NCBI RefSeq assembly: GCF_012275375.1
Contig: NZ_JAAZQJ010000003.1
Location: 310,001 to 374,000 of the forward strand
Length of the DNA: 64,000 nucleotides
Reading direction: 5' to 3'
Source: Dyella sp. SG609
GTDB lineage: Bacteria > Pseudomonadota > Gammaproteobacteria > Xanthomonadales > Rhodanobacteraceae
The position numbers and the translations under genes are program-made. The notes below the pieces were generated by a model that did no database searches, was not told where the DNA came from, and saw only the letters and a program-made list of their open reading frames with translations. How positions within the stretch are numbered: the stretch's first letter is position 1; each line of letters opens with the position of its first letter. This document shows positions 1 to 64,000 of this stretch, in pieces.

Positions 1-3
1 ATA

Positions 4-1347
4 GTGACCACCCCCATCCAACCCCGCCTCACCCAGGTCTTCCGCTTCGTCCGCTGCGGCTACGCCGACGGCGTGGCCGAGCTGGCCTATGCCTTCGACA
101 ACGGCGAGGAACTGGTCGAGCGCGTGCGCTTCCCCCATGCGCCCGCCGTACCGCCCGCGCATGCCGCCGCCTTTGAGCGCGCGCTCAAGCTGCTGCACCT
201 GGTCGCGGGCGTCAGCTACTACAAGGCCGGCGTGCCGCCGCGCATCGAAGTGGCCGGCGGTCCGCTGGACGACGCCACCGCCGATCTGCTCGACGCGCTG
301 TACCTGCACGGGCTGGCCGAATTCGCCTACCGCAACGGGCTGGACCTGCGCGGCCGCATCGCTTTCCCGCGCGGTGGTGCCACGCAAGCGGCCGCTCCCG
401 CCTTGAAGCTGCCCGCGCGCACCCTGGTGCCGATCGGCGGCGGCAAGGATTCGCTGGTGGCGGTGGAGGCGATCAAGTCCGCCGGCGGCGAAGCGACCGC
501 GGTGTGGGTGGGCAATTCGGAACTGATCGCCGCCTGCGCGGCGCGCACCGGGCTGCCCACGCTCAATATCCAGCGCGAGCTGGCGCCGCAGTTGTTCGAC
601 CTCAATCGCCTGGGCGCGTGGAACGGGCATATCCCGGTGACCGCGGTGAACTCGGCGATCCTGGCGCTGGCGGCCATTCTCTACGGCTACGACAGCATCG
701 CCTTCGCCAACGAGCGCTCGGCATCGGCCGCCACGCTGGAATACGAAGGCCAGCAAGTGAATCACCAGTGGAGCAAGGGCTATGCGTTCGAGCAGCTGCT
801 GGGCGACTGGCTGCACGCGCAGGTGGCGGCGGATCTCGATTACTTCTCGCTGCTGCGCCCGTACTCGGAGCTTGCGGTGACGCGCGCGTTCGCCAAGCTC
901 ACGCCGTATTTCGACGTGTTCTCCAGCTGCAACCGCAACTTCCGCATCCTCGGTCCCAAGCCGGCGGACCGCTGGTGCGGGCAGTGCCCGAAATGCCATT
1001 TCGTGTTCCTGGCGCTGGCGCCGTTCCTGCCCAAGCCGCGCCTGCTGCAGATCTTCGGCCGCAACCTGCTGGACGACGACAGCCAGGCCGCCGGCTTCGA
1101 CGCGCTGCTGGAATACCAGGACCACAAGCCGTTCGAATGCGTGGGCGAAGGCGCCGAGGCGCGCGCCGCCATGTATGCGCTGAGCCAGCGGCCGGAGTGG
1201 CAGGAAGACGCGCTGGTCGCGCGTTTCCGCGGCGAGATCCTGCCGCAGCTCGACGTCTCCGCGCTGGCGCTGGAGCCGTGGCTGCAGGCTTCGCCGGAAC
1301 AGCGCATTCCCGCCCGCCTGCGCGGTGCGCTCGACTTCTTCGCCTGA
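4..1347 (+). CDS. murL: UDP-MurNAc-L-Ala-L-Glu epimerase MurL
   Basis: MurL inverts the terminal L-Glu of UDP-MurNAc-L-Ala-L-Glu to D-Glu, replacing the usual glutamate racemase supply of D-Glu for peptidoglycan; it acts in the cytoplasm. The 447-residue protein carries a PP-loop-like nucleotide motif, PIGGGKDS, at about residues 143-150, and a cysteine cluster WCGQCPKC near residue 323. Both fit the MurL family described in Xanthomonas. The strongest support is context: the next gene, 9 bases downstream, is a MurD2-type ligase, and the pair is the hallmark of this pathway. The start chosen is a GTG three bases into the window; the frame is open to the edge, so a start further upstream cannot be excluded. 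Function is inferred from family and neighbour, with no biochemical evidence here. Confidence 0.85.
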   Translation: MTTPIQPRLTQVFRFVRCGYADGVAELAYAFDNGEELVERVRFPHAPAVPPAHAAAFERALKLLHLVAGVSYYKAGVPPRIEVAGGPLDDATADLLDALYLHGLAEFAYRNGLDLRGRIAFPRGGATQAAAPALKLPARTLVPIGGGKDSLVAVEAIKSAGGEATAVWVGNSELIAACAARTGLPTLNIQRELAPQLFDLNRLGAWNGHIPVTAVNSAILALAAILYGYDSIAFANERSASAATLEYEGQQVNHQWSKGYAFEQLLGDWLHAQVAADLDYFSLLRPYSELAVTRAFAKLTPYFDVFSSCNRNFRILGPKPADRWCGQCPKCHFVFLALAPFLPKPRLLQIFGRNLLDDDSQAAGFDALLEYQDHKPFECVGEGAEARAAMYALSQRPEWQEDALVARFRGEILPQLDVSALALEPWLQASPEQRIPARLRGALDFFA

Positions 1348-1356
1348 GCGCCGCGC

Positions 1357-2715
1357 ATGCGTATCGCTGAACTGGCCGGCCGGCGCGTCGCCATCTGGGG
1401 CTTCGGCCGCGAGGGGCGCGCCGCCATCGCGGCGCTGCGCCAGCGCCTGCCGGCATTGACGCTGACGCTGTTCTGCGGCGAGGCGGAAGTGGCCGGTGCG
1501 CAGGCGTTCGATGCGGCGCTCACGGTGCATGGCCGCGAGCCCGATGCGATCGATCTCGCCGCGTTCGACGTCGTGGTGAAGTCGCCCGGCGTCTCGGCCT
1601 ACAAGCCCGCGCTGCTCGCCGCGCAGGAGGCCGGCCTGCGCCTCACCTCGGGTACCGCGCTGTGGTTCGGCGAGAATCCGCAGGCCAAGGTCGTCGCCGT
1701 CACCGGCACCAAGGGCAAGAGCACCACCACCGCGCTGCTCGCGCACCTGGCGCGTGCGCTGGGCGTGCGTACCGCGCTGGCCGGCAATATCGGCATGCCG
1801 CTGCTGGAACTGCTCGGCCAGTCCGCCGAGCTGTGGGCGATCGAGCTGTCCAGCTTCCAGACCGGCGAAGCCGGTCCGCTGGCGCTGGGCGTGATCACCA
1901 GCCTGTACGAGGAACATCTCGACTGGCACGGCTCGCGCGAACGCTACGTCGCCGACAAGCTCAAGCTCGCCGACGTCTCGCAGCGCCTGCTGGTGAATGC
2001 GCTGCAAGCCTCGCTGCTGGAAAAGACCGCCGGCCATCGCGCACGCCTGCTGTTCGGCGAGGCGCAGGGCTGGCATGTGGCGAACGGCTTTATCCGCCGC
2101 GGCAGCGCCGACATTTTCGAAGCGAAGCGCCTCGCCGCTCCTGGCGCGCACAACGCGCTCAACGCCTGCGCCGCGCTCGCCGCGCTGGAAGCGATGGGCT
2201 ACGACGCCGTCGCCGCCGCGCCCGCCCTCGCCAGCTTCGTGCCGCTGCCGCACCGCCTGCAGCCGCTGGGCGAGCGCGACGGCGTGCTGTGGGTCAACGA
2301 TTCGATCAGCACCACGCCGCTGGCCACGCTGGCCGCGCTGGAAAGCCTGCACGGCCGCGCGGTCACCGTGCTGGCCGGCGGCCACGACCGTGGCCTGGAC
2401 TGGTCGGACTTCGTCGCCGAGGAACTGGCGCACCCGCCGCACGCCATCGTATGCAGCGGCGCGAACGGCCCGCGCATCGCCGCGGCGCTGCGCGAGGCGA
2501 AGGTGGCAACCACCCTGGTGGAAGCCGCCAACCTCGACGCCGCGGTGGCCGAGGCGCGCAAGCTCACGCCCACCGGCGGTTGCATCCTGCTGTCGCCCGG
2601 CGCGCCGAGCTTCGACCAGTTCCACGACTACGCCGAGCGCGGCCGCCGCTTCGCGGACCTGGCCGGCTTCGATGGCCGCGCCATCACCGGCATCGCGGGA
2701 TTGGGCATCGCCTGA
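1357..2715 (+). CDS. murD2: UDP-MurNAc-L-Ala--L-glutamate ligase MurD2
   Basis: This Mur ligase adds glutamate to UDP-MurNAc-L-Ala; the MurD2 type uses L-Glu rather than D-Glu. It has 452 residues, the normal MurD length. An N-terminal Rossmann-like domain (VAIWGFGREG, residues 11-20) is followed by the ATP-binding motif VTGTKGKSTTT at about 115-125. The central-domain motif ELSSFQ lies near residue 163 and the C-terminal ligase domain holds VNDSISTTP near 312. The ATG lies nine bases after the murL stop, so the two genes are probably cotranscribed, which matches sequential reactions. A conventional MurD using D-Glu is the alternative, but adjacency to murL favours MurD2. A GTAGGTTGGGG repeat begins 15 bases after the stop. 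Confidence 0.87.
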   Translation: MRIAELAGRRVAIWGFGREGRAAIAALRQRLPALTLTLFCGEAEVAGAQAFDAALTVHGREPDAIDLAAFDVVVKSPGVSAYKPALLAAQEAGLRLTSGTALWFGENPQAKVVAVTGTKGKSTTTALLAHLARALGVRTALAGNIGMPLLELLGQSAELWAIELSSFQTGEAGPLALGVITSLYEEHLDWHGSRERYVADKLKLADVSQRLLVNALQASLLEKTAGHRARLLFGEAQGWHVANGFIRRGSADIFEAKRLAAPGAHNALNACAALAALEAMGYDAVAAAPALASFVPLPHRLQPLGERDGVLWVNDSISTTPLATLAALESLHGRAVTVLAGGHDRGLDWSDFVAEELAHPPHAIVCSGANGPRIAAALREAKVATTLVEAANLDAAVAEARKLTPTGGCILLSPGAPSFDQFHDYAERGRRFADLAGFDGRAITGIAGLGIA

Positions 2716-2729
2716 TCGGTGCGAATGTC

Positions 2730-2896
2730 GTAGGTTGGGGTGAGCCGCAGGCGAACCCCAACATCGCAAAGTCCGGGCGCAGCGCATCGTTGGGGTTACT
2801 GGCTGCATCAGCAGCCAGCCCCTCGGGCCATCCGCTACGCGGATGTTCGCTACGGCATCCTGCCTTCGCAGTCGCCTGCGGCTCACCCCAACCTAC
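2730..2896. repeat. GTAGGTTGGGG palindromic repeat (family A), long copy
   Basis: The outer arms are GTAGGTTGGGGTGAGC and its inverse GCTCACCCCAACCTAC. Between them lie a second inner arm (gcgaaccccaacat) and about 100 bases of further sequence. The copy fills most of the gap between murD2 and the OsmC gene and ends 11 bases before that start codon. The same arms recur at six other loci in this window. Confidence 0.85.
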
Positions 2897-2907
2897 GAGG
2901 AATTTGC

Positions 2908-3309
2908 ATGAGCCGCGTTGCCTCCGCCTCCATCGTCTCCACCGGCACCGACTACCTGCACCACATCCAGGCCGGCCATTACGCGCTGGATACCGACGAA
3001 CCGAAGGCCCTGGGCGGGCAGGGCGCGGCGCCCGCGCCGTTCGATCTGTATCTCTCGTCGCTGGCCGCCTGCACCGCGATCACGCTGCGCATGTACGCGC
3101 AGCGCAAGGGCTGGAACCTGGGTGAGTTCCGCGCGGAGCTGAGCCTGACGCGCGACGACGAAGGCAAGCTGCATATCCTGCGCGTGCTGCATTCGGATCA
3201 GCCGCTGAGCGACGAGCAGTGGAAGCGTTTGCTGGAAATCGTGGCGAATACGCCGGTGACGAAGGCGATGCGCGAGGGGGCGGAAATCAGCAGCGAGCGT
3301 GGAAGCTGA
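2908..3309 (+). CDS. OsmC family protein
   Basis: This is a 133-residue OsmC/Ohr-fold protein, a family of thiol-dependent peroxide reductases. One expected cysteine is present in the helix LAACTAITLRMYA (about residues 52-64). The second family cysteine, usually in a CPV segment, appears replaced by threonine in ANTPVTKAM (about residues 113-121), so classic two-cysteine peroxidase activity is doubtful. The ATG at 2908 has GAGGAA seven bases upstream, formed right at the edge of the preceding repeat. Longer in-frame starts lie inside the repeat and are unlikely. It looks monocistronic, between a repeat upstream and another downstream. Confidence 0.82.
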   Translation: MSRVASASIVSTGTDYLHHIQAGHYALDTDEPKALGGQGAAPAPFDLYLSSLAACTAITLRMYAQRKGWNLGEFRAELSLTRDDEGKLHILRVLHSDQPLSDEQWKRLLEIVANTPVTKAMREGAEISSERGS

Positions 3310-3337
3310 GCTTCCGGTAAGCCACGACATACCAAAG

Positions 3338-3531
3338 CCGTCATTCCGGCGCAGGCCGGAATCCAGTGGCGATATCGCCCGATGTTTGCGTGCGGATTAA
3401 AGAGCTGAATGCTCTTCCGCCAAAACCAGACGTGGTCGCTACTGGATGATTCGCTTCGCTCACCCCTTCGGGGCCGCCCTGCGGGCGTTCTTCGCGCTGC
3501 GCGCTCGTCCGGCCTGCGCCGGAATGACGGC
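3338..3531. repeat. Inverted CCGTCATTCCGGCGCAGGCC repeat pair (family C)
   Basis: A 30-base element, CCGTCATTCCGGCGCAGGCC plus GGAATCCAGT, starts at 3338, and its inverse ends at 3531 (ggcctgcgccggaatgacgg). About 140 bases lie between the arms. It sits between the convergent OsmC and amidase genes. A similar pair occurs at 22209-22342. No gene is supported in the spacer. Confidence 0.75.
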
Positions 3532-3569
3532 TTCGTTGGAGTCCGGCGTGGATTTGACGGCGCAACGAT

Positions 3570-4346
3570 CTATGGCGCAGCCACCGCGCCCAATTGCTTC
3601 GCCAGTGCATACAGCACACGCAAGTCGTCACTGTCGAGCGTGTCGCCATCCATCCCCCGAAAGTGATGATGAAACGACCGCACCGCCGCCGCCCGGTTAT
3701 CCAGCGCATAGCCGACCAGCCCCAGCGCCATCCACGGATCGAAGCCCGCCGGTGGATCCACCAGCGGCCCCTGCGGCCATAAGCCATACCCGGCATCGGC
3801 CAGCCGGTTCCACGGAAACAGCGGGCCGGGATCGTCCTTGCGCCCCGGCGCCAGGTCTTCGTGCCCGATCACCTGCGTGCGCGGAATGCGCAGGCGCGAG
3901 GTGAGATCCGCCAGCAAGCGCAGCAGGCTGTCGATCTGCGGCTGCGCGAACGGCGTGTGGCCGTCGTTGTCCAGCTCGATGCCGATCGAGGCGGAATTGA
4001 GGTCGGTGATGGTGCCCCAGCGCCCCGGTCCCGCATGCCAGGCGCGCTGCTCGTCCGCCACCAGCTGGTAGATATGGCCGTCCGCGCCGATCAGGTAATG
4101 CGCGCTCACCGGGCCGCCGCTGTTGGCGGTGCGCAGGGTGTCCAGGCTCTGCTGCACCGAGTGCTGGTCGGTGAAGTGCAGCACGATCACCACCGGCCGG
4201 CGGATATCGTGATTCGGCGAGGGCACCCAGGTGGCCATCGGATTGCGCGCCGGCAGCGGCGCGCAGGCGGCCAGCCAGGCCAGCGGCAGCAGGAGCAGGC
4301 CGCGGCGCGCGGTGCGGAGCAGGGAAGCGCTGGCGGAACGTGGCAC
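3570..4346 (-). CDS. N-acetylmuramoyl-L-alanine amidase lipoprotein (AmiD/AmpD-like)
   Basis: This predicted envelope amidase cleaves the MurNAc-L-Ala bond in peptidoglycan or anhydro-muropeptides. It has 258 residues from a GTG at 4346 with GAGAGA upstream. The N-terminus has basic residues, a hydrophobic stretch and a lipobox LAAC (about residues 22-25), predicting a lipoprotein. The Amidase_2 zinc ligands are visible: His in VIVLHFTD, and His and Asp in GHEDLAPGRKDDPG. A glutamate follows in SIGIELDNDG. Longer in-frame starts on this strand would overlap the divergent acetyltransferase gene and remove the signal peptide, so they were rejected. The combination points to AmiD rather than cytoplasmic AmpD. 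Confidence 0.85.
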   Translation of the reverse strand: MPRSASASLLRTARRGLLLLPLAWLAACAPLPARNPMATWVPSPNHDIRRPVVIVLHFTDQHSVQQSLDTLRTANSGGPVSAHYLIGADGHIYQLVADEQRAWHAGPGRWGTITDLNSASIGIELDNDGHTPFAQPQIDSLLRLLADLTSRLRIPRTQVIGHEDLAPGRKDDPGPLFPWNRLADAGYGLWPQGPLVDPPAGFDPWMALGLVGYALDNRAAAVRSFHHHFRGMDGDTLDSDDLRVLYALAKQLGAVAAP

Positions 4347-4457
4347 GGCGGTCTCTCGCAGCGGAAAACCCGCGGAAAACTGCCGCAGCGCCGCGGCAGC
4401 GTCAAGCCGGAGCCATGCCGGCGCTAAGATCGCAACGACCCTCACTGTTGCCGTGCC

Positions 4458-4916
4458 ATGGACATCCGCCTCGACCGCGACCTCACCGACCACCGCATCA
4501 TCAGCCTGCTGCAGGAACACCTGCGCGACATGGCGCGCCACTCGCCGCCGGAAAGCATCCACGCCCTGGACCTGGACGGCCTGCGCCGGCCGGAGCTGAG
4601 CTTCTGGACCGTGTGGGACGGCGATGACCTGCTCGGCTGCGGCGCGCTCAAGCAACTGGACGCCGCCCACGGCGAGATCAAATCCATGCGCACCGCCAAC
4701 GCGCACCGCCGCCGCGGCGTGGCGGCGGCCATGCTGCGCCATCTGCTGGACCAGGCCGCCGCGCGCTCGTACCGGCGGCTGAGCCTGGAAACCGGCTCGA
4801 TGGCGGCGTTCGAGCCGGCGCGCCGGCTGTACGCCAGCTTCGGCTTCGATTTCTGCGGGCCGTTCGACAGTTACGTCGACGATCCCAACAGCGTGTTCAT
4901 GACGCGCCTGCTGTAA
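4458..4916 (+). CDS. GNAT family N-acetyltransferase
   Basis: This 152-residue GNAT-fold enzyme transfers an acetyl group from acetyl-CoA; the substrate is unknown. The acetyl-CoA-binding signature is HRRRGVAAAMLRHLLD at about residues 81-96. It is preceded by the strand IKSMRTANAH and followed by the C-terminal pattern GSMAAFEPARRLYASFGF, typical of the family (YasA/PhnO-like acetyltransferases). It is transcribed divergently from the amidase gene across a 111-base gap. No specific partner is evident. Confidence 0.85.
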   Translation: MDIRLDRDLTDHRIISLLQEHLRDMARHSPPESIHALDLDGLRRPELSFWTVWDGDDLLGCGALKQLDAAHGEIKSMRTANAHRRRGVAAAMLRHLLDQAAARSYRRLSLETGSMAAFEPARRLYASFGFDFCGPFDSYVDDPNSVFMTRLL

Positions 4917-4999
4917 GCCTGCACCCGCGCCGCCGCGCCCTGGGCAATAATGCGGGCGTCTGCACTTTTGGGGGCGCCGGTACGGCGCGGGGGTGTGCG

Positions 5000-6175
5000 A
5001 TGCATCTGGATCTTTTCACGCTCGGCGTCATCGGACTCGCCGTCGGGGCGACCATTTCCCTGAGTTTCACCCTGCTGGGCCTGGTGCTGCGCGGGCTGCC
5101 GGCGCTGCGCATCTGGGCGGCGGCGTTCTGGATCATCACCCTGGCCGGCCTGGCGCAGGGCCTGGACGAGCGCGAGACCTTCCTGTCCGCCATCGTCGGC
5201 AACGTGCTGATCGCCATCGCCAACGCGGCGATGCTGATGGGCATCGCCGTGCACGTGCGCTATCCGCTGCGCTGGCGCTGGCCCCTGCTGCTGTCGGGCC
5301 TGTTCCTGGCCATGCAGATCGGGTTCCTGCTGGCGTCGCCGGGGCAGCGCGTGGAGGCGCTGGCATTCGGCGCCCGGAGCGTGGTGTGGGATGCGTGGAT
5401 GATCTGGGTGCTGCTGCGCCGCTCGCCGCGCGACCTGCGCGTGAGCTGCGTGTTCACCGCGCTGGTGTTCGGTTCGGATGCGGTGTTCTACGCCATGCGC
5501 TCGATCGTGATGGTGGCGCCGGCCACCACCTCGCAGGTGCTGCTGGCCACGCAGCTGATCACCGCCAATTACCTGTTCGCCATCTTCTGCACCTTCCTGG
5601 TCAGCACCGGTTTCACCCTGATGCTGGCCGAACGCCTCACCCTGGACCTGCGCAGCATGGCGCGCACCGACGGCCTGACCGGCCTGCGCAACCGCAATGC
5701 GGTGATCGAGGACGCCCGCCAGGCGGTGGAGACTTGCCGCGCGCAGGGGTGTACGTCATCCGTGCTGCTGCTGGACCTGGATCGCTTCAAGTCGGTCAAC
5801 GACAGCTGGGGGCATGACGCCGGCGATGAAGTGCTGCGCCATTTCGTCAAGATCGTGCACGCCGTGCAGTTGCCGGATGGGGCGCTGCTGGGCCGCTACG
5901 GCGGCGAGGAATTCCTGCTGGTGCTGCCGGGCATCGATGCCGCGCAGGCCATTGTCGCGGCGGAGGAGGTGCGTTCGCGTGTGGCTGCCTTGCCGGCCCT
6001 GCACGGTGAGCTGCGTATTCCCGTTACTACGAGTGTCGGCGTGGCCGGCGGCAGCGGACTGGATTTCAACGGGTTGATCACCGCTGCCGATGCGGCGCTG
6101 TACCGGGCCAAGCACCGTGGACGCAACCGCGTGGAGTGGGCTGGCTTTCGGCCGGCGGAGACGGCGCTGGGCTGA
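5000..6175 (+). CDS. membrane-anchored diguanylate cyclase (GGDEF)
   Basis: It is predicted to make cyclic di-GMP from two GTP at the inner membrane. Of 391 residues, the first 210 or so form about six hydrophobic segments with no sensor domain I can name. The GGDEF domain begins at RTDGLTGLRNR (about 222-232), and the active-site loop RYGGEEF at 299-305 is intact. The usual RxxD inhibitory site just upstream of the loop is not seen (QLPD is present instead), so product feedback inhibition may be absent. No EAL or HD-GYP domain is attached. The ATG at 5000 is preceded by a weak GGGGGTG. It appears to be a single-gene unit. Confidence 0.9.
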   Translation: MHLDLFTLGVIGLAVGATISLSFTLLGLVLRGLPALRIWAAAFWIITLAGLAQGLDERETFLSAIVGNVLIAIANAAMLMGIAVHVRYPLRWRWPLLLSGLFLAMQIGFLLASPGQRVEALAFGARSVVWDAWMIWVLLRRSPRDLRVSCVFTALVFGSDAVFYAMRSIVMVAPATTSQVLLATQLITANYLFAIFCTFLVSTGFTLMLAERLTLDLRSMARTDGLTGLRNRNAVIEDARQAVETCRAQGCTSSVLLLDLDRFKSVNDSWGHDAGDEVLRHFVKIVHAVQLPDGALLGRYGGEEFLLVLPGIDAAQAIVAAEEVRSRVAALPALHGELRIPVTTSVGVAGGSGLDFNGLITAADAALYRAKHRGRNRVEWAGFRPAETALG

Positions 6176-6272
6176 GTGCGCGCTTCGTCGTCCGGCGGTA
6201 TCGCCTGGTTGTCGCATTGCGGTTGGTTGTCTCGCCTTTGGCGAGTGTTTCGTGCCGCTGCCGCGGCCCGAG

Positions 6273-6435
6273 TTACTTTTTCTCTGCGTGCCCAGAGAAA
6301 AAGTAACCAAAAAGAGAGGGCACCCTGCTTGGCGCCCTCAGCAGCAAAGCTGCTGAGGGTCCGTGAGGGCTGGCCGGGCTTTTTGACAGGGCATCCATGC
6401 CCTGATCAAAAAGGCGGGGACATCGTGTCCCCGCC
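6273..6435. repeat. array of four consecutive hairpins
   Basis: Four strong stem-loops lie end to end. At 6273-6306 TTACTTTTTCTCTG pairs perfectly with its inverse around a 6-base loop. At 6335-6359 CCCTCAGCAGC pairs with GCTGCTGAGGG around AAA. At 6379-6413 there is a near-perfect stem with CTTTTTGA arms. At 6413-6435 GGCGGGGACA pairs with TGTCCCCGCC around TCG. No coding sequence is supported. It could terminate the GGDEF transcript, or be a dispersed repeat or a structured RNA. Confidence 0.7.
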
Positions 6436-6582
6436 CCCCCGCGGGGGCCTTTTCGTCCAGCCCTCACCGCCGGCGCCAAGGGGACCCGGTGGATCAAGAG
6501 CAAGATCAAGAGCCAAAGCGCACAAGCGGAACGCCGCGGCTGCGCCGCAGGCTCTTCGTTCGATTATCGCCCCGCCCTACAT

Positions 6583-6745
6583 CCCCCTCTCCCCTCCGGG
6601 GAGAGGGCCGGGGTGAGGGGCCGGGCGGAGCGACGGGCTGACGGTCGAGAAAGCCCAAAAGCTTTTCTTCTCTTCGTCGCAACGCCACCGCGAGCACCCG
6701 CCCCTCATCTGCCTGCCGGCATCTTCTCCCCGGAGGGGAGAAGAG
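6583..6745. repeat. purine-rich repeat pair (family B)
   Basis: The left arm has ctcccctccggggagagggccggggtgaggggcc and the right arm ccctcatctgcctgccggca then ttctccccggaggggagaaga; each arm contains its own small palindrome. This copy lies just downstream of the minus-strand GH3 gene. The 588-base gap from 6176 to 6763 holds only this element, the hairpin array and about 150 bases of unremarkable sequence. Confidence 0.8.
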
Positions 6746-6763
6746 TTTCACGATGCGGCTCTA

Positions 6764-9382
6764 CTAGTGCGGCAACGCTTCCGTCCCTTCAATCACAAAT
6801 TCACTACCAGCTTCACCAGCCGGCTGCCGCCCACCCGCAAACAGCTGGTACGTGCCAGCCACCACCTTCCGCTCCCCCTGCGCATCCACCGTGCTCAACT
6901 GCCGCGCATCGATGTCGAAATGCACGAGCTTCGACTCGCCGGCCTTCAACGCCACACGCTGGAAACCCACCAGGCTATACCGCGCCGCCCCTGCGGCCTT
7001 CGAACTCAAATACACCTGCACCACCTCATCGCCATCCCGCTCGCCCGCATTGCGCACCTGCACGTCCACCCCAAGCTTGTCGCCCGCCTTCAAGCTCCTG
7101 GCCGACAACTTCGGCGCCTCATACGCAAACCGCGTGTAGCTCAAGCCATCGCCGAACGCGAACAACGGCGTGCCGCGGAAATAGCGGTACGTCCTTCCTT
7201 CCATGCGGTAATCGTCGAACTTCGGCAGATCGTCGGCCGAGGCATAGAACGTCACCGGCAGACGTCCCGCCGGGTTGTAGCCGCCGGCCAGCACGTCGGC
7301 GATGGCGGTGCCGCCTTCCTCGCCGGGATACCAGGCGGCCACGATGGCATCCGCATGCTGCTTCGCCCAGTTCAGGGCCACCGCGCTGCCGCTGGTCAGC
7401 ACCACCACCAAGGGCTTGCCGCTGGCGGCGGCGGTTTCCAGCAGGCGCTGCTGCGTGGCCGGCAGGGACAGGTCGGTGCGGTCGCCGCCGGCGAAGCCCG
7501 GCACGCTGACCTGCAATTCCTCGCCTTCGACATCCGGCGACAGGCCGACCACGGCCACCACCGCATCTGCCTTGGCGATCGCTTCCTTCGCCTCGCGCAA
7601 CTGCGCCTCGGCCGGCGCGCTCCATTGCAGGCGGATGCCCTGGTCCTCGCCGGTGTGGCGCAGTTCCAGTTTCAGCGGACGCGGGCGCGTGTCGGCGAAA
7701 TGCAGGGGCAGGTTGAGGTCGTAGTCCTTGCCGTGGTCGTCCAGCACCAGCTTGCCGTCCACGTACAGGCGCACCGGATCGTGGCCTTTGCAGTCGAAGC
7801 AGCGGTCGATGTGCAGGTTGAGGTTGTAGTCGCCGGGGCCGGGCGGCAGCAGCTCGCCGGTCCAGCGCACGGCATAGCGGGCGGGATCGAGCTGCTTCGC
7901 CGGGGCCACTTCGTCCCAGTCGAAATCGATGCGGCGGTCGGTGCGGACCAGCGCGGGCTTGCCACTGAAATCGGTGTTGGCGAAATACTCGCCGCGCAAG
8001 CCGGGCGCGGCCTCCTTGCCGCCCGTGCGCAGCGCGGTGGACGGCACCGGCACGGACACGCCCTGCGCCAGCGTCGCGCCCTGGGCGTAGCTCACCTGCG
8101 CTTCGCCGAAGCGCTTGCGCAGGCCGGCCAGCGGCGTCACCGGATCGACCGCGGTGCCGTGGTAGTTCGCTTCAAGGATGTTCAAGGCATCGGCGTTCGG
8201 GCCGATCACCGCGATGCGCGCCGTGCTCTTCAGCGGCAAGGTGGCGCGCTCATTCTTCAGCAGCACGATCGATTCGCGCGCGGCCTGCAGGGCCAGCGCA
8301 CGGTGCGCCGGAGAGTTGATGTCCTGCGCGCCCAGCGCCGCATAAGGGCCGCCGGCATCGTCGAGCATGCCCATGCGGTAGCGCGCCGCGAACAGGCGGC
8401 GCGCGGCCCGGTCGAGCGTGGCTTCGCTCACCTGGCCCTTGCGCACCGCCTCGCCCAGCGCGGCGTAAGCGATGCCGCAATCGAGATCGGTGCCGGCGGC
8501 AACGGCTGCCGCGGAGGAGCCGGCGTTATCCGGCTTGTAGCGATGGAACTGGGTCATGTCGTCCACCGCATCGCAGTCGGACACGACATAACCGGCAAAG
8601 CGCCAGTCGCGGCGCAGGCGTTCCTGCAGCAGCAGCGGCGAGGCGCAAGCGGGCGTGCCTTCCAGCGCGTTGTAGGCGCACATCACCGAGGCGGCCTGTC
8701 CTTGCGTCACCGCCATGCGGAACGCCGGCAGATAGGTGTCTTCCAGATCGTGCGGCGAGGTGCGCGAATCGAAACCGTGCCGGCCTTTCTCCGGCCCGCT
8801 GTGCACCGCGAAATGCTTGGGCGTGGCGGCGGCCTTCAATTGCGCCGGGTCGTCGCCCTGGATGCCGCGCACGAACTGCGTGGCCAGGGTGCCGGTGAGG
8901 AAGGGATCCTCGCCATAGGTTTCCTGGCCGCGGCCCCAGCGCGGGTCGCGGAAGATATTGATGTTCGGCGACCAGATGCTCAGCCCGTGATAGCGCGGAT
9001 GATCGCCGCGCCCGGCCAGGTTGTACTTCGCGCGCGCTTCGGTGGACACCACGTCGCCCACCGCGTGCAGCAGCGGTGCGTTCCAGCTTGCCGCCAGCCC
9101 GATCGCCTGCGGAAACACCGTGGCATAGCCCGCGCGCGCCGTGCCGTGCAGGCCTTCGCTCCACCAGTCGTAAGCCGGCACGCCCAGGCGCGGAATGGCC
9201 GGCGCCGAGCTCTGCAGCTGCGCGATCTTCTCCTCCAGCGTCATGCGCGCGACCAGGGCCGCGGCACGCTGGTCGGCCTGGGCGGCATCCATGGCGGCGG
9301 CGTGGCCGGCCAGCATCAGGCTGAGCGCGAGGGCGGCGTGGCGCCAAGGGGAACGAAGGCGGGAACGGTACGACGGCTTCAC
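6764..9382 (-). CDS. exported glycoside hydrolase family 3 with PA14 domain
   Basis: This is an 872-residue GH3 enzyme, of the beta-glucosidase or beta-xylosidase type; the substrate cannot be fixed from sequence. A signal peptide (about residues 1-30, ending GHAAA) predicts periplasmic or outer location. The N-terminal GH3 barrel contains the substrate region KHFAVHSGPEKGRHGF and the nucleophile motif VVSDCDAV, with Asp at about 269. The C-terminal GH3 domain starts near 380 and is interrupted by a PA14 insert at about 455-600 (GLRGEYFANTDF). A fibronectin-III-like domain ends the protein. The upstream serine hydrolase gene lies 42 bases away on the same strand, so cotranscription is likely. 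Confidence 0.9.
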   Translation of the reverse strand: MKPSYRSRLRSPWRHAALALSLMLAGHAAAMDAAQADQRAAALVARMTLEEKIAQLQSSAPAIPRLGVPAYDWWSEGLHGTARAGYATVFPQAIGLAASWNAPLLHAVGDVVSTEARAKYNLAGRGDHPRYHGLSIWSPNINIFRDPRWGRGQETYGEDPFLTGTLATQFVRGIQGDDPAQLKAAATPKHFAVHSGPEKGRHGFDSRTSPHDLEDTYLPAFRMAVTQGQAASVMCAYNALEGTPACASPLLLQERLRRDWRFAGYVVSDCDAVDDMTQFHRYKPDNAGSSAAAVAAGTDLDCGIAYAALGEAVRKGQVSEATLDRAARRLFAARYRMGMLDDAGGPYAALGAQDINSPAHRALALQAARESIVLLKNERATLPLKSTARIAVIGPNADALNILEANYHGTAVDPVTPLAGLRKRFGEAQVSYAQGATLAQGVSVPVPSTALRTGGKEAAPGLRGEYFANTDFSGKPALVRTDRRIDFDWDEVAPAKQLDPARYAVRWTGELLPPGPGDYNLNLHIDRCFDCKGHDPVRLYVDGKLVLDDHGKDYDLNLPLHFADTRPRPLKLELRHTGEDQGIRLQWSAPAEAQLREAKEAIAKADAVVAVVGLSPDVEGEELQVSVPGFAGGDRTDLSLPATQQRLLETAAASGKPLVVVLTSGSAVALNWAKQHADAIVAAWYPGEEGGTAIADVLAGGYNPAGRLPVTFYASADDLPKFDDYRMEGRTYRYFRGTPLFAFGDGLSYTRFAYEAPKLSARSLKAGDKLGVDVQVRNAGERDGDEVVQVYLSSKAAGAARYSLVGFQRVALKAGESKLVHFDIDARQLSTVDAQGERKVVAGTYQLFAGGRQPAGEAGSEFVIEGTEALPH

Positions 9383-9424
9383 GGACTCTCCTCGCTGGGC
9401 AGCGGAGGTCCGAGTCTGCCACGG

Positions 9425-10564
9425 CTATTTTTTTGGACGGGACAATCGCTGCTCGCGGTAGCTGGCCTCCATCAGGGCCGTGGCCAGCTCGCCGAGCTTC
9501 AGGTGATCGAAGCTGGTGTTGTTCATCACGATCACGCTGTGGCCGTCGTCCAGCGTGCGCCAGGCCAGCACGCGGAAGGCGCCGTTGGAGCCGTACTCCC
9601 AGGCCACGGGATGGTCGGCGCCATCAAAGGGCAGGGTCTGGGTGCGTCCGCCCAGGGCGTAGTTCTGCAGCGGACGTTCCACGCTCATCAGCGTGCGCGT
9701 GCTTTCCGGCGACAGCAGCCGGCCGCCGAACAGGGCATCCATCAGCACGAACAGGTCGTTGGCGCTGGCGTAGAAGCCGCCAGCCAGCACCATGAAATCG
9801 GGCAGGGGTTTGTCCAGCGGCAACACCTGCGGCGCCAGTTGCCGGTAGCCCAGCGCCATGCCGCGCACGGCGGACGAGCTGCCGCGATAGATGCCGCTGT
9901 GGCGCAGCGCGAGCGGCTGGACCAGATAGCCGTCCACCAGCGAAGCGTAGTCGCGGCCGGTGGCCTGCTCGATCACGGCTTTGACCAGCAGCCAGTTGGA
10001 GTGTGAGTAGTCCCAGTCGGTGCCGGGGGCGAAGCGCAGGTCGCCGCTGGCGAAACGGCGCACGGCTTCGGCATTGCTTAGCGACAGATCGCGCGTGGCC
10101 GGATCGCGCTTGATCGCTTCGTCGATCTCGTTCGGTACGCCACTGGCGTGGCTGATCAGCTCGCGCAGGGTGAGCCGGTCGCCGTTGTCGCGGCGATAGT
10201 CCGGCAGATAGCTGGAGATCGGCTCGTCCAGGGCCAGCTCGCCTTGCTGCACCAGCCGCATGACCACGATCGAGGCGATCCATTTGGAGATCGAGCCGGT
10301 CTCGAACGGCGTGTCGACGGTGAGCGGCTGCCGCGTGGCGGCGTCGGCGACGCCGAAGCTCTCGGCGTAATCCACGTGCGAACCGTGGCCCACCAGGATC
10401 ACGCCATTGAAGTGCTGGTCCACCGCGAAGCGCCGGGCCGTGGCGGCGCAGGCATCGCAATCGGCGAGGGCGGGAAAGGCGGCGAGCAGGGCGAGCATCG
10501 CCCACATCAGCCGCCATCCCGCGCGGCCATCCTTCTGCTTGTGCAACTTCGGCGAGCCATTCAT
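9425..10564 (-). CDS. serine hydrolase of the beta-lactamase class C fold
   Basis: This is a 379-residue exported penicillin-binding-protein-like serine hydrolase (DD-peptidase, esterase or similar). Residues 1-32 form a signal peptide (WAMLALLAAFPALA). The catalytic SxxK motif is SISK within TGSISKWIAS. The second motif is YSH in DYSHSNW, where most relatives have YSN, so the third residue is atypical. The start at 10564 is the ATG just before the signal peptide; the longer in-frame start at 10708 adds a low-complexity segment overlapping the neighbouring small gene and was rejected. The GH3 gene follows after 42 bases. The substrate is unknown. Confidence 0.85.
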   Translation of the reverse strand: MNGSPKLHKQKDGRAGWRLMWAMLALLAAFPALADCDACAATARRFAVDQHFNGVILVGHGSHVDYAESFGVADAATRQPLTVDTPFETGSISKWIASIVVMRLVQQGELALDEPISSYLPDYRRDNGDRLTLRELISHASGVPNEIDEAIKRDPATRDLSLSNAEAVRRFASGDLRFAPGTDWDYSHSNWLLVKAVIEQATGRDYASLVDGYLVQPLALRHSGIYRGSSSAVRGMALGYRQLAPQVLPLDKPLPDFMVLAGGFYASANDLFVLMDALFGGRLLSPESTRTLMSVERPLQNYALGGRTQTLPFDGADHPVAWEYGSNGAFRVLAWRTLDDGHSVIVMNNTSFDHLKLGELATALMEASYREQRLSRPKK

Positions 10565-10655
10565 CGGGGCACCTGGCGAGCGGGAGACTCCCGGTCGGAT
10601 GCCCAGCGGCGCGAATGGGTTTAAGCGCGCCGTACTGCTTTCGAACGCGTACCGC

Positions 10656-10796
10656 TCAGCGGCTGGCGGCGACGGCGGTGGTGGCAACCGACTCCGGTGC
10701 CGACGCATGCGTGGTCAGCATGCCGCCCAGGACCAGGGCGCAGACCAGCAGACCGGCGGCGAAGAAACCATGCAGCATGATGTTTTCGAATTTCAT
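10656..10796 (-). CDS. small single-helix peptide, paralog 1
   Basis: This 46-residue peptide is not in a family I recognise. It has a short charged N-terminus (MKFENIMLHG), one hydrophobic helix FFAAGLLVCALVLGGML, and an Ala/Thr/Ser-rich tail ending in AASR. It is clearly paralogous to the peptides at 10833-10976 and 12540-12683, especially through FFAAGLLVC and MLTT. An AAGGAGAG ribosome site lies six to seven bases before the ATG, very like those of its paralogs. It starts 36 bases after paralog 2 with no promoter visible between, so both should be read from the sigma-54 promoter at 11022-11039. It is probably an inner-membrane or secreted peptide; its function is unknown. Confidence 0.75.
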   Translation of the reverse strand: MKFENIMLHGFFAAGLLVCALVLGGMLTTHASAPESVATTAVAASR

Positions 10797-10832
10797 GACG
10801 ACTCTCCTTGATGCGAATGAAGCGGCAACTGC

Positions 10833-10976
10833 TTAGCGGTGGGCGGCGGCCACGGCGGTGGCGGCGATCGCCTGCGGAGCGGCGGTGTGGGTGGTCAGCA
10901 TGTTGCCCAGGACCAGGGCGCAAACCAGCAGGCCGGCAGCGAAGAAGCTCTTGAGCAGCAGGGTTTCGGCTTTCAT
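10833..10976 (-). CDS. small single-helix peptide, paralog 2
   Basis: This 47-residue peptide begins MKAETLLLKSFFAAG and has the hydrophobic segment FFAAGLLVCALVLGNML (residues 11-27) followed by an Ala/Thr-rich tail ending AAAHR. It is the first gene after a near-perfect sigma-54 promoter (11022-11039), with the predicted transcription start about 35 bases before the ATG. The ribosome site AAGGAGAGATGTC is almost identical to that of paralog 3. The three paralogs conserve protein and leader sequence, which argues that they are real genes. The helix could be a membrane anchor or an uncleaved or cleaved signal. I do not recognise the family and assign no function. Confidence 0.78.
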   Translation of the reverse strand: MKAETLLLKSFFAAGLLVCALVLGNMLTTHTAAPQAIAATAVAAAHR

Positions 10977-11021
10977 GACATCTCTCCTTGAGGTGGGTGT
11001 TCGAGGCTTTCGAGGTATAGA

Positions 11022-11039
11022 TGGCAAGGGTCGTGCCAA
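11022..11039 (-). promoter_or_regulatory. sigma-54 promoter, cassette A
   Basis: Read on the minus strand the site is TTGGCACGACCCTTGCCA. It matches the sigma-54 (RpoN) -24/-12 consensus TGGCACG-N4-TTGC, with the invariant GG and GC correctly spaced. It lies 46 bases upstream of the ATG at 10976. A second copy with the same core is at 12741-12758. Confidence 0.85.
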
Positions 11040-11047
11040 CCACGAAG

Positions 11048-11081
11048 ATGGCTCGCAGGCCGCGCCGTTGAGCCATTTCTT
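11048..11081. promoter_or_regulatory. invariant 34-base block with inverted repeat, cassette A
   Basis: This block is identical, base for base, to 12767-12800. It begins ATGGCTC and contains the inverse GAGCCAT after a 15-base spacer. It lies between the sigma-54 promoter and the upstream palindromes, at the same offset in both cassettes (26 bases from the promoter edge). It may be a binding site for an additional regulator or a DNA-bending protein. Confidence 0.6.
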
Positions 11082-11105
11082 GAAAACGTCGTGGCGGGCG
11101 GAGGT

Positions 11106-11139
11106 TGTCCGCGGACAGGCGGACGGCCGTGTCCGGACA
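11106..11139. promoter_or_regulatory. paired palindromes, putative enhancer-binding sites, cassette A
   Basis: Two perfect palindromes, TGTCCGCGGACA (11106-11117) and TGTCCGGACA (11130-11139), have centres 23 bases apart. They sit about 95-130 bases upstream of the predicted sigma-54 start, the usual place for an activator of the AAA+ enhancer-binding class. Two further GGACA half-sites follow. Cassette B repeats the arrangement at the same distances. Confidence 0.7.
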
Positions 11140-11350
11140 ACGAGCCGGACAGCGGACGCCGTCGTGCATGCACGAATCGGGCGCCGCGCCGATCGCAAGA
11201 ACAGATGGCCGCCGTGCGTTCGAACACGGCTTGGACGGATGGATGGCGCCAGGGGAGTTGAAGCGCGCCCAACCATGCCCATGTGGCAACCACCGATTGG
11301 CGGCGTGCTGCCGCCGGCCGGCTTCATCCCCTCACGATCAGGAACGAACG

Positions 11351-12322
11351 ATGAGCATCAGTTCCACTTTCGCCCGCACCGCCCTGTCCGCCGCCATCGT
11401 GCTCGGCAGCGCGCTCGCCCTGGCGCCCGCGCATGCCGCGGCGCCGATGGCCAGGACCAGCGCACCGGGCTACTACCGCATGATGCTGGGCGACTTCGAA
11501 GTGACCGCGCTGTCCGACGGCACCCACGCGATGGACGTCAACCAGCTGCTGGACCAGGCCAAGGCTTCGACCGTGCAGCAGTCGCTGAAGGCGGCCGACC
11601 AGACGCCGTCGTACGAATGGAGCTTCAACGGTTTTCTGGTCAACACCGGCAGCAAGCTGGTACTGATCGACACCGGCGCCGGCACCTCCATGGGCAGCGA
11701 CCTGGGCAAGCTGGCCGCGCGCATCAAGGCCGCCGGCTACACGCCCGAGCAGATCGACGAGATCTACATCACCCATATGCACCCCGACCATATCGGCGGC
11801 CTGGTGGCCGACGGCAAGGCGGTGTTCCCCAATGCCACCGTGCGCGCCGGCAAGGCCGATGCGGATTTCTGGCTGAGCAAGGCGCAGGAAGAGAAAGCGC
11901 CGGCCGAAGCGCACGAATTCTTCGACGGCGCGCAGAAGGCGCTGGATCCCTACGTCAAGGCCGGCCACTTCAAGCCGATCGCCGCCGACGGGGAGCTGGT
12001 GCCGGGCATCCGCTCGATCAGCCTCAACGGCCACACGCCGGGCCATACCGGCTATGCGGTCGAGAGCAAGGGCCAGAAGCTGCTGGTGTGGGGCGACACG
12101 CTGCACGTGCAGACGGTGCAGTTCGCGCATCCGGAGGTGTCGATCAAGTTCGACAGCGATGGCGCGAATGCGGAGAAGGTGCGCGAGCGCATCCTGGCCG
12201 ATGCGGCGAAGAATGGCTATCTGGTGGCCGGCGCCCATATCTCGTTCCCGGGCATCGGGCATATCGCGGCGGACGGCAAGGGTTACAAGTGGTTGCCGGT
12301 GAGTTACACCGAGATCCACTGA
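11351..12322 (+). CDS. exported metallo-beta-lactamase-fold hydrolase
   Basis: This is a 323-residue MBL-fold enzyme with a cleavable signal peptide (about residues 1-30, LALAPAHAA), so it probably acts in the periplasm. The zinc motif HMHPDHIGG (about residues 140-148) and the later ligands in GHTPGH and WGDTLH are present. The layout resembles the lactonase/quorum-quenching and related MBL hydrolases, but the substrate is not identifiable. The ATG at 11351 follows a GGAACGAACG leader. The gene lies between the two sigma-54 peptide cassettes and points away from cassette A; a functional link is only positional. A strong terminator follows 12 bases after the stop. Confidence 0.88.
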   Translation: MSISSTFARTALSAAIVLGSALALAPAHAAAPMARTSAPGYYRMMLGDFEVTALSDGTHAMDVNQLLDQAKASTVQQSLKAADQTPSYEWSFNGFLVNTGSKLVLIDTGAGTSMGSDLGKLAARIKAAGYTPEQIDEIYITHMHPDHIGGLVADGKAVFPNATVRAGKADADFWLSKAQEEKAPAEAHEFFDGAQKALDPYVKAGHFKPIAADGELVPGIRSISLNGHTPGHTGYAVESKGQKLLVWGDTLHVQTVQFAHPEVSIKFDSDGANAEKVRERILADAAKNGYLVAGAHISFPGIGHIAADGKGYKWLPVSYTEIH

Positions 12323-12334
12323 GTGACGTTCGAA

Positions 12335-12362
12335 GGGCCTGCGCGATGCGGGCCCTTTTTTT
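12335..12362 (+). terminator. Rho-independent terminator after MBL-fold gene
   Basis: The stem GGGCCTGC pairs with GCGGGCCC (one G-T wobble), followed by seven T residues. Confidence 0.88.
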
Positions 12363-12539
12363 ATGGGCGGATGCTCACCAGGCTGGTCATCGCATCCCTA
12401 CAGAAAAGCTTTCGTCCACCAGCAAGGGCAACAGCGGCGTGACGGAGGCTTCGTTGGACTTGCTCCAGCGCGTCCTGCCCGAGCCATCGCGAAAACCCTG
12501 CGCTGCGTGGACAAGGCTGTACATGCTCGTGGTTCCGGA

Positions 12540-12683
12540 TCAGCGGTGAGCGGCAACAGCGGCGGTGCTGGCGACCGATTCCGGGGCCGAGGCGCGCGTG
12601 GTCAGCATGCCGCCCAGCACCAGGACGCAAACCAGCAGACCGGCGGCGAAGAAACCCTTCAGCATCAGGCTTTCGACTTTCAT
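12540..12683 (-). CDS. small single-helix peptide, paralog 3
   Basis: This 47-residue peptide begins MKVESLMLKGFFAAG, with hydrophobic segment FFAAGLLVCVLVLGGML and a tail ending AVAAHR. It is the third member of the family at 10656-10796 and 10833-10976. It has its own sigma-54 promoter at 12741-12758 and an AAGGAGAGATGTC ribosome site seven bases before the ATG. The predicted start of transcription is about 47 bases upstream of the ATG. The bases from 12363 to 12539 downstream show nothing I can support as a gene. Its function is unknown; the shared regulation suggests the paralogs act together or in the same condition. Confidence 0.78.
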   Translation of the reverse strand: MKVESLMLKGFFAAGLLVCVLVLGGMLTTRASAPESVASTAAVAAHR

Positions 12684-12740
12684 GACATCTCTCCTTGCGT
12701 GGTTGGTCTTGCGTGCTTGGTTGGTCTTGCAAGGTAGATA

Positions 12741-12758
12741 TGGCAAGGCGCGTGCCAA
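12741..12758 (-). promoter_or_regulatory. sigma-54 promoter, cassette B
   Basis: On the minus strand it reads TTGGCACGCGCCTTGCCA, an excellent RpoN -24/-12 element differing from cassette A only in the spacer. It is 58 bases upstream of the ATG at 12683. Confidence 0.85.
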
Positions 12759-12766
12759 CCGCTCCG

Positions 12767-12800
12767 ATGGCTCGCAGGCCGCGCCGTTGAGCCATTTCTT
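12767..12800. promoter_or_regulatory. invariant 34-base block with inverted repeat, cassette B
   Basis: This is an exact copy of 11048-11081, including the ATGGCTC...GAGCCAT inverted arms, at the same 26-base offset from the sigma-54 element. Confidence 0.6.
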
Positions 12801-12824
12801 CAAAGTGCCATGGCGCGGGGCGGT

Positions 12825-12858
12825 TGTCCGCGGACAGGTGGACAGGCTTGTCCGGACA
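12825..12858. promoter_or_regulatory. paired palindromes, putative enhancer-binding sites, cassette B
   Basis: TGTCCGCGGACA (12825-12836) and TGTCCGGACA (12849-12858) have centres 23 bases apart and lie 84 bases from the promoter edge, exactly as in cassette A. Extra GGACA half-sites lie in and after the pair. Together with the other cassette B elements this accounts for most of the gene-free stretch 12684-13003. Confidence 0.7.
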
Positions 12859-13003
12859 GCCCGGCGGACAGCGGGCGCACGCTTTTTCGCCCGGCGGACC
12901 TTGCCGCCGGATAGTGGGGTCCCGGTCACGCGGCCCGCCGGCACGCCCCGGTAAAATTCCCCGACCGCAAGACGCGGCCACCGCTGAAAAGGAGTTTCAC
13001 GGT

Positions 13004-13327
13004 ATGCGCATCGAAACCGTCGATGAGCTGAAGGATCACCTCAGGATCCTGTTCGACGACCCATCCCTGAAGTTCGGCGACGACCTCGGCTACGGGGTCA
13101 CCTTCGACGTGCCCGGCAAGGCCCGCGCCGTGATGCTGTCATTGCAGGAACGCACCGACGCCGCACGCTGGGGCGGCGACGCGGGCAACTGGTTCTACAA
13201 GTGCGACGACGAGAACTGGCTGCTCTATCTACGCTCGATTCCGCATGCGGTGGTCTGCATTGCTTCGGTGAGGTCGTTGCATCGGAGGCATCTGGAGCAG
13301 TATCAAGGAAGCAATGCGCCGGTTTGA
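13004..13327 (+). CDS. hypothetical protein, 107 aa
   Basis: I do not recognise this protein. It is 107 residues, acidic in the first half (DELKDHLRILFDDPSLKFGDDL) with an aromatic-rich centre (GNWFYKCDDENWLLYLRS) and no signal peptide or membrane segment. The ATG at 13004 has an AAAAGGAG ribosome site at good spacing. The next gene starts 14 bases before this one ends, so translation may be coupled. It opens a run of small genes (13004-15061) whose sequence is less GC-rich towards the 3' end. An immunity-type protein is possible from size and acidity, but there is no direct support. Confidence 0.65.
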   Translation: MRIETVDELKDHLRILFDDPSLKFGDDLGYGVTFDVPGKARAVMLSLQERTDAARWGGDAGNWFYKCDDENWLLYLRSIPHAVVCIASVRSLHRRHLEQYQGSNAPV

Positions 13328-13646
13328 GGCGAGTGGGGCTGCCTGGATGCGGAAAGCCGATTTTCTATCGCTCATGAAGTTTCCGCCCGAATGGGAAGAG
13401 TGGGGTCTCTATCCCGATGAGCTCTTTCTGGAGCAATGGGCGCTTTACCGGCCGGGCGACGAGGCTGGCAGCGAGCATGATCGGAATGGCGCGTTTCATT
13501 GGTGGCTGAAGCGGAAGCCGGATATGGATGTCCTGGAAAAGCTGTTGCTCCTTTCCCACTTGGACGGCGATCAGCTGATGGCAGCGGATGCCCGTCGTTA
13601 CATCGATCAGGCGATCGGTAACCTGGATATCCGGGAAGGCTGCTGA
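13314..13646 (+). CDS. hypothetical protein, 110 aa
   Basis: This is an unrecognised 110-residue protein rich in Trp and acidic residues (FPPEWEEWGLYPDEL, HWWLKRKPDMDVLEKL), with a helical C-terminus. The ATG at 13314 overlaps the end of the preceding gene and has AAGGAAG upstream; an alternative ATG gives a start at MRKADFLSLM, eleven residues in. No membrane segment or signal is seen. The overlap suggests it is translated together with the 107-residue protein and may act with it. Confidence 0.6.
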   Translation: MRRFEASGAAWMRKADFLSLMKFPPEWEEWGLYPDELFLEQWALYRPGDEAGSEHDRNGAFHWWLKRKPDMDVLEKLLLLSHLDGDQLMAADARRYIDQAIGNLDIREGC

Positions 13647-13748
13647 ATTTCCATGCCGCCCTGGTTGCCATCTGTAGCAACTGGATCGTCTGATTGAAGT
13701 CAGGCACGCTAGCGCGAGCAGCTCTCGTGATAGCGGAGGTGATGCCTT

Positions 13749-14051
13749 GTGGAATACATCAGAGTCTTATCGAAGGGCGTGGGGCTCGGCTATCCCGTCG
13801 AGATACTGATCGAGGTCGGGCCGGATGGTTGCGCGCGCCGCAAGCTGGAACGGTTTGCGGATGGGCGGGTGGCGCTGGCCAGTGCGCGGTTTGCGGAGGG
13901 CGATACGCGGGTGGATGACAAGCCGGTGCCGTCGCTGGATGAAATCGATGCCGATCCGGAGTTCGTGGCGCAGAAGATGACCAGGGTTGAGTTTGAGCGG
14001 GCGTGGAATGCGGGGTTTCTGACGCAACCTGCTTCGCCCTGGCACGGATAA
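13749..14051 (+). CDS. DUF6881-like protein
   Basis: This 100-residue protein begins VEYIRV (read as Met from a GTG) and follows the pattern I associate with DUF6881: an N-terminal EYIRV strand, a central KLERFADGRVALA stretch and the end motif PSLDEIDADPEF...FERAW. The GTG at 13749 is supported by a strong GGAGGTGA seven bases upstream, which decides the start. The family is uncharacterised and often sits among small accessory genes, as here. It is eight bases upstream of the phosphatase-like gene and probably in the same transcript. Confidence 0.7.
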   Translation: MEYIRVLSKGVGLGYPVEILIEVGPDGCARRKLERFADGRVALASARFAEGDTRVDDKPVPSLDEIDADPEFVAQKMTRVEFERAWNAGFLTQPASPWHG

Positions 14052-14058
14052 GGCGTAA

Positions 14059-14622
14059 GTGAATCGAGCGATGGAAGAGCGGCATCTGCTGATCCTGGAT
14101 CTGGACGAAACTCTGGTGTACGCCACGCCGCAGGCCTTGGACTATGCGCCGGTAAGGCAAGTCGGGCCGTATGCCGTCTATCTCCGTCCCGGCGTGCAGG
14201 ATTTCCTTGAGCACGTGGCGAGGCATTTCCGGCTCGCCGTGTGGACGTCGTCTTCTTCGGCGTATGCGGCGCAGATCGTGCCGATGCTTTTCGAGGACGC
14301 GTCGACGCTGGAGTTCGTGTGGTCGCGCGAGCGCTGCACGCCGCGGCGGGACTTCGAGCGCGACGTGTGGGTGGATACGAAGTCGCTGCACAAGGTGAAG
14401 CGGCGCGGCTATGACTTGAGGAAAGTGCTGGCGGTGGACGACACGCCGCAGAAGTACGCGCGTAGTTACGGCAATCTCGTGCTGGTGAAGCCGTTCGAGG
14501 GCGACCTCGGAGATGATGAGTTGATTCTGCTGGCGCCTTATCTGCAGCGGCTGGCTAATGAGCCTGATGTCAGGCGAATCGAGAAGCGCGGTTGGCGCAG
14601 GTCGGGTGATGAAGCGCTTTGA
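14059..14622 (+). CDS. HAD-type phosphatase of the NIF/FCP1 family
   Basis: This is a 187-residue HAD-superfamily protein resembling the NLI-interacting-factor/FCP1 small phosphatases. The nucleophile motif LDLDETLV (about residues 13-20) is complete. VWTSSSSAYA (about residues 71-80) gives motif II, and VLAVDDTPQKYARSYGN (about residues 122-138) gives the acidic motif III. The start may be the GTG at 14059 or the ATG at 14071 (MEERHLL). The substrate is unknown; the eukaryotic relatives dephosphorylate serine in proteins. Its 3' end overlaps the start of the next gene by 14 bases. Confidence 0.82.
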   Translation: MNRAMEERHLLILDLDETLVYATPQALDYAPVRQVGPYAVYLRPGVQDFLEHVARHFRLAVWTSSSSAYAAQIVPMLFEDASTLEFVWSRERCTPRRDFERDVWVDTKSLHKVKRRGYDLRKVLAVDDTPQKYARSYGNLVLVKPFEGDLGDDELILLAPYLQRLANEPDVRRIEKRGWRRSGDEAL

Positions 14623-15061
14623 ATATCCTGTGGTCCGTTCTGATGGGAGCCATGTGTCGTTGCGGGATTTCCTCAGCCGGCTTCCTGGACATGGCTACAC
14701 CTGGCGCATCCTGTTTTTTCATGGCGTCGGGGTGGCGCCCAATGGGATGGACATGGCGGCGTTCGAAGCCGCATGTCTCGGATCGCCGCGGGGTGTTGTC
14801 TTCGCTTGGAATGAGCTGAAGGCTTTCGTCGACGATATCGATCAAGTTCATGACTGCTTGATCGTAGCTTCCAGCGAGCATGCTTCCATCGACGCGGAGG
14901 CGGTGCGCCAGGGTGACTATGCAGGCTGCGATTTCGTGCTCGAGCTGTTCGACAGTACAACGTGGGAAGCCGCTTATGGCGAAGCGCTGGAAGTGTCGTT
15001 TGGCGCCGCATGCGAAGCGGTTCGCCTTGCTCCTTCTCCTCTCCGGTCGATCGGAAGGTAG
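14609..15061 (+). CDS. hypothetical protein with repeat-derived C-terminus
   Basis: This is an unrecognised 150-residue protein from the ATG at 14609, which overlaps the phosphatase gene. It has a thioredoxin- or Rossmann-like look at YTWRILFFHGVGVAPNGMDM and VHDCLIVASSEHASIDAEA, but I cannot assign a fold. The final ten or so residues (LAPSPLRSIGR) and the TAG stop are encoded by the start of a family B repeat at 15030-15208, so the original C-terminus seems to have been replaced. Whether the protein is still functional is unclear. Confidence 0.55.
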   Translation: MKRFEYPVVRSDGSHVSLRDFLSRLPGHGYTWRILFFHGVGVAPNGMDMAAFEAACLGSPRGVVFAWNELKAFVDDIDQVHDCLIVASSEHASIDAEAVRQGDYAGCDFVLELFDSTTWEAAYGEALEVSFGAACEAVRLAPSPLRSIGR

Positions 15062-15208
15062 TCCTCGTGAGAGAGGGCTGGGGTGAGGGGCGGGTGGGGG
15101 AACTGAAAGTCGCGAAGACCTAAGAGCTTCTCTTCGCTGCGTAGAAATGGCATCGCTAGAGTGGCCCCTCATCCGCCTGCCGGCACCTTCTCCCCGGAGG
15201 GGAGAAGG
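15030..15208. repeat. purine-rich repeat pair (family B)
   Basis: The left arm (ctccttctcctctccggtcg ... gagagagggctggggtgagg) overlaps the 3' end of the preceding gene. The right arm (ccctcatccgcctgccggca then ccttctccccggaggggaga) ends 21 bases before the next gene's stop. Confidence 0.75.
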
Positions 15209-15229
15209 GATTCACGCTTACAGCGTTGC

Positions 15230-15451
15230 CTAAGCCTCCGGCGGCGTCACCCCGCACGCCTCCAGCATCTCCGTAATCCGCGCACTCACCCAATCGAAAT
15301 CCTCCGGCCCGGCCTCGGCCAAGGGTGGATCGGTGAGCGTGGCAAAGGCGCTCCAGAACTCGTCGCGGTCACCGGTGTTGCGCAGCAGGTGCGGGACCTG
15401 CTGCGCGATGCCATCGAGCATGGCCTGAAGCTGTTCGCGGGGCGTAGTCAT
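15230..15451 (-). CDS. small conserved-looking hypothetical, 73 aa
   Basis: This 73-residue soluble protein begins MTTPREQLQAMLDGIAQQVP and has an acidic middle (EAGPEDFDWVSARITEML). It resembles small uncharacterised proteins of Xanthomonadales in composition, but I cannot name a family. The ribosome site is weak. It lies between a family B repeat and the alpha/beta hydrolase gene on the same strand. The next upstream gene stops 59 bases before its start, so it may be the last gene of that transcript. Confidence 0.55.
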   Translation of the reverse strand: MTTPREQLQAMLDGIAQQVPHLLRNTGDRDEFWSAFATLTDPPLAEAGPEDFDWVSARITEMLEACGVTPPEA

Positions 15452-15510
15452 TCGGTCAGCGTACGCCGCCGGTTGCTATGGCGGCGTGTAGGTGTTCGCG
15501 CAGGCCGGTG

Positions 15511-16503
15511 TCAGGCAATGCCCCACAGCTTCTTCGCTTCTTCCGCGATCACGTCGGGGAATTCCTCGGGAAAGAACAGGTTTGCGCCTTCGATCCTGCG
15601 CACACCCTTGGAGTTGCCCAATGTCTTGTCGAGGTAGTCCGGGTCGGAGCCTTTGAAGATGGTGTCGCCGGTGCCCCAGATGATGCGGGTGGGGATGGTG
15701 CTCTTCTTGAGCAGCGGTTCGACGCCGGCCAGCGGGTTCGGATCCAGGCCCAGCGCGTAAGCATCGGCCAAGGCCTTGCGCTGCGGCGTGGCCACGATCG
15801 GGCCTAGGTACATGTCGAAGGTTTCGTCGGCCATGCGCGCCGGGTAGGTGAAGGTGGCGCCGCCCAGGCCCTTCGGCGAGCGGGCGAAGTTCTTGTCGAG
15901 CACGTTGGGCACCAGCCATTCGTCAGCGAACTTGCCGCGGCGCGCGGCTTCCAGCACGGGCAGCACGGCGGGCGGCGGGCTGTCCGGTTCCACGTCGCAG
16001 TTGGTCAGCAGCACGGTGCGCACGCGCTCCGGGTGCATGGTCATGAACAGCTGGGCGACGGCGCCGCCGCTGTCGTTGGCGATCAGGTCGACGGTGTCGA
16101 TATGCAGCTGGTCGAGCAGGTAGGCGAGCATCTGCACCTGGTCGGCCGGCGTCACGCTCTGGCCGGGCGCGGGGCGGGTGTAGCCCAGGCCCATGGAGTC
16201 CGGCGCCACGCAGCGGCGGTAGGGCGAGAGGCGGTCGATGGCGCCGCGCCACTGGTAGCTGTTGAGCGGGAAGCCGTGCAGGAACAGCGCGGCGGGGCCG
16301 CTGCCGCGGTCGACGTAGGCGATCTCGCCGAACGGCGTCTTGGCAAAGCGGCGGGCGGCGTTGAAGGCGGCGACGCTGTCGAGGCTGCCGCTGCCGGAAC
16401 CGCCGGCGGCGATGGCCTTCTGCGCGGCGCGGGGAGCGCAGGCGGCGAGCGCGCCTGCGGCCAGGGAACCCGCGGCCAGGGTCAGGAACTGTCTGCGATG
16501 CAT
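15511..16503 (-). CDS. exported alpha/beta hydrolase, haloalkane dehalogenase-like
   Basis: This 330-residue alpha/beta hydrolase has a nucleophile elbow reading NDSGG, so the nucleophile is Asp as in haloalkane dehalogenases and epoxide hydrolases rather than Ser. The oxyanion motif HGFPLN is about residue 76-81. The N-terminus MHRRQFLTLAAGSLAAGALAAC (first 20 shown in part) combines a twin-arginine-type RRQF motif with a lipobox, predicting an exported lipoprotein. The ATG at 16503 has GGAGAG seven bases upstream; longer starts run into the operator region. It is divergent from an XRE regulator, with two matching palindromes between them. Confidence 0.82.
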   Translation of the reverse strand: MHRRQFLTLAAGSLAAGALAACAPRAAQKAIAAGGSGSGSLDSVAAFNAARRFAKTPFGEIAYVDRGSGPAALFLHGFPLNSYQWRGAIDRLSPYRRCVAPDSMGLGYTRPAPGQSVTPADQVQMLAYLLDQLHIDTVDLIANDSGGAVAQLFMTMHPERVRTVLLTNCDVEPDSPPPAVLPVLEAARRGKFADEWLVPNVLDKNFARSPKGLGGATFTYPARMADETFDMYLGPIVATPQRKALADAYALGLDPNPLAGVEPLLKKSTIPTRIIWGTGDTIFKGSDPDYLDKTLGNSKGVRRIEGANLFFPEEFPDVIAEEAKKLWGIA

Positions 16504-16577
16504 GTCGGTGCTCTCCGGATGGTGCGTAGGGGACGGCTGATGGGAGCGGATGATTCGCTCGCGACGGCATGGCGGCA

Positions 16578-16594
16578 ATGACCTGACAGGTCAT
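16578..16594. promoter_or_regulatory. palindromic operator 1 in divergent promoter region
   Basis: ATGACCTGACAGGTCAT is a perfect 8-base inverted repeat around one central base, 75 bases upstream of the hydrolase ATG. It is probably bound by the adjacent XRE regulator. Confidence 0.75.
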
Positions 16595-16600
16595 GGCGGC

Positions 16601-16617
16601 ATGACCTGCCAGGTCAT
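16601..16617. promoter_or_regulatory. palindromic operator 2 in divergent promoter region
   Basis: ATGACCTGCCAGGTCAT differs from operator 1 only at the central base. The centres are 23 bases apart, about two helical turns, which favours cooperative binding on one face. It is 37 bases upstream of the regulator's ATG. Confidence 0.75.
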
Positions 16618-16654
16618 TGGTCTGGGTACGGACCGCGCCGTATGCTCGCGCCCC

Positions 16655-17488
16655 ATGAACCGAGCCCACGCCCCCTTGCCGATGGCCGCACCCGCTTCCG
16701 CCGTAGGCGGACTGCTACGCGAATGGCGCGCCGCGCGCCGTCTCAGCCAGCTCGACCTGGCCCTGGAGGCGGGCATCTCCGCCCGCCACCTGAGCTGCGT
16801 GGAAACCGGCAAGTCCCAGGCCAGCCGCGAGATGCTGGCGCGCCTGGCGGACACCCTCGGCATGCCGCTGCGCGAGCGCAACGCGTTGCTGGTGGCGGCG
16901 GGCTTCGCGGCGAAATACCCGGAAACCGAACTGGCCACGCCGGCGATGGCGCAGATCCGCAAGGCGATCGACGCGATCCTGCAGCAGCAGGAGCCGTACC
17001 CGGCCTTCCTGCTCAACCGCCATTGGGACGTGCTCGGCGCCAACCGCGCGGCCGAGCGGGTGGGCGACTACGTGATGCACGGCCGGCCCAGCAAGCACAC
17101 CAATATGCTGCGGCAGATGTTCGATCCGGAAGACTTCCGCCAGGCGGTGGTCAACTGGGAAGAGATCGCCGAAAGCATCGTGCGCCACCTGCACAACGAA
17201 GTGGCGGCGGCGCCGTCCGACACGAAAGCACGTGCGCTATTGGACGAAGTGCTCGCCTACCCGGGCGTGCCGGCGAGCTGGCGCACGCGCGACCTGTCCT
17301 CCGCGCCGTCGCCGCTGATGACCACCGTGCTGCAGGGCGATGGCGAGCAGCTGCATTTCTTCTCCACCATCACCACCTTCGGCACGCCGCGCGACGTGAC
17401 GCTGGAAGAGCTGCACATCGAGTGCTGCTTCCCGATGGACGAAGCTACCGCGGCGCGCTGCCGGCAGCTGGCGGAACGGAATCCATAA
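16655..17488 (+). CDS. XRE-family regulator with MmyB-like ligand domain
   Basis: This is a 277-residue transcription factor. The N-terminal helix-turn-helix (about residues 20-75: LSQLDLALEAGISARHLSCVE) is followed by an MmyB-type domain of about 170 residues (PAFLLNRHWDVLGANRAA ... FFSTITTFGTPRDVTLEELHIE) that in relatives binds a lipid-like ligand. The ATG at 16655 is preceded by two 17-base palindromes shared with the divergent hydrolase. It most likely represses itself and that gene until a ligand binds. The ligand is not known, but a substrate or product of the hydrolase is a reasonable guess. Confidence 0.87.
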   Translation: MNRAHAPLPMAAPASAVGGLLREWRAARRLSQLDLALEAGISARHLSCVETGKSQASREMLARLADTLGMPLRERNALLVAAGFAAKYPETELATPAMAQIRKAIDAILQQQEPYPAFLLNRHWDVLGANRAAERVGDYVMHGRPSKHTNMLRQMFDPEDFRQAVVNWEEIAESIVRHLHNEVAAAPSDTKARALLDEVLAYPGVPASWRTRDLSSAPSPLMTTVLQGDGEQLHFFSTITTFGTPRDVTLEELHIECCFPMDEATAARCRQLAERNP

Positions 17489-17494
17489 GCGCCG

Positions 17495-17926
17495 TCAGTG
17501 GCAGACCAGCACCGGCACGTCGCAGCACAGAATCACCTTGTGCGTGACATTGCTCAGCATCAGGCGCTCGATACCGTTGTGCGTGTGCGCATCCATCACG
17601 ATCAGATCGCAGTGGTGCTTGGTGGCGGCGCCGGCGATGGCGGCGTAGGGGCGGTTGTCGAACACGTATTCGCCATCGCAGGGGACGCCGGCGGCCTGGG
17701 CTTTCTCGCGCACTTCGTCGAGGTATTCCTGGGCATGCCCGATGGAGCGACGCTTGCAGGCGTCGCCCTGGACGATGTCGGCGATAAAGCTCACGGCCGG
17801 CAGCGGCGGCAGTACGTGGAGGGCGTGCACTCGCGCATGTAGTTGAGCGGCGAGGCGTATGCCGGTGTCGATGGCGTGGACGGAGGCGTCGGTGCCGTCG
17901 GTGGGAATGAGGATGTGGGTGTACAT
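17495..17926 (-). CDS. universal stress protein UspA family
   Basis: This 143-residue single UspA domain starts MYTHILIPTDGTDAS and has the usual alternating strands and helices. Its C-terminal nucleotide loop is atypical: where ATP-binding members have G-x2-G-x9-G, this protein has DAHTHNGIERLMLSNVTHKV. One or more glycines are missing, so it may not bind ATP. The ATG at 17926 was chosen because the protein aligns from there with the family; the longer in-frame extension runs through a repeat element. It is convergent with the XRE gene, with six bases between the two stops. Confidence 0.85.
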   Translation of the reverse strand: MYTHILIPTDGTDASVHAIDTGIRLAAQLHARVHALHVLPPLPAVSFIADIVQGDACKRRSIGHAQEYLDEVREKAQAAGVPCDGEYVFDNRPYAAIAGAATKHHCDLIVMDAHTHNGIERLMLSNVTHKVILCCDVPVLVCH

Positions 17927-18060
17927 GGCCGTCTCCCTAGGTGGCTCGCCAGCCGTGCGGTTGGGGCGCGGCGAGGGCGGGTGACGGTTTCTGATATCCG
18001 CTGATTGGGGTGGGGTTGCAACTGGGCTTTCGTTGGATGGAAGGGTTCGCTTCGGATGGC

Positions 18061-18192
18061 CCCTCATCTGCCTGCCGGCATTTTCTCCCCGGAGGGGAGA
18101 AGAGTTCGATTTTTGGAGACTGCCTTCAACCCGCCGCAACCTACCCCTTCTCCCCTCCGGGGAGAGGGCTGGGGTGAGGGGCCGCCCGGAGC
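18061..18192. repeat. purine-rich repeat pair (family B), arms in inverted order
   Basis: The ccctcatctgcctgccggca arm (18061-18105) comes first and the tctcccctccggggagaggg arm (18143-18192) second, the reverse of the order at 6583. The gene-free stretch 17927-18288 holds this element, a terminator and otherwise nothing I can identify. Confidence 0.75.
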
Positions 18193-18232
18193 GCAACGCC
18201 AAAGGCTAGCCATACCCCCTTCCGCTTTACCC

Positions 18233-18265
18233 AAAAAAGAAAGCCGCACCCCTTCGGATGCGGCT
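18233..18265 (-). terminator. Rho-independent terminator after M13 peptidase gene
   Basis: On the minus strand AGCCGCATCC pairs with GGTGCGGCT around a short loop, followed by TTCTTTTTT. It lies 24 bases after the peptidase stop codon. Confidence 0.82.
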
Positions 18266-18288
18266 CTCCAGATCGAACGAAAAAACCC

Positions 18289-20352
18289 TTACCAGATCTT
18301 CACCCGCTGCTTCGGATCCAGATAAAGCTTCTGCCCCGCCTGCACCTTGAACGCCTCATACCACGCGTCCAGGTTGCGCACCGTCTGCGCCCGGAACGAC
18401 CCCGGCGAATGCCCGTCGCCGATCACCTGCGCCCGCAGCGCCGCATCGCGCGTCTTGGTGCGCCACGACTGCGCAAACGCCAGGAAGAAGCGCTGGTCGC
18501 CGCTCAGTCCGTCGATCACCGGCGCGGGCTTGCCGCCCAGCGACTTCACATACGCCGCATGCGCAATCGCCAGGCCGGACACGTCGGCGATGTTCTCGCC
18601 CAAGGTCTGCTGGCCGTTGATATGCAGGCCCGGCAGCGGCTCGTAGGCGTTGTACTGCTCCACCAGCTTCTGGCCGGCGGCCTTGAAGTGGGCCTGGTCG
18701 TCCGGTGTCCACCAGTTGGCGAGGCGGCCTTCGGCGTCGAATTCCGCGCCGGTATTGTCGAAGCTGTGGCTGATCTCGTGGCCGATCACCGCGCCGATCG
18801 AACCGTAGTTGGCGGCATCGTCGGCCTTGGGGTCGAAGAACGGCGCTTCCAGAATGGCGGCTGGGAAATTCAGCGCGTTCTGCAGCGGCAGGTTCACCGC
18901 ATTCACCGTCTGCGGCGTCATCCACCACTCGCCCTTGTCCACGGGCTGGCCTAGCTTGGCCAGCTGGTGCTTGTACTCGAACTGCTCCGCGCGCAGCGAA
19001 TTGCCGAGCGCGTCGTCGGCGCGGATCTCCAGCGACGAATAGTCGCGCCAGGTTTCCGGATAGCCCACGCCCACCTTCAAGGTGGCGATCTTGGCCTTGG
19101 CCTTCTGCTTGGTGGCGGGGCTCATCCAGTCCAGCGTGTCGACGTGCTCGTTGAAGGCGGCCTTGAGGTTGTCCACCATCTGCGTCACGCGCGCCTTGGA
19201 CGAGGCGGGAAAGTAACGCTGCACGTAGATCTGGCCCACCGCATCGCCCAGCGCATCGCCGGTGGAACCCACCGCGCGCTTCCAGCGGTCGCGCTGCTTG
19301 GGCGTGCCGTTCAGGGTGCGGCCGTAGAACTCGAAGCGGGCGTCGGCATAGGCCTTGGGCAGCAGGCCGGCGCTGTGGTTGATGGTGTGGAAGCTCAGCC
19401 AGTCCTTCCAGGTCTGCAGCGGTTCGCTGGCGGTGAGGGCGGAGAGCTTGCTGATCGCCTCCGACTGCCATGCGATCACCGTCTTCTGGCCCGAGAGGCC
19501 GGCCGCGCTGAAGTAGGCGTTCCAGTCCAGGCCCGGCGCCTTCTTGGCGAAGTCGGCCATCGCCCACGGATTGTTGGCCTTATGCACGTCCTCGCTGTCG
19601 ACGATGCTGGCCTGCGCCTTGGCGATCTTGATTTCAAGATCCAGCACGGCCTTCGCCTTGGCGTCGGCATCCGGCACGCCGGCCTGCTTGAGCTGCGCCG
19701 CGATATACGCCTGGTACTTCTCGCGATAGCCCTTCATCTGGGCGTCGTCGTTGAGGTAGTAGTCGCGGTTGGGCATGCCGAGGCCGCCCTGCAGCAGATA
19801 GGGCACGTTGTGCGAAGGGTCTTCCAGGCCTTGCGTGACGAACAGGCCGAACAGGTTCTCCGTCCACCAGTTGGTGGCATTGACCGGATCGACGTCGGCG
19901 CGCAGCGTGCCGCCAAGCACGCGGGCGAGGTCGGCCTTGGTCTTGATCGCGTCGACTTCGGCCAGCTGCGCCTTGATCGGCGCGAGGCCGGCCTTCTCGA
20001 TCGCCGCTTCATTCATATAGGCGGCGTAGTAGTCGGCGATCTTGCGCTCGTTGCTGCCGGCCTTGGGGTTGCTCTTGCCGATGTCGCGGATCAGTTCCGC
20101 GTTGCGGTTCTCGGCCTTCTCGAACACCTTGAGGAAGATGCCGGTGCTGGAACGGTCGGCGGGAATCTGCGCGGTCTTCGCCCAGTTGCCGCTGGCGTAG
20201 CCGTTGAAGTCGTCGCCGGGTTTCACGGCGTGATCGATGCCGGCCAGGTCCACGCCCGAGGCGGAGGCGGCAGGGGCGGGCGCGGGCGCCGCGTGTGCAA
20301 CGCCGCAGGCGGCCGCAATGGTGGCGGCGAGAATCCATCGGTTCGACTTCAT
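18289..20352 (-). CDS. exported M13 family zinc metallopeptidase (PepO/neprilysin-like)
   Basis: This is a 687-residue M13 oligopeptidase, which cleaves peptides up to moderate size. A signal peptide covers about residues 1-22 (ending VAHAA), so it is periplasmic or surface located. The zinc motif GHEISHSFD is at about residues 524-532 (His525, Glu526, His529). The third ligand lies in GENIADVSG and the substrate-binding NAVNLP motif is near 484. Length is normal for the bacterial family. The ATG at 20352 has GGAGCT upstream; the longer start would cover the TetR operator. A terminator follows. It shares the 20353-20478 gap with the divergent tetR gene. Confidence 0.92.
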   Translation of the reverse strand: MKSNRWILAATIAAACGVAHAAPAPAPAASASGVDLAGIDHAVKPGDDFNGYASGNWAKTAQIPADRSSTGIFLKVFEKAENRNAELIRDIGKSNPKAGSNERKIADYYAAYMNEAAIEKAGLAPIKAQLAEVDAIKTKADLARVLGGTLRADVDPVNATNWWTENLFGLFVTQGLEDPSHNVPYLLQGGLGMPNRDYYLNDDAQMKGYREKYQAYIAAQLKQAGVPDADAKAKAVLDLEIKIAKAQASIVDSEDVHKANNPWAMADFAKKAPGLDWNAYFSAAGLSGQKTVIAWQSEAISKLSALTASEPLQTWKDWLSFHTINHSAGLLPKAYADARFEFYGRTLNGTPKQRDRWKRAVGSTGDALGDAVGQIYVQRYFPASSKARVTQMVDNLKAAFNEHVDTLDWMSPATKQKAKAKIATLKVGVGYPETWRDYSSLEIRADDALGNSLRAEQFEYKHQLAKLGQPVDKGEWWMTPQTVNAVNLPLQNALNFPAAILEAPFFDPKADDAANYGSIGAVIGHEISHSFDNTGAEFDAEGRLANWWTPDDQAHFKAAGQKLVEQYNAYEPLPGLHINGQQTLGENIADVSGLAIAHAAYVKSLGGKPAPVIDGLSGDQRFFLAFAQSWRTKTRDAALRAQVIGDGHSPGSFRAQTVRNLDAWYEAFKVQAGQKLYLDPKQRVKIW

Positions 20353-20441
20353 GGTGGAGCTCCTGGGAAGAGGTGGCTCACGATAGACCCGGGCTTGCGG
20401 ATGCGCAGGCATGACCAATGGGCTAGCCACCGGCGGATTGC

Positions 20442-20456
20442 TAGACGACCGGTCCA
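20442..20456. promoter_or_regulatory. TetR-type operator, copy 1
   Basis: TAGACGACCGGTCCA matches the better copy at 21128 in 13 of 15 positions. It lies just upstream of the tetR start codon, which suits autoregulation. Confidence 0.7.
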
Positions 20457-20478
20457 ATGGCGATTAAAGTGCGCCGCC

Positions 20479-21081
20479 ATGACCGCCAGCGCTCCAGTCA
20501 CCGACGTCCGCCAGCACATCCTGGATGTAGCCAGGCCGCTGTTGCTGAGCAAGGGATTCACCGCCGTGGGGCTGGCCGAGGTGCTGGCCGCGGCGCGGGT
20601 GCCGAAGGGGTCGTTCTATCACTACTTCGGTTCGAAGGAGGCCTTCGGCGAAGCCGTGCTGGAGGACTACTTCGGCAACTACCTCGCGCATACCGACGCG
20701 CTGCTGGCCCAGCAGGGCACGGCGGCGCAGCGCCTGCTGGCCTACTTCAACGACTGGCTGGATACGCAGACCGGCGACGAAGCGCAGAGCCGCTGCCTGG
20801 CGGTAAAGCTGGGCGCGGAAGTGTGCGATCTGTCGGAGAGCATGCGCACGGCGCTGGAGCGCGGCACCGGCGGTGTGATCGAGCGGTTGGCGCGCTGCAT
20901 CGAGCAAGGGCGCGCGGATGGCTCGGTGAAGCCGGTGCTGGAGCCGCGCGCCGTTGCGGCCATGCTTTATCAAAGTTGGCTGGGCGCGAGCCTGCTGGCG
21001 AAGATCGCGCGCGACCGCGCGCCGCTCGACACGGCGATGATCGGCACACGCCAACTGCTCGGACTGCACGACAAAGTTTGA
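20479..21081 (+). CDS. TetR family transcriptional repressor
   Basis: This 200-residue TetR-family regulator has its helix-turn-helix at residues 10-58, including the recognition stretch VPKGSFYHYFGSKEAFGEAV. The C-terminal domain (TetR_C type, with an MLYQSWLGASLLAKI helix near residue 160) should bind an inducer. The gene has an operator-like palindrome on each side, and the downstream oxidoreductase starts 83 bases later on the same strand. It probably represses itself and that gene in response to an electrophile or enone, the usual substrates of such oxidoreductases. The inducer is inferred from context only. A terminator follows directly after the stop. Confidence 0.9.
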   Translation: MTASAPVTDVRQHILDVARPLLLSKGFTAVGLAEVLAAARVPKGSFYHYFGSKEAFGEAVLEDYFGNYLAHTDALLAQQGTAAQRLLAYFNDWLDTQTGDEAQSRCLAVKLGAEVCDLSESMRTALERGTGGVIERLARCIEQGRADGSVKPVLEPRAVAAMLYQSWLGASLLAKIARDRAPLDTAMIGTRQLLGLHDKV

Positions 21082-21115
21082 GGCGGGAGATGCGCAAGCG
21101 CTCCCGCCTTTTTTT
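21082..21115 (+). terminator. Rho-independent terminator after tetR gene
   Basis: GGCGGGAG pairs with CTCCCGCC around an 11-base loop, followed by seven T residues. It separates the regulator from the oxidoreductase transcript. Confidence 0.9.
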
Positions 21116-21127
21116 GCGGCCGATGAC

Positions 21128-21142
21128 TAGACGATCGGTCTA
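21128..21142. promoter_or_regulatory. TetR-type operator, copy 2
   Basis: TAGACGATCGGTCTA has TAGAC...GTCTA arms. It is 22 bases upstream of the oxidoreductase ATG, where it would block transcription. Confidence 0.75.
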
Positions 21143-21164
21143 ATCCCCCACAGGAGTGATCCCC

Positions 21165-22196
21165 ATGCCCCAGAACGACACCGTCAACCGCCGCCTGGTA
21201 CTTGCCGCGCATCCGAAGGGCGCGCCGACGCCGCAGGACCTGCGCCTGGAAGAAGTGCCGGTGCCGCAGCCCGCCGAAGGCCAGGTGCTGCTGCGCACGC
21301 TGTATCTGTCGCTCGATCCGTATATGCGCAACCTGATGGACGTGGTCGGCCCGAGCTACGCGGAAGCGGTGAAGATCGGCGCGCCGATGGCGGGCGGCAC
21401 GGTGAGCCGGGTGGCGGCGTCGAAGCATCCGCAATTCAAGGTGGGCGATCTGGTGTTGAGCAATGCCGGTTGGCAGGACTACGCGCTGTCGGATGGCAAG
21501 GACCTGTTACCGCTGGGCGATATGGCGCATCCGTCGCTGGCCTTGGGCGGGCTGGGCATGCCGGCGTTTACGGCGCACTACGGCTTGCTCGATATCGGCC
21601 AGCCGAAGCCGGGCGAGACGGTGGTGGTGGCTGCCGCCACTGGCGCGGTGGGCTCGGTGGTGGGGCAGATTGCCAAGTTGAAGGGGGCGCGTGTGGTTGG
21701 CATTGCCGGTGGCGCGGACAAGTGCCAGTACGCGGTGGACGAATTGGGTTTCGATGTGTGCCTGGACCGGCGCGATCCGGAGTTGGCGAAGAAGCTGGCG
21801 GAGGCTTGCCCGAAGGGGATCGACGTCTACTTCGAGAACGTCGGCGGCGAAGTGTTCGACGCGGTGTTGCCGCTGCTCAACAACCATGCGCGCGTGCCGG
21901 TGTGCGGGATCATCGCGCACTACAACGACAAGTCGCTGCCGGCGGGGCCGAATCGCTTGCCGCTGGCGATGTCCACCGTGCTGCAGAAGCGGGTGCGGAT
22001 GGAGGGCTTCATCATTCTCGACCACTATGGCGAGCGGTTTGCGCAGTTCCGGCGTGAGATGGGGGAGTGGATCGCGCAGGGGAAGGTGAAGCTGCGCGAG
22101 GATGTGGTGGAGGGGTTGGAGCATGCGCCGCAGGCGTTTATCGGGCTGCTGGAGGGGAAGAATTTTGGAAAGTTGGTGGTCAAGGTCGCTGACTGA
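21165..22196 (+). CDS. NADP-dependent oxidoreductase (MDR family, CurA/LTB4DH-like)
   Basis: This 343-residue medium-chain reductase of the leukotriene B4 12-hydroxydehydrogenase/CurA group reduces the double bond of enones and similar compounds with NADPH. The GroES-like N-terminal domain has YLSLDPYMRN (family signature, about residues 45-54). The Rossmann motif is AATGAVGSVVGQIAK near 158-172 and a second family signature is VYFENVGGEVFD near 225. No zinc ligands are expected or seen. The ATG at 21165 has AGGAG eight bases upstream. It is downstream of a TetR operator and very probably controlled by the adjacent repressor. Confidence 0.9.
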   Translation: MPQNDTVNRRLVLAAHPKGAPTPQDLRLEEVPVPQPAEGQVLLRTLYLSLDPYMRNLMDVVGPSYAEAVKIGAPMAGGTVSRVAASKHPQFKVGDLVLSNAGWQDYALSDGKDLLPLGDMAHPSLALGGLGMPAFTAHYGLLDIGQPKPGETVVVAAATGAVGSVVGQIAKLKGARVVGIAGGADKCQYAVDELGFDVCLDRRDPELAKKLAEACPKGIDVYFENVGGEVFDAVLPLLNNHARVPVCGIIAHYNDKSLPAGPNRLPLAMSTVLQKRVRMEGFIILDHYGERFAQFRREMGEWIAQGKVKLREDVVEGLEHAPQAFIGLLEGKNFGKLVVKVAD

Positions 22197-22208
22197 CGCA
22201 TAGTTTTT

Positions 22209-22342
22209 CCGTCATTCCGGCGCAGGCCGGAATCCAGTAACGACAACGCACGGTCGTCGTGAGAGCGCCCAAGAGCGGCGCTTGGGGATCAACACTCCAT
22301 GGCGCGCCCCGCTACTGGATTCCGGCCTGCGCCGGAATGACG
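22209..22342. repeat. Inverted CCGTCATTCCGGCGCAGGCC repeat pair (family C)
   Basis: The forward element at 22209-22238 and its inverse at 22313-22342 flank about 75 bases, and would fold into a long hairpin. It lies between two convergent genes and may end both transcripts. Confidence 0.75.
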
Positions 22343-22350
22343 AGCTGAGG

Positions 22351-22644
22351 TCAGTCCGCTGCTTCTGCCTCACTCCTAACTTGCAGCCACTGCATCCGCA
22401 GGTGCGCCTGCGTTGCGCAACGCGTCCCCATTTCGATAAGCACCGCGATGCTTTCCAGCATGGTCGGCAACCGCTGCGCATTTACACTGCCGCGTTCTTC
22501 GACCATCTCTGCCAACAACCGAATCGCGTTGTGTGCGTAATGCAGCCACTCGGTGGCATCGTTCAACAACGCATCCGGCCCCGCCTCCGGATCGGAAAAA
22601 TATTCCACGTGGCGTGTGAGCCACGCTTCGCCATAGATATCCAT
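22351..22644 (-). CDS. hypothetical protein, 97 aa
   Basis: This 97-residue helical protein is not one I recognise with confidence. The segment DATEWLHYAHNAIRLLAEMVEE recalls the helical core of small DUF3077/DUF6124-type proteins of Pseudomonas and relatives, but the match is loose. It has no signal or membrane segment. The ATG at 22644 has AAGGAG eight bases upstream, which decides the start over longer readings. The gene-free region 22645-23186 lies upstream and may be its leader. Confidence 0.6.
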   Translation of the reverse strand: MDIYGEAWLTRHVEYFSDPEAGPDALLNDATEWLHYAHNAIRLLAEMVEERGSVNAQRLPTMLESIAVLIEMGTRCATQAHLRMQWLQVRSEAEAAD

Positions 22645-22878
22645 AAGCAACTCCTTGCCATGCGCCGCCCTCGTTCCGAGAACGGCACGCCGCCGGACAG
22701 CACGGCGTGCCGCGACCATACGGACTCGGGGTTTACCGGCAACCCGAAGGACGAGTGCCGGGCGGCTTGATTGATGAAGTGGGTTGCGGCTTCAGCAGCC
22801 TTCGCCGTTGCACGAAGCAACGCGCCGGATTGCACGGCTAGGATTCATTACCTGCGAAAACTCTTAGGCCGCGGTTCT

Positions 22879-22980
22879 TCAACCGCATCCGCGAAGAGTG
22901 CAGACAGCCCGGTTAGCCGGTGGTTGTGTCGCCCTGGGGATCGGCGAGCGTGCAAGTACCGTATGATCTGGGTTAGCCAT
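22879..22980 (-). CDS. possible 33-residue small ORF
   Basis: A short reading frame starts at an ATG with CGGAG seven bases upstream: MANPDHTVLARSPIPRATQP and 13 more residues, ending LRGCG. It has no recognisable domain and could be a leader peptide or chance. It is reported because it has a reasonable ribosome site inside a gene-free stretch. Confidence 0.2.
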   Translation of the reverse strand: MANPDHTVLARSPIPRATQPPANRAVCTLRGCG

Positions 22981-23186
22981 GATCAACTCCGTTTCAGTTG
23001 GTTGTGGTTAGCGGGTCGGGGGTGCTCTAACACCCTCGGCCCGCGCTACTCACGACATTGCTGCCATGGTTGCCCGCGAGGCGTCTTGACATCACAGCGC
23101 GGGCAACGCAATCACGCTAGCAGAGCAACTTAGGGTTGTCTGTAGTCGTAATCCGATAAATGCATCGTTGATGCAGATCGCAACCG
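22981..23186. other. gene-free region with one hairpin
   Basis: I see no gene here. A stem at 23012-23043 pairs CGGGTCGGGGGTG with CACCCTCGGCCCG around CTCTAA, with two G-T wobbles, so it is stronger in plus-strand RNA. The flanking TAGCG/CGCTA can extend it. With 22645-22878 this forms a 540-base stretch without a confident gene. Confidence 0.4.
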
Positions 23187-24542
23187 TCAGGGCAGTCGTG
23201 GTTCACGGCGAGCGGTGAGCATTCCATCAGAATGGAACTCAAGCGCTATCGGATGCCCCTTCGCATCGCGCGCAACGTGGATGTAGTCGGTGCCATCGCC
23301 CGCGTAATACAGCACGTCGCCCTTCGCCGCGGCCAGCTCGCGCTCGGGGCCGCCGTCGCGCCGGATCGTCAGCTTTGCATCGCGAATCACGAGCACATGC
23401 TTGCTGTCGCCGGCGATGCGATAGCTGCCCGCCAGTGCCTGCATGTCACCTGCGGACAGCGCTTGCGGCATCCAGCTCGTATACGGATCGCCAACCGCAA
23501 GCGCACCCAGGCGGTGCGCAAGGGCGCGTGGATTCGGACGTCCACCATCGGTGTTGGCAAGCACCACCACGGTCACGTCCTGCTCGGGAAAGTAGGTGAA
23601 CTGCGTGGCGAAGCCCGCAATGCCACCATTGTGTTCGTACACGGGTTTGCCACGCACAGTGCCAACCGCGATGCCGTAGCCGTAAGGCACGGGTTGGCCG
23701 TCGGACGTGGTCTTCGGTGTGGTCATCGCTTCGCGCAATGCGGACGGCAACAGCTCGCGATGCAGCGCGCGCAGAAATTTGAACAGATCGTCCACCGTGG
23801 AACTCAGCGCACCGGCGGCGCCGGGACCGGTCATGCTGGAGTAGGGCGCGCGCGTCGCGTTGCCCTTGGCATCGGTGCTGTAACCCTCGACCTGGCCGGA
23901 CACGATGGACTCGTCGCCGGCATACAGCGTGCGCTGCATGCCGACCGGTGCCAGCACCAGGTCGTGCATGGCGCGATCCCATGATTGGCCAGTCACGCGC
24001 TCGATCACCGCGCCCAGCAGCATGTAGCCGGAGTTGCTGTAGCGCCATTGCGCGCCGGGCGCGAAATCCGGCGCCTTGGTTGCGATGCGCTCGACCAGCG
24101 ACTTGGTATCGAAGGTCTCGGCCGGACCGGCGTCCCAGTCGTCGCTGACGCCGGAGGTATGGTCCAGCAGCTGCGCCAGGGTGATGTGCGCGGCGTTGGG
24201 GAAGTCGGGCAGATAGCGCGACAGCGGATCGCTCACCGACAGCTTGTGCATCGCCGCCAGCTTCAACACGGTGGTGGCGGTCAGCGTCTTGGTGATCGAG
24301 CCGATATGGAAGCGCTGGTCCGCGGAAAGCGGCACGCTGAGTTCGACATTGGCCATGCCGGCCGCGCCGCGGTAGAGCACCTGGTTGCCACGCGCCACCA
24401 GCACGGCGGCGCCGGGGTTGCCATTGGCGATATCGGCGGCAAGCATCGCTTGCGCACGCGCGGCGAGATCTTCGCTGGCCAGCGCCGGCAGGGCGAGGGA
24501 ACACAGCAGGCCGAACAGACAGCCGGTGCGGAAGTGGTTCAT
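23187..24542 (-). CDS. serine hydrolase of the beta-lactamase class C fold with C-terminal extension
   Basis: This 451-residue exported serine hydrolase has a signal peptide at residues 1-22 (ending PALA). All three catalytic motifs of the class C/DD-peptidase fold are seen: SITK in GSITKTLTA (about residue 80), YSN in WRYSNSGYMLL (about 160), and HNG in YEHNGGIAG (about 294). A roughly 80-residue C-terminal domain follows (LAGSYRIAGDSKHVLVIRD...), of the DUF3471/lipocalin-like kind seen in esterases and D-aminopeptidases. The ATG at 24542 was chosen because longer readings enter a family A repeat. The substrate is unknown; a beta-lactamase proper is not implied. Confidence 0.87.
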   Translation of the reverse strand: MNHFRTGCLFGLLCSLALPALASEDLAARAQAMLAADIANGNPGAAVLVARGNQVLYRGAAGMANVELSVPLSADQRFHIGSITKTLTATTVLKLAAMHKLSVSDPLSRYLPDFPNAAHITLAQLLDHTSGVSDDWDAGPAETFDTKSLVERIATKAPDFAPGAQWRYSNSGYMLLGAVIERVTGQSWDRAMHDLVLAPVGMQRTLYAGDESIVSGQVEGYSTDAKGNATRAPYSSMTGPGAAGALSSTVDDLFKFLRALHRELLPSALREAMTTPKTTSDGQPVPYGYGIAVGTVRGKPVYEHNGGIAGFATQFTYFPEQDVTVVVLANTDGGRPNPRALAHRLGALAVGDPYTSWMPQALSAGDMQALAGSYRIAGDSKHVLVIRDAKLTIRRDGGPERELAAAKGDVLYYAGDGTDYIHVARDAKGHPIALEFHSDGMLTARREPRLP

Positions 24543-24593
24543 GGCGTCCCTGCATCTGTGGATGATGGCGAGGGAATGTAGCAGCGTCGCAGC

Positions 24594-24687
24594 GTAGGTT
24601 GGGGTGAGCCGCCAGGCGAACCCCAACATGGCGAGGCGTGTGGCTTGCGGGTTGTTGGGGTTCGCCTGGCGGCTCACCCCAACCTAC
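24594..24687. repeat. GTAGGTTGGGG palindromic repeat (family A)
   Basis: The arms GTAGGTTGGGGTGAGCCGCC and GGCGGCTCACCCCAACCTAC flank an inner inverted copy of GGCGAACCCCAAC. It lies between the GH92 stop and the serine hydrolase start, both on the minus strand. Confidence 0.88.
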
Positions 24688-24697
24688 GCCGGCGTTT

Positions 24698-27600
24698 TTA
24701 GTCGTTGCCGAGCAGCTCCAGTTCGGCCAGCGACATGGAGGTGCCATTGCCGAAGCTCAGCCGATACCACGCGTAGGCCCCCGGCTTGGCAATGCTGAAA
24801 GCACGCGTCTGCCCCGCCCACGGGAAACGCTCGCCATGGCGGCTGTCCAGCGCGGTCCACTGCTTGCCGTCGTTCGAGCCTTCCAGCGTCCAATCGCCGG
24901 GTGCATTGCCCACTGCTGCCGAGGTGAGCGTATACATCGCCACCTTCGCCGCTGCCGGGGCATGCCAACGCACCACGGCGTGCGCGGCAAGCGTGGTGTC
25001 GGTGCGCCCGTCGTTGTCGAACAGGGCGTCCGGTTTGGCGACACCGGTTGCATCGCGCTCGCCCTTGCCGCCATCGGTAACGTCGCGCAGCGGCTTCGGA
25101 CCGGCCGCGCCGCTCAGCGAAGCGGGCAAGTCCGCTTCGTCGCTTGCCCAGTGCGAAGGCTGCGGCCCCATCTCGAAACTCAGGGTGGCGCCCTTCGCCA
25201 GCAGCTCATGCGGCAAGGTGAGGCGATGCCACGGCTGGCCGTTCACCTTCAGGCTCTGCACGTAGCGGTTGCGGTCGCTGACCTGCGGCGCATCGATCAC
25301 GATGTGCTTGCCGCTGTCCAGCTTGATGTCCATATGCGCGAAGAACGGTGCGCCGATCACATACTCCGGCGCGCCCATGCGCAGCGGATAGAAGCCGGCG
25401 GCGCTGAACACGTACCAGGCCGACATCTCGCCGTTGTCCTCGTCGCCCGGATAACCCTGGCCGATATCGCTGCCCAGGTACACGCGCGACAGCAGGTCGC
25501 GCACCTTGTCCTGCGTCTTCCAAGGCTGCCCGGCGTAGGCGTACATGTAGAGGATGTGGTGCGATGGCTGGTTGCTGTGGCCGTACTGGCCCATGCGGAT
25601 GTCGCGCGCTTCCAGCATCTCGTGGATCGGCTCGCCGTAGCCGCCGACGTGGAACTCGCCGGGCGTGGCGAAGAACTGGTCCAGCTTCGCCGCGAGTTTG
25701 TCGCGGCCGCCGTACAGCGCGGCCAGGCCGGCGCCGTCGTGCGGGGCGTGGAAGGCCATGTTCCAGGCATTGGTCTCGGTGTAGTCGTCGCCCCAGCGCA
25801 GCGGGTCGAACTGCGCCTTGGTGTAGCGCCACTGGCCCTTGGCGTCGCGGCCGACGAAGAAGCCGATCTCGGGGTTGAACAGATTGACGTAGTCCTGCGC
25901 GCGCGAGTGGAAATACGCGGCGTCGGCGGCGTAGTTGGCGCGGTAGGGATCCTTGGTGTTCTGGTCGACGGCCAGTGCGGCGGCGAGGTTGCCGATGGCG
26001 AAATCGTTGATATAGCCGTCCATCGACCAGGACAGGCCTTCCTTGGTGCCGGTGTCCACGTAGCCGTTGAAGTTGGAGCGGTCCAGCCCCTTGCGGCCGG
26101 TGCCGGCGATCGGGCTGAGCACGGTCGCGTCCTTCAGCGCGGCCTGGTAGAAGCCGCGCACGTCGAAGTTGCGGATGCCCTTGAGCCAGGCGTCGGCGAA
26201 GGCCACGTCGGCGCTGGTGCCGACCATCAGGTCGGCATAGCCGGGCGAGGACCAGCGCGCGATCCAGCCGCCGTCGCGGTACTCCTGCACGAAGCCGTCG
26301 ATCAGCTCGCCGGCCTGCCGCGGCGCCAGCAAGGTGTAGGCGGGCCAGGCCGTGCGGTAGGTGTCCCAGAAACCGTTGTTGACGTAGACCTTGCCGTCGA
26401 GCACGCGCGCGCCGGTATGGGTGGGCGTGTTGTCGCCGGTGGGGGCGGAGAACGGGCTGGCGTAGCGGTAGACGGGCCTGGCCTGGTCGCCGGTGTTCTC
26501 GTAGGCGGAGTTGGGGTAGAGGAACAGGCGGTACAGATTGGAATACAGCGTGACCAGCTCGTCGTGGTTGGCACCCTTGACCGCAACGATGCCGAGCTGT
26601 TCGTCCCAGCGCTTGCGCGCGCGTTCGCGCACGGCGTCGAAGGTATCGCCCTTGGCGATCTCCAGTTCGAGATTGTGCTTGGCCTGGTCGACGCCGATCA
26701 GCGAGGTGGCGATGCGCAGGTTGACGGTCTTGTTCTTCGAGGTGTCGAAGCCGAACCAGGCCGCGACGTGGTCGCGGCCTTCACCGGCGAGCTTGCCGCT
26801 TTCGCTGACGGGCTGGTCGGCTTCGGCATAGAAGAACAGACGCGTGGCGCCGGTGGAAAGGCGGCTCTTCACGTCGGAGTAGCCGCTGAAGCTGCGGCCG
26901 GAAGGATCGAGCGTAATGCCGCCCTGGTCGGTGCGGTTGTCGAACACCAGCTGGCCGCGCGCGGCGGGGAAGGTGAAGCGGAAGATCGCGGCGTGATCGG
27001 TGGGCGCGATCTCGCTGACGATGCCGTTGTCGAACGCCACCTTGTAGTAATCGGCGCGCGCCACCTCGTGGTCGTGGCCGAAGCTCAGCGCACGTGCCTT
27101 GCGGTTGGCGGTGGGCGCGCCGCTGGCGACGCTGGCCGGCATCAGCTGGAAGGTCTGGCGGTCGCCCATCCACGGGCTGGGTTCGTGCGACAGCACCAGG
27201 GCTTCCAGGCGCGGGCGGTTGTCGTCGCCGTTGCGCTGCTGGTACTGGTACATCCAGTCGGAGCCGGCATCCGTCACCGGCGCCCAGAAGTTGAAGCCAT
27301 GCGGCAGGGCGGTGGCGACGACGTTGTTGCCGCGCGAGAAGTCGGCGTTGGAGTTGGTGCCGCGCAGGGTGCTGACGTAGTCGCTGGGGCGCGTGGCGGT
27401 ATCCGCCGGCGCATCGCCGATGCGCACGTCGTCGAGGAAACCTTCCACCGTGCCGGCGGGGCCGTCCTGCGCGAGCACGATGCGCTTGATGGTGCGGCCC
27501 TGCGCCACCGCACCCACGTCGATGACCAGGCGGTTCCACTGGTTGGGATAGAGCGTGCGGCCTTCGCCCTGCGCGCGCGCGGTGGCGGCGACGTGGCGCT

Positions 27601-28033
27601 GGTCGTTGGCGGCGTGGGTCGAGAGATGCGAGCCGTCGTCGAAGACCAGGTCCACCGCGGTGTAGGTGGACGGGTTGGCGAGGTTGTCGCCCCCAGTGAC
27701 CGGGAACAGCAGGTAGGAGAGTTGCGTATGCGCGCCGACCGGCAGGTTGACGTCGAACAGCGCGGCTTCCTGCGCCTTGCCACCCTGGCCGCGGTAATGC
27801 AGCGAGTGCAGGCCGGTGAAGCCGACGCCGGGTTTGGCGGTGAGCACCACGTTTTTATCCGGGCCGCCGGCGATGTCGACGGCGAGCGGGGACTTGGACG
27901 TCCGCAGCGCCGGGTCGCCCGGTTCGAACGAGCTGAAGAAGGCGCCGTCCTGGCTGGCATGCGCCAGGGGCAGGGCGAGCAACAGGGCGCAGGTCAGGAG
28001 GTTCACAGCGGAGATGCGGAGGCGGTGGCGCAT
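24698..28033 (-). CDS. exported GH92 family alpha-mannosidase with C-terminal discoidin-like domain
   Basis: This 1111-residue glycoside hydrolase of family 92 comprises calcium-dependent exo-alpha-mannosidases. It has a signal peptide (about residues 1-26, PLAHA), a galactose-binding-like N-terminal region to about 260, then the GH92 core. Recognisable signatures are GFWDTYRTAWPAYTL, IARWSSPGYADLMVGT and DNGEMSAWYVFSAAGFYPL. After about residue 960 a discoidin/F5-8 type domain follows (ALFDNDGRTDTTLAAHAVVRW ... LEGSNDGKQW). It probably trims mannose chains outside the cytoplasm. It has a single-gene look, followed by a family A repeat. Confidence 0.9.
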   Translation of the reverse strand: MRHRLRISAVNLLTCALLLALPLAHASQDGAFFSSFEPGDPALRTSKSPLAVDIAGGPDKNVVLTAKPGVGFTGLHSLHYRGQGGKAQEAALFDVNLPVGAHTQLSYLLFPVTGGDNLANPSTYTAVDLVFDDGSHLSTHAANDQRHVAATARAQGEGRTLYPNQWNRLVIDVGAVAQGRTIKRIVLAQDGPAGTVEGFLDDVRIGDAPADTATRPSDYVSTLRGTNSNADFSRGNNVVATALPHGFNFWAPVTDAGSDWMYQYQQRNGDDNRPRLEALVLSHEPSPWMGDRQTFQLMPASVASGAPTANRKARALSFGHDHEVARADYYKVAFDNGIVSEIAPTDHAAIFRFTFPAARGQLVFDNRTDQGGITLDPSGRSFSGYSDVKSRLSTGATRLFFYAEADQPVSESGKLAGEGRDHVAAWFGFDTSKNKTVNLRIATSLIGVDQAKHNLELEIAKGDTFDAVRERARKRWDEQLGIVAVKGANHDELVTLYSNLYRLFLYPNSAYENTGDQARPVYRYASPFSAPTGDNTPTHTGARVLDGKVYVNNGFWDTYRTAWPAYTLLAPRQAGELIDGFVQEYRDGGWIARWSSPGYADLMVGTSADVAFADAWLKGIRNFDVRGFYQAALKDATVLSPIAGTGRKGLDRSNFNGYVDTGTKEGLSWSMDGYINDFAIGNLAAALAVDQNTKDPYRANYAADAAYFHSRAQDYVNLFNPEIGFFVGRDAKGQWRYTKAQFDPLRWGDDYTETNAWNMAFHAPHDGAGLAALYGGRDKLAAKLDQFFATPGEFHVGGYGEPIHEMLEARDIRMGQYGHSNQPSHHILYMYAYAGQPWKTQDKVRDLLSRVYLGSDIGQGYPGDEDNGEMSAWYVFSAAGFYPLRMGAPEYVIGAPFFAHMDIKLDSGKHIVIDAPQVSDRNRYVQSLKVNGQPWHRLTLPHELLAKGATLSFEMGPQPSHWASDEADLPASLSGAAGPKPLRDVTDGGKGERDATGVAKPDALFDNDGRTDTTLAAHAVVRWHAPAAAKVAMYTLTSAAVGNAPGDWTLEGSNDGKQWTALDSRHGERFPWAGQTRAFSIAKPGAYAWYRLSFGNGTSMSLAELELLGND

Positions 28034-28153
28034 GCGTAGGTCTTCCCCTCGTGGGCGCGCGGTGCGAGGGGACCGGGCGCGGGAGGCCCGATTTGAATCG
28101 TTCTAAATGAGGTCTGTCAAACCGCGCCGCAGCAATGCGTGCGGGATGCGGGC

Positions 28154-28239
28154 GTAGGTTGGGGTGAGCGGAGCGAACCCCAACATCGCGCGCCACCGCG
28201 ATCCCCGCGTTGGGGTTCGCTCCGCTCACCCCAACCTAC
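28154..28239. repeat. GTAGGTTGGGG palindromic repeat (family A)
   Basis: It has perfect arms (GTAGGTTGGGGTGAGCGGAG and its inverse) with an inner inverted copy, between the divergent GH92 and MFS genes. The rest of the gap 28034-28346 shows nothing identifiable. Confidence 0.88.
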
Positions 28240-28346
28240 GCCGATCGAACTGCGCGAGCCGATGTCGATTCCGGCCATCCACATTCGTCATCCTCACAAA
28301 CCCGGTGCAAGATGCCCCGGCCAACTCCCCCGCAAGCGAGCCGAAC

Positions 28347-29810
28347 ATGACGAACGACGTTTCCCCCGGAACGCACGCCGACCACCCCGAGCGCCGACGC
28401 TGGATCGCACTCCTGGTGCTCTGCATGGGTGTGCTGATGATCGTGCTCGACACGACCATCGTGAACGTGGCGCTGCCCTCGATCAAAACCGACCTGAAGT
28501 TCAGCGACATCGAGCTGGCCTGGGTGGTCAACGCCTACATGCTTACCTACGGCGGCTTCCTGCTGCTCGGCGGGCGATTGGGCGATCTGTATGGCCACGG
28601 GCGATTCTTCCTGCTCGGCATCGCGCTGTTCACGCTGGCCTCGCTGGCCTGCGGGCTGTCGCAGACGCAGGGCTTCCTGATCGCCTCGCGGGCGATTCAG
28701 GGCCTGGGCGGTGCGGTGGTTACGGCGGTGGCGCTGTCGCTGATCATGGATCTGTTTACCGAGCCGGCCGATCGCGCCAAGGCGATGGGCATTTATGGCT
28801 TCGTCTGCGCCGGCGGCGGCAGCCTGGGCGCGATGCTCGGCGGCGTACTGACCAGCACGCTGACCTGGCACTGGGTGTTCCTGGTGAACCTGCCGATCGG
28901 TATCGCGGTGATCGCGTTCGCGCCGAAGCTGCTGCCCTCGACCAAGGGCGTGTCGGATACGCGCCATCTCGACGTCAGCGGTGCGATCACCGTGACCAGT
29001 GCGCTGATGCTGGCGGTGTACGCCATCGTCAACGGCAATGAGCTGGGTTGGACTTCCGCGCGCACGCTGGGCGAGCTGGCGGTTGCGCTGCTGCTGTTGG
29101 CGGTTTTCTTCGTGATCGAGGCGCGCGTGCGCAAGCCGCTGATGCCGCTGCGCCTGTTCGTACGGCGCAATATCGCGGTGTCCAACACGGTGGGCGTGCT
29201 GTGGGCGGCGGCGATGTTCGCGTGGTTCTTCCTGTCCGCGCTCTACATGCAGCTGGTGCTGGGCTATGGGCCGCTGGAAGTGGGCCTGGCGTTTCTGCCG
29301 GCCAACCTGATCATGGCGGTGTTCTCGCTGGGCATCTCGGCCAGGCTGGTGATGCGCTTCGGCATCCGCAAGCCGTTGGCCGCGGGGTTGGCATTTGCCG
29401 CGCTGGGCCTGCTGTTGTTCGCGCGTGCGCCGCAGGACGGGCATTACCTGATCGACATCATGCCGGGCATGGTGCTGCTGGGGCTGGGCGCGGGCATCGC
29501 GTTCAATCCGTTGCTGCTGGCGGCGATGGGCGATGTGGAGCCGTCGGAATCGGGACTCGCTTCCGGCCTGGTCAATACCGCCTTCATGATGGGCGGCGCG
29601 CTGGGCCTGGCGGTGCTGGCCAGTCTTGCCGCCTCGCAGACCGGCACCGCGCTGGCCGGTGGCGTCGAGCGCGGCGCGGCCTTGCTGACCGGTTATCGCA
29701 CGGCCTTCCTGGCCGGCGCGTGCTTTGCCGCGGTGGGCGCGGTGCTGGGCGCGACGCTGCTGCGGCCGCGCGAAGCGGCGGCTGCCGAAGCGCCCGCGTC
29801 GGCGCATTGA
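28347..29810 (+). CDS. MFS drug/H+ antiporter, EmrB/QacA type (DHA2)
   Basis: This is a 487-residue major facilitator exporter of the 14-helix DHA2 group, which expels drugs or metabolites in exchange for protons at the inner membrane. The DHA2 motif D1 near the first helix (LDTTIVNVALPSI, residues 31-43) and motif A (LGGRLGDLYGHGR, about residues 73-85) are intact. Motif C-like GGSLGAMLGGVL lies near residue 154. The ATG at 28347 was chosen; the frame is open further up but enters the repeat. The DUF899 gene begins 22 bases after its stop. No local regulator is present, and the substrate is unknown. Confidence 0.9.
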   Translation: MTNDVSPGTHADHPERRRWIALLVLCMGVLMIVLDTTIVNVALPSIKTDLKFSDIELAWVVNAYMLTYGGFLLLGGRLGDLYGHGRFFLLGIALFTLASLACGLSQTQGFLIASRAIQGLGGAVVTAVALSLIMDLFTEPADRAKAMGIYGFVCAGGGSLGAMLGGVLTSTLTWHWVFLVNLPIGIAVIAFAPKLLPSTKGVSDTRHLDVSGAITVTSALMLAVYAIVNGNELGWTSARTLGELAVALLLLAVFFVIEARVRKPLMPLRLFVRRNIAVSNTVGVLWAAAMFAWFFLSALYMQLVLGYGPLEVGLAFLPANLIMAVFSLGISARLVMRFGIRKPLAAGLAFAALGLLLFARAPQDGHYLIDIMPGMVLLGLGAGIAFNPLLLAAMGDVEPSESGLASGLVNTAFMMGGALGLAVLASLAASQTGTALAGGVERGAALLTGYRTAFLAGACFAAVGAVLGATLLRPREAAAAEAPASAH

Positions 29811-29832
29811 AACCTTGCGAGGAGATGCCGTG

Positions 29833-30573
29833 ATGGAACATCAGACCGTATCGCGCGACGCCTGGACAAAAGCGCGCGTGGCCTTGCTGGAGAAGGAAAA
29901 GGAATTCACGCGGCTGAAGGACGAGCTCAGCGCCGCGCGGCGCGAGCTGCCGTGGGTCGAGGTAACCGAGCCCTATGTGTTCGACGGGCCGCAGGGTCCG
30001 GTGACGCTGGCCGAGCTGTTCGGCGGGCGCAGCCAGCTGTTCGTGAAGCACTTCATGCTGCGGCCGGGGCAGGAGAATCCCTGCATCGGCTGCTCCTTCG
30101 AAGTGGATCATCTGGCCGGCATCCTGGTGCATCTGGAAAACCACGACGTGGCGTATGTGGCGATAGCGCGTGCGCCGATCGCGGAGATCGAAGCGCTGCG
30201 GCAACGCATGGGCTGGCAGTTTCCGTTCGTGTCGTCGCATCGCAGCGACTTCAACTACGACTTCCAGGTGTCGTTCACGCCGGAGCAGATGGCCCAGGGC
30301 AAGGCGACCTACAACTATCGCGAAGAGAAACCGGAGGGCACGGATTACTCGGGCGACAGCGTGTTCTACAAGGATGCGGATGGCAGGATCTTCCATACGT
30401 ACTCGACTTTCGGGCGCGGTGGCGAGCAGTTTCTCGGGATCTATGGGTTTCTGGATGTGATGCCGAAGGGGCGTGCCGAGAACGGGCCGTATCGGTCGCT
30501 GGGGGATTGGGTGCGATTGCGCGACAGGTATGGATCTTCGACAGGATGCGGGTGCAAAGACTCTTCGTCCTGA
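29833..30573 (+). CDS. DUF899 family thioredoxin-like protein
   Basis: This 246-residue cytoplasmic protein of the DUF899 (AadR/thioredoxin-like) family has the family sequence RELPWVEVTEPYVFDGP (about residues 37-53). A thioredoxin-like fold is suggested by the GCSFEVDHLAG and FYKDADGRIFHTYSTFGRG segments. A conserved family Cys is present in PCIGCSF (about residues 81-87). The function of the family is not established. The ATG at 29833 follows GAGGAG at 29819-29824. It is 22 bases from the MFS gene, so cotranscription is likely. The C-terminal Cys-rich tail (SSTGCGCKDSSS) is unusual. Confidence 0.82.
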   Translation: MEHQTVSRDAWTKARVALLEKEKEFTRLKDELSAARRELPWVEVTEPYVFDGPQGPVTLAELFGGRSQLFVKHFMLRPGQENPCIGCSFEVDHLAGILVHLENHDVAYVAIARAPIAEIEALRQRMGWQFPFVSSHRSDFNYDFQVSFTPEQMAQGKATYNYREEKPEGTDYSGDSVFYKDADGRIFHTYSTFGRGGEQFLGIYGFLDVMPKGRAENGPYRSLGDWVRLRDRYGSSTGCGCKDSSS

Positions 30574-30817
30574 AGCCATCGCGGCTCCGGATAAGCGGAT
30601 ATCGGGCTCTCGCGATTTCTGAGTACGTCTTTGATGCGCTTTGCATCCCCTCGCCATCGGCTGCTCTTGCCCGCAAACCAGGGGTGAGTCAAAGCTTGGT
30701 CCACAAGGCTGCGGCCCTGTTGAGCCGGCTTCGAGCCGGCGCGGGGCCGACCTTGGGAGCGCCGTCGCCACGGCGAGGTGGCGCGGCGTGCAGCGAAGCC
30801 AGGATGTCGGGGGATTT

Positions 30818-31957
30818 ATGCGCAGGTATTACTTTATCGGCGCCATGCTGTTGTTGATCGGTGGAAGCATGGCCACCGCGATCGCCGCCGAAGAACAGGC
30901 GCCATCGGTCGGGCATTTTCTTGATCCGGGTATTCTTGCTTTTCCGGCCGCCTCGCCCAGGGGGATGGTCGGTTCGAGTTTCGGCAAGGGGTCGCCGGTC
31001 CTGCACGACCTGATGGTTTCGCCCGATGGCTGGGTTGATCGATACGAGGACTACCGGGTCGCGAGCAGCGTTCTGACCGACGGGCGCGGCGAAGTGCAAG
31101 GTTCTCTGGTGGTGGTAAACCGCGATAACGGCGAGTTTCTCGCCATGCTCGAAGCGCCGCATCGAAGCGGCTTGATTGCCGGAGACCGCCACGGGTTGCA
31201 ACGCATGCGCGATGCGGCCGACGACGATGGCGGCAACGGCTTCAAGGATCCGGACGGTATCGAAAATCCCCGGCCGCCCAAGCCGACGGACCGTGCTGGA
31301 AAAGCGGACGTCGATTCCAAGGGCTTTATCATGATCGATGTCTTCGCGGGATTTTCGGAGGCTGCCGTCAAGAAAGTCGGAGACGCGAAAGCCTATGCGC
31401 TCGCCCAGGTCGCTTCGGTCAACCGGGCCTTGCAGAACTCGAAGGTGCAGAAGGTTCGCCTGCGGCTGGTGGGAGTGCGGACCATCAAGCAGGACTTCAT
31501 CATCAGCGCGGAGAACCTGGACAAGAGCTACGATCTGTTCGAGCAGGACATGTTCGATAAGGGAGCCGATCTGTTCGCCGGCTTTTTCGATACCACGGCC
31601 GAAGACGGGACCGAAGGCATGGCGTGGACGGGAGGCCGGGCGAGCATGCAGACCGTGAAGTTCAAGCATGTTTTCAAGCACGAAATAGGTCATATCGTCG
31701 GCGGCCATCACTGCGCGGAGGGCGATGCCAGTTATCGGCATGGTTATGACAATGGCAAATCCCTCACGATCCTCTGCAGTCATACGCAGGGATACCAGAC
31801 GCAGAGCAAGCGGGTGAATTACTACTCGAACCCCGCGGTGAAGGACATGCACGGAGTGGCCCTGGGAAAGCCTGGCGTCGCGAATATGGCGCGTCTTTGG
31901 AGGGAGCGGGCTGAGGCGATGTCCGCCGAAGCCGAAGCGGTAGTGCCGCTGAATTGA
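30818..31957 (+). CDS. secreted metzincin metalloprotease without canonical Met-turn
   Basis: This 379-residue predicted secreted zinc protease has a signal peptide at residues 1-24 (ending TAIAA), a prodomain-like region to about 170, then the catalytic domain. The zinc motif HEIGHIVGGHH at 288-298 is a full metzincin HExxHxxGxxH (ligands His288, His292, His298; base Glu289). Similar bacterial proteins have a TIM-Y Met-turn followed by a YFSNP-like segment. Here the corresponding part reads SLTILCSHTQ then VNYYSNP, so Leu-Cys replaces the expected Met. The ATG at 30818 has GGGGGA upstream. The 30574-30817 gap before it shows no gene. Confidence 0.83.
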   Translation: MRRYYFIGAMLLLIGGSMATAIAAEEQAPSVGHFLDPGILAFPAASPRGMVGSSFGKGSPVLHDLMVSPDGWVDRYEDYRVASSVLTDGRGEVQGSLVVVNRDNGEFLAMLEAPHRSGLIAGDRHGLQRMRDAADDDGGNGFKDPDGIENPRPPKPTDRAGKADVDSKGFIMIDVFAGFSEAAVKKVGDAKAYALAQVASVNRALQNSKVQKVRLRLVGVRTIKQDFIISAENLDKSYDLFEQDMFDKGADLFAGFFDTTAEDGTEGMAWTGGRASMQTVKFKHVFKHEIGHIVGGHHCAEGDASYRHGYDNGKSLTILCSHTQGYQTQSKRVNYYSNPAVKDMHGVALGKPGVANMARLWRERAEAMSAEAEAVVPLN

Positions 31958-32019
31958 AGCGCATCGCCGGTGCACGGGCGCCTGGCTGGGGCGCCCGTGC
32001 ACGGACGTGGTATCTGATG

Positions 32020-35000
32020 CTATTTCTCCAGGCGGTAATTCAAACTCGCCCGATTGAAATCCGTCGCACTCTGCGCCTCGAAATTCCACCGATGGCTCAA
32101 GCGATAACGCAGCGTCACCACCTGCCCAGGTTCGAACAACCCTACGCCATAGCTCAGATACAAACGCGGCGACAGGAATTTGCCGACGGTAAACGCCGAC
32201 GTTCCGCCCAGCGCCTCGTTGCTGGAAACACCCACGTCGTCGATACCGAGCTTGCTGCCCACACTCTTGGCCAGCAGATCGCCCGCCGCCGAACCCAGCG
32301 CCTGCGCCGCCGCGCCGACCATATCGCCTTCGCCGCCTTTCACCTGCGACAGTGGCTTGCCGGTGATCAGGTACGACAGCGCATCCGATTGCTCCATCAC
32401 CGGATTGGAGAATACGGTAAGCATCGGGCGCTGTGCCGTTCCGGACACCATCAGGCCCACCTTCTGGCCTTCGTCGATGGTGGCATTCGGATTGAGCTTG
32501 CGCGCCGCGCGGATATCCAGGCCGGGGTTGTCGACCGGCGTGCTCGCGAACAGCAAGCGTCCCTGCTCGATCTGCAGGCTCTGCCCGTATGCCTTGTAGA
32601 TGCCGTCGACGGTGATCTGCCCCTGGCCCGTGGTGGCGCGGCCGGGACGCTCGCTGACGGTAAGCGTTCCGCTGAGGCGGCCGTCCAGGCCGAAGCCGAC
32701 CAGATGCGTCTTGCGCCCCAGATCGACCTTCACCAAAGCGGTGATCGGCAAGGCCTTGGCTTTCTCCGCCTGCTGCTCCTGGTCCACCACCACCACGTCG
32801 GGCGAGGCCTGCGTGGCGCCCGCGCCGGGCAGGCGGGAGACGTCGATGTCGGCGGTGTCGAGCGTGACGTCGCCGCCGACGTTGATGCCCTTGGCGTCCT
32901 GGGTGATCTGCAGGTCGGGCGAGATGATCACCTTGGCCGAGGGAATGTCGGCGGCAGTGAACTGGCTGCCCTTGACGTTGATCGCGGTGGTGGCGCCTTC
33001 GCCGACGCCCGCATGCCCGTCGATGCGCAGCGAACCCTTGCCCGACTGCACGCTGCCGCCGATCAGGAACTGCCTGGCGTCGGTGGTGCTGACGGTGAGC
33101 TGGCCCTGGCTGAGCTTCAAACCCGCTGACGGCACTTCCGCGGCGAAGCCGGTGACGGCCGCCTGGCCCGAAACCAGCGGCTGCGCCACGGTGCCGGCGA
33201 AGCGGAAGCTGCCGTTGGCCGCGCCTTTCACCTCGGCGACTTCATTGCTGAAGAGTTCGATGAACTTGAGATTGTTGAGGTGCAGTTCCAGTTGCCCGCC
33301 CAGCGCCTGCTGCGCACCGTTGATCGAGACCTGCCCGTCGATGCGGCCGCCGTCGTTGAGGCCCGCGTGCAAGGTGGCGTTCTGGCTGGAGGGGCTGAGC
33401 TGGGCCTGCAGCGCGAGTTCGTTGTAGGACAGCAGCGGCTGGTCGGCGCGGTCGACATAGGTGACGGCGCCGCGCGGCGAGGTGATCGAGGCGCTGCCGC
33501 TGAGCGCGCCGGCCGCGTTGCGGCGGATGCTGCCGCTGCCGCCGAGGGTGCCGTCGGCGCGCATCGGCATGCCGGGGCCGGCGAAGGTCATCAGCAGCGC
33601 GAGCGGCAAGTCGCGCAGGCGATAGTTGGCGTCGAGATTGCCGGCCTTGTCCTGCCTGGCGGCCACGCACAGCTGCGGCTCGCCGGCGGTGAGGCACAGC
33701 TCGGACAGGCTCATCGCACCGTTGTCGTAGCCCAGCTGCGAGGGCTGCTGCAGATGCCAGCGCGGAATGCCCTGCGGCTCCAGGTCCAGCGTGGACAGCG
33801 TGCCGTTCCACGCGCTGCCCTTCATGCCGCCGCTGAGCGCGACGCGCGTGGAAAGCTGCTGGCCGCTGGCCTGCAGGGTGAGGCTGTGGCGTGCGGAGCT
33901 GCCTTCGCCGTGCAGGTCGATGCGCTTGAAATCCAGGCCGCCGAGCCTGGCGGCGCCGGTTTCCAGGTCTAGCTGTCCACCCGGGTTGCTGAGGTCGGGC
34001 AGGTTGGCGTTGAGGTGCAGGCTGTCGACGGTCTGGCCGGCGTAGGCGATGCCATTGCCTTGCAGCCTGGCGTCGAGCGAGAGCTTCGGCGCCTTGCCGC
34101 GCAGGCGCAGGTCGCCCTGTACGCGGCCTTGCGCATCCGGCAGCCAGTCGCCCAGCGAGGCGATGGCCAGGTCGAGCTGTGCGTCGTTGCTGGCGCCGGG
34201 TTTGGCGTCGAGCTTGACCGTGCTGCCGCCGGAGGCGAGATCGAGCTTGCCGTCCACCACTTGTTGCGGGGTGAGATGCAGCTTGCCCTGCGCGCGGACG
34301 GGTCGGTCGCGCAGGGTGCCGGCGAGCTTGCGGATATCCAGCGTGGCGTCGGGCTGGTTCTGCGGCAGTGTGCCGTCGGTAGCGATGTCGAAATCGAGCG
34401 CGCCGTTCCAGCCGGCCAGCAGCTGGCCGGGGTCGAGCTTGTTCGCCGTGGCTTCGAGCTGCCAGGCCAGCGCGGGCTGCAGGGTGAGCGTGCCCTTGGC
34501 CTGCATGCCGCCCTGCGGCTGCTTGAGTTCCAGCGTGTGCAGGGTGACGAGTTTCGGCGTGCCGTCCAGATTGAGCGCGAGCTTGGCCAGCCTGCCGGGC
34601 GGGCCGACGTCCACATCGCCTTCGGCATGGAACGCATCCGCGCTGCCGCGTGCTTTCAGGCTGCCCTGGCTGGCCAGGTCCTGGCCGGCGAGCGACGCGG
34701 GCAGCAGCAGGTCTTTCCAGGCGATGGTGAGGTCGCCGCTCACCGGTTGCGCGCCGAGCTGCACGGTGCCGTTGGCTTCGAGCTGGCCCTTGATCTGCGG
34801 CGAGCCCAGGGTGAGCTTCTGCAGTTGCAGCGTCTTGAAATCGTCGCTGAAGCGCGCGCTCAGCGGCTGCAGCAGCAGCTGGTAGTCGTTGAGATCGACC
34901 TTGCCCTGCAGCGTGCCGCCGTGGCGGTCGCCGCTGCCCTGCAGGGCCAGGCCCAGCGCGGTGAGCGAGCTGTCGCCGAGCAGGGGCTTGGGATCGAAGC

Positions 35001-35769
35001 GCGGCGCGTCCAGGCGCGCGTTCCAGTCGTAGTCGCCGCGCTGCGCGGCGTCCACGGTGAGTTGCAGCGCGGTGGGCTGGGTGAGTTTGAGTTCGGTCTT
35101 GATGCGCTTGCCGTCGCCGTGCGCTTCGATGCTGCCGGCGTATTCCACGCCTGCTACCTTCCAGGCGAAGCCCGCGGCGCCGTCGCCTTGTTCGCCGGCG
35201 GCAATGACGAGCTTGCCGTTGAGGTCGGCGTGGCCATCCGGCGCCAGCAGGTTGAGCTGGTGCAGCTCGATGCCGGCGGAGGTCCACTGGCCGGCCAGGT
35301 CCAGGCGGTTGGAGGCGAACAGCGGCTCGTCCGCCTGCACGATGCGCACGGCGCCGACGTGGACGCGGTCCAGCACGATGTCCAGCGGCGGCTTGAGCGA
35401 AAAGCTGCTTTCGCCGGGTTTTTCTTCTTCCTTCGGCTTGGGCAGCGCGACCTCGATGCCGTCGGCATCCAGGTTCAGCACATGCGCGCGCTTGCGCAGC
35501 AGCGGCCACAGGCGCAGGTCGAGCGTGGCGCTGGCCACTTTCACTTCCATGCCCTGGCCGTCGGCGTAGCGCAGGCCCTTGAGCTGCAGCGGGCCGGCGA
35601 GATGGCCATCCGCCTGCTGCACGGTAAGCGCGCCATCGGTGAAGGCTTGCGCGCGCGCCAAGGCGAAACGCAGGCCGGACGCGCTGCCCAGCAGCCACCA
35701 CAGCGCAACCGCCAGCAACAGCACCACGATGCCGAGGAAGATGCCGATGCGCTTGAGCCACTTGGCCAT
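32020..35769 (-). CDS. tamB: translocation and assembly module protein TamB
   Basis: TamB is the inner-membrane-anchored, periplasm-spanning partner of TamA; the pair assembles some outer-membrane proteins, and TamB-type proteins are also tied to lipid transport. Of 1249 residues, a single membrane anchor lies at about 7-30 (IGIFLGIVVLLLAVALWWLL), followed by long beta-rich repeats. The C-terminal DUF490/TamB domain includes GKPLSQVKGGEGD and ends in a beta-strand-like WNFEAQSATDFNRASLNYRL. The start at 35769 (MAKW) is preceded by GAGGA at good spacing; GTG 35784 and ATG 35775 are alternatives. It follows tamA directly, so the two form an operon. Confidence 0.9.
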   Translation of the reverse strand: MAKWLKRIGIFLGIVVLLLAVALWWLLGSASGLRFALARAQAFTDGALTVQQADGHLAGPLQLKGLRYADGQGMEVKVASATLDLRLWPLLRKRAHVLNLDADGIEVALPKPKEEEKPGESSFSLKPPLDIVLDRVHVGAVRIVQADEPLFASNRLDLAGQWTSAGIELHQLNLLAPDGHADLNGKLVIAAGEQGDGAAGFAWKVAGVEYAGSIEAHGDGKRIKTELKLTQPTALQLTVDAAQRGDYDWNARLDAPRFDPKPLLGDSSLTALGLALQGSGDRHGGTLQGKVDLNDYQLLLQPLSARFSDDFKTLQLQKLTLGSPQIKGQLEANGTVQLGAQPVSGDLTIAWKDLLLPASLAGQDLASQGSLKARGSADAFHAEGDVDVGPPGRLAKLALNLDGTPKLVTLHTLELKQPQGGMQAKGTLTLQPALAWQLEATANKLDPGQLLAGWNGALDFDIATDGTLPQNQPDATLDIRKLAGTLRDRPVRAQGKLHLTPQQVVDGKLDLASGGSTVKLDAKPGASNDAQLDLAIASLGDWLPDAQGRVQGDLRLRGKAPKLSLDARLQGNGIAYAGQTVDSLHLNANLPDLSNPGGQLDLETGAARLGGLDFKRIDLHGEGSSARHSLTLQASGQQLSTRVALSGGMKGSAWNGTLSTLDLEPQGIPRWHLQQPSQLGYDNGAMSLSELCLTAGEPQLCVAARQDKAGNLDANYRLRDLPLALLMTFAGPGMPMRADGTLGGSGSIRRNAAGALSGSASITSPRGAVTYVDRADQPLLSYNELALQAQLSPSSQNATLHAGLNDGGRIDGQVSINGAQQALGGQLELHLNNLKFIELFSNEVAEVKGAANGSFRFAGTVAQPLVSGQAAVTGFAAEVPSAGLKLSQGQLTVSTTDARQFLIGGSVQSGKGSLRIDGHAGVGEGATTAINVKGSQFTAADIPSAKVIISPDLQITQDAKGINVGGDVTLDTADIDVSRLPGAGATQASPDVVVVDQEQQAEKAKALPITALVKVDLGRKTHLVGFGLDGRLSGTLTVSERPGRATTGQGQITVDGIYKAYGQSLQIEQGRLLFASTPVDNPGLDIRAARKLNPNATIDEGQKVGLMVSGTAQRPMLTVFSNPVMEQSDALSYLITGKPLSQVKGGEGDMVGAAAQALGSAAGDLLAKSVGSKLGIDDVGVSSNEALGGTSAFTVGKFLSPRLYLSYGVGLFEPGQVVTLRYRLSHRWNFEAQSATDFNRASLNYRLEK

Positions 35770-35780
35770 CGTCATGTTCC

Positions 35781-37547
35781 TCACAAGTCCGGCCCGATCA
35801 CGAGATGCAACTGCACCCCGTGTTCGCGCTTGTCATTGACCGGCGTGCCGACGTCCACGCGGATCATGCCCACCGGCGACAGCCAGCGCACGCCCAGGCC
35901 CGCGCCGACGCGCGGCCGGTAATCGGTGCCGTCGAAAGCATTGCCGGCGTCGACGAAGGCGGCCATGCCCCAGTTGCGGGTGAAGTAGTGCTCCACTTCG
36001 GAGCTGGCCACCAGCAGGTTGCGGCCGCCGACCACGCGGTCGAAGTCGTTGCGCGGGCCGATGGTCTGGAAGCCGTAGCCGCGCACCGAGCGGTCGCCGC
36101 CGGCGAAGAAGCGCAGCTGCGGCGGCAGCGCGTTGAAGTCGTTGGTCCAGGTATAGCCGACGCTGCCGCGCAGGATCAGGCGGTCGCGTTTGGTGAAGGC
36201 GCGGATCCACTTCGCATCCGCGGCGAGCTGGCTGAAGCTGGCGTCGGACAGCAAGGTGCCGACCGTGCTGCGCGCGTAGATGTCGATCGCCCAGCCGTTG
36301 CGCACGAAGGTCGGGTTGTCGGCCTGTTTGCGCGACAGCGAGGCCTCCGGATAGAACAGCGTGCTGCGGCCGTGCTCGATGCCGGCGACGTTGTCGTTCT
36401 CGCCGGCCTGCTTGCCCACGGTGAAGGTGCCGGACAGCGCATGCAGGCCGACAGTGCGCGTCCAGCCGTGCCACAGGCGGGTTTCGTTGGCGACCAGTTC
36501 GAGCGTGCGCGATTTCGAGGTGTCGGTGTTGGCGTCGCGGAAGTTGGCGCCGAAGTTGAACGAGCGCTGGTTGTCGCCCGGCATGGGAATGGAATACAGC
36601 GTGGACAGCGTCTTCAATCGCTGCGCCAGCACCAGTTCGTTCTTCCACTTGTGGCCGCTGCGGTTGATCCAGCGCCGCTCCATGCCGGCGCGCACGCCGG
36701 CGCCGGTGTCGGTGCCGACGAAGGGACCGCCGGTGTAGATGGTGCGCTTGGCCGGCGCCAGCTGCACGGTGACGTCGACCACGCCGTCCCTGGCCTCGTC
36801 CACGTCGGGCAGCACATTGACCACCGAGAAATAGTCGGCGCCGTTGAGCGCCTGCTGCAGCTGCAGCAGCTGGTCCTGCTGGAAATAGTCGCCGCTTTTG
36901 AACGGCACGTAGCGCTGAAGGAAGCCTTGCTTGAATTGCGAGCCTTCGAAGTGCACTTCGCCGTAGCGGTAGCGCTTGCCGGCTTCCCACGCCAGCGCGA
37001 TGGTGGCGGTGCGCTCGCCGCGGTTGACCTCCACGCGGTGGGTGACCATGCGCGCAGACAGATAACCGTTGGCGGTGAGCGCGCCGGCAAGCGCGTCGCG
37101 GGTGCTGGTGTAGGTGCCGTGATTGAGCTGCTGGCCCTTGAGCCGTTCCACCGCGCGCTCGGCGCGGCGCACGGCGGGAATCTTCATGGCCTCGTCGTCG
37201 AGCTTGACCTCGACTGCGCTGACCAGCACCGGCTCGCCCGGTTTCACGTGCAGGGTAACGCGCCAGTCGGCGCCGTTCTGCTGGATGTCGCCTGCGGCGC
37301 TGGCTTCGTAATAGCCGTAGGGCTCCAGCGCGCTGCGCACCTGCTCCGGCGCGCGCTCGAACAGGCGGCGCACCTGGGCTTCGCTCACGTCGCGGTTGGC
37401 GTACTGGGAGAGTTCGACGCCGGCGATCACCGGAGCCTTGAGCGTGTCGTCCACCCCGTCCACCACCAGCTGCACGCCGGCCCGCGCGAACGGGCTCAGC
37501 AACAGCAGGGGCAGGGCGGCCAGGCCCAGGCGTCGTTGTCGGCGCAT
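35781..37547 (-). CDS. tamA: outer-membrane autotransporter assembly factor TamA
   Basis: TamA is an Omp85-family outer-membrane barrel that works with TamB. It has 588 residues, close to the family norm. A signal peptide (about residues 1-24, ending ARAG) is followed by POTRA domains to about 260 and a 16-strand barrel. The Omp85 hallmark RFFAGGDRSVRGYGFQTIGP (about 508-527) and the C-terminal VRVDVGTPV...LHLVIGPDL end are present. The ATG at 37547 sits directly before the signal peptide; longer readings enter repeat sequence. Its stop overlaps the start region of tamB, which supports translational coupling. Confidence 0.92.
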   Translation of the reverse strand: MRRQRRLGLAALPLLLLSPFARAGVQLVVDGVDDTLKAPVIAGVELSQYANRDVSEAQVRRLFERAPEQVRSALEPYGYYEASAAGDIQQNGADWRVTLHVKPGEPVLVSAVEVKLDDEAMKIPAVRRAERAVERLKGQQLNHGTYTSTRDALAGALTANGYLSARMVTHRVEVNRGERTATIALAWEAGKRYRYGEVHFEGSQFKQGFLQRYVPFKSGDYFQQDQLLQLQQALNGADYFSVVNVLPDVDEARDGVVDVTVQLAPAKRTIYTGGPFVGTDTGAGVRAGMERRWINRSGHKWKNELVLAQRLKTLSTLYSIPMPGDNQRSFNFGANFRDANTDTSKSRTLELVANETRLWHGWTRTVGLHALSGTFTVGKQAGENDNVAGIEHGRSTLFYPEASLSRKQADNPTFVRNGWAIDIYARSTVGTLLSDASFSQLAADAKWIRAFTKRDRLILRGSVGYTWTNDFNALPPQLRFFAGGDRSVRGYGFQTIGPRNDFDRVVGGRNLLVASSEVEHYFTRNWGMAAFVDAGNAFDGTDYRPRVGAGLGVRWLSPVGMIRVDVGTPVNDKREHGVQLHLVIGPDL

Positions 37548-37648
37548 GCGGGGGTTCCATCCATTGGGGCGGCAGGCGAATGCATCGCCTGGTCCGAGCT
37601 TAGCGGGTGGAGGTGAGACCGCAACCTCGGGCTGCCGTTCGCGGGTTC

Positions 37649-37733
37649 GTGCGGTGGGGTGGGCGAATGCGAACTTCAACGCGCGTGGAGGGTACTGCGG
37701 TGTTGGGGTTCGCTGGCGCTCACCCCAACCCAC
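37649..37733. repeat. degenerate family A repeat
   Basis: The right arm (tgttggggttcgctggcgct then caccccaacccac) is clear. The left arm (gtgcggtggggtgggcgaat) has diverged. It lies 16 bases after the glucan synthase stop, in the gap upstream of tamA. Confidence 0.6.
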
Positions 37734-37749
37734 GCTGGCGCGGCGGGGA

Positions 37750-40353
37750 TCAACCGGCCTTGTCGCCGGCCTTGTGCGCGATCCACGCGCCGACCACGGC
37801 CGACACGTACGGAATCGCCTGCGCGCTGAGGATGAACATCCACAGCTTGCTCTCCACGTAGTGCGTGCCGTAGGCCATGCCCATGCCCACCACGCACAGC
37901 AGCAGGGCGATGGCCATCAGCATTTCCTCGCGCACCGGTGCGAAGGCGGCGAAGTTGCTGCCGCCCAGGCGGCGGCTCTTGGCGGTGACCACGAACGAGG
38001 TCTTCTCGCGCGTGAGGCCGTGCAGGATGCCGCGCGCGATGGCGTGCGACAGGCCCATGCTGGCCAGCGAGGCCATCAAGGTGTCGTACCAGCTGCAGGG
38101 CACGCGGGCGCGGTACAGCACGATGCCGAAGATGGCCTTGGCGAAGAAGAAGCCGATCACCGGGATCAGGAACAGCTGCATCGGCAGGGTGAACAGCTTC
38201 GGCGCGGCCACCATGCCGGCGGTCCAGAAGATCGCCATCAGGGTGAAGATCAGATGCAGCGCGTCGGCGAACCAGCTGAACCAGCCGGTGAGGAAGTGGA
38301 AGCGCTGGCCCACCGAGAGCGGACCCTTGCGCGTCATCCAGTCCCAGCGGCCCTTGAGGATCTGCATGGCGCCGAAGGCCCAGCGGTAGCGCTGGCTCTT
38401 GTAGGCCTTGAAGTCCGCCGGGGTGAGGCCCTTGCCCATCAGCTCGTCGACGTAGACCAGCTCGTAGCCGGCATGCATCAGGCGCAGGCCCAGTTCCGCG
38501 TCTTCGCAGATGGTCCATTCGGACCAGCCGCCGGTGCCTTCCAGCGCCGAGCGGCGCACCATGGTCATGGTGCCGTGCTGGATGATCGCGTTGCGCTCGT
38601 TGCGGTGGTGCATGCCGATGCGGAAGAAGCCGTCGTATTCCCACGCGGTCATGCGGCGGAAGCGGTTGTGCTCGAAATCGCGGTGTGCCTGCGGGCACTG
38701 CACCACGGCCACCTTGGGGTCGTGGAAGTGGCCGGTGAGCGTGGCCAGCCAGTCCTGGCGCACCACGTAGTCCGCGTCGATCACCGCCACCACGTCGGCG
38801 CGCGGATCGGTTTCCTTCAGGCCGAAGTTCAGCGCGCCGGCCTTGAAGCCGGGCCACGGCTCCAGGTGGAAGAAGCGGAAGCGGTGGCCGAGCTTTTCGC
38901 AGTATTCCTGCACCGGCTGCCAGATCGCCGGGTCCTTGGTGTTGTTGTCGATCACCAGGACTTCGTAGTTCTCGTACTCGAGCTCGGCCAGCGAGTCGAG
39001 CGTGACGATCACCATTTCCGGCGGCTCGTTGTAGCAGGCCAGGTGGATCGACACGAACGGCTGCTTCGCCGGCGGATCCGGCCGCAGCATGCCGGCGTGG
39101 CGCACCCACGAGCGCCGCCACAGCACTTCGGTGAATTCGAAGCCGTTGATCAGCAGGATGGCCAGGATGGCGATCTGCGCCGGGAACAGCAGGACCAGCA
39201 TGGTCCAGTCGATCCAGCTCAGGTAGAAATTGAAGGGCAGGGTGGCCGACCACACCACCAGGCCGCAGGCCAGCTGGATCAGCGCGGCGAAGAAGAAGCG
39301 GCCGGTGAGCTTGAAGCGCGCGAAGCGGCGCCCGAACCAGATCATCGGCACCAGTGCCAGCAGGCCGGCGGCCAGCGCCTTCCACGGCCAGCCGGTGTCC
39401 TCGGTCACCGGGCCGGTGAACGGGAACTTGGGCTGGCGGTCGGCATTGAACATGCCCCAATAGGCTTCGGTGCGGCCGGCCAGCTTTTCCTTCCAGGGCT
39501 GGTCGAAGGCTTCCATCACGTAGTAGTCGAGCTTTTCCTGCTTGGCCTTGTTGAACCACAGGCGCAGGAAGATCGCTTCGTCGGAGACCGAGGGCTGGGC
39601 GTACTTGAAGCGGTCGCCGTTGGACGGCCAGCCGATCTCGCCGATCACGATGTGCTTGTTCGGGAACAGCTGCTGCAGGGCCTCGTAGCTCTTCATCGCG
39701 TCCACGACGGCGTCGGCGCGGGGCACCCCGTTCCAGTACGGGAACAGGTGGACGGTGATGAAGTCCACGTGGTCGGCCAGTTCCGGGTACATGGCCCAGA
39801 TATGCCAGGGCTCGGCGATCGACACCGGCTGCTTCAGCGCCGCGCGGGCGCGGTCGGCATAGGCCATCAGCTGCTCGGGGGTGAGGTCGCCGCGGAACAG
39901 CACCTCGTTGCCGACGATCACGCGGGTGATCGAATTGGGGTAGCGGCGGGCCTGGGCGATCAGCGCGTCCAGCTCCAGCTCGTTGTTGTCCAGGCGGCGG
40001 TCCATCCAGGCGCCGGCCATGACGTCCAGCCCGTCGCGCTCGGCCAGGCGGTAGACCTGGGGATTCTGCAGGGTGGAATAGGTGCGGATGCGCGAGGTGT
40101 AGCGGCTGAGCAGCTTCAGGTCGCCCTCGATCTCCTCCTCGCTGGGGAAATCGTTCTTCAGCGGGTTCTGGTAGCGCTGGAAGGCCGACAGGGCGAAGCC
40201 GCCGACCGGGCCGCTCCAGTCCTTGGGACCGTTCGGAAGGTTGCCCCACCACCACAGGCCGACATTCAGCGCCGCGACGACCAGCGCCAGCAGAATGGCT
40301 GAAAACAGCGTGGACCGGCTGGGATGGGTGGCTGCTGCAGCGGTAGCGCTCAA
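37750..40353 (-). CDS. ndvB: NdvB-like beta-glucan synthase (GH17 plus GT2 fusion)
   Basis: This 867-residue inner-membrane enzyme combines a GH17-like domain with a processive family 2 glycosyltransferase, the architecture of Pseudomonas aeruginosa NdvB, which makes periplasmic beta-1,3-linked glucans. An N-terminal helix at about 19-37 is followed by the GH17 domain (YRLAERDGLDVMAGAWMD ... VIGEIGWPSNGDRF) to about 285 and helices to about 380. The GT2 domain shows VIDADYVVR (DxD), EDAELGLRLM and QRYRWAFG (QxxRW). Further helices close the protein. The product and ring form are inferred from the family. The ATG at 40353 is well placed after GGGGATCG. Confidence 0.85.
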   Translation of the reverse strand: MSATAAAATHPSRSTLFSAILLALVVAALNVGLWWWGNLPNGPKDWSGPVGGFALSAFQRYQNPLKNDFPSEEEIEGDLKLLSRYTSRIRTYSTLQNPQVYRLAERDGLDVMAGAWMDRRLDNNELELDALIAQARRYPNSITRVIVGNEVLFRGDLTPEQLMAYADRARAALKQPVSIAEPWHIWAMYPELADHVDFITVHLFPYWNGVPRADAVVDAMKSYEALQQLFPNKHIVIGEIGWPSNGDRFKYAQPSVSDEAIFLRLWFNKAKQEKLDYYVMEAFDQPWKEKLAGRTEAYWGMFNADRQPKFPFTGPVTEDTGWPWKALAAGLLALVPMIWFGRRFARFKLTGRFFFAALIQLACGLVVWSATLPFNFYLSWIDWTMLVLLFPAQIAILAILLINGFEFTEVLWRRSWVRHAGMLRPDPPAKQPFVSIHLACYNEPPEMVIVTLDSLAELEYENYEVLVIDNNTKDPAIWQPVQEYCEKLGHRFRFFHLEPWPGFKAGALNFGLKETDPRADVVAVIDADYVVRQDWLATLTGHFHDPKVAVVQCPQAHRDFEHNRFRRMTAWEYDGFFRIGMHHRNERNAIIQHGTMTMVRRSALEGTGGWSEWTICEDAELGLRLMHAGYELVYVDELMGKGLTPADFKAYKSQRYRWAFGAMQILKGRWDWMTRKGPLSVGQRFHFLTGWFSWFADALHLIFTLMAIFWTAGMVAAPKLFTLPMQLFLIPVIGFFFAKAIFGIVLYRARVPCSWYDTLMASLASMGLSHAIARGILHGLTREKTSFVVTAKSRRLGGSNFAAFAPVREEMLMAIALLLCVVGMGMAYGTHYVESKLWMFILSAQAIPYVSAVVGAWIAHKAGDKAG

Positions 40354-40471
40354 GAACGATCCCCGTGGTTGCCTCTCACACGAGGCGCCAAAGCTTGAGG
40401 AGCTTACCGAGGGTGGGCAGCAGGCTCAATAAAGGCGGGGGGCAGGTGGTCAGCGCGAGGTCAGCCCTTGG

Positions 40472-40624
40472 CTCCCTCTCCCCGCCGGGGAGAGGGCTTG
40501 GGTGAGGGGGCGGGCGGAGCGGTGAAGCGGGAGCGGAGAGCGGGCGACGCTCCGTCGACCCCCTTTCGCGAGCACCCGCCCCTCATCTGCCTGCCGGCAT
40601 CTTCTCCCCGGAGGGGAGAAGAGC
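40472..40624. repeat. purine-rich repeat pair (family B)
   Basis: The left arm (ctccctctccccgccgggga then gagggcttgggtgaggggg) and right arm (ccctcatctgcctgccggca then tcttctccccggaggggaga) flank about 60 bases. It ends 13 bases before the dps stop codon. Confidence 0.82.
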
Positions 40625-40637
40625 TCCATGTTGGGGT

Positions 40638-41105
40638 TTACTTCAGCAGCGAACGCAGCATCCACGCCGTCTTCTCATGCTCCTTCAGCCGCCCGGTGAC
40701 CATGTCCGCCGTGCCCTCGTCCCCGGCCGCATCGGCCACCTTGATGGTCTCGCGGGAGGTGTGGGCGGCGATTTCATGCCCCTCGACCAGCTGGCCGACC
40801 ATGTCCTTCCAGTCCGGCACGCCGGCTTCTTCCTTGATGGTGGTGAGTTTGCCGAACTGGCTGTAGGAGCCGGGGGCGAACACGTCCAGGGTGCGGATGC
40901 GCTCGGCCACTTCGTCGGCGGCCAGCCACAGCTCGTTGTACTGGGTCTCGAACATGGCGTGCAGGCTGTTGAACTGCGGGCCGGTGACGTTCCAGTGGAA
41001 GCTGTGGGTCTTCAGGTAGAGGGAGTAGGTGTCCGCCAGCAGCTTGGACAGGTGCTTGGCGACCTGCTCGCGATCTTTCTTGGCAATGCCGATATCGATG
41101 GCCAT
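40638..41105 (-). CDS. dps: DNA starvation/stationary-phase protection protein Dps
   Basis: This 155-residue ferritin-like Dps dodecamer subunit binds DNA and oxidises and stores iron, protecting against peroxide. The inter-subunit ferroxidase residues are visible: His in [15 protein letters not shown] (about 33-47), and Asp/Glu in [13 protein letters not shown] (about 60-72). The C-terminal helix [13 protein letters not shown] is the typical Dps end. Length is normal. The ATG at 41105 has AAGGAG eight bases upstream. It is divergent from hrpA across about 130 bases. Oxidative or stationary-phase control is usual for the family but no specific site was identified. Confidence 0.95.
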
Positions 41106-41239
41106 GGCCGTACTCCTTGAGTGATGAAAGTCTGTCGTCGAGCTTAGCGGGGCGTCCCGTTAGGAAGAAATGAATGCTTCCGATGCGCGCGATAGTTGTG
41201 GGCTATGACGGCCGCGCTGCCGGTACAATGTGCGGTCCG

Positions 41240-44200
41240 ATGAGCGACACACCTGCCTCCCGCCCCGTTCCGCCCGATGCCCGTCTGCGCAGCCTGCGCA
41301 AGGCGCTGGACGGCGTTTCCAGCCGCGATTTCGGCCGCTTGCTGGGGCGCTGGCGCGGCCTGTCGCGCCGTGCCGACGACAAGAAGCTGGAGGCGCTGGC
41401 CGGCGACATCGAGCGTTCCGCGGCAAAGCGCCGCGTCCGCGCCGAGGCCAAGCCGGCGATCCGCCTGGACGAATCGCTGCCGATCGCCGCGCGCGCCGAG
41501 GAGATCGTCGAGCTGATCCGCCGCCACCAGGTGGTGGTGATCGCTGGCGAGACCGGCTCCGGCAAGACCACCCAGCTGCCCAAGCTGTGCCTGGCCGCCG
41601 GCCGCGGCGAGGCCGGCATGATCGGCTGCACCCAGCCGCGCCGCCTGGCCGCCCGCTCGGTGGCGCGCCGCGTGGCGGAAGAACTGGGCACCCAGCTCGG
41701 CGACCAGGTCGGTTTCCAGGTGCGCTTCAACGACCAGGTGTCCGAGCGCAGCCTGGTCAAGTTCATGACCGACGGCATCCTGCTGGCCGAGACGCAGGGC
41801 GATCCGTGGCTGTCGGCCTACGACACGATCATCATCGACGAGGCGCACGAGCGCAGCCTCAACATCGATTTCCTGCTGGGTTACTTGAAGCGCCTGGCGG
41901 TGAAGCGGCCGGACCTCAAGATCATCGTCACCTCGGCCACCATCGACACCGCGCGCTTCGCCGAGCATTTCGGCAACGCGCCGGTGGTGTCGGTGGAGGG
42001 CCGCGCCTATCCGGTGGACGTGCGCTGGCGCTCGCTGGACGAACTGGGCGAACGCCGCGGCCGCGACATGCAGCAGGGCGGCGCCGAGCACGTGGCCGCG
42101 GTGCTGGACGAACTCACCCGCGAGGACCCGCGCGGCGACGTGCTGGTGTTCCTGCCCGGCGAGCGCGAGATCCGCGACGCGCACCTGCTGCTGTCGCGCC
42201 GGCAATACCGCGAGACGGAAATCCTGCCGCTGTACGCGCGCTTGTCCGCCGCCGACCAGGACCGCGTGTTCAAGCCCGGCCCCAAGCGCCGCGTGGTGCT
42301 GACCACCAACGTGGCCGAGACCTCGCTGACCGTGCCGCGCATCCGCTACGTGATCGACTCGGGCCTGGCGCGCGTCAAGCGCTACAGCCAGCGCGGCCAG
42401 CTCGAACGCCTGCACGTGGAGCCGGTGTCGCGCGCCGCGGCCGACCAGCGCAAGGGCCGCTGCGGCCGCGTGGGGCCGGGCATCTGCTACCGCCTGTACG
42501 ACGAGGCGGACTACCACGCGCGCGCTGCCTTCACCGACCCGGAGCTGCTGCGCTCCTCGCTGGCCAACGTGATCCTGCGCATGCTGTCGCTGCAGCTGGG
42601 CGAGGTGGACGAGTTCCCGTTCCTGGAGGCGCCGGATCCGCGCGTGGTGGCCGACGGCTATCGGCGCCTGGCCGAGATTTCGGCGATCGACGAGCACAAG
42701 AAGCTGACGCCGGTGGGCCGCACCCTGGCCCGGCTGCCGATCGACGTACAGCTGGCGCGCATGCTGGTGGAAGCCAACCAGCTGGGCAGCCTGCGCGAAC
42801 TGCTGGTGCTGGTGGCCTTCCTCAGCATCCAGGACCCGCGCGAGCGGCCGGCGGATGCGCGGCAGCAGGCGGATCAGGCGCATGCGCAGTTCAGCGATCC
42901 GAAGTCGGATTTCGCCGGTGTGCTGAATCTTTGGCGGGCTTATGACGAGTCGCACAAGGAGCTGACGCAGTCGAAGCTGCGGGATTGGTGTTCGCGCCAT
43001 TTCCTGAGCTTCATGCGGATGCGGGAGTGGCGGGAGCTGCATCGGCAGTTGTTGCTGGTGTCGGAGGAATTAGGGTGGAACCACACTTCGCCCTCTCCCC
43101 TACTGGGTGAGGGGTCACGGGTGCGACAAACTCCATCCGCGCCTCAGGCAAAAAAACACGCTCCGAATAAACCTTCCCGCGAGCCCCGGCCCCTCACCCC
43201 AGCCCTCTCCCCGGAGGGGAGAGGGAGTGACGGTGAGGGTGACGATCAGCGTCTCTACGAAGCCGTGCACCGCAGCCTTCTGGCCGGCCTGCCCACCCAG
43301 GTCGGCCACAAGGACGAAAAAGGCCTCTACCGCGGTACCCGCGAACGCCGCTTCCAGGTGTTCCCCGGCTCGGCCCTGGCGAAAGTGCCGCCGAACTGGA
43401 TCTTCGCCGCGCAGATCCTCGATGTCGGCGGCAAGGTGTGGGGCATGATGTGCGCCCGCGTGGAGCCGCTGTGGATCGAGCAGCAGGCCGCGCATCTGCT
43501 CAAGGCCAGCTGCCGCGACGCGCACTGGTCGCGCAAGCGCGGCACCGTGGTGGCCTACGAGCAGGTGAGCCTGTTCGGCCTGACCCTGGTCGAGCGCCGG
43601 CCGGTCACCTTCCAGCAGCAGGATCCGCCGCTGGCGCACGAGATTTTCCTGCGCGAGGCGCTGGCGCGCGGCGATATCGATGCGCGTGCCGACTTCGTGC
43701 GCGCGAACCTGCGCGTGATGGAGGATGCGCGCGGCATCGAGGCGAAGCAGCGGCGCGAAGGGTTGATCCGGCATGAGGACGATCTCGCCGCCTTCTTCGA
43801 AGGCAAGCTGCCGCAGGACATTGCCAGCAGCCGTGGATTGGATGCGTGGTACAGCCGTGCGCGGCCTACCGAACAGGCGGCATTGCGCTGGTCGCTGGAC
43901 GATGTGATGGCGGGTGGCGCGGGGCTGGATCCGAAAGCCTTTCCTGCTTCGCTGGATATTCCACCGATGACCATGGATGGTCGAGTGCCGCGGGCGCAGG
44001 ATGCGCAGGAGCGGCCGCAGCGTTATCGCCTCGAATACCGCTTCGTCCCCGGCGACGACGCGGACGGCGTCACGTTGCATCTCCCGCTGGCGATGCTCAA
44101 CGCCTTGCCCGCCGCGCGCTGCGAATGGCTGGTCCCCGGCCTGCTCGGCGAAAAGGTCGCCGAACTGATCCGCGGCCTGCCCAAGCCGCTGCGCCGCAAC

Positions 44201-45328
44201 TTCGTGCCGGCGCCGGATTTCGCGCGCGCCTTCGTCGAGGCGGAAGCGCCGCGCGACGAGCCGTTGCCGAAGGCGCTGGCCGCCTTCCTCAAGCGCGCCA
44301 CCGGCGTGGACGTCGCCGCGAACGAATTCGACGCGGCCGCGCTGCCCGCGCATTTCCGCATGCGCTTCCGCCTGCACGACGAGAACGGCCGCACCCTCGC
44401 CGCCGGCCGCGACCTGGCCGCGCTGCGCGGGCAGTGGGAAGGGCAGGCGCGCGAGGCGTTCTCGCGCAAGACCGATCTGGAACTGACCCGCGAGGACGTC
44501 ACCCGCTGGGATTTCGAGGACATCCCGGCCCAGGTGCGTTCCGACGGCGGGTTGATGGCCTTCCCGGCGCTGGTCGACCTGGGCGACGCCGTGGCGCTGC
44601 GCGTGTTCGAGCGCAGCGACGAGGCGCGCGAGGCGCATCGCGGCGGCGTGGTGCGCCTGCTGCGCAACGCGCTGGCCAGCGAGATGAAGCAGGTGCGCCG
44701 CCGGCTGCCGGTGGGCAATCCGCTGGCGCTGAAATACGCGCCGCTGGGCAGCGTCGACAGCCTGCGCGAAGACCTCGCCGAAGGCGGCTTCGCCGATCTG
44801 CTGGAACGCCACGCGCTGGATGCGCGCACCGCCGGTGCGTTCGAAGCCCTGCACACCCAGGCCCACCGCGAGCTGTTCGGCGCGGCGGTGGAGCGGCTGA
44901 AGCTGGCCGAGCCGATCATCGAGGCGCAGGCCGAGCTGAAGCCCTGGCTGGAGCCGCCGCTGATCGGCTTCGCCCGCGCCAGCTACGACGACCTGCGCGA
45001 ACAGCTGGCGCATCTGCTGGAGCCGGGCTTCCTGCGCGAGCTGCCGACCGCGCGGCTGGCGCACTTTCCGCGCTACCTCAAAGCCATGCGCCTGCGCGCC
45101 GAACGCCTGCGCCAGGACCCGGCCAAGGACCAGCAGCGCATGCTGCAGGTGCTGCCGTATTGGCGCGAATACCTCAAGCATCGCGCGGCGGGCGCCGAGC
45201 CGGCCGTGCTGGCGGAGCTGCGCTGGCTGATCGAGGAATGGCGGGTGTCGCTGTTCGCGCAGGAGCTGAAGACGGCCGAACCGGTCTCGGCCAAGCGGCT
45301 GGCGCGGGCGCTGGAAGCGCTGGGCTGA
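41240..45328 (+). CDS. hrpA: ATP-dependent RNA helicase HrpA with in-frame repeat insertion
   Basis: HrpA is a DEAH-box helicase that resolves stalled or colliding ribosomes on mRNA. It has 1362 residues. Motif I is GETGSGKTTQLPK (about 110), motif II DEAH, motif III SAT, and motif VI QRKGRCGRVGPG. The HA2/OB and long DUF3418 C-terminal regions follow. The distinctive feature is an extra segment of about 55 residues at about 615-670, containing PLTPALSPEGRG. It is encoded exactly by a family B repeat at 43088-43248, which keeps the frame open. The segment divides GWN from DDQRLYEAVHRSLLAGLPTQ, where relatives run continuously. The ATG at 41240 fits the family N-terminus. Confidence 0.92.
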   Translation: MSDTPASRPVPPDARLRSLRKALDGVSSRDFGRLLGRWRGLSRRADDKKLEALAGDIERSAAKRRVRAEAKPAIRLDESLPIAARAEEIVELIRRHQVVVIAGETGSGKTTQLPKLCLAAGRGEAGMIGCTQPRRLAARSVARRVAEELGTQLGDQVGFQVRFNDQVSERSLVKFMTDGILLAETQGDPWLSAYDTIIIDEAHERSLNIDFLLGYLKRLAVKRPDLKIIVTSATIDTARFAEHFGNAPVVSVEGRAYPVDVRWRSLDELGERRGRDMQQGGAEHVAAVLDELTREDPRGDVLVFLPGEREIRDAHLLLSRRQYRETEILPLYARLSAADQDRVFKPGPKRRVVLTTNVAETSLTVPRIRYVIDSGLARVKRYSQRGQLERLHVEPVSRAAADQRKGRCGRVGPGICYRLYDEADYHARAAFTDPELLRSSLANVILRMLSLQLGEVDEFPFLEAPDPRVVADGYRRLAEISAIDEHKKLTPVGRTLARLPIDVQLARMLVEANQLGSLRELLVLVAFLSIQDPRERPADARQQADQAHAQFSDPKSDFAGVLNLWRAYDESHKELTQSKLRDWCSRHFLSFMRMREWRELHRQLLLVSEELGWNHTSPSPLLGEGSRVRQTPSAPQAKKHAPNKPSREPRPLTPALSPEGRGSDGEGDDQRLYEAVHRSLLAGLPTQVGHKDEKGLYRGTRERRFQVFPGSALAKVPPNWIFAAQILDVGGKVWGMMCARVEPLWIEQQAAHLLKASCRDAHWSRKRGTVVAYEQVSLFGLTLVERRPVTFQQQDPPLAHEIFLREALARGDIDARADFVRANLRVMEDARGIEAKQRREGLIRHEDDLAAFFEGKLPQDIASSRGLDAWYSRARPTEQAALRWSLDDVMAGGAGLDPKAFPASLDIPPMTMDGRVPRAQDAQERPQRYRLEYRFVPGDDADGVTLHLPLAMLNALPAARCEWLVPGLLGEKVAELIRGLPKPLRRNFVPAPDFARAFVEAEAPRDEPLPKALAAFLKRATGVDVAANEFDAAALPAHFRMRFRLHDENGRTLAAGRDLAALRGQWEGQAREAFSRKTDLELTREDVTRWDFEDIPAQVRSDGGLMAFPALVDLGDAVALRVFERSDEAREAHRGGVVRLLRNALASEMKQVRRRLPVGNPLALKYAPLGSVDSLREDLAEGGFADLLERHALDARTAGAFEALHTQAHRELFGAAVERLKLAEPIIEAQAELKPWLEPPLIGFARASYDDLREQLAHLLEPGFLRELPTARLAHFPRYLKAMRLRAERLRQDPAKDQQRMLQVLPYWREYLKHRAAGAEPAVLAELRWLIEEWRVSLFAQELKTAEPVSAKRLARALEALG
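43088..43248. repeat. family B repeat inside hrpA
   Basis: The arms are ccctctcccctactgggtga and ccctcaccccagccctctcc then ccggaggggagagggagtga, with about 70 bases between. It reads through in frame in hrpA as a Pro/Ser/Gly-rich peptide with no stop. This is the only copy in the window lying wholly within a gene. Confidence 0.85.
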
Positions 45329-45378
45329 AACGCGGGCGCAGGCCCTAGAATGAGCGCATCCGCTTAAGGACGTCCCGC

Positions 45379-47514
45379 GTGGTCCAAGCCGCCCCCACCG
45401 CAGCACCCAGCCTGGCCCAGTGGCGCGACCGCGCCGCCGCGCCGGCGCCCGTGCTGGCGCAGGCGCTGCAGGCCTGCGCCGGGCATGCGCTGCGCGAAGC
45501 CGAATGCGTGGACGTGCTCGACCTGCTGGCCATGCTCGGCTGCGATGCGCAGACCCAGGCCGCGGCGCTGTGGTTCGAGCTGGCGCGGGTCAAGCCCGAA
45601 GCCTGGGCCGCCATCGAACCCACCCTGGCGCCGGAACTGCAGCGCCTGGTGCAGGGCCAGCTGGCGGCGGAGAAGGTCTGGGCGCTGCATGCCCAGCAGG
45701 CGCCGCAGAGCGGCTCGGAAGGCCTGCGCCGGCTGCTGCTGGCGATCATCCGCGACCTGCGCGTGGTGTTCGTGCTGCTGGCGCGGCAGCTGGCGCGCAT
45801 GCGCGGCGCCGGCGCGCTGGCCGAAGCGGAGCGGGTGGAACTGGCGCGGCTGACCCGCGACATCCACGCGCCGCTGGCCAACCGCCTCGGCATCTGGCAG
45901 CTGAAGTGGGAGCTGGAAGACCTGGCCTTCCGCTATCTGCAGCCGGACACCTATCGCCGCATTGCCAGGCTGCTGGACGAGCGGCGCACCGACCGCGAGA
46001 GCTTTATCCGCGAATCGCTGCACCAGCTGCGGCGCTCGCTCGACGCCGCCGGCATCCGCGCCGAGCTGGCCGGGCGGCCCAAGCACATCTATTCCATCTG
46101 GAAAAAGATGCAGCGCAAATCGCTGGAGTTCTCCGACCTGTACGACATCCGCGCGGTCCGCGTGCTGGTCGACAGCGTGGCGGACTGCTACGGCGCGCTC
46201 GGCGTGGTGCATACGCTGTGGCCGCACCTGCCGGGCGAATTCGACGACTACATCGCGCGGCCCAAGGGCAACGACTACCGCTCGCTGCACACCGCGGTGA
46301 TCGGCCCGCACGGCAAGACGCTGGAAGTGCAGATCCGCACGCACGAGATGCACCGCGTCAACGAGCTGGGCGTGGCCGCGCACTGGCGCTACAAGGAAGG
46401 CGGCAGCGCTGACAGCGAGTTCGAGGCGAAGATCGCCTGGATGCGCCGCCTGCTGGAACCGAAGGCCGAGAGCGAAGGCGACCTGGCCGCGGAACTGCAT
46501 ACGGAGCTGATGGAAGACCGCGTCTACGTGCTCACCCCGCGTGGCGAAGTGGTCGACCTGCCGCGCGGCGCCACCGTGCTGGATTTCGCCTATCACGTGC
46601 ACACCGAAGTGGGCCATCGCTGCCGCGGCGCCAAGGTGAACGGACGCATCGTGCCGCTCACCCACCAGCCGCACAGCGGCGATCGCATCGAGATTCTTAC
46701 CGCCAAGCTGGGCGATCCGAGCCGCGACTGGCTGTCCGCGCATCACGGCTACCTCAACACCTCGCGCGCCCGCGAAAAGGTGCGCGCCTGGTTCCGCCGC
46801 AGCGCGCACGACGCCAACCTCGCCGCCGGGCGCGCGATGTTCGAGCGCGAACTGAAGCGCCTCGCGCTGGCCGCGCCGGATCTCAGCAAGCTGCCGGCGC
46901 ATTTCCATCTCAAGCAGCTGGACGACGTGCTGGTGGCGCTGGCGCTGGGCGAGATCACGCCGGGCCAGATCGCCCGCGTGCTGCAGGAAGCCGAGACGCC
47001 GCCGGTGGAGATGACCCAGTCGCAGCTGCCGGTGGCTTCGCGCCACAGCACGCTCGATCACAGCGCGCTGAGCATCGAAGGCGTGGGCAACCTGCTCACC
47101 ACCCTGGCGCGCTGCTGCCAGCCGCTGCCGGGCGACCCGGTGCGCGGCTTCGTCACGCGCGGGCGCGGGGTGTCGGTGCATCGCGCCGATTGCTCCAGCC
47201 TGGCGCGGCTGGCGCGGCGCGATCCGGACCGGGTGATCGAGGTGGAGTGGGGCAAGGCCGCGGCCCAGGCCTATGAAGTGGACGTGGAAATCCGCGGCTA
47301 CGATCGCAAGGGCTTGCAGAAGGACGTGACCAGCGTGATCAGCAACGCCGGCACCCACATCATCGCCTCGTCCAGCCGGGTGTTCGTGCGCACCGGCGAG
47401 GTGGAAATGCGCTTCACCCTGCGCGTGCGCGATTTCGAGCAGCTCTCCACCCTGCTGGCCCGCGTGGCGGCCCTGCCGAACGTGGCGGACGCCAGGCGTG
47501 TGGGCGGCGGCTGA
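45379..47514 (+). CDS. relA: (p)ppGpp synthetase RelA
   Basis: RelA makes (p)ppGpp from ATP and GDP/GTP on ribosomes carrying uncharged tRNA. It has 711 residues. The N-terminal hydrolase-like region is degenerate (no HD pair seen), which distinguishes it from SpoT. The synthetase domain has RPKHIYSIWKKM, LYDIRAVRVLVD and KGNDYRSLHTAVIGP, with the EVQIRT motif. A TGS domain follows (VYVLTPRGEVVDLPRGATVLDFAYHVH), then the zinc-finger-like helical region and a C-terminal ACT domain (VEIRGYDRKGLQKDVTSVI). The start is a GTG, 50 bases after hrpA; no better ATG is near. Confidence 0.93.
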   Translation: MVQAAPTAAPSLAQWRDRAAAPAPVLAQALQACAGHALREAECVDVLDLLAMLGCDAQTQAAALWFELARVKPEAWAAIEPTLAPELQRLVQGQLAAEKVWALHAQQAPQSGSEGLRRLLLAIIRDLRVVFVLLARQLARMRGAGALAEAERVELARLTRDIHAPLANRLGIWQLKWELEDLAFRYLQPDTYRRIARLLDERRTDRESFIRESLHQLRRSLDAAGIRAELAGRPKHIYSIWKKMQRKSLEFSDLYDIRAVRVLVDSVADCYGALGVVHTLWPHLPGEFDDYIARPKGNDYRSLHTAVIGPHGKTLEVQIRTHEMHRVNELGVAAHWRYKEGGSADSEFEAKIAWMRRLLEPKAESEGDLAAELHTELMEDRVYVLTPRGEVVDLPRGATVLDFAYHVHTEVGHRCRGAKVNGRIVPLTHQPHSGDRIEILTAKLGDPSRDWLSAHHGYLNTSRAREKVRAWFRRSAHDANLAAGRAMFERELKRLALAAPDLSKLPAHFHLKQLDDVLVALALGEITPGQIARVLQEAETPPVEMTQSQLPVASRHSTLDHSALSIEGVGNLLTTLARCCQPLPGDPVRGFVTRGRGVSVHRADCSSLARLARRDPDRVIEVEWGKAAAQAYEVDVEIRGYDRKGLQKDVTSVISNAGTHIIASSSRVFVRTGEVEMRFTLRVRDFEQLSTLLARVAALPNVADARRVGGG

Positions 47515-47600
47515 AGCCTGCCTTTTCGGCGCGGCGGCAGGCACGCGGCGGCGCCATGGCGCGGTGCTAAGCTCCCGCGGTCGAAACGATTGCGTGGACC

Positions 47601-49310
47601 ATGAGCGGACGCAGAGACCAGCACGAATCCGATCCGCAGGGGCGCACGGAACCCACCCTGGGCAACCTCGATCAGCTCGACGCCGCCGATGCGCGCGACA
47701 CGCGCAAACCGGACGACGGCCTGCCCAAGGTGACCGTGGATGCCGGCCAGCGCCGCGCCCATGCGAACGAAGGCCGCGCCGCGCGCGAGTCGCGCGCATC
47801 CTCCAAGCGCGGCTGGCTATGGCCGCTGCTGCTGCTGGTGGCGATCGGCGTCGGCGTCACTTTCTATCTGGAACAGGACCGCGTGCGCGGCCTGTTGCCC
47901 ACCACGGAACTCAACGACGTGCTCGGCCGCGCCGAACAGGCGCTGCACGACGGCCGCCTGGACGGCAACGACGGCACCAGCGCGCGCGAACTGTTCGAAG
48001 CGGCGCGCGCACTGGAACCGGACAACGACCGCGCCCGCGACGGCCTGCGCAAGGTCGGCCTGGCCGAAGTGGCCAAGGCGGATGCCGCGCTGGCCGCCGG
48101 CAAGCCGGACGAAGCGGAGCAGGCCACCAATGCCGCGCGCGAACTGCTCGGCGGCGGCAGCGACGTGGACCGCCTGAGCCAGGCGATCGCCAAGGCGCGT
48201 GGCGCCAGCTTCGAAGCCGGCACCCTGGTCGACCAGGCGCAGCAGGCCATGAGCGACGGCCGCCCGGCCGATGCCGGCGCGCTGTACAAGCGCATCCTCG
48301 CCGCCGACCCCGGCAATGCGGTGGCTTCGCATGGGCTGGACAAGGTGGGCGACGCGCTGGCCGCGCAGGCGCACAAGGAAATCGACGCCGGCGACCGCGC
48401 CGCCGCCAGCGCCAGCGTCGACCGCCTCGCCGCGCTGCTGCCCAACTACGGCGAGCTGCCTTCGCTGCGCGCCGCGCTGGTGCAGGACCAGAAGGAAGAC
48501 GACGGCCAGCTGTCCGAGGCGATCCGCCTGGGCCAGGCCGCGCTGCGCGCGGGCCGCATCAGCGGCAACGGCAGCGATACCGCGCTGGCGCATTTCAAGG
48601 ACGCGCTGGCGCTGGATCCGGACAACGCCCAGGCCAAGGCCGGGCTGGGCCAGGTGGCGCAGGCGCTGGTGGTGCAGGCCAATGCCGCGCAGGACAGCGG
48701 CGACACGGCCCAGGCCAGCCGCCTGCTGGACCAGGCCGCCGAGCTGGCGCCGAAATCGGCCGAGCTGGCCGCGGCGCGCGCGCATCTGAACGACACCGCG
48801 CACCGCCCCGGCGAGGGCGTGGTGCCCGGCGCGCTGCCGCAGGCGGATGCGCAGGCCGAACTCACCCCGCAGCAGAACGCCGAGCTGGCGCGCCTGGTGC
48901 GCCAGGCCGAAGCGGCTGCGCGCAACGGCAACGTGATGCTGCCGCCCGGCGACAGCGCCTACGACCTGTATCGCCGCGCGCTGGCCATCGACGGCAATAA
49001 CGAGGCCGCGCGCCGCGGCCTGCAGGAGCTGCCGGCGACGGTGGTGCAGCAGTTCAACCAGGCGCTGTCCAACGGCAACCTGCAGCAGGCCGGCGAGCGC
49101 CTCAACGATCTCGGCGACCTGGCGCCCGGCGAAGCCGGCCAGGCGGAACTGCGCCAGCGGCTGGCCAATGCGTGGATGGATCAGGCGGAAGAACGCCTTT
49201 CCGGCGGCGACCGCCCCGCCGCCGCGCAGGCGCTGGACCACGCGCGCAAGCTGGCGCCGGGCAATCCGCGGCTGAGCAGCATCACCGCGCGCCTGCAGGC
49301 CGGCGGCTGA
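47601..49310 (+). CDS. membrane-anchored TPR-repeat protein
   Basis: This 569-residue protein has no named family that I recognise. It has a cytoplasmic charged region (residues 1-70), one membrane segment at about 71-88 (WLWPLLLLVAIGVGVTFYL), then a periplasmic region of about 480 residues. That region is built from tetratricopeptide-like helical pairs, with recurrent A-x2-L-x-P-x-N/D repeats such as ALEPDNDRARDGL, AADPGNAVASHGL and ALDPDNAQAKAGL. Such proteins scaffold envelope complexes. The protein is very rich in Ala. It follows relA by about 86 bases and precedes the epimerase gene by about 11. Partner and role are unknown. Confidence 0.78.
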   Translation: MSGRRDQHESDPQGRTEPTLGNLDQLDAADARDTRKPDDGLPKVTVDAGQRRAHANEGRAARESRASSKRGWLWPLLLLVAIGVGVTFYLEQDRVRGLLPTTELNDVLGRAEQALHDGRLDGNDGTSARELFEAARALEPDNDRARDGLRKVGLAEVAKADAALAAGKPDEAEQATNAARELLGGGSDVDRLSQAIAKARGASFEAGTLVDQAQQAMSDGRPADAGALYKRILAADPGNAVASHGLDKVGDALAAQAHKEIDAGDRAAASASVDRLAALLPNYGELPSLRAALVQDQKEDDGQLSEAIRLGQAALRAGRISGNGSDTALAHFKDALALDPDNAQAKAGLGQVAQALVVQANAAQDSGDTAQASRLLDQAAELAPKSAELAAARAHLNDTAHRPGEGVVPGALPQADAQAELTPQQNAELARLVRQAEAAARNGNVMLPPGDSAYDLYRRALAIDGNNEAARRGLQELPATVVQQFNQALSNGNLQQAGERLNDLGDLAPGEAGQAELRQRLANAWMDQAEERLSGGDRPAAAQALDHARKLAPGNPRLSSITARLQAGG

Positions 49311-49321
49311 GCCTTATCTGC

Positions 49322-50167
49322 ATGCGTGTCCTCGTCTTCGGCGCCAGCAGCCAGATCGGGCATTTCCTGCTGCCGCGCCTGCGCGAGCGCGGCGCGGACG
49401 TAGTGGCGGTGAGCCGCCGCGCGCGCGACGGCGCGGGCGTGACCTGGCTGCGGGGCGATCTGCCGCACGACGTGCCGGCGATCGGCGAGATCGCGGCCAT
49501 TGTGAGCTTCGGCCCCCTGCAGGGGCTGGCCGACTGGCTGCTCGGCGCCACGTTCGAAGGCGCGCCGCGGGTGATCGCCACCAGTTCGATGAGCGCGGAA
49601 AGCAAGCGCGAATCCGCGGTGCTGGCCGAGCGCGCGCTGTCGCGCCAGCTGCGCGATGCGGAAGCGGCGCTGGCGGCGATCTGCGAGCGCCGCGGCTGCG
49701 CCTGGACGGTGTTCCGGCCCACCCTGGTGTACGGCGCCGGCCTGGACAAGAGCCTTACCCCGATCGCCCGCCGCGCCGTGCGCACGCGGGTGTTTCCGCT
49801 GCCGGCCGGGCGCGGCCAGCGCCAGCCGGTACATGCGGACGATATCGCCCAGGCCGTGCTGGCCGCGCTGGATACGCCGCTGGCCGCCGGCAAGGTGATC
49901 CCGCTGGGCGGCGGCGAGCGGCTGCATGCCGGCGAGATGTTCGCCCGCGTGCGGCGCAGCCTGCCGGTGGCCACGCTGCCGGTACCTCTGCCGGCCTGGC
50001 TGCTGCGGCTGGGCCGCCATGCGGTGCCGCGCCTGCGCGGACCGCTGGCGCGGCTGGAGAGCGACCTGATCGCCGACAACAGCGCCGTGCAGCAGCTGCT
50101 GGGCATTTCGCCGCGGCCGTTCCGGCCGGATGCGGCGTGCTGGGGCATGGCAGACCGCCAGGCGTAG
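49322..50167 (+). CDS. NAD(P)-dependent epimerase/reductase-like protein
   Basis: This 281-residue Rossmann-fold protein of the extended SDR (NAD-dependent epimerase) type has the nucleotide motif VFGASSQIGHFLLPRL (GxxxxxG, residues 5-20). The region FRPTLVYGAGLDKSLTPIA (about residues 139-157) follows the usual RPTLVYGPG pattern, including the Tyr. It may act as an oxidoreductase or epimerase on a nucleotide-sugar or isoprenoid-linked substrate; I cannot choose. The ATG at 49322 is ten bases after the TPR gene, so they are probably cotranscribed. Its TAG stop is the TAG of an adjacent family A repeat (gcgTAGgttgggg). Confidence 0.8.
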   Translation: MRVLVFGASSQIGHFLLPRLRERGADVVAVSRRARDGAGVTWLRGDLPHDVPAIGEIAAIVSFGPLQGLADWLLGATFEGAPRVIATSSMSAESKRESAVLAERALSRQLRDAEAALAAICERRGCAWTVFRPTLVYGAGLDKSLTPIARRAVRTRVFPLPAGRGQRQPVHADDIAQAVLAALDTPLAAGKVIPLGGGERLHAGEMFARVRRSLPVATLPVPLPAWLLRLGRHAVPRLRGPLARLESDLIADNSAVQQLLGISPRPFRPDAACWGMADRQA

Positions 50168-50200
50168 GTTGGGGTTCGCCTGCGGCTCACCCCAACCTAC
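50164..50200. repeat. minimal GTAGGTTGGGG palindromic repeat (family A)
   Basis: It has one pair of arms only, GTAGGTTGGGGTTCGCC and its near inverse, without the inner copy. It contains the stop codon of the preceding gene. Confidence 0.85.
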
Positions 50201-50283
50201 GCCCGGATCCGGCCGTTTGCGTTCATATGCGCGCCGGGAAGCACCCCCTATGATCGTCCCCTTACCGTTCAGGATTCCCCCCG

Positions 50284-52611
50284 TTGGCCTTTCTGACCCG
50301 ACTCCGCTCGCTTGCAAGCGCTATCTGGCCCTGGGTGCGCATTCCCTTCTGGATCGGCCTGGGCCTGTTCTTCGGCTTCGTGCTGCCGTACACCCTGGTA
50401 CTGAACAAGCGCGTGCAGGATCGCTTCAACGATCTGGTCTTCGCCGTGCCCACCCGCGTCTATGCCCGCCCGCTGGCGCTGGAAGCCGGTGCGCCGATGA
50501 CGCCGGCCGCGCTGGAACTGGAGCTGACCTTCGCCGGCTACGGCAATGACGGCCACGGCCAGGTCGCCGGCACCTGGGCCAAGGACGGTTCCACTTATGT
50601 GATTTCCTCGCGCGGCTTCGCCGGTCCCGACGGCGGCGAGCTGCCGCACCGCATCCGCGTGGCGCTGAACAAGAGCGCGGTGGTGTCGGTGAAGGACGCC
50701 GCCAGCGGCAAGGCGATCGAGACGGCGCACCTGAACCCGGCGCGCATCGCCACGGTGTACGGCTCGCAGCAGGAAGAGCGCCGCATCGTGCGCCTGGCCG
50801 ACGTGCCGCCGATGCTGATCGCCGGCCTGCAGGCGGTCGAGGACCGCGACTTCAAGCACCACATCGGCATCGATTTCAGCGCGATCCTGCGCGCCAGCTT
50901 CGCCAACCTGCGCGCCGGCCATACCGTGCAGGGCGGTTCCACGCTGACCCAGCAGCTGGTGCGCAATCTGTTCCTGGACCGCGATCAGAACTTCACGCGC
51001 AAATTCAACGAAGCGCTGATGTCGATCCTGATCGAAGCGCACTACGACAAGGGCCGCATCCTGGAGGCCTACGTCAACCAGGTGTTCCTGGGCCAGCAGG
51101 GCGCGCAGGCGGTGCACGGTTTCGCCGCGGCGTCGGAGTTCTATTTCGGCCGCCGCATGGAAGACCTGCGCCCGCAGGAAATGGCCTTGCTGATCGGCAT
51201 GGTGAAGGGCCCGAGCTATTACGACCCGCGCCGCTATCCGGACCGCGCGCTGTCGCGCCGCAACCTGGTGCTGGAGCAGTTCGCCAGCACCGGCCTGCTG
51301 CCGCCGGAGCAGGCCAAGGCCGCCGAGGCCACGCCGCTGGGCATCGTCAGCAACGGCCAGCTGCCGCATAACCGCTTCCCGGCCTTCATGCAGCTGGTGC
51401 GCGCGCAGATCACCAACGATTTCGACGACGCCACGCTCAGCGCCGGAAATTTAAGCATCTTCACCACGCTGGACCCCGCCGCGCAGCTGTATGCGGAGCA
51501 GGGCATCACCACCGCGATGGCGGGCCTGGGCAAGCGCGGCGAAGCGGCGCAGGCGGCGGCGGTGGTCACCGACGCGCAGACCGGCAGCGTGCTGGCCATC
51601 GTCGGCAGCAAGGACCCGGGCGACCAGGGCTTCAACCGCGCCATCGATGCGCGCCGTTCCATCGGCTCGCTGATCAAGCCGCTGGTGTACCTGGTGGCGC
51701 TGGCGCAGCCGGAGCGCTGGAACCTCGGCTCGCCGGTGGAAGACACGCCGATCAGCATGCGCCAGCCCGACGGTACGCAATGGACGCCGAAGAACGACGA
51801 AGGCGACGTGCACGGCTCGGTGCCGATGCTCGACGCGCTGGTGCATTCGTGGAACCTGGCGACGATCCATCTGGGCCTGGAAGTGGGCCTGCCGCGCATC
51901 AAGTCGTTCCTGGAATCGTTCGGCCTGGAAGACGTCAATCCCAGCCCCTCGCTGCTGCTCGGCGCGCAGGGCATTCCGCCGCTGCAGGTGGCGCAGCTGT
52001 ACCAGTACATCGCCGCCGACGGCCATGCGCTGCCGCTGGTGGCGGTGCGCGGCGTGGTCGACGCCGACGGCAAGACGGTCAAGCGCTACGAAGTGAAGAC
52101 CGGCAGCGGCGAATACCAGCTCGCCGTGCGCCAGGTGACCTGGGCCATGCAGCAGGTGGTGCGTTCCGGCACCGCGGCGGCGATCGGCAAGACCCTGCCC
52201 AACCTCAATGCGGCCGGCAAGACCGGCACCAGCAACGAGATGCGCGACAGCTGGTTCGCCGGCTTCACCGCCGATCACCTCGCCGTGTTCTGGATGGGCC
52301 GCGACGACAACAAGCCCAGCGGCCTGTACGGCGCCACCGGCAGCCTGCGCGCGTGGCAGGAACTGTTCCGCAAATTGCCGTCCAAACCGCTACCCGCGGC
52401 GCCGGGCGAAGGCCTGGAGATGGCCTGGGTGAACCCGGCCGATGGCAAGCGCACCGATCCCTCCTGCGAAGGCGCGCGGCAGATTCCGGTGGTTGCCGGT
52501 ACCCTTGCGCAGGATTCCGAAGGCTGCTTCTGGCAGCGTGTCCAGAACTGGTTCGGCGGCGACGACAACAAGTCGCCGGCGCCGGCCTCTACCGCTCCCA
52601 TCCGAGATTGA
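50284..52611 (+). CDS. mrcB: bifunctional penicillin-binding protein 1b
   Basis: This class A PBP polymerises lipid II and crosslinks peptidoglycan. Of 775 residues, the N-terminal membrane anchor is at about 21-40 (PFWIGLGLFFGFVLPYTLVL). A UB2H-like domain follows (RVYARPLALEAG...), then the GT51 glycosyltransferase with AVEDRDFKHHIGIDF (catalytic Glu about 186) and GGSTLTQQLVRN. The transpeptidase has SLIKPLVYL, SWNLATIH and KTGTSNEMRDSWF. The UB2H-type region favours PBP1b over PBP1a. The start is TTG at 50284; an ATG at 50250 is out of frame. A lipoprotein gene begins two bases after the stop. Confidence 0.92.
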   Translation: MAFLTRLRSLASAIWPWVRIPFWIGLGLFFGFVLPYTLVLNKRVQDRFNDLVFAVPTRVYARPLALEAGAPMTPAALELELTFAGYGNDGHGQVAGTWAKDGSTYVISSRGFAGPDGGELPHRIRVALNKSAVVSVKDAASGKAIETAHLNPARIATVYGSQQEERRIVRLADVPPMLIAGLQAVEDRDFKHHIGIDFSAILRASFANLRAGHTVQGGSTLTQQLVRNLFLDRDQNFTRKFNEALMSILIEAHYDKGRILEAYVNQVFLGQQGAQAVHGFAAASEFYFGRRMEDLRPQEMALLIGMVKGPSYYDPRRYPDRALSRRNLVLEQFASTGLLPPEQAKAAEATPLGIVSNGQLPHNRFPAFMQLVRAQITNDFDDATLSAGNLSIFTTLDPAAQLYAEQGITTAMAGLGKRGEAAQAAAVVTDAQTGSVLAIVGSKDPGDQGFNRAIDARRSIGSLIKPLVYLVALAQPERWNLGSPVEDTPISMRQPDGTQWTPKNDEGDVHGSVPMLDALVHSWNLATIHLGLEVGLPRIKSFLESFGLEDVNPSPSLLLGAQGIPPLQVAQLYQYIAADGHALPLVAVRGVVDADGKTVKRYEVKTGSGEYQLAVRQVTWAMQQVVRSGTAAAIGKTLPNLNAAGKTGTSNEMRDSWFAGFTADHLAVFWMGRDDNKPSGLYGATGSLRAWQELFRKLPSKPLPAAPGEGLEMAWVNPADGKRTDPSCEGARQIPVVAGTLAQDSEGCFWQRVQNWFGGDDNKSPAPASTAPIRD

Positions 52612-52613
52612 TC

Positions 52614-53138
52614 ATGCCGTATCGCCGTCTGCTGCTCGCTTCCACCGTCCTGGCCACGCTCGCGCTGGCCGCCTGCAACCAGCCTGCCGCACCGTCGCAG
52701 GCGACTCGCCCGACGCGTTCGGACGCCGACATCCTGGCGTCGATCCAGGCGGCGGGGGACAAGGAGAAGTCGGTGATCGACGTGCATCCGCTGCGCGATC
52801 CGGGCGTGGCGTCGCTGCAGGATGCCGCGCAGGCCGACGTGCGCGCGGGGCAGTTCGATGCGGCGGCCGCGAAGCTCGACTCGGCGATCAAGCTCAGCCC
52901 GAATTCTCCGGACCTGCTGCAGGACCGCGCGGAGCTTGCGATCCGCTTGAAGGACTACGCCACCGCCGAGCAGCTCGCGCGCAAGTCCTGGGAAATCGGT
53001 CCGCGCCTGGGACCGCTGTGCGCGCGCAACTGGCAGACCATCGAAGAGCTGCGCGATCGCGCGGGCGACCAGGGCGCCGCGGCTACGGCGGGGAAATGGG
53101 TGAAGCAGTGCCACGTGGAAGGCGTGCCGCGTTACTAA
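52614..53138 (+). CDS. TPR-containing lipoprotein
   Basis: This 174-residue lipoprotein has a signal ending in LALAACN (lipobox LAAC, about residues 17-20), followed by a disordered linker and a TPR-like region (AQADVRAGQFDAAAAKLDSAIKLSPNSPDLL). The C-terminal cysteines (LCARNW and KQCHVEG) could pair. It begins two bases after mrcB and is surely cotranscribed with it. From position it may activate PBP1b as LpoB does in E. coli, but there is no clear sequence similarity to LpoB. The last residues and stop are normal; a small family B-like hairpin follows. Confidence 0.78.
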   Translation: MPYRRLLLASTVLATLALAACNQPAAPSQATRPTRSDADILASIQAAGDKEKSVIDVHPLRDPGVASLQDAAQADVRAGQFDAAAAKLDSAIKLSPNSPDLLQDRAELAIRLKDYATAEQLARKSWEIGPRLGPLCARNWQTIEELRDRAGDQGAAATAGKWVKQCHVEGVPRY

Positions 53139-53143
53139 GGCTT

Positions 53144-53173
53144 GCTCCCTCTCCCTCCGGGGAGAGGGAGTAG
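53144..53173. repeat. minimal family B hairpin
   Basis: CTCCCTCTCCCTCCGGGGAG then AGGGAG forms a self-complementary hairpin. It is a single arm of the family B element, between the lipoprotein and helicase genes. Confidence 0.7.
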
Positions 53174-53217
53174 ATGCCGCATGACGTGTGCGTTCCCCGT
53201 CGGCGATACTTGCCCGC

Positions 53218-55143
53218 ATGACCGACACCGACATATCCGCGCTGCTGGGCGCGGATGGCCCCTTCGCCCGCGAACTGCCCAACTTCGCTCCGCGCGCCGC
53301 CCAGCAGGCGATGGCGCGCGCGGTGGAGCATGCGATTGCCGAGCGCGAGACGCTGATTGCGGAAGCCGGCACGGGCACCGGTAAAACCTATGCCTACCTG
53401 GTGCCGGCCTTGCTGTCGGGGGAGCGGGTGATCGTTTCGACCGGCACCAAGGCGCTGCAGGACCAGCTGTATTTCCGCGACCTGCCGAAGGTGCGTTCGG
53501 TGCTCGGCGCGCGCCTGAAGACGGCGCTGCTCAAGGGGCGCGCGAATTACCTGTGCCTGTATCGCCTCGACCAGACCGTGCGCGAAGGCGCCACGTTCGA
53601 CCGCGTGCAGGCTTCGCAGCTGGCGGCGATCCGTGCGTGGTCGGCGCGCACGCGGCAGGGCGACCGCATGGAGCTGGCCGAGGTGCCGGAGGAATCGCCC
53701 ATGTGGCCGCGCGTCACCTCGACGCCGGAGAACTGCATCGGCGTGGAGTGTCCGTTCTTCGACGACTGCCACGTGGTGAAGGCGCGGCGCGAGGCGCAAG
53801 AGGCGGATCTGGTGGTGGTCAATCACCATCTGCTGTTCGCCGACCTGGCCCTGAAGCAGGAAGGCTTCGGCGAGATCCTGCCGGGCGCGCAGGCGTTCAT
53901 CCTGGACGAGGCGCACCAGGTGCCGGAACTCGCCGGCCAGTTCTTTTCGCAGAGCATCAGCGCGCGGCAGCTCACCGAGCTGGCGCAGGATGCGCTGGGC
54001 GAATGCAATGGCATCACCGGCGCGATCGGGCTGGTGCTGGAGCCGGTGGAATCGCTGCGCGAGGCGGTGCGCAAGCTGCGCCTGGCGATGGATGCGCTGC
54101 CGGAACGCGGGCCGTTCCATCAGCTGGAACAATCGTCCGCGGTGTCGGAGTCGCTGCACGACGTGCGCGAACTGCTGGCCGCGCTGACCGACGTGCTGGC
54201 CTCGCAGGCGGAACGCTCGCGCGGTTTCGCCAATGCGCACGAGCGCGCGGCGCTGTACAGCGAGCGGCTGGACCGCATCGTCGAGCAGGCGGACGAGCAG
54301 GACGTGCGCTGGTACGAGCTGTTCCCGCGCGGCTTTGCGCTGCATGCCACGCCGCTGGACCTGGCCGCGCCGATGCGCGCCTTGCGCGAGCGCGCGCAGG
54401 CGGCGTGGATCCATACCTCGGCCACCTTGTCGGTGGCGGGGCAGTTCGGGCATTTCGCGCGGCAGCTGGGGCTGGACGATCCGGTCACGCTGAGCCTGGA
54501 AAGCCCGTTCGATTACGCGCGCCAGGCGCTGTGCTATCTGCCGCCGGGCCTGCCCGACCCCGCCGCGCGCGACTACACCGAACGCGTGGTCGATGCGGTG
54601 CTGCCGGTGCTGCACGCATCGAACGGCCGTGCCTTCCTGCTGTTCACTTCGCATCGCGCGCTGCGCCGCGCGGCCGAGCTGCTGGAGGGCCGCGTGCCGT
54701 GGCCGCTGTTTGTGCAGGGCACGGCGCCGCGGCATCGGCTGTTGGAAGATTTCCGCGCCAGCGGCCATGGCGTGCTGCTGGGCGCGGCCAGTTTCTGGGA
54801 AGGCGTGGACGTGGCCGGCGAGGCGCTGAGCGTGGTGGTGATCGACAAGCTGCCGTTTGCCGCGCCGGACGACCCGGTGCTGCAGGCGCGGCTGGAGGCG
54901 CTGGAGCAGTCCGGCATCAATCCCTTCATGGGCTGGCAGGTGCCCAATGCGGTGATCGCGCTGAAGCAGGGCGTGGGCAGGCTGATCCGCGACGTGCACG
55001 ACCGCGGCGTGCTGGTGCTGTGCGACCCGCGCCTGAGCAGCAAGGGCTATGGACGGCTGTTCATGGCCAGCCTGCCGCCGATGCCGCGGACCAAGGAGCT
55101 GGGCGAGGTGCAGGCATTCTTCGCCGAGACTGCAACGACGTAG
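53218..55143 (+). CDS. yoaA: YoaA/DinG-type Fe-S helicase
   Basis: This 641-residue XPD-like superfamily 2 DNA helicase is linked to DNA repair. The Walker A motif is EAGTGTGKTYAYL (about 49-61), and the DEAH box lies in ILDEAHQ near residue 224. Four cysteines form the iron-sulfur cluster pattern of the family: Cys113 (YLCLYR), Cys173, Cys178 and Cys184 (NCIGVECPFFDDC). The C-terminal helicase motifs ATLS, FTSHRAL and QGVGRLIR are intact. The ATG at 53218 has the best fit; an upstream ATG at 53188 would give ten extra residues. The TAG stop lies within the following family A repeat. Confidence 0.9.
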   Translation: MTDTDISALLGADGPFARELPNFAPRAAQQAMARAVEHAIAERETLIAEAGTGTGKTYAYLVPALLSGERVIVSTGTKALQDQLYFRDLPKVRSVLGARLKTALLKGRANYLCLYRLDQTVREGATFDRVQASQLAAIRAWSARTRQGDRMELAEVPEESPMWPRVTSTPENCIGVECPFFDDCHVVKARREAQEADLVVVNHHLLFADLALKQEGFGEILPGAQAFILDEAHQVPELAGQFFSQSISARQLTELAQDALGECNGITGAIGLVLEPVESLREAVRKLRLAMDALPERGPFHQLEQSSAVSESLHDVRELLAALTDVLASQAERSRGFANAHERAALYSERLDRIVEQADEQDVRWYELFPRGFALHATPLDLAAPMRALRERAQAAWIHTSATLSVAGQFGHFARQLGLDDPVTLSLESPFDYARQALCYLPPGLPDPAARDYTERVVDAVLPVLHASNGRAFLLFTSHRALRRAAELLEGRVPWPLFVQGTAPRHRLLEDFRASGHGVLLGAASFWEGVDVAGEALSVVVIDKLPFAAPDDPVLQARLEALEQSGINPFMGWQVPNAVIALKQGVGRLIRDVHDRGVLVLCDPRLSSKGYGRLFMASLPPMPRTKELGEVQAFFAETATT

Positions 55144-55298
55144 GTTGGGGTGATAACCCCAACATCGCGTAGCGCATATCGTGCCGATGTTGGGGTTGTC
55201 ACCCCAACCTACTCGCTGCAACGACGTAGGTTGGGGTGATAACCCCAACGTGGTGTGGCGTATGTCGTGCCGATGTCGGGGTTGTCGCCCCAACCTAC
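55140..55298. repeat. tandem pair of GTAGGTTGGGG palindromic repeats (family A)
   Basis: Two 73-base units, 55140-55212 and 55226-55298, have the same design: outer arms, TGATAACCCCAAC, a central spacer and the inverse. They differ by point changes. The left edge supplies the TAG stop of the helicase gene. The right edge, read on the minus strand, supplies the TAG of the sigma factor gene. They lie between two convergent genes. Confidence 0.9.
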
Positions 55299-56554
55299 TC
55301 GCAGGTGCGGGCGCGCTCCATCAGCAGTTCTTTCTCGCGCACGTTGCGCGTGAGCGAAGCGGCGCGTTCGAATTCGCGCCTGGCTTCGTCCATGCGGCCG
55401 AGCTTGCGCAGCAGGTCGCCGCGCACGCTGGGCAGCAGGTGATAGTTCTTCAGCGAGGGCTCGTTGACCAGGCCTTCCACGATCACCAGCGCCGCCGCCG
55501 GACCCGCGGCCATCGACACCGCCACCGCGCGGTTCAATTCCACCACCGGCGAGGGCGCGATCTGCGCCAGCTCCGCGTACAGCGTGGCGATGCGCCGCCA
55601 GTCGGTGGCCTCGGCGGTGCGCGCACGCGCGTGGCAGGCGGCGATGGCGGCCTGGCTGGTGTAGATGCCGCGCTGTTCGGACAGGCGCTCGGCGCGTTCC
55701 AGCGAGGCCAGGCCGCGGCTGATCAGCAAGCGGTCCCACTGCGCGCGGTTCTGGTCCAGCAGCAGGATCGGCTCGCCGGTGGGGCCGGTGCGCGCCTTGG
55801 CGCGCGAGGCCTGGATTTCCATCAGCGCGGACAGGCCATGCGCCTCCGGTTCGCGCGGCACCAGCTCGGCCAGCACGCGGCCCAGGCGCAGCGCTTCCTC
55901 GCATAGCGCGGGGCGCATCCAGTCGTCGCCGGCGGTGGCGGAATAGCCTTCGTTGAAGATCAGATAGATGACGCCGAGCACCGAGGCCAGCCGCTCGTGC
56001 AGTTCCTCGCCGCGCGGCACTTCGAACGGCACCTTGGCGTCGGCCAGCGTGCGCTTGGCGCGCACGATGCGCTGCGCCACGGTGGGTTCGGGCACCAGGA
56101 AGGCGCGCGCGATCTCGTCGGTGGTGAGGCCGCCGAGCAGGCGCAGGGTGAGCGCGACGCGCGCTTCCATCGACAGCACCGGATGGCAGGCGGTGAACAC
56201 CAGCCGCAGCATGTCGTCGCCGATATGGTCGTCGGCGGCGAGTTCCACCTCGGAGTAAGCCAGTTCCTGCTCCGCTTCCAGGTCGCGGCCGATTTCCTCG
56301 TGCTTGCGCTCCAGCAGCTTGTGCCGGCGCAGGCGGTCGATGGCGCGGTGCTTGGCGGTGGTCATCAGCCAGGCGCCGGGGTTGTCCGGCACGCCGCTGC
56401 TGGGCCATTGCTCCAGCGCCGCGACGAGCGCGTCCTGGGCCAGTTCCTCGGCCAGGCCGACGTCGCGCACCATGCGCGCGAGTCCGGCGATGAGCTTGGC
56501 CGATTCGATGCGCCAGACGGCGTCGATGGTGCGATGGATGTCGGAGGCGGTCAT
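55295..56554 (-). CDS. ECF sigma factor, ECF42 type with TPR-like C-terminus
   Basis: This 419-residue sigma factor has sigma2 in residues 10-80 (GLAEELAQDALVAALEQWP, GAWLMTTAKHRAIDRLRRH), sigma4 to about 185 (LTTDEIARAFLVPEPTVAQRIVRAK), and a long C-terminal DUF6596/TPR-like region that in this group replaces an anti-sigma factor as the controlling domain. Its companions, two genes of the YCII (DGPF) and VOC type, are the usual ECF42 neighbours. They lie upstream on the same strand, separated by a family B repeat. The TAG stop at 55295 is formed by a family A repeat. The signal it responds to is not known. Confidence 0.9.
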   Translation of the reverse strand: MTASDIHRTIDAVWRIESAKLIAGLARMVRDVGLAEELAQDALVAALEQWPSSGVPDNPGAWLMTTAKHRAIDRLRRHKLLERKHEEIGRDLEAEQELAYSEVELAADDHIGDDMLRLVFTACHPVLSMEARVALTLRLLGGLTTDEIARAFLVPEPTVAQRIVRAKRTLADAKVPFEVPRGEELHERLASVLGVIYLIFNEGYSATAGDDWMRPALCEEALRLGRVLAELVPREPEAHGLSALMEIQASRAKARTGPTGEPILLLDQNRAQWDRLLISRGLASLERAERLSEQRGIYTSQAAIAACHARARTAEATDWRRIATLYAELAQIAPSPVVELNRAVAVSMAAGPAAALVIVEGLVNEPSLKNYHLLPSVRGDLLRKLGRMDEARREFERAASLTRNVREKELLMERARTCE

Positions 56555-56605
56555 GGGGGGCGATCAGAGCACCCCGCCGTCTCAGGACGCAAGACGGTTG
56601 ATGAG

Positions 56606-56750
56606 GCCCCTCTCCCCCTGGGAGAGGGGTTGGGGTGAGGGTGCGGGCGGAGCGCAAGGGTGATGTGCACCGCTCCGGCCGAACCCTCATCCGCCTGCCG
56701 GCACCTTCTCTCCCACGGGGACTACCTTCGGGTCGCCGGAGGGAGAAGGG
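56606..56750. repeat. purine-rich repeat pair (family B)
   Basis: The left arm (cccctctccccctgggagag then gggttggggtgagggtg) and right arm (ccctcatccgcctgccggca then cc) flank a short spacer. The right arm's terminal hairpin has diverged by a 26-base insert. It separates the VOC gene from the sigma factor. Confidence 0.75.
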
Positions 56751-56766
56751 TTCACTAGGGGAGTTT

Positions 56767-57189
56767 TTACTGCTGTTGCATCGTGAGGATCATCCAGTCC
56801 ACGCCGAACTTGTCGGTGAGCATGCCGAAGCTGGTGGTGAAGAAGGTCTTGTCCAGCGGCATGGTGACGGTGCCGCCTTCGGCCAGCGCGTCGAAGCGCT
56901 TGCGCGCCTCGGCGTCGGTGGCGCAGGTGAGCGAGAGCGAGAAGCCGCTGAAGGCGGTCTTGCCGCTGTTGAAGCCGTCGGTGGCCATCACCGTGGTCTC
57001 GCCGATGCGGAAGGCCGAGTGCATCACCTTGTCCTCGAAGCCCGGCGCCGGCGTGCAGCCTTCCTGCGGCGACACGGGGCTGTCCTTGTAGCGCATCAGC
57101 ATGTCGACCTTGGCGTCGACGGCCTGCTTGTAGAACTCGATGGCTTCATCGCAACGGCCTTCGAAGTGGAGATAGGGCTGGACGATCAT
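56767..57189 (-). CDS. VOC/glyoxalase-fold protein (PhnB-like)
   Basis: This 140-residue protein has the vicinal-oxygen-chelate fold of the 3-demethylubiquinone methyltransferase/PhnB-like group. It begins MIVQPYLHFEGRCDEAIEFY, the typical start, and ends GVDWMILTMQ. The ATG at 57189 is well supported; longer readings run through the gene upstream. It is the second of a minus-strand set YCII-VOC-sigma. Its enzymatic role is not established, and the usual metal ligands of glyoxalases are not all evident. Association with ECF42 suggests a stress-related function. Confidence 0.85.
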   Translation of the reverse strand: MIVQPYLHFEGRCDEAIEFYKQAVDAKVDMLMRYKDSPVSPQEGCTPAPGFEDKVMHSAFRIGETTVMATDGFNSGKTAFSGFSLSLTCATDAEARKRFDALAEGGTVTMPLDKTFFTTSFGMLTDKFGVDWMILTMQQQ

Positions 57190-57218
57190 GGGTGCGGCTC
57201 CTGGGTCAGTGGAAAGGA

Positions 57219-57650
57219 TCAGTGGGCGGGACGGGCGGCGACTTGGGCGCGCAGGCGTTCTTCCTGCTCGCGCAGCTCGGGGGTGAATTCGGCGCCGAAG
57301 TCTTCGGCTTCGAACACGCGGCGGATCTCGATGTCGGATTCGCCTTCGAACGGATTCGGGCAGCGCTTCACCCACTCGATGGCTTCTTCCAGCGACTTCA
57401 CCTGGATCAGCCAGAAGCCGGCGATCAGCTCCTTGGTCTCGGCGAACGGGCCGTCGATCACGGTGCGCTGGCTGCCGGCGAAACGCACGCGGGCGCCGCG
57501 CGAACTCGGATGCAGGCCTTCGCCGGCGAGCAGGACGCCGGCCTTGACCAGTTCCTCGTTGTACTTGCCCATGGCGGTGAGGATCGCTTCGCTCGGCATC
57601 GCGCCGGCTTCGGAATCCTGGGTGGCGCGGACCATCAGCATGAAACGCAT
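57219..57650 (-). CDS. YCII-related (DGPF) protein
   Basis: This 143-residue YCII/DGPF-family protein has the expected N-terminal MRFMLMVRATQDSEAG and the DGPF motif in VIDGPFAETKELIAGFW (about residues 65-81). The fold is a ferredoxin-like dimer whose activity is unclear in most members. It is the first gene of the ECF42 unit, 29 bases upstream of the VOC gene. The ATG at 57650 has GAGGAGATACC upstream, a good ribosome site. Its promoter probably lies in the 57651-57872 gap, where no other gene is seen; that gap also serves tsaB. Confidence 0.87.
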   Translation of the reverse strand: MRFMLMVRATQDSEAGAMPSEAILTAMGKYNEELVKAGVLLAGEGLHPSSRGARVRFAGSQRTVIDGPFAETKELIAGFWLIQVKSLEEAIEWVKRCPNPFEGESDIEIRRVFEAEDFGAEFTPELREQEERLRAQVAARPAH

Positions 57651-57872
57651 GGGGGTATCTCCTCTTCGGGTTGGCCTGGAGCCCATGGATGGGTCTCTTG
57701 CCTAGGCGACGAACGGCCGGGAGGGAAATCGACACGGCTGCGAAGGATTCGGAAGCGAACCGGCGCCCGCCGCCGCGCTGCCCGGAATGGGCCCGGGAGC
57801 GCCCGCGGCGTGCCCGGTGCGGGCGCTGTGATGGCGACCTGGCATGACGCCAGCGGCTACCATGGTGCCCCT

Positions 57873-58568
57873 ATGAATCTGCTCGCCATCGAAACCTCCA
57901 CCGAAGCCTGTTCCGTCGCCCTGGTCCATGGCGACCGGGTCATCGCCCGCAGCGAAATCGCGCCCCGCCGCCACGCCGAACTGGTGCTGCCCATGGCCGA
58001 CAGCCTGCTGGCCGAGGCCGGCCTGGGCCGCCATGCGCTGGATGCGATCGCGGTGGGCCGCGGGCCGGGTGCGTTCACCGGCGTGCGGCTGGCCATCTCG
58101 CTCGCGCAGGGCATGGCGCTGGCGCTGGACCGGCCGGTGGTGACGGTGTCGTCGCTGGCCGCGCTGGCGCTGGAGGCGCCGGAAAGCGAGGGCGCGATCC
58201 TGGCGGTGATCGACGCGCGCATGGGCGAGGTCTATGCAGCCGCCTACCGGCGCGACGCCTTCGGCGGCCTGGTGGCGCTGGACGAGGAGCGGGTCTGCCC
58301 GCCGGAAGCGCTGCGCCTGCCGCGGGCCGAGGGCTGGCATGTGGTGGGTTCGGGCTGGGCCACCTATGCGGGCGTGCTGCTGGAGCGGATCGCGGCGCCC
58401 GTGCTGTCCGAACGCGGCGACTGCTACCCGCAGGCCGAGCACATCGCGGAACTGGCAGTGCGCGAATTCCACGCCGGCCACGCGCTAGCGCCGGAACTGG
58501 CCCTGCCGGTCTATCTGCGCGACAAGGTGGCGCTCACCTTGCGTGAGAGAATGGGGAGTAGGGAATAG
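57873..58568 (+). CDS. tsaB: tRNA threonylcarbamoyladenosine biosynthesis protein TsaB
   Basis: TsaB is the scaffold subunit of the complex (with TsaD and TsaE) that makes t6A37 in tRNAs reading ANN codons. It has 231 residues, normal length. Family motifs are MNLLAIETSTEACSVAL at the start and GRGPGAFTGVRLAISLAQG (about 68-86), the ASKHA-fold nucleotide region lacking the metal site of TsaD. VIDARMGEVYAA near residue 113 is also typical. The ATG at 57873 follows GGTGCCCCT. It is convergent with the yeiH gene across a short GGGAATAG-rich inverted repeat. Confidence 0.95.
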   Translation: MNLLAIETSTEACSVALVHGDRVIARSEIAPRRHAELVLPMADSLLAEAGLGRHALDAIAVGRGPGAFTGVRLAISLAQGMALALDRPVVTVSSLAALALEAPESEGAILAVIDARMGEVYAAAYRRDAFGGLVALDEERVCPPEALRLPRAEGWHVVGSGWATYAGVLLERIAAPVLSERGDCYPQAEHIAELAVREFHAGHALAPELALPVYLRDKVALTLRERMGSRE

Positions 58569-58625
58569 GGAATAGGAAGAGCGGGTTGCTTCAAGCTGGC
58601 GGTCCTCCGCTTTTACCCATTCTCT
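58546..58625. terminator. inverted GGGAATAG-rich element between convergent genes
   Basis: AGAGAATGGG (58546-58555) and its inverse CCCATTCTCT (58616-58625) form a stem enclosing GGGAATAGGGAATAG repeats. The matching tattcccgattctctattcc follows at 58627. It probably stops transcripts from both sides. It overlaps the last codons of tsaB. Confidence 0.6.
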
Positions 58626-58652
58626 ATTCCCGATTCTCTATTCCCGATCCTC

Positions 58653-59684
58653 TCACAACTGGCCGATCGCCAGCTGCACCAGCAGGCTGCTGACCGACAC
58701 CGCCGCCCATACGCCCAGGCCCAGCAGGACCGGCCGTGCGCCGGTCGAGGCCATGCGGCGCAGGTTGGCCGACAGGCCGATCGCGGTCAGCGCCACGATG
58801 ATCAGGAATTCGGCGGCCATATGGATCGCCGGCTGGATCGCGGCCGGAATCAGGCCGGCCGTGCGCAGGCCCGAGGCGACCAGGAACCACAGGATGAACC
58901 AGGGGAAGATCTTCTTCAGGCTGAAGTCGCTCTGGCCCTGCTTCTTCTCGCGCCAAGCCACCAGCAGGGCCAGCACCAGGCAGATCGGGATGATCAGCGT
59001 CGCGCGGGTGAGCTTGACGATGGTGGCGTAGTCGCCCGCCGCCTTGCTGAAGCTGTAGCCGGCCGCGACCACCGAGGAGGTGTCGTTGATCGCCGTGCCG
59101 GCCCACAGGCCGAAGCCCAGGTCCGACAGATGCAGCACGTGGCCCAGCAGCGGGAACAGCAGCACCGCGACCAGGTTGAACAGGAAGATGGTGGAGATGG
59201 CGAAGGCGGTGTCGTGCTCGTCCGGCTTGATGATCGGCGTGACCGCGGCGATGGCCGAGCCGCCGCAGATCGCGGTGCCCACGCCGATCAGGATCTTCAG
59301 CTTGTCCTGCACCTTCAGCGCGCGGCCCAGGCCCCAGGCAGCCAGGAAGGCCACCGTGATGGTGACCAGGGTGACCGACAGCGATTCCAGGCCAGTCCGG
59401 GCCACCTGGTCCAGGCTCAGCCCGAAGCCCAGCGCGATGATCGACCACTGCAGCACCTGCTTGCCGGCGAACTGGATGCCGGGGGTATAGGTGCCGCCCG
59501 GCGCGAACACGTTGCGCACCAGGATGCCCAGCACGATGCCGAACACCGGCCCGCCCACCAGCGGCGCTACCCGGCCCAGGCCCAGCGCCGCCAGGGCCAC
59601 CAGCACCGCCAGCAGCAGGCCGGGGGCGCGCTGGCCGAAGGAGGGGGAGGGGGCGGGGGCGGTGGGGATGGTGGTGGCGGCCAT
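58653..59684 (-). CDS. yeiH: YeiH family putative sulfate/anion exporter (UPF0324)
   Basis: This 343-residue integral membrane protein with about ten helices belongs to the YeiH (UPF0324) family of putative anion exporters. The conserved segments GVGTAICGGSAIAAV (about 135-149) and LWAGTAINDTSSVVAAGYS (about 190-208) match the family. The gene is divergent from a YeiE-like LysR regulator, the same arrangement as in other proteobacteria, which supports control by it. The transported substrate is not proven. The ATG at 59684 is well placed before a Pro/Ala-rich N-terminus and the first helix. Confidence 0.88.
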   Translation of the reverse strand: MAATTIPTAPAPSPSFGQRAPGLLLAVLVALAALGLGRVAPLVGGPVFGIVLGILVRNVFAPGGTYTPGIQFAGKQVLQWSIIALGFGLSLDQVARTGLESLSVTLVTITVAFLAAWGLGRALKVQDKLKILIGVGTAICGGSAIAAVTPIIKPDEHDTAFAISTIFLFNLVAVLLFPLLGHVLHLSDLGFGLWAGTAINDTSSVVAAGYSFSKAAGDYATIVKLTRATLIIPICLVLALLVAWREKKQGQSDFSLKKIFPWFILWFLVASGLRTAGLIPAAIQPAIHMAAEFLIIVALTAIGLSANLRRMASTGARPVLLGLGVWAAVSVSSLLVQLAIGQL

Positions 59685-59771
59685 GCGGGTGTCCTCGAAG
59701 TCGAGGCATTGTCCCGGGGCCTTTCGATCAGGAAAACTTTAAATATCTGATCAATGGAATAAGATTGGCTG

Positions 59772-60653
59772 ATGATCAATATCAGCCCGCGCCAGCTGGA
59801 GGTCTTCGTGCAGATCGCCCGCCTGGGCAGCGTCCGCGCCGCCGCCGAGGCCCTGCACCTGACCCAGCCGGCCGCGAGCATGGCCCTGGCCGAGATGGAG
59901 CGGCAGCTGGACGCCCCTGTATTCGCCCGCGAGCGGGGCCGGCTGCGGCTGAACACCCGCGGCCGCGAGCTGCTGCCGCTGGCGCAGGAGCTGCTGGAGC
60001 GCTACGCCGAATTCGGCCGCCTGGGCCGCGGCGGCGCCGCCTCGCTGGCGGGCGAGCTGCGCATCGGCGCCAGCAATACGGTGGGCAATTACCTGGTCGG
60101 CGCGCTGCTGGGGGATTTCGTGCGGGCGCATCCGCAGGTGGCGATCCGTTTGCGCGTGGCCAATACCGATGCGATCGCCGCCGCCTTGCTCGCGCACGAA
60201 CTGGACGTGGGCTGCGTGGAAGGGCCGGTGGTGCATCCCGCGCTGGAGATGGAGCCGTGGCGCGACGACATCCTGGTGGTGTGCGCCTCGCCCGACCATC
60301 CGCTGGCCCGCCGCGGCCAGCTGCGGCCGCAGGACTTCGCCGGCGCGCGCTGGGTGCTGCGCGAACCCGGCTCGGCCACGCGCGCCAGCAACGAACGCGT
60401 GCTGGCCCAGCTGCCGCCGGGCGAGACCGTGCTGGAGCTGGATCAGATCGAAGCGATCAAGCAGGCGGTGGTGGCGGGGCTGGGCATCGCCTGTTTGCCG
60501 GCGGTGGCGGTGACCGACGCATTGGCGACCGGGCGCCTGGAAGCGCTGCATACGCCGTTCCTGGATCTGCGGCGCAAGCTGTTCCTGCTGACGCAGCGGG
60601 AGAAGTATCGCGGGGCCTTGCTGGATGCGTTTCTGGTCAACGCGCGAGCCTGA
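59772..60653 (+). CDS. LysR family regulator, YeiE-like
   Basis: This 293-residue LysR-type activator or repressor has its winged helix-turn-helix at residues 3-62 (RQLEVFVQIARLGSVRAAAE), followed by a linker helix and a ligand-binding domain (GELRIGASNTVGNYLVGALL ... PAVAVTDALATGRLEAL). It is close in layout to YeiE/CysB-like regulators. The 87-base gap to the divergent yeiH gene should contain its binding site; an AT-rich stretch (aaatatctgatcaatggaat) is a candidate. The ATG at 59772 is the first in frame. A family A repeat follows the TGA. Confidence 0.88.
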   Translation: MINISPRQLEVFVQIARLGSVRAAAEALHLTQPAASMALAEMERQLDAPVFARERGRLRLNTRGRELLPLAQELLERYAEFGRLGRGGAASLAGELRIGASNTVGNYLVGALLGDFVRAHPQVAIRLRVANTDAIAAALLAHELDVGCVEGPVVHPALEMEPWRDDILVVCASPDHPLARRGQLRPQDFAGARWVLREPGSATRASNERVLAQLPPGETVLELDQIEAIKQAVVAGLGIACLPAVAVTDALATGRLEALHTPFLDLRRKLFLLTQREKYRGALLDAFLVNARA

Positions 60654-60654
60654 C

Positions 60655-60739
60655 GTAGGTTGGGGTGAGCGCAGCGAACCCCAGCGATGCGGCGGCGCAC
60701 AGGTCTGTTGGGGTTCGCCTTTGGCTCACCCCAACCTAC
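60655..60739. repeat. GTAGGTTGGGG palindromic repeat (family A)
   Basis: The outer arms GTAGGTTGGGGTGAGC and GCTCACCCCAACCTAC, with an inner inverted copy, lie between the convergent LysR and ptsI genes. Confidence 0.88.
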
Positions 60740-60757
60740 AGGTCTGGTCGACGTGCT

Positions 60758-62488
60758 TCAGCAGGTGATGCGCGACAGCAGATCTTCCGCTTCCTCATGC
60801 GTCCGGCAACGCAGGATCGCTGGCGCCAGCCGCCGCAGACCCTTGTGGTTGAGCGCCGCGATGCGGTCGCGCACATGCAGCAGCTGGCTGGAGTGCATGC
60901 TGAATTCGCACAGGCCCAGCGCCAGCAGCAGGGCGGTGAACTTGGTGTCGCCGCCGATCTCGCCGCACAGGCTCACCGGCTTGCCGGCGCGGCGGCCGCT
61001 GGTGATCACGTAGGAGATCAGCCGCAGCAGGGCCGGCTGCAGCGGGTTGTAGATATTGTCGAGCGCGTCGTTGCCGCGGTCCGAGGCCAGCACGTACTGC
61101 GCCAGGTCGTTGGTGCCGATGGCGAGGAAGTCCGCGTGCTCCAGCAGCGAGCGCACGTTGATGGCCGCCGCGGGCACTTCGATCATTGCGCCGAGCTGCA
61201 GTTTTTCCGGCAGGTCGATGTTTTCGCGCTTCAAGTCCTGGCGCGCCAGCTTGAACAGCGTGCGCACGGCGATCAGCTCGTCCGGCTGGGTGACCATCGG
61301 CACCAGCACGCGCACGGGGCCGTAGCAGGCGGCGCGCAGGATGGCGCGGATCTGCGTGGTGAACACCGCCGGATAGCGCAGCGACAGGCGCACGCCGCGC
61401 ACGCCCAGCGCGGGGTTTTCTTCGCCGCGCAATGCCAGTCCCGCGGCGTCCGCCTTGTCCGCGCCCAGGTCCAGCGTGCGGATGGTCACCGGCAGGCCGC
61501 CCATGCCCAGCACCAGGTCGCGGTAGGCGATGAACTGCTCGTCCTCGGACGGCAGGCCCTTGTGGCGCAGGAACAGGAATTCGGTGCGGTACAGGCCCAC
61601 GCCGTCGGCGCCGCGCGAACGCGCCATGGCGATGTCGGCGCTGGTCTCGGCATTGGCGAGCAGGCGGATGTCGGTGCCGTCGCGGGTGCGCGTGGGCGCA
61701 TTCGCCAGCGAGGCCAGGCGGCGGCCTTCCTGCTGCGCCTCGCGCTGCCAGGCGCGGTAGCGGGCCAGGTCCTGCGCGGTGGGATGCACCACCGCTTCGC
61801 CGCGTTCGGCATCGAGCAGGATCAGGTCGTCGTCGTGGATGGTGGCGAGCGCGTCGCGTACGCCCACCAGCATGGGCAGGTCCAGGCTGCGCGCCAGGAT
61901 CGCGCTGTGCGAATACGGGCTGCCGGAGCTGGCCACCACGCCGAGCAGGCCATTGCCGGCCAGTTGCGCCATGTCGGCCGGCGCGATGGTGTCGGCGATC
62001 AGGATCTCGCCCACGCGCGCGGCGAGCTTGCGCTCCTCGCGGCTGGTCTGGCGCTGCAGGGCGGAGATGACGCGGTTGATGACCTGGTCGACGTCTTCCT
62101 TGCGGCTGCGCAGGTAGGGGTCGTCCATCGCTTCGAACACCGCGGCGAGGCGGTCGCGCTGTTTCTTAAGCGCGGCGCCGGGGCGGTAGTGGCCGATGCG
62201 GACCAGGTCGTCCAGGCCGCGCAGCAGTTCCTGGTCGTCCAGCAGCAGGCTGTGCGCGTCGATGAATTCGTTGACTTCGCGCGCCAGCGCGCCGTGCAGC
62301 TTGCCGCGCAGTTCGCGTAGTTCCTGGCGGGCGGTGTCGAGCGCGCGGTGGAGTTTTTCCAGCTCGGCGTCGACTTCGTCCTCGGCCAGCGGACGCGTGT
62401 CGACCAGATAGCGGCTCGGCTGCACCAGCCGCGCGCGGCCCAGGGCCATGCCGCGGGAGGCGTTGGAGCCGGGCAGCACGTGCCTCAT
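60758..62488 (-). CDS. ptsI: phosphoenolpyruvate-protein phosphotransferase (PTS enzyme I)
   Basis: Enzyme I takes phosphate from PEP and passes it to HPr. It has 576 residues, normal size. The phosphorylated His is in GSPYSHSAILARSLDLPMLVG (His about 194). The PEP-binding barrel has GIGLYRTEFLF-like DGVGLYRTEFLFL and the active-site Cys in VSLCGEIGGD. No GAF domain is attached, so this is the PtsI rather than the PtsP form. It lies 102 bases downstream of ptsH on the same strand. The absence of sugar permease domains nearby suggests a regulatory, not transport, PTS. The ATG at 62488 has GGAG eight bases upstream. Confidence 0.93.
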   Translation of the reverse strand: MRHVLPGSNASRGMALGRARLVQPSRYLVDTRPLAEDEVDAELEKLHRALDTARQELRELRGKLHGALAREVNEFIDAHSLLLDDQELLRGLDDLVRIGHYRPGAALKKQRDRLAAVFEAMDDPYLRSRKEDVDQVINRVISALQRQTSREERKLAARVGEILIADTIAPADMAQLAGNGLLGVVASSGSPYSHSAILARSLDLPMLVGVRDALATIHDDDLILLDAERGEAVVHPTAQDLARYRAWQREAQQEGRRLASLANAPTRTRDGTDIRLLANAETSADIAMARSRGADGVGLYRTEFLFLRHKGLPSEDEQFIAYRDLVLGMGGLPVTIRTLDLGADKADAAGLALRGEENPALGVRGVRLSLRYPAVFTTQIRAILRAACYGPVRVLVPMVTQPDELIAVRTLFKLARQDLKRENIDLPEKLQLGAMIEVPAAAINVRSLLEHADFLAIGTNDLAQYVLASDRGNDALDNIYNPLQPALLRLISYVITSGRRAGKPVSLCGEIGGDTKFTALLLALGLCEFSMHSSQLLHVRDRIAALNHKGLRRLAPAILRCRTHEEAEDLLSRITC

Positions 62489-62590
62489 GCGGCGGCTCCA
62501 TGGCGGCGGACCGGCAACGAAGCGTGCGGCGCGCCTTGCGGCGTGCGGCGGTTCAAGCTTCGTGTCCTCTGCGCCATGGGCAACTCCACA

Positions 62591-62860
62591 TCAGGCTCCT
62601 TCGTCGAACTTCCGGTCGAACAGGTCCACCACCGCGTCCAGCGCCTGCTCTTCGTCCGCGCCTTCGGCGCGCACGGTGAGCGGGGTGCCGATGCCGGCGG
62701 CCAGCATCATCACGCCCATGATGCTTTGCGCATTGACCTCGCGGCCCTTGCTGATCAGCCACACGGTGGATTTGAAACCCTGCACGAGCTGCACCAGCTT
62801 GGCCGATGCGCGGGCGTGCAGCCCCAGTTTGTTGGATACGACAATCTCTTTTTCAAGCAT
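62591..62860 (-). CDS. ptsH: PTS phosphocarrier protein HPr
   Basis: This 89-residue HPr carries phosphate between enzyme I and EIIA. The phosphorylated histidine is His15 in GLHARAS and the regulatory serine is Ser46 in QSIMG, so HPr kinase could act on it; an hprK gene, if present, lies outside the window. The ATG at 62860 overlaps the end of the EIIA gene by eight bases. Longer readings would extend into that gene and were rejected. Confidence 0.93.
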   Translation of the reverse strand: MLEKEIVVSNKLGLHARASAKLVQLVQGFKSTVWLISKGREVNAQSIMGVMMLAAGIGTPLTVRAEGADEEQALDAVVDLFDRKFDEGA

Positions 62861-63245
62861 GGTCGATGAAGATTCCTCCGCGGCCGCCGCTGGCAGCCAC
62901 TTCCGCCAGTTCGTCCAGCGGCTTTTCGGCATAGTTGAGAACGCGCAGCAGCATCGGCAGGTTCAGGCCCGAGACGCAGCGCAGGTGGACGCCGAGCTTG
63001 CCCAGCGACAGGCCGATATTGCACGGCGTGGCGCCGTACAGGTCGGCCAGCACCAGCACGCCGTCGCCGGTGTCCAGCTCGCGCGCATGCCTGGCGGTGA
63101 GGGTGCGCATCACGTCCGGATCGGCCGAGGGCGGCACTTCCACGGCCTCCACCTGCAACGGCAGCTTGGGCAGCACGTGGTGGGCGGCGGAGATCAGCGC
63201 ATGGCCGACCGCCTCGTGGGTCATCAGCAGCACGCCGACGCTCAT
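62853..63245 (-). CDS. PTS mannose-type EIIA protein
   Basis: This 130-residue EIIA of the mannose/sorbose family has the phosphorylated His at about residue 10 in MTHEAVG. The fold pattern VLVLADLYGATPCNIGLSL is typical. No IIB or IIC partner is in view. In Xanthomonadales and beta-proteobacteria this protein with HPr, EI and RapZ forms a regulatory chain. It is eight bases into overlap with ptsH and 37 bases from rapZ. The ATG at 63245 follows GGAGTCC. Confidence 0.9.
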   Translation of the reverse strand: MSVGVLLMTHEAVGHALISAAHHVLPKLPLQVEAVEVPPSADPDVMRTLTARHARELDTGDGVLVLADLYGATPCNIGLSLGKLGVHLRCVSGLNLPMLLRVLNYAEKPLDELAEVAASGGRGGIFIDHA

Positions 63246-63282
63246 GGCCGGACTCCTGCGCTAAGTAAGGATTGAGCCTTCA

Positions 63283-64000
63283 TCACTCGAGCTCGCGATG
63301 GAAGGTGAGGGCGCCTTCGTGCCGCGCCCGGTAGTGGGCGGCAAGCCGCTCCACCAGGTAGACCGAACGATGCCGCCCGCCGGTGCAGCCGATCGCCACG
63401 GTGACGTAGCTGCGGTCGTCCGAGGCGAAGCGCGGCAGCCAGGCGTCGAGCCAGCGCACGGTGTCGTCGAAGTATTCCTCCACCAGCGGCTGCGCTTCCA
63501 GGTATTCGCGCACCGGCGCGTCCTTGCCGGACAGCGGCCGCAGGCGCGGTTCCCAGTGCGGATTGGGCAGGCAGCGCGCGTCGAACACGAAGTCGGCGTC
63601 CAGCGGCAGGCCGCGGCGGTAGGCGAAGGAGGTGAACATCAGGGTCAAGCCGTCGGTGGCCTGGGCGTAGTCGGTGGCGATCAGGCGGCGCAGCTGGTGC
63701 ACGTTCAATTCGCTGGAATCGATCACCTTCTCGGCGATGGCGATCAGCGGACGCAGCAGCTTGCGTTCCTCCGCGATGGCGTCGGACAGCGACAGGCCCA
63801 GCACCGAGAGCGGATGGCGCCGGCGCGTTTCGGAATAGCGCTTGATCAGCACTTCGTCGCGGCAGTCGATGAAGACCAGGTGCACCTGCACGCCCGCCGC
63901 CGCCAGCTCGGACAGCACGGTGGGCATGCGCAGGAAATCCTCGCCGCGGTTGCGCACGTCCACACCCACCGCGATGTTCTGGCGGCGCCCGGCCACCGCG
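63283..64000 (-). CDS. rapZ: RNase adapter protein RapZ, 5' end cut by window edge
   Basis: This is the C-terminal 238 or so residues of RapZ, which binds GlmZ/GlmY small RNAs and governs glucosamine-6-phosphate synthesis in enterobacteria. The start and the N-terminal Walker A loop are beyond the right end of the window. The seen part holds FDARCLPNPHWEPRLRPLSGKD and VTVAIGCTGGRHRSVYLVERL, both family signatures (the latter near the C-terminus). It reads in the same direction as the EIIA gene with 37 bases between. In many proteobacteria rpoN, hpf, ptsN and hprK lie just upstream of rapZ; that cannot be checked here. Confidence 0.92.
   Translation of the reverse strand, partial: AVAGRRQNIAVGVDVRNRGEDFLRMPTVLSELAAAGVQVHLVFIDCRDEVLIKRYSETRRRHPLSVLGLSLSDAIAEERKLLRPLIAIAEKVIDSSELNVHQLRRLIATDYAQATDGLTLMFTSFAYRRGLPLDADFVFDARCLPNPHWEPRLRPLSGKDAPVREYLEAQPLVEEYFDDTVRWLDAWLPRFASDDRSYVTVAIGCTGGRHRSVYLVERLAAHYRARHEGALTFHRELE

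What the first reader, a model, noticed from the sequence alone, without database searches (positions are those of the whole stretch)
10656..12858. Duplicated sigma-54 cassettes controlling a family of tiny one-helix peptides
Three 46-47 residue paralogs with the core FFAAGLLVC are read from two near-consensus sigma-54 promoters (11022-11039 and 12741-12758). From promoter to enhancer-like palindromes the two cassettes have identical spacing (84 bases). The peptides have no family I recognise. Sigma-54 control with a dedicated activator site suggests membrane-active or secreted peptides made under a specific stress. I infer a new small-peptide regulon; activator and role are unknown.
Basis: partly seen in the sequence, partly recalled or inferred. 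Interest (0 to 1): 0.85.

Follow-up and report, generated by a model that had tools for sequence, protein, structure and literature searches.

The report
Sigma-54 regulon of one-helix membrane peptides
Soil bacteria related to Dyella carry several copies of a tiny membrane peptide behind the same control sites as a drug-pump-like exporter, which suggests an unrecognised small part of a cell-envelope defence response.

Summary
In detail: three 46-47 aa peptides on the minus strand behind two sigma-54 promoters with identically spaced palindromes. They belong to a conserved, unnamed family, found in 83 of 147 genomes of the bacterial family. Of 96 peptide genes in loci not fetched by the promoter pattern, 79 have promoter plus palindrome, 15 follow another peptide gene in tandem, 2 have weaker promoters; control 1 of 602 other ORF starts.

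New here: a candidate activator. The same promoter module heads an operon of MacA-like adaptor, ABC ATPase, MacB/FtsX permeases, NtrC-type regulator and kinase. In 73 of 74 genomes with module and regulator on one contig, a module lies upstream within 40 kb, same strand. Other targets are further permeases and hydrolases.

Twelve of 109 peptides are 27-29 aa and end with the helix, so the helix, not a secreted tail, looks like the working part. Best reading: envelope-stress microproteins acting inside the membrane on the co-induced exporter or kinase, as AcrZ, VraH or MgrB do on theirs. Regulator binding, stress induction and peptide function are inferred. Ten paper searches found no description.

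The parts
10656..10796 (-). peptide A, 46 aa one-helix microprotein, second gene of the tandem pair
10833..10976 (-). peptide B, 47 aa, first gene behind promoter 1
11024..11038 (-). sigma-54 promoter 1, TGGCACGACCCTTGC
11106..11117 (.). proximal palindrome (enhancer-like) TGTCCGCGGACA of cassette 1
11130..11139 (.). distal palindrome TGTCCGGACA of cassette 1
12540..12683 (-). peptide C, 47 aa
12743..12757 (-). sigma-54 promoter 2, TGGCACGCGCCTTGC
12825..12836 (.). proximal palindrome TGTCCGCGGACA of cassette 2
12849..12858 (.). distal palindrome TGTCCGGACA of cassette 2
   Evidence: read directly; upstream sequence printed

Best explanation
The three peptides are inner-membrane, single-helix microproteins of an envelope-stress regulon. 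A histidine kinase with two membrane helices phosphorylates an NtrC-type response regulator. The regulator binds the TGTCCGGACA / TGTCCGCGGACA pair and activates sigma-54 RNA polymerase at TGGCACG-N4-TTGC. This turns on, together, a MacA/MacB-like ABC exporter operon that also carries the regulator and kinase genes, further MacB/FtsX permeases, some hydrolases, and the scattered peptide genes. The peptides then act through their conserved ~26-residue helix by packing against a membrane partner of the same regulon, most likely a MacB/FtsX permease or the kinase, tuning export or signalling. Shown here by sequence: the peptide family, purifying selection, the promoter-palindrome module, its near-fixed geometry, its linkage to the regulator operon. 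Inferred: binding by this regulator, induction by envelope stress, membrane location and partner.
For: Peptide and promoter go together: 79 of 96 genes have both, 15 are tandem followers, 2 have weaker promoters; control 1 of 602. The proximal palindrome starts -77 to -81 from the promoter in 87 of 91 genes and -69, about one helical turn nearer, in the other 4. In 73 of 74 genomes with regulator and module on one contig, a module lies upstream of the regulator, same strand, within 40 kb. Own genome: 4 exact module sites, two here, one longer peptide, one at the exporter-regulator operon. Operon domains over their cut-offs: HlyD_D23, ABC_tran, MacB_PCD, FtsX, Response_reg, Sigma54_activat, HTH_8, HATPase_c; HAMP just under. 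Nearest solved relatives: MacB and LolC, MacA, ZraS. rpoN present. Helix median dN/dS 0.26; tail 0.59 against helix 0.32 in the 67-aa class. 13 of 109 peptides are 27-29 aa; 12 show no tail-like sequence after the stop, L049 does and may be a truncated gene. AlphaFold2 gives one helix, confident in residues 11-20. The same module precedes other one-helix peptides in other lineages. In G027 an ISL3-type transposase part fused to the last part of the kinase (59 residues, 90% identical) stands right behind the module: the operon was there and was lost.
Against: No experiment shows that the regulator binds the palindromes or what induces it. Regulator at 78% identity or more (84 genomes) and peptide family (83) coincide in 81 of 147, but this follows phylogeny. 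G027 keeps a peptide with a promoter match of 0 mismatches though the operon is lost. In G159 no listed module lies within 40 kb of the regulator. Of the 61 genomes with neither, 54 still hold a 67-77% regulator, so the exporter can do without this peptide family. Peptide loci are not next to exporter genes. The dN/dS genes were picked by a peptide pattern and the pairs by 75% helix identity or more, both of which lower dN. The palindrome alone is not enriched at one mismatch. The kinase's second hydrophobic stretch is weak.
Confidence: 0.55

Rival explanations
1. General membrane-stress peptides: small helices that insert into the bilayer and change its state or the cell's metabolism under stress without one specific partner. 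YohP may be of this kind (PMC12719787: title, start of abstract and passages seen only).
For: Several copies per genome (up to 10 matches, G135), bare-helix forms, unrelated one-helix peptides behind the same module in another family.
Against: Residue-level conservation inside the helix (invariant M1, E4, L8, M26 in 27 sequences) and low dN/dS (with its selection bias) point to specific contacts.
Confidence: 0.22
2. Secreted peptides: the conserved helix is a leader, the variable tail is the exported product, and the MacA/MacB-like pump exports it.
For: Helix conserved, tail more variable; shared promoter module with an exporter; the long class ends in a conserved two-cysteine motif and 11 of the 58 stretches have an M16-peptidase-like ORF nearby (one of them checked by Pfam).
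Against: 12 of 109 members have no tail to release. No adaptor, ATPase or permease match among neighbouring ORFs at E 1e-10.
Confidence: 0.12
3. The activator is another sigma-54 enhancer-binding protein, not the regulator in the exporter operon.
For: The own genome has nine strong Sigma54_activat matches, the candidate among them; G027 keeps the peptide with only four other activators.
Against: The module sits upstream of this regulator's operon in 73 of 74 genomes, also in genera without the peptide family. In G027 the operon was evidently lost, probably not long ago.
Confidence: 0.12
4. Self-limiting toxins (small hydrophobic peptides that depolarise the membrane).
For: Size and hydrophobicity.
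Against: No Rfam match in 10400-13100 at gathering score; tandem copies under an activator-dependent promoter; recurring neighbours looked like ordinary genes (read by eye).
Confidence: 0.05

Closest known systems
AcrZ, small membrane protein of the AcrAB efflux pump of E. coli
   Same: small membrane protein that stimulates an efflux pump (passage in PMC12719787)
   Different: no Pfam or NCBIfam family over its cut-off for the window peptides; promoter shared here with a MacB-type ABC exporter, not RND; several copies; sigma-54 control
VraH of the Staphylococcus VraDEH system
   Same: small membrane protein that interacts with and modulates a MacB/BceAB-superfamily ABC transporter (passage in PMC5985334)
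   Different: VraH has two helices; here one helix, Gram-negative, genes not next to the exporter
MgrB, small inhibitor of the PhoQ kinase
   Same: small membrane protein acting on a sensor kinase (passage in PMC12719787); feedback within its own regulon and its cysteines are recalled
   Different: no family match; feedback untested; short and bare classes lack the C-terminal cysteine pair
MacAB-TolC pump and YknXYZ
   Same: MacA-like adaptor and MacB_PCD/FtsX permeases
   Different: unlike MacB, ATPase is a separate protein; several permeases per operon; NtrC-type regulator and kinase at the end of the operon
GlrR/QseF
   Same: NtrC-type regulator, sigma-54, TGTC...GACA half-sites
   Different: QseF consensus is TGTC-N10-GACA (passage in PMC8745638); here N2 and N4. 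Regulator scores 295.8 against the GlrR cut-off of 763

Membership tests
sigma-54-dependent promoter | GG at -24 and GC at -12 with 10 bases between, consensus TGGCACG-N4-TTGC | tested here: met
   both window promoters match exactly; rpoN present
sigma-54-dependent promoter | upstream activator site with helical phasing | tested here: met
   palindrome at -77..-81 in 87 of 91, -69 in 4
sigma-54-dependent promoter | rpoN-dependent transcript | not testable with these tools
   needs an rpoN mutant and RNA data
AcrZ, MgrB or other named small membrane protein families | sequence match to a curated model | tested here: not met
   no family over its cut-off in Pfam or NCBIfam up to E 10 for the three window peptides (one sub-threshold Pfam hit to PufX, 12.9 against 25 bits); none in NCBIfam up to E 0.01 for four further peptides
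AcrZ/VraH-type exporter accessory | physical contact with the transporter | not testable with these tools
   only a shared promoter module is shown
MacAB-type exporter (the operon with the same module) | MacA-like adaptor and MacB_PCD + FtsX permease | tested here: met
MacAB-type exporter (the operon with the same module) | ATPase fused to the permease | tested here: not met
   ABC_tran is a separate protein, 244 aa as I cut it
MacAB-type exporter (the operon with the same module) | TolC in the same regulon | tested here: inconclusive
   full module before a PCM gene in G081 only (L066); own PCM-TolC pair has the palindrome but I see no good sigma-54 promoter
GlrR/QseF regulator | binding site TGTC-N10-GACA and GlrR model score | tested here: not met
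   N2/N4 spacing; 295.8 against 763 bits
PrsR (PEP-CTERM regulator) | TIGR02915 cut-off | tested here: not met
   340 against 502.6 bits

The most novel reading that the evidence does not exclude
A family of multi-copy bacterial microproteins whose whole activity is a ~26-residue helix, used as an interchangeable regulatory subunit of a MacB-type mechanotransmission exporter and/or its two-helix kinase, with tails from nothing to a two-cysteine redox loop tuning each copy; unrelated one-helix peptides have been recruited behind the same promoter module in other lineages.
Probability: 0.3. Interest if true: 0.75.

Novelty: new variant of a known kind. Interest (0 to 1): 0.6.

Why it matters
Small stress-induced membrane proteins are common, yet few have a known partner. 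Here the peptide, a candidate activator, its DNA site and the exporter that shares it are all named from sequence, in culturable bacteria, so the question what a tiny membrane peptide does becomes a short list of ordinary tests. The natural series from bare helix (27 aa) to helix plus two-cysteine tail (73 aa) is a ready-made set of variants for asking what a single transmembrane helix can do.

Tried and rejected
Membership in a named family: Pfam and NCBIfam gave nothing over a cut-off, PHROGs only hits at E 0.11-0.25. A wide range across the class: 4 of 369 genomes matched, the own genome and three weak partial hits that I treat as chance. A PspF-like activator: one of the own receiver-less activators lies by a phage-tail-sheath gene with a sigma-54 promoter lacking the palindrome. 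Functional RNA: no Rfam match at gathering score, and coding selection is visible. Exporter genes beside the peptides: among ORFs of 56 fetched loci plus two own-genome stretches, no adaptor, ATPase, permease, regulator, TolC or DUF885 match at E 1e-10; one kinase-like (L104) and one PCM-like gene (L099) matched. Own PCM-TolC as a sure target: palindrome exact, no good promoter seen. An IHF site as a general feature: consensus in 11 of 26 long-class, 2 of 55 short-class and 1 of 10 bare promoters against shuffle rates of 0.35, 0.15 and 0.15%; common only in the long class. G027 as a counterexample to the activator: it turned out to be a lost operon. Literature: ten searches found no description (search listings); passages seen of PMC3162934, PMC12719787, PMC8745638 and PMC5985334; no paper was read whole. 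My first promoter script had an index error and was redone.
Full report
What is there. On the minus strand of 10656-12858 lie three one-helix peptides of 46-47 residues. Two are in tandem behind the promoter at 11038-11024, one is behind the promoter at 12757-12743. Beside and between the cassettes are a beta-lactamase-family gene (9428-10564, -) and a metallo-beta-lactamase-fold gene (11351-12319, +), which I do not count as part of them.

Organism. The window lies in a 5.1-Mb genome. Genomes of the same genus have contigs of the same length as records of Dyella marensis, Dyella sp. OK004 and Dyella subtropica, so the genus is very probably Dyella (inference).

Peptide family. A relatives search found matches in 45 of 61 genomes at E up to 1; those below E 0.05 are all in the own family. 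A 27-sequence model finds the family at E up to 1e-4 in 83 of 147 genomes of the bacterial family (G006 is weak at 3e-5) and at E up to 0.01 in 4 of 369 genomes of the class, the own genome and three weak partial hits. Titles of the 56 named loci are mostly Dyella and Rhodanobacter, with Luteibacter, Frateuria, Fulvimonas and a few unplaced or oddly labelled assemblies. Invariant in the 27 sequences are M1, E4, L8 and M26. Lengths of the 109 distinct genes collected run from 27 to 73 aa. Thirteen are 27-29 aa; in 12 of them nothing like a tail follows the stop, while in L049 something tail-like does, so that one may be a truncated gene. A longer class ends in a motif like C-x-LPPDGVVCPR. Median dN/dS in the helix is 0.26 over 1029 pairs; in 17 genes of 67 aa it is 0.32 for the helix and 0.59 for the tail. 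Both the gene pattern and the pair filter (75% helix identity or more) lower dN, so the figures are rough. AlphaFold2 on 22 sequences gives one helix, confident in the first part (mean pLDDT 93 for residues 11-20) and poor in the tail.

Promoter module. I left out the 13 genes first seen in loci fetched by the module pattern (L065-L094). Of the other 96, 79 have the promoter (up to one mismatch) and the proximal palindrome (up to two); 15 follow another peptide gene by 11-113 nt; the last two have promoters with two and three mismatches. The control, other ORF starts in the same loci, gives 1 of 602. Over all 91 genes with both elements the palindrome starts -77 to -81 from the promoter in 87 and -69 in 4, a shift close to one helical turn. 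The combined pattern is found in 110 of 147 family genomes, with no reversed-pattern hit, and in 49 of 250 genomes of the order, two of them among the 198 outside the family. In those two it precedes an unrelated 55-aa one-helix peptide. The palindrome alone, one mismatch allowed, is not enriched in the own genome.

Rest of the regulon. Fifty loci with the module were read for the next gene; L154/L076 and L170/L067 are the same sites, so 48 sites. My tally: 21 peptides (19 flagged by the script, plus L079 and L089 read by eye), 10 MacB/FtsX permeases, 6 adaptor-led exporter operons, 4 alpha/beta hydrolases, one DUF4440 protein, one trypsin-like protein, one PCM gene, one relic (G027), three unassigned. 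In one search I took 28 genomes: 25 negative for the peptide family, G006 weakly positive, G571 and G577 not searched with the model. Of 39 printed places 30 loci were read (L065 and L066 are in both tallies): 16 rows for the adaptor-led operon (L221 and L243 overlap), six other one-helix peptides (L219, L223, L227, L228, L211, L212), three DUF885 proteins, one each of beta-lactamase family, permease and PCM, two unclear. Pfam was run on some of these target genes; the others I named by reading the printed starts. L223, L227 and L228 end in a C...DGVVCP- or C...DYVICP-like motif, and L223 and L228 lie upstream of a SpoU-type methylase; an ORF of the same look recurs at 11 of the 58 stretches, among them long-class loci. 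So the exporter operon with this module is the wider feature, and peptides of this size recur with it.

Candidate activator. In the own genome the module at G000:C4:347688 heads a run of adaptor, ABC ATPase and a series of FtsX/MacB permeases, then a DUF885 gene, an NtrC-type response regulator, a 102-aa protein and a histidine kinase, all on one strand, with a DUF3857 protein predicted on the other strand between permeases and DUF885. Seventy-four have both on one contig, and in 73 of these the module is upstream, same strand, within 40 kb, median 15.1 kb; the exception is G159; 11 pairs lie on different contigs. About four sites per 4.5-Mb genome would give a chance near 2% (my estimate). 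A regulator of 78% identity or more is in 84 of 147 genomes, the peptide family in 83, both in 81, neither in 61; 54 of those 61 hold a regulator of 67-77%. This is confounded by phylogeny. None of the 25 NCBIfam models shown, of 101 that matched, is reached at its cut-off.

A case against, and what it became. G027 has a peptide with a promoter of 0 mismatches (palindrome 2 mismatches) but no ortholog of the regulator; of its four activators three match other own-genome activators (69-81%) and one none closely. Behind the same aldo/keto reductase gene as in the own genome (76% identical) the module is still there, but the next gene joins an ISL3-type transposase part to the end of the kinase (59 residues, 90% identical to the own kinase). 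Everything from adaptor to most of the kinase is gone. I read this as a loss linked to an insertion element, with the peptide left behind.

Mechanism. The kinase has two hydrophobic stretches, the second weak, and a short loop between, which fits kinases that sense within the membrane or through a partner (recalled). Regulated hydrolases and a MacB-type exporter suggest defence against peptides or other compounds acting at the envelope (inference). The peptide most likely packs against a permease or the kinase; precedents are AcrZ and MgrB (PMC12719787, passage) and VraH, which modulates a MacB-superfamily transporter (PMC5985334, passage). Weights: regulator is the activator about 0.85; the peptide stays in the membrane about 0.85; it acts on the exporter or kinase about 0.5.

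Verdict. A real, conserved, sigma-54-type family of microproteins with a named candidate activator and an exporter behind the same control sites; a new variant of a known kind (stress-linked small membrane proteins), function open but directly testable.

Noticed in passing
G000:C7:50000-57000 (L058): Receiver-less PspF-like activator (328 aa) followed on the same strand by a sigma-54 promoter TGGCACGGCGCTTGC (no palindrome), a small ORF and a phage-tail-sheath gene (Pfam): a possibly sigma-54-controlled contractile cluster.
   Followed up: partly
L170:7322-8300 (G027): Module left where the exporter-regulator operon stood, now facing a gene that joins an ISL3 transposase part to the tail of the histidine kinase.
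   Followed up: yes
promoter regions of short-class peptides, between palindrome and promoter: A conserved element like GAAATGGCTTGGNAATGCGG, with a similar one in L211/L212 of another family; long-class promoters instead often carry an IHF consensus (11 of 26).
   Followed up: partly
L064:16158-16463: 102-aa protein of no Pfam family between regulator and kinase genes.
   Followed up: no
L061:4948-4959: Exact TGTCCGCGGACA upstream of the PCM-TolC gene pair in the own genome, without a clear sigma-54 promoter; in G081 (L066) a full module precedes PCM.
   Followed up: partly
L109: An assembly titled Candidatus Eremiobacteraeota carries a typical member of this family with its module; the label or binning is probably wrong.
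   Followed up: no
window 13004-13324: 107-aa protein without a Pfam match next to cassette 2.
   Followed up: no
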